IMG/VR virus record: IMGVR_UViG_3300043466_000266
Span: 1-32,120 of that record
Length of the DNA: 32,120 bases
Source of the DNA: a virus
Direction: 5' to 3' (one strand)
The first letter of the stretch is position 1, and each line of letters begins with the position of its first letter. The notes under the pieces were generated by a model. It was not told the origin of the DNA. It made no database searches and saw nothing but the letters and a program-made list of their open reading frames with translations. The translations under genes and the position numbers were made by a program. This document shows, in pieces, positions 1 to 32,120 of the stretch.

Positions 1-260
1 TAAACAATGTTGTATATCACAAAGCCTTGAGGGACTTGAGGATGACATCATGCGCAAATACAATCTCACAGAACGCAATAATGTAAATAATCCATGTGTA
101 TTCTTTGGGATGTACAGAGAGGAAGATATACAGGCATTGATTGGTCATAAAGGTATTTGCTTTGTTGTGTGGATGGGATCTGATGCTAAAGACTTACCAG
201 AAGAATGGATTGAAGAACTGAGCAAGCACATCAATATTTCTATCAGCATCCATGTACAGA
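1..260. repeat. Left copy of exact terminal repeat (contig closure)
   Basis: The first 260 bases are identical to 31861-32120. Joining the two gives a circle of 31,860 bp. The repeat boundary lies inside a coding frame that stays open across the junction, which is what an assembler overlap of a circular or circularly permuted genome gives. A physical direct terminal repeat cannot be excluded from sequence alone, but the mid-gene position argues against it. Confidence 0.95.
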
Positions 261-724
261 ACTCACTTGAGAATAAATCAATCAAATCATTTTACCTTCC
301 TCTCAATGCTACTATAGCAGAGGATTGGCCATTAGCTCCAAAAGGTGATAGTATTTATTGGTATTACAACGAAGACTGTAAGGAGTTTTATGGATCAGAA
401 CTGATTGATCAGATTGAGCAAAGAATAAATATTCCTATTATTAAAGCAGATTATAAGACATTCACAAGGGAAGAACTTTATGATGTATACTCTCAATGTT
501 TCATTAATTTGAGACTTACTCCTCATGATGGATGCCCGAACACCAATCTACAAATGGGATTAATGGGCCGCAAATCAATATACAACGGTGATCTTGCACA
601 TTCTATTAAATGGGAGAATGTTGATGACATTTGTGAGTCAATAATGAACGAATACAACAACAGACATTTAACAGATTCTGTGTCAAAAGATTTCTATAAC
701 TTTGTTAAAATATTAACCAAATGA
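2..724 (+). CDS. Glycosyltransferase-like protein (GT4/GT-B type), 3' part; start lies across the contig junction
   Basis: Probably transfers a sugar from a nucleotide-sugar donor; acceptor unknown. The C-terminal half (about residues 145-182 counted from the ATG at 50) reads YSQCFINLRLTPHDGCPN followed by TNLQMGLMGRKSIYNGD. This resembles the donor-binding region of GT4 enzymes, where an acidic residue precedes a small-residue loop and an 'E-A-x-A-x-G'-like helix. The ATG at 50 is not the likely start. The frame is open to base 2, and on the closed circle it continues back to an ATG at 31832, giving about 250 residues and a start that overlaps the preceding glycosyltransferase gene. Its stop overlaps the next gene by four bases (ATGA), so it belongs to a sugar cassette. 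At about 250 residues it is short for a two-domain GT-B enzyme, so the family call is tentative. Confidence 0.6.
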   Translation, partial: KQCCISQSLEGLEDDIMRKYNLTERNNVNNPCVFFGMYREEDIQALIGHKGICFVVWMGSDAKDLPEEWIEELSKHINISISIHVQNSLENKSIKSFYLPLNATIAEDWPLAPKGDSIYWYYNEDCKEFYGSELIDQIEQRINIPIIKADYKTFTREELYDVYSQCFINLRLTPHDGCPNTNLQMGLMGRKSIYNGDLAHSIKWENVDDICESIMNEYNNRHLTDSVSKDFYNFVKILTK

Positions 725-1788
725 AAGAATGTAACAGATGCCTATTCACTTCTGACTTCGCTGTCATAGGTAGCAAGCAGTGCAACTACTGTGATCTTCA
801 TGATGAGCTACAGCAGCAGTCAAATCCTGAAGAGCTGAATGGAGTTATCAACAGAATCAGAGAGCATGGCTATGGTGACAAATACGATTGCATTATGGGG
901 ATAAGTGGAGGACTTGACAGCTCAGTATTACTGTACACTGCTGTACGTTACTGGGGACTCAAGCCGCTAGTGATTCACTTCGATAACAACTGGAATGCAC
1001 CACAAGCTGTCCACAATATGCAGCAGCTCATCAAGAAGCTGAATGTGGATGCAATCACTTACCAGGTGAATAAGTCAGAATACGACAAACTAAATGAAGC
1101 ATTCCTTTACGCTGGACTGCCGGATGCAGATATCCCCAATGACATAGCAATGACAAAGCTGATGTACGACACTGCACACAAGTACAAGATCAAGTACATT
1201 CTCAATGGTCATGACTTCAGAACTGAGGGATCAACACCGGCATCATGGACCTACATGGATGCCAAGTATATCAGATCAGTCTACAAGGCATATACACAAT
1301 CTGAGCTAACTAACTATCCACTATTTACATTCAAGGACCAACTGTACTATGCACTGAAAGGTATCAAGAATGTAAGGCCATTCCACTATGGATTCGATAG
1401 AGAGACAATGGAGGCTGAAATGAAACGACTGATTCAATGGCAAGACTATGGCGGCAAGCATTGTGAGAATGTTTACACTGAGTTTGTAGGGAGCTTTCTA
1501 TTACCTAATAAATTTGGCATTGACAAGAGAATAGTATACCTTTCTGCACAAGTCAGATCAGGAAGATTGACAAAGCAACAAGCTAGAGAGCTGTTTGATG
1601 TAAAGCCTGAGTTTGACATGACTAAGCTCGGAGAATACGAATCCAAAATAAATGCACTGATCAGCCTTCGCAATGGTGACAGAGCCAAATATGAGAAGTA
1701 CAACTTCAAAGCCTATAGGCCACTGATATGGATCCTGGCAAAGATGAAGGTGGTGCCCTATACATTTTACACTAAATACTGCAAGTAA
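721..1788 (+). CDS. N-acetyl sugar amidotransferase-like PP-loop protein (WbpG/PseA family)
   Basis: Enzymes of this family activate a sugar with ATP and convert an acetamido group to an acetamidino group, in LPS or flagellin sugar pathways. Visible features are a zinc-binding pair C4-x2-C7 and C21-x2-C24, a PP-loop SGGLDSS at residues 62-68, an LNGHD motif at 161-165, and the family-typical stretch GGKHCEN...LLPNKFGIDKR around 244-269. At 355 residues it is near the usual length. Bacterial WbpG works with HisH/HisF-like partners that supply ammonia, and none is encoded in this genome, so it would need free ammonia or host partners. It overlaps the upstream glycosyltransferase by four bases and abuts the next gene. 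The family call is confident; the substrate is not known. Confidence 0.82.
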   Translation: MKECNRCLFTSDFAVIGSKQCNYCDLHDELQQQSNPEELNGVINRIREHGYGDKYDCIMGISGGLDSSVLLYTAVRYWGLKPLVIHFDNNWNAPQAVHNMQQLIKKLNVDAITYQVNKSEYDKLNEAFLYAGLPDADIPNDIAMTKLMYDTAHKYKIKYILNGHDFRTEGSTPASWTYMDAKYIRSVYKAYTQSELTNYPLFTFKDQLYYALKGIKNVRPFHYGFDRETMEAEMKRLIQWQDYGGKHCENVYTEFVGSFLLPNKFGIDKRIVYLSAQVRSGRLTKQQARELFDVKPEFDMTKLGEYESKINALISLRNGDRAKYEKYNFKAYRPLIWILAKMKVVPYTFYTKYCK

Positions 1789-2234
1789 TGCCAATACCTA
1801 AACCAAGACCAGCAGAGTCAGAGAATGAATTCATAACTAGATGCATGGCTGATGAGAAGATGAAAGAGGAATATCCATCTACTCAACGCTATCCAGTATG
1901 TAAGTCATCATGGCAAAGAGCAAAGCAAGAATTCCAAGATAGTTACAATGACTATCCTGATGCTGTAGTGAACAATGCTAGAAGAGGGATAGAGCTGAAT
2001 GAAAAGCAAGGCAACAGATGTGCAACACAAGTAGGAAAGGTCAGAGCACAGCAGCTCAGCAATAGAGAAAAGCTATCCATTGACACGATAAAAAGAATGA
2101 TAAGCTATCTATCAAGAGCTGAGACTTACTACAATAATGGTACACCTGAAGATTGTGGATACATCTCCTACCTTCTGTGGGGTGGCAAGGCAGCAAAGAC
2201 ATGGGCAGAATCTAAAATAAATGAATTGAAATAA
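1788..2234 (+). CDS. Conserved phage protein with YPxxQRYPVCxSxW-type and C-terminal packaging-module domain
   Basis: 148 residues. The N-terminal part contains FITRCMADEKMKEEYPSTQ then RYPVCKSSW, a short Cys/Trp motif seen at the ends of many phage prohead-protease, portal or terminase-neighbour proteins. The C-terminal part (about 50-145) has the pattern YPDAVVNNARRGIELNEKQG...LSxxTIKRMISYLSRAE...YISYLLWGGKAAKTWAESKI, also found as a stand-alone or fused domain near phage head and packaging genes. No catalytic motif is recognised. It sits between the sugar cassette and terminase, with start and stop codons overlapping both neighbours, so it is co-translated with the packaging genes. Role unknown; a head or packaging accessory is an inference from position. 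Confidence 0.7.
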   Translation: MPIPKPRPAESENEFITRCMADEKMKEEYPSTQRYPVCKSSWQRAKQEFQDSYNDYPDAVVNNARRGIELNEKQGNRCATQVGKVRAQQLSNREKLSIDTIKRMISYLSRAETYYNNGTPEDCGYISYLLWGGKAAKTWAESKINELK

Positions 2235-2635
2235 TGGCATACTCAGATGAATTCATAAAACACCTTGAGGAACTAGCACATATCTATATTGAAGAGTGCA
2301 TATCCCATAAGAAAGAAATGATATCCAATAAAGGAGAGATTGTCCTGGTACTAGATAGGCATATACCTACTATAGATTACTTCCTTAGAATATGGATTCC
2401 TATTGTTAGGAAAGAAAAGAGTATTGTAAGAGAGACTTATTACACTTGGTTGAATTCTGATGACAAACTCAAATCTGACACTATTAAAAAAATAGATGAG
2501 CTTTTTAAAGGCTTAGCTGTTGATATTGTGGGCAATGAAGGCAAGGGAATATTCTATGCAAAGAACAGATTAGGCATGCATGATCGTCAGCAAGTTGAAA
2601 CTAGGAATGTTGACAATTTTGACTTTGATGAATGA
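2234..2635 (+). CDS. terS: Terminase small subunit
   Basis: 133 residues, immediately upstream of and overlapping the large terminase by four bases, as expected for a small subunit that binds phage DNA and starts packaging. The N-terminal two thirds are helical, with HIPTIDYFLRIWIPI then ETYYTWLNSDDK in the position of a DNA-binding helix-turn-helix. The C-terminal segment GNEGKGIFYAKNRLGMHDRQQVE matches the usual 'xxIFxLKNRxGWxDKQEVE' ending of Bacteroidetes-phage small terminases. The protein ends in the acidic FDFDE. The family call rests on this C-terminal motif and on position. Confidence 0.78.
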   Translation: MAYSDEFIKHLEELAHIYIEECISHKKEMISNKGEIVLVLDRHIPTIDYFLRIWIPIVRKEKSIVRETYYTWLNSDDKLKSDTIKKIDELFKGLAVDIVGNEGKGIFYAKNRLGMHDRQQVETRNVDNFDFDE

Positions 2636-3834
2636 GTACAATCAAAGGCTACAAGCCTCATCCTAATCAGAGGCAGATCCACAATGCTATCAATCAAGGC
2701 AGCGAGAAATACTATGCTCTGAATATTGGTAGGCAATTTGGCAAGACCTTACTAGGGATCAATCAGCTTCTGTACTGGGCCATCAATCATCCAGGCTCAC
2801 AGATTGCTTGGGTGACACCAGTATACAAGCAAGGTAAGAAAGTATTCGCAGAGCTTGAGAGAGCAGTAAAAAACAGCGGACTATTTGAATTCAACAAATC
2901 AGATCTCAAGGTGACTGGGTTTGGATCATCAATAGAATTCTTTAGTGGTGAACGGCCCGACAATATCAGAGGGAATACATTCCACTTCATGGTAGTGGAT
3001 GAGATGGCATTCACAAGACCTGAGCTGTGGAATGAGGTCCTATCAGCAACTGTCATGGTCAAGGGCAAGAAGGTGATTTTCATCTCAACACCAAAGGGCA
3101 AGAATCATTTTCATGCCTTGTGTATGCAGCCTAACTATGATGACAGATACAAGTACATCCACTTCACATCCTATGACAATCCAATGATTGCTCCACAAGA
3201 GCTGGAGGAGAGAAAGCGGTCATTGCCTGATCATATATTTCGCCAGGAATACATGGCTGAATTCATTGACAATGCAAGCGGACTATTCAAGAATGTGAGG
3301 CAGTCAGCTGGCACATGGGAGAGAGGTGGCAAGTGCTATGCTGGACTTGACATAGGTAGGGCAGATGACTACACTGTGCTGACAATACTGAATGAGAGAG
3401 GGCAGATGGTCTATGTGGGTAGGTGGCGCCATGATGAGTGGTCCAAGATCATTGACAAGGTAGCAGACATCATCAAGCAATATCAAGCAGTCACATTGAT
3501 AGAGGTCAACAATCAAGGGGACATCTTCTATGAGATGCTGTCATCAAGACTGCGCAATCTAGTCAATCCCTTCACTACTACCAGTAAGAATAAGCCTATC
3601 ATCATTGAGGATCTAGCACTGGCCTTTGAGCAGTCAGAGATCAAGATAATAGAGGAGCAATGGCTGATAGATGAGCTTGAGAATTTTACTTATATTTACA
3701 ATCCGAATACCAGGTCAGTACAATATTCAGCTCCAAGTGGACTGCATGATGATGGGGTAATCTCACTAGCACTGGCATGGCATAGTAAAAAGAACTACAG
3801 TAAGAGAGGGCAATACAAAATATTAAGAGCATGA
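2632..3834 (+). CDS. terL: Terminase large subunit
   Basis: The packaging motor: an N-terminal ATPase drives DNA into the prohead and a C-terminal RNase H-like nuclease cuts the concatemer. Walker A is GRQFGKT (33-39), Walker B is VVDE (121-124), and the coupling motif is STPKGK (152-157). The nuclease domain starts with YAGLDIGRADDYTVL (D240 and D245/D246), then LIEVNNQGD (E291), and ends with LHDDGVISLALA (D373, D374), giving the metal-binding acidic set. At 400 residues it is complete but compact. The start overlaps the small subunit stop and its own stop overlaps the next gene, so the whole block is one transcription unit. Confidence 0.95.
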   Translation: MSTIKGYKPHPNQRQIHNAINQGSEKYYALNIGRQFGKTLLGINQLLYWAINHPGSQIAWVTPVYKQGKKVFAELERAVKNSGLFEFNKSDLKVTGFGSSIEFFSGERPDNIRGNTFHFMVVDEMAFTRPELWNEVLSATVMVKGKKVIFISTPKGKNHFHALCMQPNYDDRYKYIHFTSYDNPMIAPQELEERKRSLPDHIFRQEYMAEFIDNASGLFKNVRQSAGTWERGGKCYAGLDIGRADDYTVLTILNERGQMVYVGRWRHDEWSKIIDKVADIIKQYQAVTLIEVNNQGDIFYEMLSSRLRNLVNPFTTTSKNKPIIIEDLALAFEQSEIKIIEEQWLIDELENFTYIYNPNTRSVQYSAPSGLHDDGVISLALAWHSKKNYSKRGQYKILRA

Positions 3835-4544
3835 AAACCATTGATGTAAACTATCCACAGACAATCCAAGAATGTAGACCTGATCAGCTGACTAAGTGGT
3901 TAATGCTGGCACCATTCATCCAGCAGACAGATAAATCACTTATCAACATGCTTGACTTTCAGTCACAGCTTGTCAGCATATTCACTGGACTGCCAATCAA
4001 CAAGGTCAGAAAGATTCACATTGATGACATCATGAATGCCAGCAGTGTACTTCTGAATATGCTATCACAATACAGCACAAAGGAGCCATCTGAATTCATT
4101 GAGATTGAAGGCAAGAGATACAGATTTGAAAAGGACTTTAGTGCCATAGAGACTGGTCAGATCATTGACATGAAGCTCATTGAGGATGTCAGCTCAACAC
4201 CATGTGAGGCATTGGCTATCTGCTACATTGAGGAGGGCATGGAATACTGCCAAGAGGATGAGAGGGGTAAGGTCATCAATCCCAATAAGAAGAGGGAAGA
4301 GATATTTAAGAGGGCCTTCCCTGGTGATGAATTTCTGAACTTCTTCGCTTTTTTTTTGCGAGAATCAGAGACGCGGAGTCTCGCTATCTTGGGAATACAG
4401 ACAGCGAGGCTGATGAATCAGAATCAGACAATGCATCAGAAACTCTTAGAGACAGCGAATGGTTTACGTGGACAAGAATCCTCCTCAAGCTGGCGCAAGA
4501 GCTTGGCAAAGATGTGGACACTATCACGCGTCAGCCATATATAA
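3831..4544 (+). CDS. Tail assembly chaperone, zero-frame product
   Basis: The first 175 residues look like a normal phage protein (helical, ending PGDEFLNFFAFF). They are followed at 4349-4357 by a run of nine T. After it the zero frame yields 62 residues with an unnatural composition (LRESETRSLAILGIQTARL...) up to a stop at 4542-4544, whereas the -1 frame continues as convincing protein to 4615. This is the architecture of lambda G/GT-type tail chaperones: a short form and a frameshifted long form that bind the tape measure during tail assembly. The position ahead of neck and tail genes agrees. An assembly error in the T run is the alternative. Unusually, the tape measure lies 6 kb further on rather than directly downstream. 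Confidence 0.7.
   Translation: MKTIDVNYPQTIQECRPDQLTKWLMLAPFIQQTDKSLINMLDFQSQLVSIFTGLPINKVRKIHIDDIMNASSVLLNMLSQYSTKEPSEFIEIEGKRYRFEKDFSAIETGQIIDMKLIEDVSSTPCEALAICYIEEGMEYCQEDERGKVINPNKKREEIFKRAFPGDEFLNFFAFFLRESETRSLAILGIQTARLMNQNQTMHQKLLETANGLRGQESSSSWRKSLAKMWTLSRVSHI
4349..4355 (+). other. -1 ribosomal frameshift slippery site (T TTT TTT)
   Basis: In the zero frame the codons read GCT TTT TTT TTG (4347-4358). The heptamer T-TTT-TTT at 4349-4355 fits the X-XXY-YYZ rule for tandem -1 slippage. After slipping, the next codon is TTT at 4355, then GCG. The zero-frame stop lies 62 codons on, so both products could be made. I did not find a clear downstream pseudoknot. A local hairpin is possible between GAGAC near 4368 and GTCTC near 4379 (GAGACGCGGAGTCTC), about 13 bases after the slip, which is a suitable distance for a stimulator. 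Confidence 0.65.
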
Positions 4545-4615
4545 AGACATTATTTTGGCTGAACTTCTTTAAGCTGAAAGCGGAACAAGATTACATATTA
4601 CAAAGACATGGCTGA
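4355..4615 (+). CDS. Tail chaperone C-terminal extension, reached only by -1 frameshift
   Basis: No start codon occurs in this frame, yet it encodes 86 residues of protein-like sequence. There is an acidic Ser/Asp/Glu-rich linker, then WFTWTRILLKLAQELGKDVD and PYIKTLFWLNFFKLKAEQDY, resembling the second half of tail chaperones (a small helical domain with a conserved Trp and a 'Pxxx-x-LxWLxFxKxK' ending). Joined to the upstream frame at codon 175 it gives a 261-residue long form. Its stop TGA at 4613-4615 overlaps the start of the next gene (4608) by eight bases, so the long-form ribosome ends exactly where the next protein begins. This supports real translation of this frame. Confidence 0.7.
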   Translation, partial: FARIRDAESRYLGNTDSEADESESDNASETLRDSEWFTWTRILLKLAQELGKDVDTITRQPYIKTLFWLNFFKLKAEQDYILQRHG

Positions 4616-5135
4616 TCTAGACTTTTTAGGGGAATTCGGACTATCACAAAGTGATATAGCTCAGCCTAGCAATGTCTATCAAGCCTTCATACTTGAGCTA
4701 AGTAATAAGCTAACAGATAACTTTAGAGATTACATTTTCAACAATGTTAACAATACTGGAGGACTAGCAGCTGCAACTATAGCTTTTGTAAGTGGTCCTT
4801 TGACAATCACTGTTGAATCAGACGAATACTACAAGTTTCAAGATGAGGGTGTCAATCCAGTAGGGCAGAATAAATTCCAAACACCTTACAGCTTTAAATA
4901 TCCTAATGTTTCAAAGAATCATGCTAAGGCAATACAGCAATGGAAAGGATATGATCTGAGCCATGCATATGCATCAGCATCAGCTACAAAGAACAAGTAT
5001 GGTATCAAGCCTCGCAATATCACATCCAATGTCATGAGCAATGAGGTCCTTGATAGGATAGCAAATGATCTAGCTGCTGTCACTGGGTTGATGTTTGAAA
5101 TATCATTCACAAAAAATACAAGAACATGGCAATAA
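4608..5135 (+). CDS. Putative neck / tail-completion protein (HK97 gp10-like, tentative)
   Basis: 175 residues. Recognisable stretches are ESDEYYKFQDEGVNPVGQ, then TPYSFKYP, KAIQQWKGYD and SNVMSNEVLDRIANDLA. This order (a 'YYxFqDeGVxG' motif, an aromatic loop, and a final helix with xxLxRIAxDL) is common to a family in Bacteroidetes phages located at the tail start, and resembles HK97 gp10-type connector proteins that act on the tail end of the head-tail interface. It follows the frameshifted chaperone and overlaps the next gene by ten bases. Structural role is likely; the exact position in the virion is inferred. Confidence 0.55.
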   Translation: MADLDFLGEFGLSQSDIAQPSNVYQAFILELSNKLTDNFRDYIFNNVNNTGGLAAATIAFVSGPLTITVESDEYYKFQDEGVNPVGQNKFQTPYSFKYPNVSKNHAKAIQQWKGYDLSHAYASASATKNKYGIKPRNITSNVMSNEVLDRIANDLAAVTGLMFEISFTKNTRTWQ

Positions 5136-6322
5136 CTATAGTAAAGGAGCCTGAAAGCTACTGGCCAATCTGCAATGATGTAATATGGACATTTGAATCC
5201 GATGAAACAAGTCAACAAAATTTCAGCTTTATAGTTGAGGTATATGTAAATGCCATTCTTCTTTCAACTCATGAGGTATTCCCTGAGTCAGGAGCTATGG
5301 GTAAGTTTAATATTACTGCAATAGGAAGATCAGTGTTATTAACAAACTTTCCTCAACAAAGTACATTATCAGATGAATTATTAGTGGGCAATACTTGGAG
5401 TTTACTTATATATGAAAAATACGGTGCTCCTCCAGTAATAGATATTGGATCCTCAGAGGCAACCAGCGGTATTAGATTTTTAAATGGATCATTCAGATTT
5501 TTAGAATTATATCCTAATATTTTTGATCCACTTGAATATAACATAGAGAGCACAAGAGGTCAGTATTTCTTAACTGACTTTCCTAGAAACAAAAAAGAAT
5601 ATGTTCAATATCAAGAAACTAAATTCTTGAGCATTATCAATAGTGATGGTGACAATTGCACAGCTGAAATAAAACTGTATAATATATCAAACACATTAAT
5701 TACAACAGCAACTTATGCCGTAAATGGTAAGCAGGTTCCAATGCTTTCTGTTGGGCCAAGTAGGTTAGTGGCATCTACATCATTAAATATTGGTGACTTT
5801 ACAAACTGTTATTATTATACTGTTAGATTATATCAAACAGCAACACCAACTAAGACATCTGAATCCTACAAATTATATTATGATCAGAGCTGCTATACTT
5901 ATGAGAGCAGAAGATTGACATGGCTTAACAAGTTTGGTGCATGGGATTCATTTACATTTAATTTATTATCTGAGGATAGCACAGATATAAAGTCAAATCA
6001 ATATGAAAGATTGACTGGAAGATATACTCTGACTGGCTTTGAATTCAATCCATCTGATGGCAATCAAATGACCATGAGTAAAAGTATGAAAGACAAGTTG
6101 ATTCTTAATAGTGATTGGATTCATCAAGATGTGCAGCAATGGCTTGTGAGAGAGTTATATGAATCACCAAGGGTTTATATTGATTTTCTTGGGATAATTT
6201 ATTTAGAGCCAGTAAATGTTACCAATGCTAACTATCTACTCAAGCAGAGACGCAAAGCTGGACTCATTCAGGAGCAAGTACAGATAGATAGAACATATTC
6301 CAAAAAATCTCAACTAGGATAG
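5126..6322 (+). CDS. Putative tail protein (distal-tail/tail-tip region)
   Basis: 398 residues, largely beta-strand in character, without a signal peptide or membrane segment. A conserved-looking segment is YESRRLTWLNKFGAWDSFTFNL (about residues 262-283), a motif I associate with tail-tip proteins of Bacteroidetes phages. The next gene, starting one base after the stop, is another large tail protein, and the two are probably partners in the tail tip or baseplate. The codon usage is clearly more AT-rich than in the terminase genes, suggesting a separately evolving host-contact module. Enzyme motifs are not seen. Confidence 0.55.
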   Translation: MAITIVKEPESYWPICNDVIWTFESDETSQQNFSFIVEVYVNAILLSTHEVFPESGAMGKFNITAIGRSVLLTNFPQQSTLSDELLVGNTWSLLIYEKYGAPPVIDIGSSEATSGIRFLNGSFRFLELYPNIFDPLEYNIESTRGQYFLTDFPRNKKEYVQYQETKFLSIINSDGDNCTAEIKLYNISNTLITTATYAVNGKQVPMLSVGPSRLVASTSLNIGDFTNCYYYTVRLYQTATPTKTSESYKLYYDQSCYTYESRRLTWLNKFGAWDSFTFNLLSEDSTDIKSNQYERLTGRYTLTGFEFNPSDGNQMTMSKSMKDKLILNSDWIHQDVQQWLVRELYESPRVYIDFLGIIYLEPVNVTNANYLLKQRRKAGLIQEQVQIDRTYSKKSQLG

Positions 6323-8728
6323 ATGGAGCTGTACATAAATAATTATAAGATAGATATCAATGAAAGATTACCTTTCCCATTGACTTATAATATTTCAGAT
6401 ATTAAGGATTTAAAAGCTAGAAAAGGAAACAATTCTAAAACTATTTCATTACCAGGCACTAAAAATAATCTTTTTCTTTTTTACAATGCTTTTAGCTTAA
6501 CAGTCACAAGGAACATATCAGGAACAATAAATTCTTTTGATTTTGATCCTACAATAAAAGCTACAGCTAGATATTATGAACAAGGTTTACTTCAATTTAA
6601 TGGGTATTGTCAGCTATCAGATTGTGAATTTACTGATGGAGAATGGAGAATAAACATTTTATTATTTAGCGATCAGATAGATTATATATCAAGGCTAGCA
6701 AAAATAAATATCAATGAGCTTGATTTCTCAGAATACAATCATGACTGTTTAAAATCAAATCAAGAAGATAGCTGGTCAGGAACTATCCAGGTGAATGGTG
6801 TACCAACAAGCAACAAGACTGGAGCCAATTGGGATGGACTAGGGTATTACTATGGACTGATTGATTATGGATTTAATAGACCATCACCTTCTGCATTTGC
6901 TGTACAGCATATTGCTCCTCAAGTATTTTGTTATGATATCTTAAAAAAAATATTTGATTATTGCGGCATTACATGGTCATCAGCTTTTCTTGAGAGTCAG
7001 ACATTCAAGAGATTATTGATTGCCTATCCAGGTGGTGATTTTCCAAACATTACACAATCAGAGGCTGATACATTGTCATCAACAAATGATGAATTAAATA
7101 AAGCATCAGGATTTATAGCTAGTTTAAACATTACAAATCAGCCTTTTCAAAGTATAGGTGGAGGATTATATGAGGCTGTTTACGATCCTTTAAGTACATA
7201 TCAAAGTGTATCAGTTAATACTATTAGTGATCCATCGGGGCAAACTACTTCTGAAGATCCAGTAAAATTTGAAGCAGCAACATCAGGATTGTATACTATA
7301 CAGTATTCAGGGGATCATGAGGTAACTATTGATTTTACTTCTGTTGGGGCCACTTTACAATCTGCTTTTTTAAATATATCTTTAAGGTTAAGAATTATAA
7401 AAAATGGATTTATATTAGATGAGGATCAAATTTATAATCTTGATTATAATGCCATAACTTCAGATAATATACAAACCATATCTTTTAATTATACAAGACA
7501 ATTAAACTTATCTATAAATGATGAGATTACACTTGAATATAGAATTTTTAGTAGCTTATCAAGTAGCAACAGTGTTGTATTAAATGCTATACCTTCATAT
7601 TTTAACACAGAATTTAAGATTGAAAACTTAGATGCTGAGATTAATTTCCTTAAAAATCCTCAATCATTTGGTCCTGGCTTATCAATTAATTTAAGTGACT
7701 TTTTACCTAAAATGGATGGAGCTACATTTTTAAAGGGATTTGTAACTGCTTTTAATTTGTATGTAAAGTCATCAGTTGATGATCCAACAATTCTTGAAAT
7801 AGAGCCATTAACTGAATTTTATGATGATGCATCCACTGCTTTAAATTGGACACAGAAATTAGATCTTTCAAAAAGCATCAAAGTTACACCAACAATAAAT
7901 TTTGCCAGTAAAGAATATCTATTCTCATTTGAAAAAGATGCAGACTACTATAATCAAAATTACCTTCAAGATGTTGGAGATCAATATGGCTCTTTTTTAG
8001 TAGATTCACAGAATCAATTTAGCAAGGATACTACTGAGTTTAAATTGCCATTTGCACAGAAGCTGCTTGTTAATATTCCACTAGATGATACCACCTTCAC
8101 CAATATCATTGTACCTAGAACATTTCAAATAAAAACAGATACTGATGGTGTATCATCTGTAGCTCTACAAAATGGCAAGCCATTCCTTGTGCAGCTTGGA
8201 CCAATGACTACAGCCACATGGGAATATATTGATGAGGATGGTATTGCCACTACTGAGGGATCATATCCCTATGTTGGCCATCTCAATAGCTTGACATCAC
8301 CTACCTTTGATTTTAATTTTGGTGTGCCTGACTATGTTTATTATCAAGATGCGACATATACAACAAAGAATTTATTCTTCTATCATGAGGAATTTATAAA
8401 AGAAATAGTATCAAGATATGGAAAGCAAATTAATTGCTCAATAAATATCACACCTGATATGGTGAATCAGCTTGATTTTAAGAAGCTAATCAACATTGAT
8501 GGTATAGTTTACAGATTGCAAAAGGTAGAAAACTGGGATAGTGGAAAGGATCAGACTACAAATGTGGAACTGATTCGCATAATAAAGGGAGAAGGATTGG
8601 TAGGTTTTGAAATTGAATTACCATTCAATCCTTTTATTAGGACAGATTTCAGAGAGACAGAAGGTAAGTTTACAGCTGGAGCTCAGACAAGAATAACGGA
8701 AGATAATATAATTAGAACAATAGAATAA
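6323..8728 (+). CDS. Large tail-tip/baseplate structural protein
   Basis: 801 residues. The N-terminus LYINNYKIDINERLPFPLTY followed by DIKDLKARKGNNSKTISLPG and TKNNLFLFYNAF is a signature of large tail proteins in Bacteroidetes phages ('xxDLxxRKGxxSKTIxLPxTKxN'). The C-terminal third has NITPDMVNQLDFKKLINIDG and YRLQKVENWDSGKD, which look like the hub domain of such proteins. It ends in TRITEDNIIRTIE, a motif repeated in the small gene at 8999. It is among the most AT-rich genes of the window. Likely a hub or receptor-proximal tail component; no hydrolase motif is seen. Confidence 0.6.
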   Translation: MELYINNYKIDINERLPFPLTYNISDIKDLKARKGNNSKTISLPGTKNNLFLFYNAFSLTVTRNISGTINSFDFDPTIKATARYYEQGLLQFNGYCQLSDCEFTDGEWRINILLFSDQIDYISRLAKININELDFSEYNHDCLKSNQEDSWSGTIQVNGVPTSNKTGANWDGLGYYYGLIDYGFNRPSPSAFAVQHIAPQVFCYDILKKIFDYCGITWSSAFLESQTFKRLLIAYPGGDFPNITQSEADTLSSTNDELNKASGFIASLNITNQPFQSIGGGLYEAVYDPLSTYQSVSVNTISDPSGQTTSEDPVKFEAATSGLYTIQYSGDHEVTIDFTSVGATLQSAFLNISLRLRIIKNGFILDEDQIYNLDYNAITSDNIQTISFNYTRQLNLSINDEITLEYRIFSSLSSSNSVVLNAIPSYFNTEFKIENLDAEINFLKNPQSFGPGLSINLSDFLPKMDGATFLKGFVTAFNLYVKSSVDDPTILEIEPLTEFYDDASTALNWTQKLDLSKSIKVTPTINFASKEYLFSFEKDADYYNQNYLQDVGDQYGSFLVDSQNQFSKDTTEFKLPFAQKLLVNIPLDDTTFTNIIVPRTFQIKTDTDGVSSVALQNGKPFLVQLGPMTTATWEYIDEDGIATTEGSYPYVGHLNSLTSPTFDFNFGVPDYVYYQDATYTTKNLFFYHEEFIKEIVSRYGKQINCSINITPDMVNQLDFKKLINIDGIVYRLQKVENWDSGKDQTTNVELIRIIKGEGLVGFEIELPFNPFIRTDFRETEGKFTAGAQTRITEDNIIRTIE

Positions 8729-8730
8729 AT

Positions 8731-8997
8731 ATGGCACTTTGGGAAGAGATACTGACAGCGAGTCAGGGAACATTGATAGTGAATGACACTACAGAAAAAA
8801 CAATAGTTTATGATGCAATCTTTGTCCTTGAGGACACTATCTTTGCAAGCATCAAGGTAGGTGGTGTTGACATCAAGGCTCAGTTAATAACTACACCAGG
8901 CACAGCGGTAAAAGCTGGAGCAATGATCAGATGTACTGGAGCTCGAAAGTTTTCAGCTATTGATTTGACATCAGGATCTGTAGCTTTAATCTTGTAA
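8731..8997 (+). CDS. Small tail-associated structural protein
   Basis: 88 residues, beta-rich and uncharged in its second half (VGGVDIKAQLITTPGTAVKA, then GARKFSAIDLTSGSVALIL). It starts two bases after the stop of the 801-residue tail protein, in the middle of the tail-tip/fibre module, so a structural tail role is inferred. No known motif is visible. Its codon usage is less AT-rich than its upstream neighbour. Confidence 0.55.
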   Translation: MALWEEILTASQGTLIVNDTTEKTIVYDAIFVLEDTIFASIKVGGVDIKAQLITTPGTAVKAGAMIRCTGARKFSAIDLTSGSVALIL

Positions 8998-8998
8998 G

Positions 8999-9139
8999 AT
9001 GTACGGATACGGATTCACAATGATGTTCAATAGTGCAACTGCTGCCATTAAGGCTGTGGCTGATGCGCTGTTCAATAGACTATCTGAAGATGGTATCAAT
9101 AGAATGACAGAAGATAATCAACAAAGAATAATAGAATAA
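8999..9139 (+). CDS. Short protein with TEDN tail motif (46 aa)
   Basis: An ATG at 8999, overlapping the stop region of the previous gene, opens 46 codons ending at TAA 9137-9139. The sequence begins MYGYGFTMMFNSATAAIKAV and finishes NRMTEDNQQRIIE. The last 12 residues echo the end of the 801-residue tail protein (TRITEDNIIRTIE), and the DNA around both ends is similar as well. The reading frame fills the gap between two tail genes exactly and has a normal start and stop, so it is probably translated. Function unknown; a short tail component or a remnant of a duplicated tail end are the two readings. Confidence 0.55.
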   Translation: MYGYGFTMMFNSATAAIKAVADALFNRLSEDGINRMTEDNQQRIIE

Positions 9140-9143
9140 ACAC

Positions 9144-9650
9144 ATGGGAGCAAAGATATCAGGCTTAACGGCCAAAGGGGCAACACTAGCAACAACAGAT
9201 TTAATTGAGATATCTCAGTCAGCTGGAGGTGGTTTATATACATCTCGCAGTGTAACTGGTGCGAACATCAAAGCATTAGCTCAGACTGGTCTACCTACTG
9301 AGATCCAGGTGGCTGCATCAGATGAAACAACTGCTTTAACTACAGGTACTGCAAAGGTTACTTTTAGAATGCCTTATGCAATGACAGTTACTGCCGTTCG
9401 TGCATCACTATCTACTGCTCAAGCATCAGGTAGTATCTTCACGGTTGACATCAATGAGGGTGGCACAACTATCCTATCTACAAAGCTGACAATTGACAAC
9501 ACTGAAAAGACATCTACAACTGCTGCAACACCATCGGTTATTTCTGACACTGCACTAGCAGATGATGCTGAGATAACTATTGATATTGATCAGATAGGCA
9601 ATGGAACAGCAAAAGGTTTGAAAGTTACTATCATAGGTACAAGAGCATGA
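9144..9650 (+). CDS. Tail fibre-like protein with beta-structured C-terminal domain
   Basis: 168 residues. The N-terminus KISGLTAKGATLATTDLIEI resembles the particle-attachment segment of phage fibre-like proteins ('ISxLxxxxxxLxxxDxxxI'). Residues about 55-168 form a Thr/Ala-rich beta domain: SDETTALTTGTAKVTFRMPY, TVTAVRASLSTAQASGS, then IFTVDINEGGTTILS and ending VTIIGTRA. The same type of domain occurs in many phage fibre or appendage proteins. The gene overlaps the next by four bases, so both probably belong to the same appendage. No enzymatic residues are visible. Confidence 0.65.
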   Translation: MGAKISGLTAKGATLATTDLIEISQSAGGGLYTSRSVTGANIKALAQTGLPTEIQVAASDETTALTTGTAKVTFRMPYAMTVTAVRASLSTAQASGSIFTVDINEGGTTILSTKLTIDNTEKTSTTAATPSVISDTALADDAEITIDIDQIGNGTAKGLKVTIIGTRA

Positions 9651-10441
9651 TAATCAATCCATATTTAGTGCAGCCAAGTGGGCCTTCATACGGCGCACTA
9701 ACAACTGCGTGGATAGCTGCTACGGGAGAAACGGATACCACTATCTTAGGTGCGTTGAACACACTTGAAACAGACTTAACTACCTATGGACTGACTGCTA
9801 AGATGACTGCGTTATATCCTATGGTAGGTGGCACTGCGGGTAAGCATAAATTTAATTTTATGGATGCAAGGGATTTAGATGCTGCTTATAGATTGGTGTT
9901 TTCAGGTGGGTGGACACACTCGAGTACAGGTGCTTTACCTAATGGAACTAACGGTACAGCAGATACTTATATAGATATAAAAGATTCTCTTGGAATATTT
10001 AATTATTTAAGTAGCCATATCTCTTTTTATTCACGAACTAATACAAATGATTCTGTTTATAGAAACGATATGAGTGCTGTTGAGTCATTGTATTTAAGTG
10101 CTGGGTATCAATATCCAACTTTTCCTGGTATTATTTCTAATTTATCAGTGAGTGGATATAATGGCGTTATATCTAATGCAGATACAAGGGGTTACTATTT
10201 GCATAGCAGAACATCTAACACTGTTAGTAAAGTATTTAAAAATTCAACAATATTAAGAACAGACACAAGAACATCAATTCCATATGCATCTAATGTAACA
10301 ATTAAATTAAGTTATCCAACTGAATATTCTAATAGAGAATTTGCATTTGTATCAGTTGGTACGGGTTTATCTGACACAGAAGCAGCTAATTTCTACACTG
10401 CGGTACAAGCGTTTCAAACTACATTATCAAGACAAGTATAA
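9647..10441 (+). CDS. Putative receptor-binding tail fibre protein
   Basis: 264 residues. The first 85 residues (SYGALTTAWIAATGETDTTI, then GALNTLETDLTTYGLTAKM and LYPMVGGTAGKHKFNFMDAR) form a repeated-looking attachment part seen in many Bacteroidetes-phage fibre genes. The remainder resembles a LamG/concanavalin-type beta sandwich: YRLVFSGGWTHSS, GTADTYIDIKDSL, HISFYSRT, then a Ser/Thr/Tyr-rich strand pattern, ending with the helix DTEAANFYTAVQAFQTTLSR. Such sandwiches commonly bind surface glycans, so host recognition is a sensible inference. The start and stop overlap the neighbours, placing it at the end of the tail-tip operon. The middle of the gene is AT-rich, as variable host-contact regions often are. 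Confidence 0.62.
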   Translation: MIINPYLVQPSGPSYGALTTAWIAATGETDTTILGALNTLETDLTTYGLTAKMTALYPMVGGTAGKHKFNFMDARDLDAAYRLVFSGGWTHSSTGALPNGTNGTADTYIDIKDSLGIFNYLSSHISFYSRTNTNDSVYRNDMSAVESLYLSAGYQYPTFPGIISNLSVSGYNGVISNADTRGYYLHSRTSNTVSKVFKNSTILRTDTRTSIPYASNVTIKLSYPTEYSNREFAFVSVGTGLSDTEAANFYTAVQAFQTTLSRQV

Positions 10442-10698
10442 TGAAACTAACAGACATAAAACAAGTAGAATATCCTAACTATGTAGGACTGCTTACAGAG
10501 GTACAGAAAGATGAATTAGTAGGTCAGCAATATACTGAGGATAGCTATTTCAATCCTATTCAAGATGCGGATGACAATTGGATAATCTCAACTGAGGAGA
10601 TGAACTTCTGTACAAACGTAGATTTTCTATGGGTTAAGGACTTGGATTTAATTCCTTACAATCCTAAACCTACACCACCATTCCCACCAGCGGAATAA
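10441..10698 (+). CDS. Small acidic protein after the fibre gene
   Basis: 85 residues, acidic, with aromatic-rich patches (EYPNYVGLL, YFNPIQDADDNWIIS, FLWVKDLDLIPYN) and a proline-rich end PKPTPPFPPAE. Its start overlaps the stop of the fibre gene, the last position of this operon. Small proteins with the YFNPIQDxxxNWIIS pattern accompany fibre genes in related phages. A fibre chaperone or a minor fibre component is possible, but neither can be shown from sequence. Confidence 0.55.
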   Translation: MKLTDIKQVEYPNYVGLLTEVQKDELVGQQYTEDSYFNPIQDADDNWIISTEEMNFCTNVDFLWVKDLDLIPYNPKPTPPFPPAE

Positions 10699-10717
10699 GA
10701 TAAAATATTAACTTTAT

Positions 10718-10743
10718 AAAGGCTGGGCAACTAGCCTTTTTTT
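10718..10743 (+). terminator. Rho-independent terminator after the tail-fibre module
   Basis: The stem AAGGCT (10719-10724) pairs with AGCCTT (10733-10738) around an eight-base loop, with one further A-T pair, and the stem runs into a T tract to 10743. It closes the tail-tip/fibre operon. The tape measure ATG lies only 11 bases further on, so it may act as an attenuator rather than an absolute stop. Confidence 0.8.
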
Positions 10744-10753
10744 GAATATAGAC

Positions 10754-13234
10754 ATGGCAAATAAGGAAGCAGTATTTTCACTAAGGGTTGACACTGGCAA
10801 CAGTGTACAAGATGTACAATCATTTGACAAGGCAGTCAACAATCTGAATAAGGATCTGCAAACAACACAGAAAACTGCTGCCTCAGATGCTGGCACAGAT
10901 GCCTTTGCTGAGAAACTAGCAGAACTTAATGCAAGGGTTGAAGCTGGAGGATTGAGCTTGAGAGAGATGACTCAAGTCATGAAGCAGTATCAGACTATTG
11001 CAGCTCAAGCTGGTGTTGAGTCACCAGTGGGTGCAGATGCCATTCGTAATGCTGCGGCATTGAAAGATGAGATAGGTGATCTGAAGGCACAAACCACAGC
11101 TCTCTCCTCTGACTTTGTGGGCCTTGATACAGCACTAGCTGGGATTGATACTGGAGCTGCTATCTTTGGAGGCTTTCAGTCAGCCATTGCATTGACTGGT
11201 GTAGAGTCTGAGCAATTGGTGCAGACAATGGTGAAGCTGCAAGCTGTGCAAGGTGTGGTGAATGCAGTGAGCACTGTTGCTAACAACTTGAATAAAGAGG
11301 CTATTCTAGGGATTCAGCTCAGAAATGTAGCTCAGAAGATTCAGAATGCATTCATTGTTGAGAATACAGCAGTGACTACTGGTAATGCTGTGGCCACTAC
11401 AGCCATGAGCACAGCACAGAAAGCTGCTGCTGTTGCTACAAATTTGGGAACATTGGCCATGAAAGCATTGAATGCTGTTATGAAAGCCAATCCAATATTC
11501 TTGATCATTGCTGCACTTGCCGCCATAGCTGGAGCCTTCATTGCGTTTGGTGATAATAGTGCTGAAGCTGCTGAGTCAAATGAGAAATTCAATAAGAGCC
11601 TTGAGAATGGCCGTAAAGCTCTTGATGATTCATTCAGTGCATTGCAGAAATATACAAGCAATAGAATAGCTTTGATGAAGGCTGCTGGTGCAACTGATGA
11701 AGAGATCACCAAGGCTGAGATCAAGAATCTTGAGATACTAGCGAAGGCCCGACAAGATGCAAGAGTCAAAGAGCAGTATTCATTCCAGAACTTACAGAAG
11801 AGATATCAGCAGATGCTGGATCAAGGTAATGAGGATGAAGCTGCCAAGATCAGAGAGCAACTGACTACATCAAGAGAAAGATATGTCAAGCTGGGCCAAC
11901 AAGCTAAAGACTACTATGCAGATATCAAGCAGCAGAGAGCAATTGATGCAGCTGAGAATGTTAAGAAGGTACAAGATAACGCTAAGAAGGTAGCAGAGAA
12001 CGCTGAGAAAGTACAGAAAGATCAAGCTGACAAGTCAAAGGCTGCTGCTGATAAGGCAAGAGAACAAAGAAAGCAAGACCTTGCTAAGATTAAAGAGGTT
12101 GAGGATGCCTATGCATTAGCTGGTGAATCACTGAAAGATCAGGAGATTATTGCAGAGACTAAAAAATATAATGAGTTAATTAAGCTAGCTGAAAAAAACG
12201 GATATGATACAACTACTTTAAGACTAGCTTTTAGAGATTCATTGAATACCATTGATAATAAATATGATGACATTCAAAGAGCTAATGAAGAGCGCAGAGC
12301 TAAGGAACAAAAAGAAAAGGATCAAGCTGAATTCAACAGAAAAGAAGCTCTTAAAAGAGAAGAGATTGCAATGGAGGAGGCTTTCTTTGATGAATACAAT
12401 GCGGCTTTATTGACTGCTCAACAGACAGAAGAGCAAGCAGTCACAGATAAATACTTTAAGCTGATTGAGGGGGCCAAACAATATGGCCTTGATATCACTA
12501 AACTAGAAGAGCAACAGCAACAAGAGATCAGTAAGATTCAGGACAAATACAATGCTGAGAGACTTCAAAAACAGCTGGACAATGCTCAGTTTATCTTTGA
12601 TCAATTCAGTGCGTTAAATGATGCCTTCAGCTCACTAGAAGATGCAAGGATGCAGAACATGCAAACTAGAGCAAATGATGAGCTGTCTGCATTGGATGCC
12701 AAGCATAAGAAAGAGCTAGAAGGTCAGAACTTAACAGCTGATCAAAAGAAAGCAATTGATGATAACTATGCAGCTGCAAAGTATCAGATTGAGCTAAAGA
12801 ATTTCAATGCACTTGAGGCTATTAAAAAGAAACAATTTGAACGTGATAAGATTCTGAGAATAGGTCAAGCAGCTATAGATACTGCATCAGCTATTGTCAA
12901 GGGGATTGCTCAGTTTGGGCCGCCGCCATCCCCAGCTGGTATTGCTGCCATAGCATCAGCTGCCTTGATTGGTGCTACACAAATAGCTGCCATTGCTGCA
13001 ACAAAATATCAATCAGGAACTGCACCAACATTTGACACTAGCGGAGGTGTATCTGCCGGAGCTTCAGCCAATGAATTAGGTGGTGCCAATGCTAACACAA
13101 ATACACAGCAGACTGATCTTACTGGATTGGCTGCACAGCAATCAGCTGGAATCAATCAAGTGTATGTCTTAGAGTCTGACATCACCGGCACACAGAATAA
13201 CGTGGCTATTCAGAACAAGCTCAGTGTGTGGTAA
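10754..13234 (+). CDS. Tail tape measure protein
   Basis: About 826 residues from the ATG at 10754 (MANKEAVFSLRVDTG). A TTG at 10742 lies in the terminator T tract and is an unlikely start. The protein sets tail length and is ejected during infection. It shows the expected layout: an N-terminal alpha-helical region rich in Ala/Gln, a hydrophobic segment at roughly 243-268 containing NPIFLIIAALAAIAGAFIAF, long charged coiled coils (about 370-640, many Lys/Glu/Gln/Asp heptads), and a second Ala/Ile-rich hydrophobic stretch near 728-750. Length scales with tail length; about 0.15 nm per residue would suggest a tail of roughly 120 nm. It ends 14 bases inside the convergent minus-strand gene. Confidence 0.88.
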   Translation: MANKEAVFSLRVDTGNSVQDVQSFDKAVNNLNKDLQTTQKTAASDAGTDAFAEKLAELNARVEAGGLSLREMTQVMKQYQTIAAQAGVESPVGADAIRNAAALKDEIGDLKAQTTALSSDFVGLDTALAGIDTGAAIFGGFQSAIALTGVESEQLVQTMVKLQAVQGVVNAVSTVANNLNKEAILGIQLRNVAQKIQNAFIVENTAVTTGNAVATTAMSTAQKAAAVATNLGTLAMKALNAVMKANPIFLIIAALAAIAGAFIAFGDNSAEAAESNEKFNKSLENGRKALDDSFSALQKYTSNRIALMKAAGATDEEITKAEIKNLEILAKARQDARVKEQYSFQNLQKRYQQMLDQGNEDEAAKIREQLTTSRERYVKLGQQAKDYYADIKQQRAIDAAENVKKVQDNAKKVAENAEKVQKDQADKSKAAADKAREQRKQDLAKIKEVEDAYALAGESLKDQEIIAETKKYNELIKLAEKNGYDTTTLRLAFRDSLNTIDNKYDDIQRANEERRAKEQKEKDQAEFNRKEALKREEIAMEEAFFDEYNAALLTAQQTEEQAVTDKYFKLIEGAKQYGLDITKLEEQQQQEISKIQDKYNAERLQKQLDNAQFIFDQFSALNDAFSSLEDARMQNMQTRANDELSALDAKHKKELEGQNLTADQKKAIDDNYAAAKYQIELKNFNALEAIKKKQFERDKILRIGQAAIDTASAIVKGIAQFGPPPSPAGIAAIASAALIGATQIAAIAATKYQSGTAPTFDTSGGVSAGASANELGGANANTNTQQTDLTGLAAQQSAGINQVYVLESDITGTQNNVAIQNKLSVW

Positions 13235-13862
13235 GAAATTTAACTTGTGTGTTCCCTCTCATCCACTGATCTGAGCATGAGAATGAGCCATAGATGTCCA
13301 GCAATTGTTGGGCCTTTTTTATGTCACTGCCTAGCTTGAGATTTTGTCCAGGTGAATGTGGTACCTGGTAGTAGTTAAGATAGAGTGATTTCACAAAGTG
13401 ATTATGGCCATCCCAAGATATTGAGTCAAACAATTTAATGAGCTTCTGACTATCCATCATCACTGGCTGATGACATTCAAAGTTTATTGTAGTGCATCCC
13501 ATTGCTTTGAGCACATCCATAGTATTTTGACAAGCCTCCTGATATGTGGGTGCATGAAGATCATTGATCATCAGATTGCCATTTGATATCACTGTATCCT
13601 CATTGAATTTGGGACCAATAAAGAAATCATCATTCATGTATAGGAACTGGCCGCCAATGTGCCGGGCAAATGTAAGCAGCTTATGAGTCACGTCACATCC
13701 TCTGACAGATGACCTTGCATCAGGGATGATATTGTTGTATCCTCTGACATGATCACCAATGATGTAGACTTCTGCATTAGGATATCTCTTTAAGGCCCAG
13801 TTAATGGAGTGCTGTATTGTGCTGCCTTCCTTACCTTGTTTATGTGGGTATACTAGAATCAT
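13221..13862 (-). CDS. Stealth-like sugar-phosphate transferase / GT-A-like protein (minus strand)
   Basis: The only convincing minus-strand gene. From the ATG at 13862 it has 213 residues; an ATG at 13877 would add five. FARHIGGQFLYMNDDFFIGPKF (about 66-86, acidic NDD at 77-79) resembles conserved region 2 of Stealth proteins, which move hexose-1-phosphate in capsule synthesis. FECHQPVMMDSQKL (about 128-141, H131) resembles region 3. The usual region 1 (DVVYTWVD) is absent, so it is a shortened or divergent member. It converges with the tape measure (14-base overlap) and diverges from the protease gene, its start codon sharing bases with the protease ATG. On the minus strand TATTTTTG (13874 to 13867) fits a -7 box, with a poor -33. 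This looks like an inserted cargo gene acting on surface or virion glycans; substrate unknown. Confidence 0.65.
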   Translation of the reverse strand: MILVYPHKQGKEGSTIQHSINWALKRYPNAEVYIIGDHVRGYNNIIPDARSSVRGCDVTHKLLTFARHIGGQFLYMNDDFFIGPKFNEDTVISNGNLMINDLHAPTYQEACQNTMDVLKAMGCTTINFECHQPVMMDSQKLIKLFDSISWDGHNHFVKSLYLNYYQVPHSPGQNLKLGSDIKKAQQLLDIYGSFSCSDQWMRGNTQVKFLTTH

Positions 13863-14505
13863 GGAACAAAAATACATATTATCTAATATGATGAAGGAAT
13901 TGCCTATTTATGAAATCTCAATTGACTTGAATGAAGCAGAGACATCTGTGGAATTTAATTCATTGGTGAGAGATCCAGCGCATGAGATAAGTTTTCAAAC
14001 ATTCTCACAAGCTAAGAAATTTCAATTCAATGATGAGGAGCAAGTAATCACCGGTGTGGCTATCTCTGCTGATACACCTATCTATAGATATGATGAGGAT
14101 AGCAATGAAGAGTATTATGTGGTATTCACAAAGGCTGCTATCAAGGACATCATCCATGACTATGCTAGGAGAGGCAACTTCAACAATGTAAATATTGAGC
14201 ACAATTCATCCAATGTAGTTGATGGGATCTACATGATCCACAGCTATCAGATAGATAATGACAAAGGATTCACAGCTCCTGAAAGATTCCATGATGCAAA
14301 TGATGGCTCTTGGATTGTCAGCTACAAGGTAACTGATAAGGATGTATGGGAGAAAGCTAAGGAAGGCAAGTTTACTGGCTTTAGTGTTGAGGGATATTTT
14401 CAGATCACAGCAACAGATCGCACTATTGAATCAGAGATGATGGCGCAGATATTCAAGGCATTGAATGATCTAAATGGAACAATTAAACATAGTATAATTA
14501 AATAA
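13861..14505 (+). CDS. Prohead maturation protease (XkdF-like)
   Basis: Cleaves scaffold and capsid N-termini during head maturation. From the ATG at 13861 it has 214 residues. Family features are LPIYEISIDLNEAETSVEFN at the N-terminus, TPIYRYD, EEYYVVFTKAAIKDI, NVNIEHNSS (H114), DGSWIVSYKV and KFTGFSVEGYF (S175), all in the order seen in XkdF-type putative serine proteases. Starts at 13888 or 13891 (MMKELPIYE) are also possible and would fit the family N-terminus well. It is followed by scaffold and capsid genes in the standard order. Its 5' end is head to head with the minus-strand gene, so its promoter, if it has its own, must lie inside that gene. Confidence 0.82.
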   Translation: MEQKYILSNMMKELPIYEISIDLNEAETSVEFNSLVRDPAHEISFQTFSQAKKFQFNDEEQVITGVAISADTPIYRYDEDSNEEYYVVFTKAAIKDIIHDYARRGNFNNVNIEHNSSNVVDGIYMIHSYQIDNDKGFTAPERFHDANDGSWIVSYKVTDKDVWEKAKEGKFTGFSVEGYFQITATDRTIESEMMAQIFKALNDLNGTIKHSIIK

Positions 14506-14512
14506 CAAACAA

Positions 14513-15250
14513 ATGAACGAGAACTTCAAAAAAGTAATGGATGCAATTGCTGACATGAAAGCAATGTTTTCAACATCTGCTGAAGCTACTGAAACAACAG
14601 AAGCTCAAGCATTTGGTGAGGCAGTATTGCTAGATGGTACAGCTGTATCATATGAGGGTGAACTAGCAGTAGGTACCACTGTATTTATTGTTGCTGATGG
14701 TGAGCAGATTCCAGCTCCTGAAGGCACACATGAATTGGGTGGTGAGTTTACTGGAATCAAGATCATAACAGATGCCAATGGTGTAGTGTTAGAGGTTATT
14801 GATGAGAGAGCAACAGAACAAGCAGCAAGCTCTGATGAGTTTCAAGCTATTGACATTGAAGAGATGCCAGCAGCACTAGAGAGAGCTACAGAGGCAATCG
14901 CTGCAACTTTGAACATTGAAATGGGGCAAGCCTATGACATTGCAACAGCAGTCATTGCAGCTATCAATGCAGAAGAAATGAAAGAAGAATCAATGAGTGC
15001 TGAGCAAGTAGAATCAATTGTGAATGCAAAGATGTCATCATTCTCTACAGCTGTAGAAGCTATAGGTGAAATGATGCAGACTATTGCTTCAGATAATGAA
15101 ACACTTCGCACTGAGATGGCAGAAATGAAAAATGATTTTGAATCATTCAAAGCAATGCCTTCTAACAGTACAACTGAGAGCGAGAAATTCGCTAGAACAA
15201 ATAGCACATTGACATCACGTCAATTATTCCTTAAATCACAAATTAAATAA
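14513..15250 (+). CDS. Capsid scaffolding protein
   Basis: 245 acidic residues between protease and capsid, the usual scaffold position. A compact domain at about 30-95 contains LLDGTAVSYEGELAVGTTVF, IVADGEQIPAPEGTHELGGE and FTGIKIITDANGVVLEV, a motif set I recognise from scaffold proteins of this phage type. It is followed by Ala/Glu-rich helices with coiled-coil character (about 125-220) and a basic C-terminal end SRQLFLKSQIK that may contact the capsid protein. The leader contains AATTAAATAACAAA at 14496-14509, repeated exactly before the capsid gene. Confidence 0.75.
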   Translation: MNENFKKVMDAIADMKAMFSTSAEATETTEAQAFGEAVLLDGTAVSYEGELAVGTTVFIVADGEQIPAPEGTHELGGEFTGIKIITDANGVVLEVIDERATEQAASSDEFQAIDIEEMPAALERATEAIAATLNIEMGQAYDIATAVIAAINAEEMKEESMSAEQVESIVNAKMSSFSTAVEAIGEMMQTIASDNETLRTEMAEMKNDFESFKAMPSNSTTESEKFARTNSTLTSRQLFLKSQIK

Positions 15251-15258
15251 CAAAGAAA

Positions 15259-16230
15259 ATGAGCTTAAAAAAGTTTATCAAGCAAAAATTCGACTATGAT
15301 GTGTCAGGTTTGGCAGCATATGTAGACGAGCAAAGAGAAGATCTAATCACTAGATCAGTAACTGAAGCTAAGACTTTACGTTACATCACAATTCAAGAAG
15401 GTATCAAAGGATCTGAAGAGATCAAATTGTTGGATGACACTTTGACTTATCAAGCTGGAGATTGCGAAATGACACCAGCTGGAGATACAGTATTCACTGA
15501 TCGTGCAATTGCTGTTGAGACTCTTGGATACATGAAGAGATTCTGTCAAAAAGATTTGGCTGGATTTTGGACTCAATTGGCATTGCGCCCAGGTGCATCT
15601 GCTGAGGACAAAGAACTTCCTTTCGAAGCACAAATCACTAACTACCTTTTGAGCTTACATGCACTTGAGTTAGATAAATTGATTTGGAAAGGTAACAAAG
15701 CAACTGGTACTGGTAACCTTCAATGGATGAATGGATATCGTCAATTCTTGACTACTGCTAATGGTGCTGTAAACCTTAACACTTCTGCAACTGCAAGCAT
15801 CGATGCATCAAATGCTTATGATGTATTTTATGAGTGTTTTACAAATACACCTGAAGCTGTAGCTGAAGCTGCTGATTTTGTATGTTTCGCTGGCCGTGAG
15901 AACTTCAATTACTTGATGAAGAACTTGGTTGATCTTAATTTCTTCCACTATTCTCCAGCACAAATTGCTACAATGGAAGAGATCATTGTGCCAGGTACAG
16001 ATATGCGAGTGGTTAAGGTACCAGGATTGAATGGTCTTGATAATATCTACACTGGGAAAGCATCTCACTTTGTATTCGGAACTGACTTATCTTCTGACTT
16101 TGATAACTATGATCTTTGGTATTCTCAAGATGATGATGTTATCTATATCAGATCTAAATTCAGAGCTGGTGTACAAGTACCATTCTTGGATCAGATCGGA
16201 GTTTGGAACGGAACTGGATCACCTAACTAA
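15259..16230 (+). CDS. Major capsid protein
   Basis: 323 residues directly after the scaffold gene. The N-terminal helix (MSLKKFIKQKFDYDVSGLAA) and segments LRYITIQEGIKGSEEIKLLD, TDRAIAVETLGYMKRFCQKD, FCQKDLAGFWTQLALRPG and ELDKLIWKGNKATGTGNL follow the pattern of HK97-fold capsid proteins in Bacteroidetes phages. The C-terminal half includes FAGRENFNYLMKNLVDLNFF and VVKVPGLNGLDNIY. Six of eleven Arg codons are CGN, in contrast to the AGA-rich usage elsewhere, which suits a highly expressed gene. It has an A-rich, SD-less leader shared with the scaffold gene. A hairpin follows at 16242. Confidence 0.85.
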   Translation: MSLKKFIKQKFDYDVSGLAAYVDEQREDLITRSVTEAKTLRYITIQEGIKGSEEIKLLDDTLTYQAGDCEMTPAGDTVFTDRAIAVETLGYMKRFCQKDLAGFWTQLALRPGASAEDKELPFEAQITNYLLSLHALELDKLIWKGNKATGTGNLQWMNGYRQFLTTANGAVNLNTSATASIDASNAYDVFYECFTNTPEAVAEAADFVCFAGRENFNYLMKNLVDLNFFHYSPAQIATMEEIIVPGTDMRVVKVPGLNGLDNIYTGKASHFVFGTDLSSDFDNYDLWYSQDDDVIYIRSKFRAGVQVPFLDQIGVWNGTGSPN

Positions 16231-16241
16231 TTAACAAATAT

Positions 16242-16261
16242 GGGGAGGCTTAGGTCTCCCC
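16242..16261 (+). other. Hairpin after the capsid gene
   Basis: GGGGAG (16242-16247) and CTCCCC (16256-16261) form a perfect GC-rich six-pair stem with an eight-base loop. No T tract follows (TAACTTAAAAAAT), so it is not a standard terminator. It may protect the 3' end of the capsid message or reduce read-through. It stands out because GC-rich stems are rare in this genome. Confidence 0.55.
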
Positions 16262-16283
16262 TAACTTAAAAAATACAGAAGAG

Positions 16284-16817
16284 ATGGCATGTAATATGAC
16301 AACTGGGTTTAATGACAGAACATGTACCAATGGAAAAGGTGGTATCAAATCTGTTATTTTGTTCCCAATAGGATCAATTGCAACTGGGCCAACATTGACT
16401 GGCAATGAGATTACTACGTTGACAGTTACTGGTGAGGTATTCCAGTACAAATTGAAATCAAATTTATCTAGCTACACTGCGCCTATCCGAGTAAATAAAG
16501 AGAATGGAACTTTATGGTATGAGCAATCTTTGAACATGATCCTAGCATCAGATACAAAGGAGCTTCGTGCTGAGATTCACTTACTTGGACAGAATGAAGT
16601 GGTAGCAATTGTTGAGAAAGCTGATGGTACATATGTAGCATTAGGACTTGACGAAGGTCTACAAATCAATGATGGATCAGAATACACTTCAGGTGTTATC
16701 AAATCAGACAGAAACGGACATTCAATTGTCTTGGCTGGTCTTGAGAACAATGAAGTACCTGATGTAGCAGCTGGTATTGTAGCAACTTTGTTGACTCAAC
16801 AGTCTCCAGTAGTTTAA
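16284..16817 (+). CDS. Probable major tail tube protein
   Basis: 177 residues. The N-terminus CNMTTGFNDRTCTNGKGGIK matches the 'C-x-TxGF...C-K-x-GGIK' opening of tail tube proteins in Bacteroidetes phages. The rest alternates beta strands: SVILFPIGSI, VFQYKLKSNL, GTLWYEQSLNMIL, LRAEIHLLGQNEVVAIVEK, ADGTYVALGLDEGLQI, and ends in a small Ala/Val-rich strand. It lies between the capsid and a terminator and uses several CGN and CTT codons, consistent with an abundant product. A head decoration protein is the main alternative. Confidence 0.62.
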   Translation: MACNMTTGFNDRTCTNGKGGIKSVILFPIGSIATGPTLTGNEITTLTVTGEVFQYKLKSNLSSYTAPIRVNKENGTLWYEQSLNMILASDTKELRAEIHLLGQNEVVAIVEKADGTYVALGLDEGLQINDGSEYTSGVIKSDRNGHSIVLAGLENNEVPDVAAGIVATLLTQQSPVV

Positions 16818-16842
16818 TCTACCTAATCAAACCAAATACTAG

Positions 16843-16876
16843 AAGGGAGAGGATGAGTATTCCTTTCCCTTTTTTT
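16843..16876 (+). terminator. Strong rho-independent terminator after capsid/tail-tube genes
   Basis: An 11-pair stem (16843-16853 with 16861-16871, one G-T pair) encloses a seven-base loop. The stem sides are AAGGGAGAGGA and TCCTTTCCCTT, and seven T follow (16870-16876). The next ATG is at 16891 with no room for a promoter between, so genes from 16891 onward depend on read-through or on a promoter further upstream. Confidence 0.88.
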
Positions 16877-16890
16877 ATTAAATTAGAGCC

Positions 16891-17130
16891 ATGAAAATAG
16901 ATCAGAAGTTTATTGGAGCCAAAGTCAAGAGTAATCTATTGAATAGATACTTTGTGATTGAGGAGGGCAATGAGGAGTTATATATTAAACTAGGACTTTT
17001 GCATATCTTTGTAAATAGTGAGCCTAAAATAAAAATAATAAATGTTAAGACTCGAGAGATATCAGACATCAACACTGATAGTGACAGTAACGGAATATCA
17101 GACTCTGACAGCCCCTTATTGGCTCCTTGA
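16891..17130 (+). CDS. Small protein upstream of the connector genes
   Basis: 79 residues starting 15 bases after the terminator. It reads KFIGAKVKSNLLNRYFVIEE then YIKLGLLHIFVNSEPKIKII and a low-complexity end NTDSDSNGISDSDSPLLAP. The pattern 'xELYxKLGLxHIFxxEPK' is found in short proteins at this position in related phages. The last 89 bases are read in another frame by the next gene, which explains the odd Asp/Ser-rich tail. Function unknown; probably a minor head or connector protein. Confidence 0.55.
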   Translation: MKIDQKFIGAKVKSNLLNRYFVIEEGNEELYIKLGLLHIFVNSEPKIKIINVKTREISDINTDSDSNGISDSDSPLLAP

Positions 17131-17410
17131 GTTTACGCATGAACAGAGCTTTGAATCTGTTACTTGCATACTTCCCAACATCAGTACAAGCACTTCAAGA
17201 TTTGATGAGTTTGTTATTGAGGATGGTGTGGATGTAACTTTCCCATATGCTGGCTTTTACACATACAGAATATTTGAGCAGACATCTAGCACTAACTTAG
17301 ATCCTGATCTAGCTGACAATCTATGTGAAGAGGGCAGAGCACATGTGTATGAGATTGACTCACCATCAAATGAATTTTCGACAACAATATTAAATAACAT
17401 ATATGAGTAA
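17042..17410 (+). CDS. Probable head-tail/neck protein overlapping two neighbours
   Basis: 122 residues. QTSTLIVTVTEYQTLTAPYW, LLEFTHEQSFESVTCIL, SRFDEFVIEDG then VTFPYAGFYTYRIFEQTSST and CEEGRAHVYE make a clearly protein-like, beta-rich sequence, with the VxVTEyxTLxxPyyLLxF and GxYxYxIYEQ pattern typical of a conserved phage family near the portal. It overlaps the preceding gene by 89 bases and the portal by eight. The beta-rich content fits a virion component; its exact place is inferred from gene order. Confidence 0.62.
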   Translation: MLRLERYQTSTLIVTVTEYQTLTAPYWLLEFTHEQSFESVTCILPNISTSTSRFDEFVIEDGVDVTFPYAGFYTYRIFEQTSSTNLDPDLADNLCEEGRAHVYEIDSPSNEFSTTILNNIYE

Positions 17411-19379
17411 GATCACCAGCTTGTCATTCAGCAAGCAGTATCAATTGCCAATAGAGGAGAAAGATTCTCAAAGAGGCTTTATGAAATGGGGTAAAAAGAA
17501 TGACTATCCTTTCTTCCTTATTGAGCTTCTGCAAGGTAGTGCTTGGCATCAAGGTATAATCAAGAATAAAACCTACTACATTGCTGGTGGTGGCCTTGAG
17601 GCAGTATCCGGTGATCTGACTGCTTTCCTTGCCAATCCATTTGCTGACTTTGACATGAATGAGATTGCTCAAAGAATGGCCTTTGACTTTGAGGTGTTTG
17701 GTGCAATGGCTGTGATAGGTACATGGAACAGAGAAGGTACCAAGGTAGTAAGATGGGAGCACATGGATATTGACCTTATCAGAATCACTGAGGATGAAAG
17801 ACTTTACTATGTATCTGATGACTGGTCAGCTCTGCAGCAATCAGCAGAAAAGACAAATTACAGAAGCTATCCGGCACTGAATGAGAACAATCGCACTGGA
17901 TCATTCATTCTGTACTATAAGGAGCCATCTAAGCAAGCAAGAGGTGAGAAAGGAATCTATCCAAAGCCTCCTTACTATGGTGGTATTACAGCTATTCAGA
18001 CAGATGTTGACATCTCTAAATTCAATATGTATGAGATACAGAATGGATTCAAGGCTGGTACACTAATTAACCTGGCATCGGGTGAGCCTGAAACATCTGA
18101 AGAGGAAAGAAGGATAAAAGAACAAATCAAAGGCCGGACACAATCTGTGGAGGATGCTGGTGAGATCATCATCACATTCAGCAATGGAGCAGATGAAGCT
18201 CCTACAGTAATGCCATTGAATGGTAATAACCTACATGAAAGATATGCCATGACTATGAAGTCAGTGCAGCAGAATATTCTTGTGGCCCATTCTGTGGTGG
18301 CTCCTTCCTTGTTTGGTATTGCTCCCAATGGATCATTCAACGCAGCTGAGACAGATGACTTGTTTGAGATCTATAAGAATACCTACATCAATTCAAGACA
18401 GAAGCAGATTGAATGGCTGATGAATTACATGGTACAGCTATCAGGAGCCATTGGTACATTGAAGCTAGTTGATGTTCGGCCAATTGTAGCAGCAGCACCA
18501 GTGACAGCAACACCAGTGACAGATACAACTGGAGCAACAGAAACTGCTGAAGTAGATGTGGCTAAATCAGCCTTGAATGGTGCACAGATTGCATCACTTG
18601 TTGAGGTGGTGGCTAATATAAAGGCTGGAGTATTGACAGCTGATAGTGCATTGCAGATAGTATTGGCATCATTCCCAACAATTGGAGAGGCACAAGCTCG
18701 CAAGATTGTAGGATTGCCAACAACAACACTATCAAGCTGTGATCACAAGCATGAATTTAGTGCTGATGAGATCACAATATTCTCAGAATATGGTGTTGAT
18801 TCATCTGAATACAAGGTCCTAAAGACAAATATTATTGAATGGGATACACCATCTGATGAGGTATTCAGCAAAGAACAGATGATGTTTGCCACTATTGGTG
18901 AGGTCAAAGCTAATATTTCAGCACTAGAGAAATCAATCCTATCAATGCTTATTGCTGGTGAGGATGCATCATCTATTGCAATAGCAACTGGTGCCAGTGT
19001 AGAAGAGATTGCCAAGTCAACTGAAAGACTTATTGACTTTGAATTACTTGTTGATGGGGAGGTGTCTGACTTGGGAAAGCAATTGCTGGATGAAGCTCCA
19101 GCTCCTATTGATCAATTCATGGTGGTGTATAGCTACAAAAAAAGACCAGGTATTGAAGGCCCTCCAAAACTTCCAGATGGAAGAACAAGAGATTTCTGTG
19201 CCAGATTGTTAGAAATCAACAGACTCTATACTCGTGATGATATCAATAGCATCAGCTCAAGAGTAGATCGCAATGTATGGAACTACAGAGGTGGATGGTA
19301 TACAAATCCTCAGACTCAAGTAACCACCCCATATTGCAGACATATTTGGGTACAACAATTAGTTATTAAAAAACAATAA
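17403..19379 (+). CDS. Portal protein with C-terminal fused CRHxW domain
   Basis: 658 residues. Residues about 1-360 have portal features: FMKWGKKNDYPFFLIELLQG, HQGIIKNKTYYIAGGG, FDFEVFGAMAVIGTW, then NGNNLHERYAMTMKSVQQNI and APSLFGIAPNGSFNAAETDD, the last typical of the portal wing/stem. After an Ala/Thr linker (about 363-385) comes a helical region and a winged-helix-like part (about 500-550, AGEDASSIAIATGASVEEIA). A final domain (about 575-658) has SYKKRPGIEGPPKLPDG, TRDFCARLLEINRLYTRDDI, NVWNYRGGWY and TPYCRHIW, a Cys/His pattern found fused to or beside portal or minor head proteins. It forms the twelve-fold DNA entry channel. Its stop is followed three bases later by the methyltransferase gene. 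Confidence 0.83.
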   Translation: MSKITSLSFSKQYQLPIEEKDSQRGFMKWGKKNDYPFFLIELLQGSAWHQGIIKNKTYYIAGGGLEAVSGDLTAFLANPFADFDMNEIAQRMAFDFEVFGAMAVIGTWNREGTKVVRWEHMDIDLIRITEDERLYYVSDDWSALQQSAEKTNYRSYPALNENNRTGSFILYYKEPSKQARGEKGIYPKPPYYGGITAIQTDVDISKFNMYEIQNGFKAGTLINLASGEPETSEEERRIKEQIKGRTQSVEDAGEIIITFSNGADEAPTVMPLNGNNLHERYAMTMKSVQQNILVAHSVVAPSLFGIAPNGSFNAAETDDLFEIYKNTYINSRQKQIEWLMNYMVQLSGAIGTLKLVDVRPIVAAAPVTATPVTDTTGATETAEVDVAKSALNGAQIASLVEVVANIKAGVLTADSALQIVLASFPTIGEAQARKIVGLPTTTLSSCDHKHEFSADEITIFSEYGVDSSEYKVLKTNIIEWDTPSDEVFSKEQMMFATIGEVKANISALEKSILSMLIAGEDASSIAIATGASVEEIAKSTERLIDFELLVDGEVSDLGKQLLDEAPAPIDQFMVVYSYKKRPGIEGPPKLPDGRTRDFCARLLEINRLYTRDDINSISSRVDRNVWNYRGGWYTNPQTQVTTPYCRHIWVQQLVIKKQ

Positions 19380-19382
19380 GAC

Positions 19383-20072
19383 ATGAATAACTATAAAGAA
19401 TTAAGAGAGCATTGCAAGGATATGACAATGGATGAGTTGGTATCATGGATTAAAGATACTCCAGGTCATTACAAAAACCTGACATCATTATGGGGATATA
19501 TCCATGATCAAGTTGATAGCATTAAAGATTATAGAGGAGCCAAGCATCATCGTCAAATATGGTCAAGCATTTATGAATATCTTGATATTGACTTTAAAGA
19601 TAAGACTGTAATGGATCTTGGTCCAGGTAGTGCAGAAAGTTTGATTGTTGCCAAAGATATGGGAGCAGAGAAATGTTTGTTTGTTGATAATGATCCAGTA
19701 ATTTTTAGATTTTGTGAATTACTTGGGTTTGAAGGTTATTATAATGACTATCGAATTGATAGGCCAGCAATACAAAAAATTGATTATTTAGTGGCAAAAG
19801 GATCAATCAATTCTGATGAATGGACAAATAATAAAATAGATATCAATAATTTTTTGGAATGGGTTGAATCATTTGCTAAAAATATTATTATAACTCCTAC
19901 ATTTGAAAAGGGAGAAACCATAGATGGTTGGGATTACACATGTGTGGGAGATCGCAAAGTAAAATATTTGACTGGATCTTTTCACAAAACATTTATTAAT
20001 AGAGGTTATAAATTAATTTATGTTGATGGTCATAACCATGAATATAGATTTCCATTTACTTATGTACTATGA
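19383..20072 (+). CDS. SAM-dependent methyltransferase-like protein (class I)
   Basis: 229 residues. Motif I is VMDLGPGSAES (76-86) and the acidic residue at the end of strand beta-2 is D102 in KCLFVDND, the usual SAM-binding pattern. No DPPY/NPPF catalytic motif of DNA methylases is present, so the substrate is more likely a sugar, protein or small molecule. The gene sits between portal and connector, where related phages often have none, and is more AT-rich than both neighbours; this suggests an acquired gene. Its stop overlaps the connector start. Given the sugar genes elsewhere, a glycan-modifying O-methyltransferase is possible but unproved. Confidence 0.65.
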   Translation: MNNYKELREHCKDMTMDELVSWIKDTPGHYKNLTSLWGYIHDQVDSIKDYRGAKHHRQIWSSIYEYLDIDFKDKTVMDLGPGSAESLIVAKDMGAEKCLFVDNDPVIFRFCELLGFEGYYNDYRIDRPAIQKIDYLVAKGSINSDEWTNNKIDINNFLEWVESFAKNIIITPTFEKGETIDGWDYTCVGDRKVKYLTGSFHKTFINRGYKLIYVDGHNHEYRFPFTYVL

Positions 20073-20584
20073 ACTACTTATTATCCGTTGAGAATCTCAA
20101 GAAGTTAGGATTGATCCACATGAATACAGATACAAAGATCCTATCTGTATGCATCAAGAGATCACAAGATATTTCCTTACAGCCAGCACTTGGGACACCT
20201 TTGTACAAGGCATTGCTGCATAGGGTTGAAACGAGTACCTGGACAGCGGACTATCTTACACTGATGAATGATTATGTGATCCCTTGTTTGGTAGCATTTG
20301 TTGACTTCAGAGCAGCTGCAATGCTGAATGAGAAGCTGACAAACAAAGCGGTGGGCCGCCAGTCAGATGAGACAATGACAGCCAATACAGATACAGAAAC
20401 TGTACATCTTAGAGATATGCTCAGAAAAGACGCGTATTTTTACAAAGAAAGATTGATAGGATTTTTGAAAGATGACAATGGTGTCAAATATCCTGAATAC
20501 ATTGTTTGTTGTGATGACAATGATTGCAATGAGAAAGTAGACAAGGATCACACTGGATACAAACCTTTTGGATGGATAGTATGA
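20069..20584 (+). CDS. Head-tail connector protein (putative)
   Basis: 171 residues, mostly helical. ALGTPLYKALLHRV, WTADYLTLMNDYVIPCLVAF, DFRAAAMLNEKLTNKAVGR and AYFYKERLIGFLKDDNGVKY then PEY follow the family pattern of Bacteroidetes-phage connectors (a DUF6712-type helical protein placed after the portal). Such proteins form the ring under the portal. The Cys/Asp-rich end CCDDNDCNEKVD is unusual. It overlaps the preceding and following frames by start-stop sharing. Confidence 0.62.
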   Translation: MNYLLSVENLKKLGLIHMNTDTKILSVCIKRSQDISLQPALGTPLYKALLHRVETSTWTADYLTLMNDYVIPCLVAFVDFRAAAMLNEKLTNKAVGRQSDETMTANTDTETVHLRDMLRKDAYFYKERLIGFLKDDNGVKYPEYIVCCDDNDCNEKVDKDHTGYKPFGWIV

Positions 20585-20706
20585 AAAAATTCACTGCGAG
20601 CAAGAAACAAATTGACAAATTAAAAAATTACCTAAATGGAAAAGACTCTAAATCAAATCATGCTGGAGCTGCAAGAGATCGCAACACAGCACAGACAAAT
20701 AAATGA
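20581..20706 (+). CDS. Possible small basic protein (41 aa) overlapping the next gene
   Basis: An ATG at 20581 shares bases with the TGA of the connector gene and opens 41 codons: MKKFTASKKQIDKLKNYLNG, then a less ordered part read through the start of the next gene, ending at TGA 20704-20706. The first half is a basic amphipathic helix and looks like real protein. The ATGA coupling is the same as at many true junctions here. It fills a 50-base gap that would otherwise be empty. The second half overlaps the gene starting at 20636 by 71 bases, which lowers confidence. Confidence 0.42.
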   Translation: MKKFTASKKQIDKLKNYLNGKDSKSNHAGAARDRNTAQTNK

Positions 20707-21223
20707 GTTTTTTCAAGGTGACTTCCTTGATGCTATAAGCAGAGACGCTGCACAGTACCCTCTCATGGTGGCAACTTTGCAGCCTAGTGGAATGGGTGCT
20801 GGCTATGTGAATGTGAATTTTGTGATCACCATCTGTGACAAGTACAATCATTCTAACTATAGGCAAATCAATGAGGTTCATTCAGACTGTTTGTTGATAT
20901 GCAATGATATCAAGACTACACTACAGCAGTACAGATGGACTGAGTTTGCAGATGTCACAGCTGAGATAGGCACAGATCCATTCATCAATCAAGGTCAAGA
21001 TATGGTGGCTGGATGGACCATGCTAGTATCTTTGAGAGTATTTGACAATGAAGATTGGTGTGCCATCCCATATGATGACTATGACTTTGAGAATGGGAAT
21101 CCTCCAGCTGGCAATTGTGGCGATCTTACAACGACTTACAATGTGTATGTTGATGGAGTGCTAGAAGATACATTCACACAGAATACAACTGAAAATAATA
21201 CAATCAATATAACACTAAGCTAA
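20636..21223 (+). CDS. Putative tail-completion / tail terminator-like protein
   Basis: 195 residues. The main body (1-150) includes INEFFQGDFLDAISRDAAQY, PLMVATLQPSGMGAGYVNVN, FVITICDKYN, EVHSDCLLICNDIKTTLQQY and GQDMVAGWTMLVSLRVFDNE then DWCAIPYDDYDFE, a pattern of alternating helices and strands seen in tail-completion proteins of this phage type ('DxxxYPLxxA...VxxxVxDrxn...EVxSDxxxIxxDI'). The last 45 residues are a beta-strand extension (TTTYNVYVDGVLEDTFTQN) that may carry or contact the following fibre protein. The stop codon overlaps the next start. Position after portal and connector supports a neck/tail-terminator role. Confidence 0.58.
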   Translation: MEKTLNQIMLELQEIATQHRQINEFFQGDFLDAISRDAAQYPLMVATLQPSGMGAGYVNVNFVITICDKYNHSNYRQINEVHSDCLLICNDIKTTLQQYRWTEFADVTAEIGTDPFINQGQDMVAGWTMLVSLRVFDNEDWCAIPYDDYDFENGNPPAGNCGDLTTTYNVYVDGVLEDTFTQNTTENNTINITLS

Positions 21224-21903
21224 TGGCAACTACAAATATTAACGTGACAAGTACTGGATATAAGACAGTTAAAGATGAAAGCACTGCGCTTCCTCAAAGA
21301 AATACCATGGCATTCACTGGATCAGGTGTGTCTGCGTTCGACAATGGAACTACAACTGTAATAAACATCCCAGGATATCCAGCGACTATTAATTACGGCC
21401 TATTTGCTCAGACTGCAAACAGCACTTTAATTACTAACACTACTGCAGAAAGCAGTCTTATCAATGGCGGTGTGGGTACATTAACTATACCAGCAAATGG
21501 ATTTCAAGTAGGTGATAGTTTTAGGGCTGTGTTTGGTGGTGTAATGAATGCTAATAACAATCAAAATATTAGAATTAGAGTTAAAGCAGGATCTATTGTT
21601 CTTTTGGATAGTGGTGCACAGAATCTAGGGAGTAGTGTTATAAATGATGTTTGGTCTTTAAATATTGATTTTACTATTAGAGCTATAGGAGCTGCTGGTG
21701 TAGCATCTATTGTAACTTTAGGTGGGTTTCATTATACAAAAACTAACAATGCTTCTGTACAAGGGTTTGGCTTTAACACAGTAAATAATACAACATTTGA
21801 TACAACAGTTTCAAATGCATTAAATGTAACAGCTCAATGGGGCACTGCATCTTCAGGAAATAATATATATTCTGACATATTCATACTCAATAAGATATAT
21901 TGA
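21223..21903 (+). CDS. Fibre-like or decoration structural protein
   Basis: 226 residues, Asn/Thr/Ser/Gly-rich with regular beta strands: STGYKTVKDESTALPQRNTM, INGGVGTLTIPANGFQVGDS then FRAVFGGVMNANNNQNIRIR, VWSLNIDFTIRAIGAAGVAS, and an Asn/Thr-rich end. The C-terminal 150 residues resemble a jelly-roll of the kind found in head fibres and short tail fibres. The gene overlaps its upstream neighbour by one base. As a second fibre-type protein away from the tail-tip operon it could be a head fibre or a neck appendage. Confidence 0.55.
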   Translation: MATTNINVTSTGYKTVKDESTALPQRNTMAFTGSGVSAFDNGTTTVINIPGYPATINYGLFAQTANSTLITNTTAESSLINGGVGTLTIPANGFQVGDSFRAVFGGVMNANNNQNIRIRVKAGSIVLLDSGAQNLGSSVINDVWSLNIDFTIRAIGAAGVASIVTLGGFHYTKTNNASVQGFGFNTVNNTTFDTTVSNALNVTAQWGTASSGNNIYSDIFILNKIY

Positions 21904-21929
21904 TTTGGAACAAAACTGCATAATTTAAC

Positions 21930-22205
21930 ATGGATCCAATTGCAATTGCAGCAGCAATCAAAAAGAATGGGATGGTAGGATTATTGACTCTCATCCTAGT
22001 GTTAATGTTCAATTATTTTACCAGCAGACTTGAGATTGTTGAGGGTAAACTTGAAAGAGTAGAATCTAAATTATATGATTGCCTTGAGGATCGCATTCAA
22101 ACATCAGACAATGACATGCATTCAGGTGTAAAGTATCCTGATCTGCTTGTTGGTATACTACCTAAAGAATTAAAATATGAGCCTAAAAGAAAGATGGCAG
22201 TCTAA
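21930..22205 (+). CDS. Membrane-anchored coiled-coil protein, holin-like (XhlA-type)
   Basis: 91 residues. The N-terminal segment NGMVGLLTLILVLMFNYF (about 13-30) is one membrane helix, followed by a coiled coil SRLEIVEGKLERVESKLYDC and a hydrophilic tail. One helix plus coiled coil beside a holin and an endolysin is the plan of XhlA-like lysis proteins, though in XhlA the order of the two elements is reversed. The next gene begins inside its last 29 bases. Role in lysis is inferred from context. Confidence 0.55.
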   Translation: MDPIAIAAAIKKNGMVGLLTLILVLMFNYFTSRLEIVEGKLERVESKLYDCLEDRIQTSDNDMHSGVKYPDLLVGILPKELKYEPKRKMAV

Positions 22206-22386
22206 GACGCCAAAGTTTTGGAAGAAAGTGCAGCGCATTGGTGTAGCACTTGGTGTGATTGGTGCAACTATTGTCGCTGCTCCAGTAGTATTGCCAGCAT
22301 CACTTGTCACAGCAGCTGGATACATGGTCGCAGCTGGTACAGTTACAGCTACATTGTCACAGCTAACTAAGGAAGATGCTAAGTGA
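22177..22386 (+). CDS. Holin (two membrane segments)
   Basis: 69 residues. A basic N-terminus KERWQSKTPKFWKKVQRIG is followed by two Ala/Val/Ile-rich membrane helices (about 22-38 and 43-60: GVALGVIGATIVAAPVVL and SLVTAAGYMVAAGTVTATL) and a charged end LTKEDAK. This is a common layout of small holins in Bacteroidetes phages. It lies between the coiled-coil membrane protein and the peptidase, overlapping both. It would form the membrane lesions that time lysis. Confidence 0.7.
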   Translation: MSLKERWQSKTPKFWKKVQRIGVALGVIGATIVAAPVVLPASLVTAAGYMVAAGTVTATLSQLTKEDAK

Positions 22387-22837
22387 TCACGTCACACTGG
22401 CAGAGTTTTGCCATTCAGATACTGCTAAGCGCAGAGGCATTGATAATACTATCACTGATCCAAAGCATCTAGCAGCTGCAAAGCTCCTATGTGAGAATGT
22501 ATTCGAGCCTATGAGATTGCACTTTGGTGTACCTATTCATATCAGCTCAGGCTACAGAAGTGGTGCCTTGAATCGTGCTGTGAAGGGCAGTGCCAGCTCG
22601 CAGCATTGCAAGGCTGAGGCTTTTGACCTTGATGCTGACAGATATGGCAAGATAACTAATGCACAGATATTTGAATATATAAAGGAAAACATTACCTTTG
22701 ATCAGATGATATGGGAGTTTGGTAATGACTCACAGCCTGATTGGGTACATGTCAGCTACAAAGCAAAAGGAAACAGAGGTCAAATACTTAAGGCCAAAAA
22801 GATAAACGGCAAAACCGTATACCTAGCTTTTTCGTAA
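22376..22837 (+). CDS. Endolysin, M15-family peptidase
   Basis: 153 residues. This is a Zn peptidase of the M15A/D-Ala-D-Ala carboxypeptidase type that cuts peptidoglycan peptide cross-links or stems. Visible motifs are SSGYRSGALNRAVKG (58-71), SSQHCKAEAFDLD (74-86) with ligands H77 and D84, and DWVHVSY (122-129) with H125. The N-terminus LSDHVTLAEFCHSDTAKRRG is the usual substrate-side helix. There is no signal peptide, so export through the holin is expected. It is the last late gene; a strong terminator follows 26 bases after its stop. Confidence 0.88.
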   Translation: MLSDHVTLAEFCHSDTAKRRGIDNTITDPKHLAAAKLLCENVFEPMRLHFGVPIHISSGYRSGALNRAVKGSASSQHCKAEAFDLDADRYGKITNAQIFEYIKENITFDQMIWEFGNDSQPDWVHVSYKAKGNRGQILKAKKINGKTVYLAFS

Positions 22838-22862
22838 AGCCATCAAATGTGGTAATTTAGGT

Positions 22863-22892
22863 GAGAGTAGTCAGAAATGGCTACTCTTTTTT
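22863..22892 (+). terminator. Rho-independent terminator ending the late region
   Basis: GAGAGTAG (22863-22870) pairs with CTACTCTT (22881-22888), extended inward by T-G and C-G pairs, leaving a six-base loop, and T follow to 22892. It separates the lysis genes from the early promoter 40 bases downstream. Confidence 0.87.
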
Positions 22893-22932
22893 GTGGGCCA
22901 ATAAAAAAAATGTGAAAAAAATATGATAAGTA

Positions 22933-22984
22933 TTTGCATATATAAAAAAGATACCTATCTTTGACCATATCAATACCACAAAAG
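22933..22984 (+). promoter_or_regulatory. Early promoter P1 (Bacteroidetes type) and leader
   Basis: TTTG at 22933-22936 and TATCTTTG at 22956-22963 are separated by 19 bases, matching the Bacteroidetes primary-sigma consensus (TTTG near -33, TAnnTTTG near -7). The start of transcription should be around 22966-22968. The leader contains AATACCACAAAA just before the ATG at 22985, a sequence found again in the leader at 27959. The area between the terminator and the -33 box is an A-rich tract (22901-22923), which may act as an UP element. Confidence 0.82.
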
Positions 22985-23239
22985 ATGAAAGAAAAAATAC
23001 TAAAAATTGACAAGCTCACTGTATTATTAAGTGATCTTAGAAAGCAAATCCAAGATCTTCAGGATGAGCAGATGTGTGAAGAGACATTCTACAAGCAATG
23101 CCTAGAATTCATATCACATAAAGAATATGAAGAGTATCTAGTGAAGCACAATAATATCTCAGATCAAATAAATATGCTGCTAAAGACCTATGCAGTTATA
23201 TCAACAGAAATATCAAGAGTATGTTTAATTTTAATCTAA
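22985..23239 (+). CDS. First early gene: small coiled-coil protein
   Basis: 84 residues from the ATG at 22985. A TTG at 22961 is inside the promoter -7 box and cannot be the start. Residues 8-30 (IDKLTVLLSDLRKQIQDLQD) form a coiled coil. It continues with charged helices and ends in the hydrophobic VCLILI. Not recognised. As the first gene behind the strongest visible promoter it should be made very early, when host take-over proteins are produced; that is inference from position only. Confidence 0.65.
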   Translation: MKEKILKIDKLTVLLSDLRKQIQDLQDEQMCEETFYKQCLEFISHKEYEEYLVKHNNISDQINMLLKTYAVISTEISRVCLILI

Positions 23240-23244
23240 GTACC

Positions 23245-23400
23245 ATGAAAAAAGTACAGCAAAAAGAGAATGAATTTGTATCATTCAGATCACCAGTCAA
23301 CAGAATGATTAAATGGTGGAAATCAAAAGAATCAGATGATGTAAAAAGTGCATCATTTAATGTCAAGTTATATGAACAATTTTTAAAAGCAAGAGCATGA
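23245..23400 (+). CDS. Small basic early protein (51 aa)
   Basis: ATG at 23245 and TGA at 23398-23400. It begins MKKVQQKENEFVSFRSPVNR and contains the aromatic-basic patch MIKWWKSKES. It begins five bases after the preceding stop and its own stop overlaps the next ATG (ATGA), which supports translation. No family recognised. Confidence 0.6.
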   Translation: MKKVQQKENEFVSFRSPVNRMIKWWKSKESDDVKSASFNVKLYEQFLKARA

Positions 23401-23573
23401 AAACAGCAGCGGTATTATTTGTCATGGCAGCCACAACAGTATTGTTTTGGTGGGGTGTATGGCATTGGTTTGAATGGGTAGGTGTTTATGTAGCATTAGC
23501 CTGGACAGCAATCATGATAATTATTTACAAGATAAAAGCAAAGAGAAATGAAGACCTGGAAGATCACATATAA
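23397..23573 (+). CDS. Small membrane protein with two membrane helices (58 aa)
   Basis: Starts at the ATG sharing bases with the previous stop and ends at TAA 23571-23573. Two hydrophobic helices are seen, TAAVLFVMAATTVLFWWG (about 3-20) and VGVYVALAWTAIMIIIY (about 28-44), joined by a Trp-rich turn VWHWFEW, with a basic then acidic cytoplasmic end. An early-expressed double-spanning protein is unlikely to be the lysis holin. Membrane-associated host interference such as superinfection exclusion is one possibility, not shown by sequence. Confidence 0.6.
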   Translation: MKTAAVLFVMAATTVLFWWGVWHWFEWVGVYVALAWTAIMIIIYKIKAKRNEDLEDHI

Positions 23574-23700
23574 ATTCAAGCTAAACAGCAAAGCTAAATG
23601 GCAAGATGCCTATAGAGTGCTGCAAGCTAACAGCAGAGAGGATGCAATCAAGAAGGCTGACATGTGGCCGCCATTAATTAAAGCAGTGCAAGAGATATGA
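23548..23700 (+). CDS. Small early protein (50 aa)
   Basis: ATG at 23548, inside the end of the membrane-protein gene, to TGA 23698-23700. It begins MKTWKITYKFKLNSKAKWQD and continues YRVLQANSREDAIKKADMW. The 'W-x-I-x-Y...A-N-SREDAIKKA' pattern (a strand, then a helix) is seen in short beta-alpha phage proteins. The stop overlaps the DnaA-like gene by four bases. Function unknown. Confidence 0.6.
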   Translation: MKTWKITYKFKLNSKAKWQDAYRVLQANSREDAIKKADMWPPLIKAVQEI

Positions 23701-24116
23701 ATACATCAATGATAATGGATCTAGCTGAGAAGCATGGTCTGAAAGTAAGAAACAGAAAGCGAGAGCTGGTATATAAGAGATACTACCTTTGGTCAGAGCT
23801 TAGAAGATGGCACAGCCTTGATGCCATTGGGAAGATGTTTGGAATGGATCACTGTTCTGTCTTGCATGGACTAAAGCAGCACAACATTTGGATGAGGGCC
23901 AAAGACTATGAATATCTAAAGACAATCAATGAGCTGCACAAGGAAGTACATGAAGATTATCTGATACAAATGCAAGAGGACAAAGTGTGGATGTGCGTGG
24001 ACCATGTATCAGGCAACATGATTACATTGACACTGAAGCTCAATACAGACGATTCTAGCCACTTTCTACATAAGAGTGGATACATTACTAGGGAGGACTT
24101 AAAAGAATTGCTATGA
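23697..24116 (+). CDS. DnaA domain IV-like DNA-binding protein
   Basis: 139 residues. Residues 20-61 read like the C-terminal DNA-binding domain of DnaA: RELVYKRYYLWSELRRWHSL, DAIGKMFGMDHCSVLHGLKQ. The 'IGxxFGxDHxSVLHG' part is the signature helix-turn-helix that reads DnaA boxes. The AAA+ ATPase domain of DnaA is absent, so it cannot melt DNA itself. The C-terminal half (65-139) is unrecognised. It stands about 260 bases upstream of the repeat cluster at 24376-24545, so it is the best candidate to bind those repeats, either to recruit the primase-helicase at the origin or as a transcription regulator. Confidence 0.72.
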   Translation: MNTSMIMDLAEKHGLKVRNRKRELVYKRYYLWSELRRWHSLDAIGKMFGMDHCSVLHGLKQHNIWMRAKDYEYLKTINELHKEVHEDYLIQMQEDKVWMCVDHVSGNMITLTLKLNTDDSSHFLHKSGYITREDLKELL

Positions 24117-24367
24117 GGAACAAATTAAGACGAATGTCAGCTATTGTATATTGCCTTCAGCAAAGGCCGTACACAATTGCAAGACTGCATACCAGGATAA
24201 ATCATATCCTATCCGATAATTATAGTCAGTCATCCATTGAGAAAGATATCTTCATGCTAAGAGAAGAGTTTGATTGTCCAATAGAAAAATGTCCAGCTGG
24301 ACTGGTGATCCTAGAGGACTATGACTTCATTGCTAAGCTCACAGAATGGGTGCAGCTGTATGAATAA
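24113..24367 (+). CDS. Winged-helix DNA-binding protein (WYL-type N-terminal HTH)
   Basis: 84 residues. LRRMSAIVYCLQQRPYTIAR, LHTRINHILSDNYSQSSIEK and DIFMLREEFDCPIEKCPAGL then VIL follow the layout of the DeoR/WYL-family winged helix: helix, helix-turn-helix with SxxSIEKDIxxLR as the recognition part, then the wing. The C-terminal WYL effector domain is missing. It overlaps the DnaA-like gene by four bases and is the last gene before the repeat cluster. Likely a transcription or replication regulator binding there. Confidence 0.65.
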   Translation: MRNKLRRMSAIVYCLQQRPYTIARLHTRINHILSDNYSQSSIEKDIFMLREEFDCPIEKCPAGLVILEDYDFIAKLTEWVQLYE

Positions 24368-24375
24368 TCTGATTG

Positions 24376-24545
24376 CCGATTACATCAGCTCCTATTCTAT
24401 ATATATTTTATTTTTAAAGAATGTGGTAAAAAACTTTTTTTTCAAAAAATGACAAAATAAATCGGATTATCGGCTGTTGCTTGATTATCAAATAGTTACA
24501 AGCAAAATAAATCGGCAGTAAATCGGATGTTTAAAAATAAATCGG
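24376..24545 (+). repeat. Iteron-like TAAATCGG cluster with AT-rich tract: likely replication origin
   Basis: Within 324 bases lacking a large gene, the octamer TAAATCGG occurs at 24458, 24508, 24519 and 24538, twice extended to TAAATCGGATGTT and three times preceded by A-rich sequence (AAAATAAATCGG). A related TTATCGG lies at 24467 and an inverted AATCGG at 24376-24381. AATCGG is rare elsewhere in the window. Between the inverted copy and the first direct copy is an AT-rich stretch (24392-24461) with A and T runs that could unwind easily. TTATC sequences at 24467 and 24485 loosely resemble DnaA boxes. Position between DNA-binding protein genes and the primase-helicase fits an origin; operator sites are the alternative. 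Confidence 0.62.
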
Positions 24546-24573
24546 ATGTTAAATAACATATGAATATTTGTTT

Positions 24574-24581
24574 TACATTTG
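24574..24581 (+). promoter_or_regulatory. Candidate promoter -7 box before the primase-helicase gene
   Basis: TACATTTG matches TAnnTTTG in the gap between the repeat cluster and the primase-helicase gene. The -33 element at the right distance (24551-24554, AAAT) is poor, so any activity may need an activator, possibly one bound to the adjacent TAAATCGG repeats. Expected transcription start is about 24585. Confidence 0.45.
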
Positions 24582-24583
24582 CA

Positions 24584-24694
24584 ATGTCCTATGCAGAGGA
24601 TTTGAAGAACTTATTAAAGGCTCTTTTGGCGAGTAGTGCTGCATCACGAAAGCTGAAGGGGCCTTTTCATTTAACATACATTCTAGAAAGATGA
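24584..24694 (+). CDS. Possible leader peptide (36 aa) before the primase-helicase
   Basis: ATG at 24584, 36 codons, TGA at 24692-24694 overlapping the ATG of the next gene in the usual ATGA way. The product begins MSYAEDLKNLLKALLASSAA and ends LTYILER, a plausible short amphipathic helix. The predicted transcription start falls practically on this ATG, so it would be leaderless. A 5' untranslated leader with a hairpin (24616-24667) is the alternative reading of the same stretch. Confidence 0.35.
   Translation: MSYAEDLKNLLKALLASSAASRKLKGPFHLTYILER
24616..24667 (+). other. Hairpin in the leader of the primase-helicase gene
   Basis: AAAGGCTC (24616-24623) can pair with GGGCCTTT (24659-24666), eight pairs with one G-T, closing a 35-base loop. 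A short T-rich stretch follows (TTTTCATTT). It resembles a weak terminator or attenuator some 25 bases before the ATG at 24691. Confidence 0.4.
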
Positions 24695-27066
24695 TCTCAA
24701 TATACAAATCAGTACAGCAGACATTTGATAAGAACTACATCACTGTTGAAACTGCCATTGAAAGGATAAAAAATAGTAGATACAGAGATCGTATTCTAAA
24801 AATGCGGACTCTAAGCAAGGATGAATATACCATTGAGAAAAACAAATTACCAGTATACAGATGGTCAGGAGTTTTTGAGTATGGCAATGATGCTGGAATA
24901 AAGACTCACAGCGGACTAATATGCTTAGACTTTGACAAGTATTCTAATGATGAGGTGATGGCAGATCATAGAGCAAAGTTATGTGCAGATCCTTACACTT
25001 ACATTCTGTTCACATCACCATCAGGCAAAGGATTGAAAGTAGTGGTGAAGATTACAGATGTAATTGAGAATCACAGAAAGCACTTTCTATCTTTGAAACA
25101 ACACTTTGATTCTGAGTATTGGGATAACAGCTCAATTAATATCTCAAGGAATTGTTTTGATTCCTATGATCCTGACATCTATGTCAACAACAACAGTGAA
25201 ATATATCTCAGTATAATTGAAGAGGTTGAGGATATTGATGTCACTTATGTGGCTACAATACCAATGAGGTCAACAAATAAGATCATTCAGAACATACAAA
25301 AATGGTTTGACTCAAAGTACCAGCTCTCAGAAGGCAACAGAAACAATAGCTTTTTTAACCTGGCATCAGCATTCAACAGATATGGCATCCAGCAAAGTGA
25401 ATGCGAAACATACATTCTGAACAACTACATTGATGTACTGGGAAGGGATGAGCTACTGCAATGCATAAAATCAGGATATAGAGATAAGGGAGCCTTTGGC
25501 ACATCACAATTTGAGGACAAAGAGATTATCAACTATGTTAAAAATGAACTTAAGCAAGGTGAAAAGCCTAAGACTATAAAGTCAAAGCTCAAAGAATACT
25601 CAGAGGATGAGGTTGAGATAATCATGGATAAGGCTGAAAGTGAATTGAAAAACTTTTGGAGGAAAAATGATAAGGGCCGAGTCACACTATCCCCTACTTT
25701 GTACAGAGATTTTCTAGCAGAGAATGGATTCTTTAAGTATCAGAATTCAGAGCTGTCTTATCTGTTTGTCAAGGTTGAGAATAACTTTGTAAAAGAAATC
25801 AATGAGGATCTAATCAAAGACTTTGTACTGGATCATGTTGAGAAGCAAGGCGATCATGTAGTGTTTGACTTCATGGCATCAGTGACTAAGTATTTTAAAC
25901 GTGACTTTCTGAGCTACATGAAAGCAAAGGATGTAGACTTTATTAGAGATGTCAAAGATAAGGCCTATCTATTCTATAAGAATTGTCTAGTAGAGATCAC
26001 AGCCAAGTCAGTAGAAGAGAAACAATATGTTGACTTCATTCAACATGTTTGGGATAAGCAAGTAATTGATAGAGTTTACAAAAAGTCTAGCAGTAAATGT
26101 GACTTTCAACAGTTTATTGTTAATATCAGCAAGACTCAAGATAGATATGATTCATTCAGATCTGTGATAGGTTACATGCTGCATACTTACAAGAATCCAT
26201 ATTACTCACCAGCGATAATATTAAATGATGAGGATATATCTGACAATCCACAAGGAGGAACTGGAAAGGGAATAATCACTGAAGCACTAAGTAAGTTTAA
26301 AAATACATGCACCATAAACGGAAAGAACTTTGATCCATCTAAGGACTTTGCATTCCAGCGAGTGAGCCTTGATACTCAGATACTCATATTTGATGATGTG
26401 AATGAAAACTTTGACTTTGAAAAGCTCTTTTCAATTGTCACTGATGGGATGCCAGTCAACAAGAAAAACAAGGATGAATTCTTTATTGAGAAGGACAGAA
26501 CGCCAAAGATTGCAATCCCCACAAACTATGTACTTAAAGGTGAAGGGAATTCACATGAACGTAGAAAGTTTGAAATAGAGCTACACAATCACTATGACAA
26601 GACCTTCACACCATTTCATGACTTTGGCCGCAATCTATTCTATGATTGGGATGAGCAAGAGTGGAGCAAGTTTGACAACTTCATGATTGAATGTATTCAG
26701 TATTATTTAAAGAATGGCATTGTCAACTATGCCTCAGTTAACCTGGATGAAAAGAGATTGATGTCAGAGATAGGTCATGATTTCTACAGCTGGATAAATG
26801 ATAACATGAAATTCAATGAGAGAATGATCCTCAAGGATATGTTTGAGAAATTCTGTGATCAGTATCCTACTTACAGAAAGTTTAGTCAGAAGTATACATC
26901 AGGCAGAATCAGAAAGTATGGAGATTATCTTGTAAAGAAAGGTAAACTTACAAGAGTAGATGCCGGCAAACAGAATGGCTCCATTCCTTACATTGAATAT
27001 GTGACTGAGCAAAAGAAAGAATCTGAATGGGATAATTTACAAACAATTGATAAAGCACCTTTTTAA
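24691..27066 (+). CDS. Primase-helicase (VirE/AEP-like primase fused to SF3 helicase)
   Basis: 791 residues: the only large replication enzyme here. The N-terminal domain has the archaeo-eukaryotic-type primase motifs ICLDFDKY (catalytic D80 and D82) and SPSGKGLK (109-116), as in VirE_N/BT4734-like proteins. A helical linker follows (NSFFNLASAFNRYGI). The C-terminal part is a superfamily 3 helicase: Walker A GGTGKG (522-527), Walker B ILIFDD (564-569), motif C KIAIPTNY with N612, then NSHERRKFEIEL as the arginine-finger region. It would unwind the origin and lay primers, with elongation by the host polymerase. It follows the repeat-rich candidate origin. Confidence 0.85.
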   Translation: MISIYKSVQQTFDKNYITVETAIERIKNSRYRDRILKMRTLSKDEYTIEKNKLPVYRWSGVFEYGNDAGIKTHSGLICLDFDKYSNDEVMADHRAKLCADPYTYILFTSPSGKGLKVVVKITDVIENHRKHFLSLKQHFDSEYWDNSSINISRNCFDSYDPDIYVNNNSEIYLSIIEEVEDIDVTYVATIPMRSTNKIIQNIQKWFDSKYQLSEGNRNNSFFNLASAFNRYGIQQSECETYILNNYIDVLGRDELLQCIKSGYRDKGAFGTSQFEDKEIINYVKNELKQGEKPKTIKSKLKEYSEDEVEIIMDKAESELKNFWRKNDKGRVTLSPTLYRDFLAENGFFKYQNSELSYLFVKVENNFVKEINEDLIKDFVLDHVEKQGDHVVFDFMASVTKYFKRDFLSYMKAKDVDFIRDVKDKAYLFYKNCLVEITAKSVEEKQYVDFIQHVWDKQVIDRVYKKSSSKCDFQQFIVNISKTQDRYDSFRSVIGYMLHTYKNPYYSPAIILNDEDISDNPQGGTGKGIITEALSKFKNTCTINGKNFDPSKDFAFQRVSLDTQILIFDDVNENFDFEKLFSIVTDGMPVNKKNKDEFFIEKDRTPKIAIPTNYVLKGEGNSHERRKFEIELHNHYDKTFTPFHDFGRNLFYDWDEQEWSKFDNFMIECIQYYLKNGIVNYASVNLDEKRLMSEIGHDFYSWINDNMKFNERMILKDMFEKFCDQYPTYRKFSQKYTSGRIRKYGDYLVKKGKLTRVDAGKQNGSIPYIEYVTEQKKESEWDNLQTIDKAPF

Positions 27067-27067
27067 T

Positions 27068-27289
27068 ATGAAACAGCAAAGAACAGCAATGCAAGAACTA
27101 ATAAATATTATGAATAATAGTGTTGGTTTAGAAAACGGATTTGAATGGAGAAGAGTAGCGAATTTATTACTTGAAAAAGAAAAAGAGCAGATATTAAATG
27201 CTTTTGAAAATGGAGAAGTATGCACATTATTTAAAAATGAAGATACTTCAGTTAAATACTATAACGAAACCTATAAATCAGAACAATGA
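27068..27289 (+). CDS. Small conserved protein with KYYNETY ending
   Basis: 73 residues from the ATG at 27068, one base after the primase-helicase stop. A TTG at 27047 lies inside the previous gene and is an unlikely start. Features are LLEKEKEQILNAFENGE in the middle and VKYYNETYKSE at the end, a pattern very common in small proteins of Bacteroidetes phages ('KEKEQIxxAxxxG...YYNxTF'). The gene at 28502 looks like a distant relative. It is AT-rich compared with its neighbours. Function unknown. Confidence 0.65.
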   Translation: MKQQRTAMQELINIMNNSVGLENGFEWRRVANLLLEKEKEQILNAFENGEVCTLFKNEDTSVKYYNETYKSEQ

Positions 27290-27489
27290 AACAAATATCA
27301 ATCATCATGATCCTAGCCTGGTCCGCAATCTTTGCTCTATTCATCAGTAAATTGTCAGATCAGAAGAAAGTATTACCAGCTGAAGAGCACAAGTTTACAT
27401 TTGTAAACGCACAAGACTGGGCAAGGGATACAACTATGGCACCAGGTAAAACATTAACACTAGATAGAATATATGAACAAGGAAAATAA
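27286..27489 (+). CDS. Small single-span membrane protein
   Basis: 67 residues. SIIMILAWSAIFALFISKL (about 4-22) is one membrane helix, probably an uncleaved anchor. The remainder is hydrophilic (HKFTFVNAQDWARDTTMAPG) and would lie outside the inner membrane. It overlaps its upstream neighbour by four bases and the nuclease gene by 17. No family is recognised. Confidence 0.6.
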   Translation: MKQISIIMILAWSAIFALFISKLSDQKKVLPAEEHKFTFVNAQDWARDTTMAPGKTLTLDRIYEQGK

Positions 27490-27937
27490 ACAAAGACTCA
27501 TTGATCTTGAGACAGCACATCTCAAAGAGAAGTATCCTTCAATGCCTGAATTCGCACTGGCTAAGACTAAGTGGGCAGACTCATCAGCCAATGCTCTGAC
27601 TAAATCAGTGGTTTCATTCATCAACTTATCAGGCTATCAAGCTGAAAGAATCAATACTACTGGAATGTGGAGGCAAGGAGCCAAGCTAAAGGTAGGTGAG
27701 GGAACAAGACAGATGCCAGGGAAGTGGACCAAAGGAACTGGCACCAAGGGATCAGCTGACATATCAGCCACAATCAATGGCAGATCAGTTAAGATTGAGA
27801 TTAAGTATGGCAAGGATAGACAGTCTGAAGCACAGATAAGATATCAAGAAATGATAGAGAAAGCTGGAGGAACATATCTAATAGTTAAGTCATTTGATGA
27901 TTTTATTCAATGGTTTGATTTGTTTATCTCAAAATAA
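27473..27937 (+). CDS. VRR-NUC-type nuclease (PD-(D/E)XK fold)
   Basis: 154 residues. The C-terminal half has the VRR-NUC pattern: GTKGSADISATINGRSVKIE then IKYGKDRQSEAQIRYQEMI, with D96, E109 and K111 as the catalytic D...ExK set and Q121, followed by EKAGGTYLIVKSFDDF. Such enzymes cut branched or flapped DNA and serve phages as Holliday-junction resolvases. The first 60 residues are a helical extension. It closes the primase-helicase transcription unit; promoter P2 overlaps its last codons. Confidence 0.82.
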   Translation: MNKENKQRLIDLETAHLKEKYPSMPEFALAKTKWADSSANALTKSVVSFINLSGYQAERINTTGMWRQGAKLKVGEGTRQMPGKWTKGTGTKGSADISATINGRSVKIEIKYGKDRQSEAQIRYQEMIEKAGGTYLIVKSFDDFIQWFDLFISK

Positions 27938-27971
27938 TAATTATATTTGTTGAAATTTAATACCACAAATT
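27919..27971 (+). promoter_or_regulatory. Early promoter P2 (Bacteroidetes type) and leader
   Basis: TTTG at 27919-27922 and TATATTTG at 27942-27949, again exactly 19 bases apart. The leader holds AATACCACAAA at 27959-27969 just before the ATG at 27972, the same sequence at the same place as in P1. It drives the ERF recombination module. The -33 box lies within the last codons of the nuclease gene. Confidence 0.82.
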
Positions 27972-28505
27972 ATGGCAACAGTTAAAGAAAAGGAGAGTGC
28001 AGCTCCGGTACCTATGTACAAAAAACTGCATAATGCAAAGCTGGCAATCGGCAAGGTCCACAAGAATGCTCAGTCACATCATTCAAGATACGCAGATCTC
28101 AATGCTGTACTAGATGCATGTGAGAATATCCTGATGGAGAATGGACTGATTATCATGCAGCCTATCATTGACCAAATGGTCTATACCAAGATTATAGATG
28201 TTGACACTGGTGAGCATGTAGAATCAATGATGAAACTGCCTGACTTACAGAATCCCCAGCAGCTTGGATCTGCCATCAGTTACTATCGCAGGTACACATT
28301 GACCAGCATCCTATCATTGGCCGCAACAGATGACGATGGCAAAGCAGCATCTAAGGCAACTGAAGAGCCAAAGCCAGCAGCTAAGACATCACTTACAGAT
28401 GAGGCATTTGGTAGAGCACTTGCCAAGATTGCAAGAGGTGAGTATACAGCTGAGGAGTTGAGAACAAACTATTTATTAACTAAAGATCAGGAGGCAAGAC
28501 TATGA
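27972..28505 (+). CDS. erf: ERF-family single-strand annealing protein
   Basis: 177 residues. Family motifs are HHSRYADLNAVLDACENIL (36-54), MENGLIIMQPI, LGSAISYYRRYTLTSILSL then AATDDDGKAA (about 97-125). ERF proteins coat single-stranded ends and anneal complementary strands in phage recombination. A Lys/Ala/Pro linker (128-140) leads to a short C-terminal helix pair. With the RecB/YqaJ-like exonuclease two genes on (28705) it forms a Red-type exonuclease-annealing pair. It is the first gene behind promoter P2. Confidence 0.88.
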   Translation: MATVKEKESAAPVPMYKKLHNAKLAIGKVHKNAQSHHSRYADLNAVLDACENILMENGLIIMQPIIDQMVYTKIIDVDTGEHVESMMKLPDLQNPQQLGSAISYYRRYTLTSILSLAATDDDGKAASKATEEPKPAAKTSLTDEAFGRALAKIARGEYTAEELRTNYLLTKDQEARL

Positions 28506-28708
28506 GACCAATGGCAATAATGAGACTGGCAGAATATATGCAGACTGAAGAGTGGTCACAATTGAGTGACTACCTAAGAGAGCAATGGATCAAGCATTTC
28601 TGTAAAGCATCAGAGCTTGAGATAACAACAGCCTACATGGATGGCAAGTACAAGTCAGAAGGCTATGAGAATTCAGAAGATTACTTTAAACAAAACTTTG
28701 AGATATGA
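28502..28708 (+). CDS. Small protein between ERF and exonuclease
   Basis: 68 residues. MRLAEYMQTEEWSQLSDYLR, ASELEITTAYMDGKYKSEGY, ENSEDYFKQNFEI. The second half resembles the KYYNETY family protein at 27068 (a helix ending in an 'A-Y/F-x-x-G' step, then xxYFxxxF), so the two may be distant relatives. Start and stop overlap both neighbours by four bases. Function unknown; its place suggests a partner of recombination. Confidence 0.6.
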   Translation: MRPMAIMRLAEYMQTEEWSQLSDYLREQWIKHFCKASELEITTAYMDGKYKSEGYENSEDYFKQNFEI

Positions 28709-29337
28709 AATGGCATCCATCAAGCATAGGGAAGATCATGACAAACGCTAGAAGCAAGTCAGAGGTCCTATCAGAAACAGCAAAGAGTTACATCAAGTCA
28801 ATTGCAAAGCAAGACTTCTATGGCTACAATATTGAGCTGAATAACAAGTACATTATCAAGGGCATTGAGCAAGAGCAAGACAGTATTGATCTAGTGAATG
28901 CAGTGAGATTCACTGACTACAAAAAGAACAAGGTCAGACTAGAGACTGAGCTGATGACTGGTGAGTGCGACATCTTACTGGATGATACTATCATTGACAT
29001 CAAAACATCTTGGTCATTAGAGACATGGCCAGCAACAGCAGAGGATGGTGATGAGTCAGTTTATGAATGGCAAGGCAGAGCCTACATGTATCTGTATGAT
29101 AGGCCATCATTTGAGCTCATCTACTGCATGGTGTCAACAGATCCTAAAAATGATTTTGGACTGCTTAATCAGTGGGATAACATGTCTCTGCATAGAGTGG
29201 ACCATATTGATGCAGCAAAACGTATCACAGTCATCAGATATGAACGTGACATTGAGCTTGAGCTGGCAATGCTTGAGAGACTCAGACATGCATCAGAGTT
29301 TTATGTGCAGTATATTAACAAGCTAAACAATAAATGA
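28705..29337 (+). CDS. RecB/YqaJ-like exonuclease (PD-(D/E)XK)
   Basis: 210 residues. IKGIEQEQDSIDLVN (E56 region), MTGECDILLDD with D89, TIIDIKTSWSLETWP with D98 and K100, and YEWQGRAYMYLYDRP (Q-x3-Y) are the ordered motifs of phage RecB/lambda-exonuclease-type nucleases. It would resect double-stranded ends to give single strands for ERF. It overlaps its upstream and downstream neighbours by four bases, so expression is coupled to ERF. Confidence 0.82.
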   Translation: MKWHPSSIGKIMTNARSKSEVLSETAKSYIKSIAKQDFYGYNIELNNKYIIKGIEQEQDSIDLVNAVRFTDYKKNKVRLETELMTGECDILLDDTIIDIKTSWSLETWPATAEDGDESVYEWQGRAYMYLYDRPSFELIYCMVSTDPKNDFGLLNQWDNMSLHRVDHIDAAKRITVIRYERDIELELAMLERLRHASEFYVQYINKLNNK

Positions 29338-29519
29338 TGGAAGTAGTACAAGAGCATGTGTATGATATCAAGTCTGAATCAATGTATTGGAGGGTTTATT
29401 TTACTCAAATATCTTTAATACCTTTGACAAATGAGGAATATCATGAGGTGTCTGCGAAGCTGGATCAAATCCTTGAGGACTTGGAGACTAGGCGAAAATT
29501 TTTGGGTACTGGTAATTAA
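29334..29519 (+). CDS. Small hypothetical protein
   Basis: 61 residues (start at 29334 or the adjacent ATG at 29337). It begins MMEVVQEHVYDIKSESMYW and ends with a charged helix EEYHEVSAKLDQILEDLETR. The start overlaps the exonuclease stop. Not recognised; probably translated because of the coupling and the 24-base gap that follows. Confidence 0.55.
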   Translation: MMEVVQEHVYDIKSESMYWRVYFTQISLIPLTNEEYHEVSAKLDQILEDLETRRKFLGTGN

Positions 29520-29543
29520 TTTAATCTATAGAAACAAATAAGT

Positions 29544-29810
29544 ATGGAACAGAAAATAAACAGTGGAGCAATCTTCAAGAATGATAAGAAGACTGCAGAC
29601 AATCAGCCTGACTACAGAGGCAAGATTAATGTAGAAGGTAAGGAGCTTGAAATCTCACTATGGGTGAAAACAGCTCAATCAGGAGTTAAGTACATGAGTG
29701 CTGCAATCAAAGAGCCTTATGTGGCTCCAGCACCAGCACCAGTGCTACAGAATACAACTGATAAAATAAAGTCAATAGCAGATGAGTTTGAAGATGACCT
29801 TCCCTTCTGA
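29544..29810 (+). CDS. Single-stranded DNA-binding-like protein with SSB-type C-terminal tip
   Basis: 88 residues. The body SGAIFKNDKKTADNQPDYRG, KINVEGKELEISLWVKTAQS and GVKYMSAAIKEPY looks like a short OB-like beta barrel related to DUF736-type proteins rather than to canonical SSB. A Pro/Ala linker (PYVAPAPAPVLQ) follows, and the end DEFEDDLPF is nearly the same as the acidic tip of bacterial SSB (DFDDDIPF), which binds host replication and repair proteins. It thus probably coats phage single strands and recruits host machinery. The tip is seen directly; the DNA-binding function is inferred. Confidence 0.68.
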   Translation: MEQKINSGAIFKNDKKTADNQPDYRGKINVEGKELEISLWVKTAQSGVKYMSAAIKEPYVAPAPAPVLQNTTDKIKSIADEFEDDLPF

Positions 29811-30006
29811 TGTGAGCCTAAGTGATTGGATGAGAGGAGAGCTTCACAAGAGGCTCTCCAATCGTTACAAGCTGACTCATCTGTCAGAAGATAGTGATCT
29901 TAACTATTCACAGCTGTGGCGGTTTTGTAATAGCAAGCCAGTATCAGAACAATTTCTCAATGAGGTATTCAAATATTTAATAACTTCGGGATGTGTTTTG
30001 GAATAA
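29782..30006 (+). CDS. Small HTH DNA-binding protein (Cro/C1-like)
   Basis: 74 residues from the ATG at 29782 or 70 from 29794. It reads SLSDWMRGELHKRLSNRYKL, THLSEDSDLNYSQLWRFCNS, KPVSEQFLNEVFKYL. The middle (about 31-60) is a typical five-helix lambda-repressor-like HTH, with 'LSEDSDLNYSQLWRF' as turn and recognition helix. It lies between the SSB-like and sigma-like genes, overlapping both. Could be a Cro-type switch of early genes. There is no integrase, so lysogeny control is less likely. Confidence 0.62.
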   Translation: MSLKMTFPSDVSLSDWMRGELHKRLSNRYKLTHLSEDSDLNYSQLWRFCNSKPVSEQFLNEVFKYLITSGCVLE

Positions 30007-30493
30007 AGAGGCATACAATATCGCAATCAAGATCACTGGAGGCTCAGAGCTATACCGTGACCTTGTCTCAGATGTATTCATCATACTCAGTCAGTACGAG
30101 ATCCAAGAGGCCGATATTCCAAGAACATTTGCAAGGTTTGCATATAATCAGTGGAAATGGCCTGGCAGTGAATTCAACAAGAAATTCAATCCCCCAATAC
30201 GTCTGCTCCCATTCGAGACAGATGTTGCCTTCAAAGAGACAGAAGATGATGACCTATCAGAATATCAATGCTATCTTGATAACTACATGCAGAAGTCTCC
30301 TGAAGATGATCAAGAGCTATTTTGTAAAGAACTAACCAAAATGCATCTGTATGGGATGACTTATAGAGATATCAAAGCAGAAACAAATCTGCCCCTCAGA
30401 GTCATCCATGGTGCAATAAAACAATTTAAAAATGATTTATATTCTATTCATACTGGCGAGCCTAGGGATATCAAGAGCAATGATGACCTTTGA
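29993..30493 (+). CDS. Sigma-70/ECF-like factor (candidate late-gene regulator)
   Basis: 166 residues from a GTG at 29993, inside the end of the HTH gene. Region 2-like: AYNIAIKITGGSELYRDLVS then DVFIILSQYEI, the core-binding helix pair. Region 4-like at about 113-150: CKELTKMHLYGMTYRDIKAE then TNLPLRVIHGAIKQFKNDL, a helix-turn-helix reading the -35 element. An acidic linker (ETEDDDLSEY) lies between. A phage sigma factor would redirect host polymerase to late promoters, consistent with the lack of TTTG-N19-TAnnTTTG promoters in front of late genes. Divergence is large, so DNA-binding specificity cannot be read off. Confidence 0.65.
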   Translation: MFWNKEAYNIAIKITGGSELYRDLVSDVFIILSQYEIQEADIPRTFARFAYNQWKWPGSEFNKKFNPPIRLLPFETDVAFKETEDDDLSEYQCYLDNYMQKSPEDDQELFCKELTKMHLYGMTYRDIKAETNLPLRVIHGAIKQFKNDLYSIHTGEPRDIKSNDDL

Positions 30494-30644
30494 ACTACCT
30501 GATATTAAACCACTAAACTGCTGGAGCTGCCTATCCTTTTGGACTTCAGTAATCTTATTACTGATGTACGACTGGCATACTGTTGGCATAGCATTCATCA
30601 CATATTTACTAGCTGATATTATACAATCATGGGAGAGCAAGTAA
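30432..30644 (+). CDS. Small membrane protein with CWSCLSFW motif
   Basis: 70 residues with three hydrophobic segments (about 1-17, 34-46 and 50-66). The motif NCWSCLSFWTSVI, a CxxC at the membrane edge, is seen in short proteins of many Bacteroidetes phages. It shares 62 bases with the end of the sigma-like gene in another frame. The function of this family is not known to me. Confidence 0.6.
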   Translation: MIYILFILASLGISRAMMTFELPDIKPLNCWSCLSFWTSVILLLMYDWHTVGIAFITYLLADIIQSWESK

Positions 30645-30778
30645 TGACTGATCAAGACAAGTATTTTGCCATGATTGGTGCAATACTTTTGCGTGAGCTG
30701 CACAATAGCAGAGAGCTAAGAAGAAAGATAAAAGGCACAGCCTTAGAAAAGAAACTACTTAAAATTATGAAACCATGA
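30644..30778 (+). CDS. Small basic protein (44 aa)
   Basis: ATG at 30644 shares a base with the previous TAA, and TGA at 30776-30778 overlaps the next ATG. The product is MTDQDKYFAMIGAILLRELH then NSRELRRKIKGTALEKKLLK IMKP, strongly basic and helical in the second half. The exact fit between two genes supports translation. Function unknown. Confidence 0.58.
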   Translation: MTDQDKYFAMIGAILLRELHNSRELRRKIKGTALEKKLLKIMKP

Positions 30779-31128
30779 TATCAAATGAGCTGATGAGCCA
30801 GGTGCAGAGATTTATGAAGACTAGATCCTTTGCACTGAATGAAGAGCTAAAAGAGGAGCTGTCCATGTGGCTCAAGTTAAACAAGAATATTGTGCTCAAT
30901 AAAAGATGTGGCACATGCCTACGGAATGCAATGAGAGATCTAGCAGCTCACATTCAATCCAACATCAACACAGAGATCAAACCAGCTAAGATTCAGTTTA
31001 TTGGAACAAAACAATATAACTATGAGAGCATGAGCTATAATGATATGAAGGCACTGGCAAAAGATAGAGGACTAAACTTAGGAGCAGCACCAAAGAAAGC
31101 TGACCTACTTAATGCATTGAAATCATGA
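30775..31128 (+). CDS. Protein with C-terminal SAP/HeH-like domain
   Basis: 117 residues. A helical N-terminal part contains the Cys pair in RCGTCLRNAMRDLAAHI. The last 35 residues, YNDMKALAKDRGLNLGAAPK then KADLLNALKS, match the SAP/HeH-type fold ('ell..la..rgl...g..kk.dli..l'), a small nucleic-acid or protein contact module. It ends four bases inside the glycosyltransferase gene. Role unknown. Confidence 0.58.
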   Translation: MISNELMSQVQRFMKTRSFALNEELKEELSMWLKLNKNIVLNKRCGTCLRNAMRDLAAHIQSNINTEIKPAKIQFIGTKQYNYESMSYNDMKALAKDRGLNLGAAPKKADLLNALKS

Positions 31129-31844
31129 TCGTAGCTCCTATTCCAGTGAATGGCAGAAGGCCACTGCTCAAGATCACAATCACAAGACTTCAGAAGGCTG
31201 GAGTTAAAGTCATCTGCATGGGCCATGATCCTGAAGACAAGGAGCTATGCATCAAGCTAGGTGCCGAGTGGATAGAGATATCCAATGATCCACTAGGTGC
31301 GAAGTGGAATGCTGGATTTATGGCAGCTAAGAAATACAATCCTACTGGGGTGCTGTTTGTTGGCTCATCTGATTGGGTGTCAGATAATTACATCCAAGAG
31401 GCTGAAGATAAGCTCAAAGAGTTTGACATGGTAGGAAAGCTAGGATGTCACTTCATTGATGTGGATGATAAGATCAGACTTGTCAACTGGACTGGATACG
31501 GCAAAGGACCAAGATCCTATGAGCCTATAGGTATTGGCAGAATGCTATCAAATAGATTCCTTGACAAGATCAACTGGCAGCCATTTGACAAGAGATTGAA
31601 CAGCGGACTTGATTGGGCCATGTGGCTCAGAGCAATCATCAGTGATGCATCCATTGGGATATTCGATGCAGATGAGATACAATTCTTGTCAATCAGTACA
31701 GATAAGTGGGAGAATAAACATAAATTTGAGGATCATTGGACTGGCAAGTTAAAGAGTGAACGCATCACCGGCAAAGAACAGATTGCATTCCTTCAGTCAT
31801 TCCCTGAAATATATGATTTACAAAATGAACTATGCGCAGAGTAA
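31125..31844 (+). CDS. Glycosyltransferase-like protein (GT-A / GT2 type)
   Basis: 239 residues. The N-terminal half is Rossmann-like: MIVAPIPVNGRRPLLKITIT, AGVKVICMGHDPEDKELCI, then GVLFVGSSDWVSDNYI (76-90), where SSDW stands in the place of the DxD metal/nucleotide-sugar motif of GT-A enzymes. GSSDW instead of DxD means metal use may differ or be weakened. The C-terminal half has NSGLDWAMWLRA, resembling the acceptor/catalytic acidic region. It is the first gene of the sugar cassette that continues over the contig junction. Donor and acceptor are not known. Confidence 0.65.
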   Translation: MIVAPIPVNGRRPLLKITITRLQKAGVKVICMGHDPEDKELCIKLGAEWIEISNDPLGAKWNAGFMAAKKYNPTGVLFVGSSDWVSDNYIQEAEDKLKEFDMVGKLGCHFIDVDDKIRLVNWTGYGKGPRSYEPIGIGRMLSNRFLDKINWQPFDKRLNSGLDWAMWLRAIISDASIGIFDADEIQFLSISTDKWENKHKFEDHWTGKLKSERITGKEQIAFLQSFPEIYDLQNELCAE

Positions 31845-32120
31845 ATTCATTAAACTTTATTAAACAATGTTGTATATCACAAAGCCTTGAGGGACTTGAG
31901 GATGACATCATGCGCAAATACAATCTCACAGAACGCAATAATGTAAATAATCCATGTGTATTCTTTGGGATGTACAGAGAGGAAGATATACAGGCATTGA
32001 TTGGTCATAAAGGTATTTGCTTTGTTGTGTGGATGGGATCTGATGCTAAAGACTTACCAGAAGAATGGATTGAAGAACTGAGCAAGCACATCAATATTTC
32101 TATCAGCATCCATGTACAGA
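31832..32120 (+). CDS. Glycosyltransferase-like protein, 5' part (true start of the gene at the left edge)
   Basis: ATG at 31832, within the last codons of the preceding glycosyltransferase gene, opens a frame MRRVNSLNFIKQCCISQSLE that runs through the repeat into the sequence MRKYNLTERNN... and past the window end. It is the missing 26-residue N-terminus of the gene listed at 2-724. The 13-base overlap with the upstream gene and the absence of any better start support it. Confidence 0.6.
   Translation, partial: MRRVNSLNFIKQCCISQSLEGLEDDIMRKYNLTERNNVNNPCVFFGMYREEDIQALIGHKGICFVVWMGSDAKDLPEEWIEELSKHINISISIHVQ
31861..32120. repeat. Right copy of exact terminal repeat (contig closure)
   Basis: Identical to bases 1-260. 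Removing one copy leaves a non-redundant genome of 31,860 bp. Confidence 0.95.

Follow-up and report, generated by a model that had tools for sequence, protein, structure and literature searches.

Within a 32,120-nucleotide stretch of viral DNA (hereafter the window), the segment 24368-27285 is a cassette that carries a conserved cluster of direct repeats, is associated with replication genes and is swapped among related phages. Directly to the 3' side of the repeats, before the start codon of a primase-helicase gene, lies a leader RNA that an earlier note on this DNA had missed; covariation among its relatives establishes its folded structure, and the excess of G-U over A-C cells the strand that folds. 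Taken as a whole, we read the region as an exchangeable replication cassette with an array dedicated to its helicase and a leader of the attenuator type, an interpretation that we hold with slightly better than even confidence.

The locus and its protein genes

Bases 1-260 and 31861-32120 of the window are identical, forming a 260-bp direct terminal repeat, and the contig therefore represents a whole genome with a circular map, 31,860 bp in length; the gene order of its relatives is a circular permutation of that in the window. A Bacteroidota phage is indicated by the TAnnTTTG promoters and by the named phages whose helicases are related, which are those of Flavobacterium, Polaribacter, Cellulophaga, Nonlabens and Bacteroides. 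The candidate replication origin proposed in the earlier note lies in what proved to be the longest gap of the genome (24368-24690, 323 bp), and the 70-base AT-rich tract to which the note drew attention proved to be the AT maximum of the genome, located inside this gap (Table 1). The GC-skew check proposed for the origin was uninformative whether all positions, third codon positions or non-coding sequence were used: skew is positive and monotone around the whole genome with no significant turn (block-shuffle p 0.14-0.58), and speaks neither for nor against an origin at this site.

Table 1. Positions of features in and near the cassette (window numbering)
Feature	Position	Strand	Basis
DnaA-domain-IV-like protein, 139 aa, HTH only	23697-24116	+	Pfam Bac_DnaA_C; Foldseek; context
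84-aa protein, possible winged helix (weak)	24113-24367	+	PuR_N E=0.09
Exchangeable cassette: array, promoter, leader RNA, helicase (and small ORF)	24368-27285	+	G005 comparison
Inverted copy AATCGG (CCGATT on +)	24376-24381	-	Conserved in cassette A
AT-richest 70-mer of genome (87% A+T)	24393-24462		Composition
TAAATCGG repeat 1	24458-24465	+	Motif scan
TTATCGG variant repeat	24467-24473	+	Motif
TAAATCGG repeat 2	24508-24515	+	Motif scan
TAAATCGG repeat 3	24519-24526	+	Motif scan
TAAATCGG repeat 4, end at -41 from predicted transcription start	24538-24545	+	Promoter model PMC6847099
Bacteroidota -7 element TACATTTG	24574-24581	+	43/44 RNA loci; consensus PMC6847099
Leader hairpin 1, UCCU-AUGCAG-AGGA, loop L1 24591-24596	24587-24600	+	All 4 pairs covary
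Leader hairpin 2, terminator-like, loop L2 24639-24644	24616-24667	+	Covariation
Primase-helicase, 791 aa	24691-27066	+	BT4734-like_N, PriCT_1, DUF5906; PHROG 28855 4e-164

The gene at 23697-24116, described there as a DnaA-type DNA-binding domain without an ATPase, matched Pfam Bac_DnaA_C with E=1.4e-5, slightly short of the cut-off, and the AlphaFold model of its product matched the DnaA-DNA complexes 3pvp (probability 1.00) and 1j1v (probability 0.99) in Foldseek. The product has the domain IV helix-turn-helix (HTH), with the fold and the D-H...H signature of the DNA-binding helix seen in DnaA of E. coli (1j1v) and M. tuberculosis (3pvp); unlike DnaA, it consists of the C-terminal-type domain alone, lacking the AAA+ ATPase domain III, and is found beside several unrelated replication modules. 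The downstream gene, named earlier as a primase-helicase, has a P-loop (NPQGGTGKG) and the domains given in Table 1; the SF3 class that the earlier note gave to the helicase was not established, the signs seen being the P-loop and the DUF5906 match. Its C-terminal part, for which there were too few relatives, was modeled with a pLDDT of 41, so that a DNA-binding domain there is putative at most. The winged-helix identity suggested for the 84-aa product was not established, the PuR_N match being the only one in Pfam. No homologues of the DnaA-like protein were found in named phages by tblastn, and we found no description of phage proteins limited to DnaA domain IV in the open-access literature, most subscription papers lying outside the scope of the search. 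A named phage from a Manatee Spring sample (MW202828.1, our L120) encodes a helicase 41% identical to that of the window and, a few genes upstream of it (L120:1297-1599), a 100-aa product whose gene is annotated dnaA.

The repeat array and its exchange with the helicase

The four direct copies of TAAATCGG, the TTATCGG variant and the inverted copy were all present as previously described. The window has no further TAAATCGG copy in its 32,120 bases (0.18 copies expected); none of 100 shuffles contained 4 or more copies, and when 5,000 spacers of matching composition were generated at random, none held an 8-mer with 3 or more G/C in as many as 4 copies. Among relatives that carry this array, the repeat columns were less variable than the spacers (6/39 as compared with 31/81, p=0.012). 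As in iteron-type origins of plasmids and phages, direct repeats that are clustered beyond chance and unique to the site adjoin an AT-rich tract and a replication gene. The phage array differs from such origins in that it swaps with a primase-helicase, not a classic Rep, and in that its binding and origin activity are putative.

Relatives of the window in IMG/VR keep the DnaA-like and 84-aa genes and diverge in what comes next. Cassette A, as in the window, consists of the TAAATCGG array and the 791-aa BT4734/DUF5906 primase-helicase. Cassette B has an unrelated array, of GTGCACAC and GGTGTGAAA, followed by a 742-aa Prim-Pol/DUF3987 helicase with an HTH at its C-terminus. The exchange is seen most directly in G005, which matches the window at 96% and 95% identity on the two flanks and has only 24368-27285 replaced; across this swap the leader RNA alone can be aligned (84%). 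In 2 cassette-B phages, L006 and L008, the DnaA-like protein is identical to that of the window over residues 1-89, and TAAATCGG is missing. Because array and helicase are thus exchanged under an identical DnaA-like HTH, the array appears to track with the helicase cassette and not with the DnaA-like gene. Phages of a more distant type (L087, L106 and L108) have a third array, GTGACGGT/ACCGTCAC, ahead of a related helicase, which in L106 is 37% identical to the window's overall, 50% in the AAA core and 23% in the last 100 residues.

These comparisons bear on what reads the repeats. The earlier note held that the DnaA-like protein finds the TAAATCGG array and that the helicase then unwinds the DNA; the DnaA-like gene does adjoin the array and its product does have a true domain-IV fold. 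However, the same DNA-binding domain stands beside an unrelated array in the cassette-B phages, and in most relatives the DnaA-like gene is accompanied by no array, so that we rejected such a split initiator, which we judge quite improbable. The candidate origin itself is still reasonable, in view of the array, the AT tract, the longest gap, the adjacent helicase and the joint exchange of array and helicase, but loses its DnaA-like reader. That the array is instead an operator with no origin function, to which the helicase, the 84-aa product or some host protein binds as repressor or activator, is possible, although on balance we think it somewhat unlikely. The array lies directly to the 5' side of the helicase promoter, between roughly -41 and -128 relative to where transcription is predicted to start, its TAAATCGG copies are spaced by roughly whole helical turns (11, 19 and 50 bp), and autoregulated Rep operons are common. 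In plasmid pRN1, likewise, a repressor gene and a replication protein gene are coupled, according to the abstract of PMC4234260. Yet the neighboring AT-richest tract and the joint exchange with the helicase fit an origin equally well, and the 84-aa protein is unlikely to be an array-specific binder, since it is kept across the swap.

We consider it likely, then, that the array is a helicase-linked origin or operator. The ATCGG/TAAATCGG array would be a cis element dedicated to the primase-helicase of its cassette, most probably the helicase's own origin, its autoregulatory array, or both; the helicase would bind it and the DnaA-like protein would not. It should be noted that some observations run against this reading. 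The TAAATCGG array is exchanged with the helicase among relatives, yet L020 has both arrays followed by helicase B, so that array A can occur apart from its helicase, as a remnant at least; there is no skew signal; and phages with DUF6291-type modules have no array here. In most of these loci, and in most other phages with this order of genes, the stop codon of the DnaA-like gene lies 2-12 nt from the promoter and leaves no room for an array.

A conserved leader RNA at the head of replication operons

The promoter consensus of F. johnsoniae, TAHHTTTG, spans -12 to -5 with T at -12 and G at -5 (PMC6847099). Judged by this consensus, the -7 element of the window would be used as a promoter, with a transcription start predicted at about 24586, one base ahead of hairpin 1; in 36 of 44 loci hairpin 1 begins 0-2 nt from the predicted +1. 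Hairpin 2 combines a stem of 15 bp with an AGUA/GAA internal loop, a GUG-CUGCAU-CAC apex and a U-tract, which in the window is short and weak (UUUUC). The internal loop resembles a loop-E motif. Such a G+C-rich stem and U-tract between promoter and gene are the features of an intrinsic terminator or attenuator. The hexaloops L1 (AUGCAG) and L2 (CUGCAU) are exact complements.

Our RNA searches fixed only letters of hairpin 2, and one of them left its loop free; they yielded 44 distinct RNAs. A TAnnTTTG-type element precedes hairpin 1 in 43 of these, a figure that reflects its use as a selection criterion, the one exception kept being L095. In all 44, the loop of the 5' hairpin is complementary to loop 2, with eight loop types represented; the partner loop was absent from pattern matches that lacked the promoter and lay outside this setting. 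For the 28 pairs of the MAFFT alignment A1, 96.6% of cells were standard pairs, as compared with 41-54% in slid controls, and there were 170 two-sided changes as compared with 46 in shuffles. The kissing helix between L1 and L2 was paired in 100% of cells and 4 of its 6 pairs covary; when the loop columns were left out of tree building, the tree implied at least 11 loop changes, complementarity always being kept. G-U cells outnumbered A-C cells across the RNA pairs (143 to 19), and hence it is the transcribed (+) strand that folds. The window RNA alone folds just 1.5 sd better than its shuffles, and the case rests on covariation.

No curated score was reached for any of the 4227 families of Rfam 15. 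The leader RNA occurs in one copy in each genome tested. Its model R1 also picks ordinary terminators, and bacterial terminators match the hairpin 2 portion. An exact-core scan of bacterial genome contigs gave four chance matches, and 396 Bacteroidota genomes gave two weak ones, both of them simple terminators in which the AGTA/GAA loop is missing. Named phages gave nothing beyond chance matches (in MW202828.1 none matching, best E 0.5), and the open-access literature, with most subscription papers outside its scope, contained no description of the RNA. We regard it as an undescribed element.

The RNA heads at least 4 kinds of replication module in many otherwise different phages. It is followed by helicase A, by helicase B or by an HNH gene and then a BT4734-like helicase; at other loci DUF6291 or Lin1244_N proteins come next and then P-loop proteins resembling DnaB-type helicases, and at some the first downstream gene has no assignment. 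A DnaA-IV-like gene is located within 1.5 kb upstream of the RNA in 40 of the 43 testable loci; L139, L140 and L146 are the only RNA loci with sufficient upstream sequence in which it is missing. We also noted, by eye, an HNH-like homing endonuclease gene between the DnaA-like gene and the RNA in L053 (about 10120-10632, a reversed locus) and between the RNA and the helicase in L106 (about 2547-2873) and L108. A GCAACTTT-like motif lies about 20-30 nt to the 5' side of the -7 element in L053, L082, L087, L123, L142 and others, and recurs in coding (the end of the DnaA-like gene) and non-coding stretches; it could possibly be a -33 element or a target of the DnaA-like protein.

The loop-1 hexamer is present a third time in 28 of the 44 loci, and this further copy, which we call D, ends 3-6 nt before the start codon (L083:4196-4318, L085, L143 and 25 others), as against about 0.013 per locus expected by chance. 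Where present, the letters of D covary with loop 2. D is missing in the other 16 loci, among them the window and its nearest relatives. In L125, L126, L135 and L136, which have no D, the RNA is followed by a small gene and then by a 259-aa ORF that by eye is thymidylate synthase-like.

Proposed action of the leader and comparison with known systems

The helicase gene would be transcribed from the promoter at 24574-24581, and roughly the first 80-95 nt of its mRNA would form a structured leader in which hairpin 1 stands at the extreme 5' end, hairpin 2 resembles an intrinsic terminator and the two hexaloops kiss. Pairing of L1 with L2 is demonstrated by covariation; the leader most likely acts as an attenuator, and we propose that an alternative pairing may relieve termination. 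We infer attenuation and the direction of the switch: the hold of L1 on L2 would set how much transcription reaches the replication gene and, in relatives with D, also its translation, since there loop 2 could pair either with loop 1 or with the region of the start codon. Structure in the start region is known to lower translation in F. johnsoniae, of the same phylum (PMC6847099). Because D is absent from the window family, only the kissing and terminator part can apply there. The output of the leader would determine when the replication initiator is made and in what amount.

It is unlikely, in our estimation, that the leader serves mainly as an independent small RNA, ending at hairpin 2 and acting as a replication primer or in trans, for example through pairing of L2 with D of the full-length mRNA. 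The RNA has its own promoter, a 5' hairpin, a terminator-like 3' end and exposed complementary loops, and 28 of 44 downstream genes offer D as a target. However, D is missing from the remaining 16, and the leader always directly precedes an operon of replication type that runs in its own direction, and the two are exchanged together. It is most improbable that the conserved stretch codes for a leader peptide or forms a hairpin at the DNA level. The window does contain a 36-codon frame that opens with an ATG at 24584 and whose TGA stop overlaps the start codon of the helicase (24584-24694), and third-position entropy in the open frame is somewhat higher, 0.77 against 0.42 and 0.57. Yet that ATG lies before the predicted transcription start and the frame is not conserved: an in-frame ATG after the predicted start occurs in just 5 of 44 loci, the frame ends 24 to 207 nt past the motif, and three loci have an immediate stop, so that the leader peptide is unsupported; the predominance of G-U over A-C favors a fold of the transcribed strand. 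An extension of the attenuator reading, which we advance tentatively and think rather doubtful, is that a kissing-loop leader with a switchable third partner represents a new class of phage riboregulator, one that would set the expression of interchangeable replication modules, serve unrelated replisomes as a common regulatory head and work with the DnaA-domain-IV-like protein, whose gene lies directly upstream, as an RNA- or promoter-binding partner.

The nearest working analogy to the attenuator-type leader, though no relative of it, is the repZ leader of plasmid ColIb-P9 (IncI-alpha), in which loop pairing sets expression of the initiator (Asano and Mizobuchi 1998, as cited in PMC8383071). 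From that account, both are leaders of initiator mRNAs with long-range loop pairing near the ribosome-binding region, a likeness that extends to the D sequences of 28 of the 44 relatives. The phage leader differs in that its loop is matched, with perfect covariation, by the loop of another hairpin in cis, hairpin 2 being terminator-like, and in that no antisense RNA is evident and no sequence relation to repZ was seen; a loop complement just before the start codon, as in repZ, was found neither in the window, which has no D, nor in its nearest relatives. Plasmid pRN1 likewise has genes for a regulator and a replication protein (orf56/orf904) in one operon with an essential promoter region; it is an archaeal plasmid, and neither an array nor a kissing leader RNA is described in the abstract of PMC4234260.

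The natural swap uncouples the DnaA-like proteins from the arrays; an inference that comes naturally but is wrong is thereby put right, and the target of these proteins has to be sought elsewhere. It indicates that these uncultured phages exchange their replication genes in cassette form and keep a conserved promoter-leader RNA at the head, and the structure of this RNA makes predictions that can be tested base by base. If the attenuator reading is true, the leader would be to these phages what copy-number leaders are to plasmids, and its structure is not represented in Rfam: a 5'-terminal hairpin, a loop-E-like motif, kissing hexaloops and an optional copy at the start codon.
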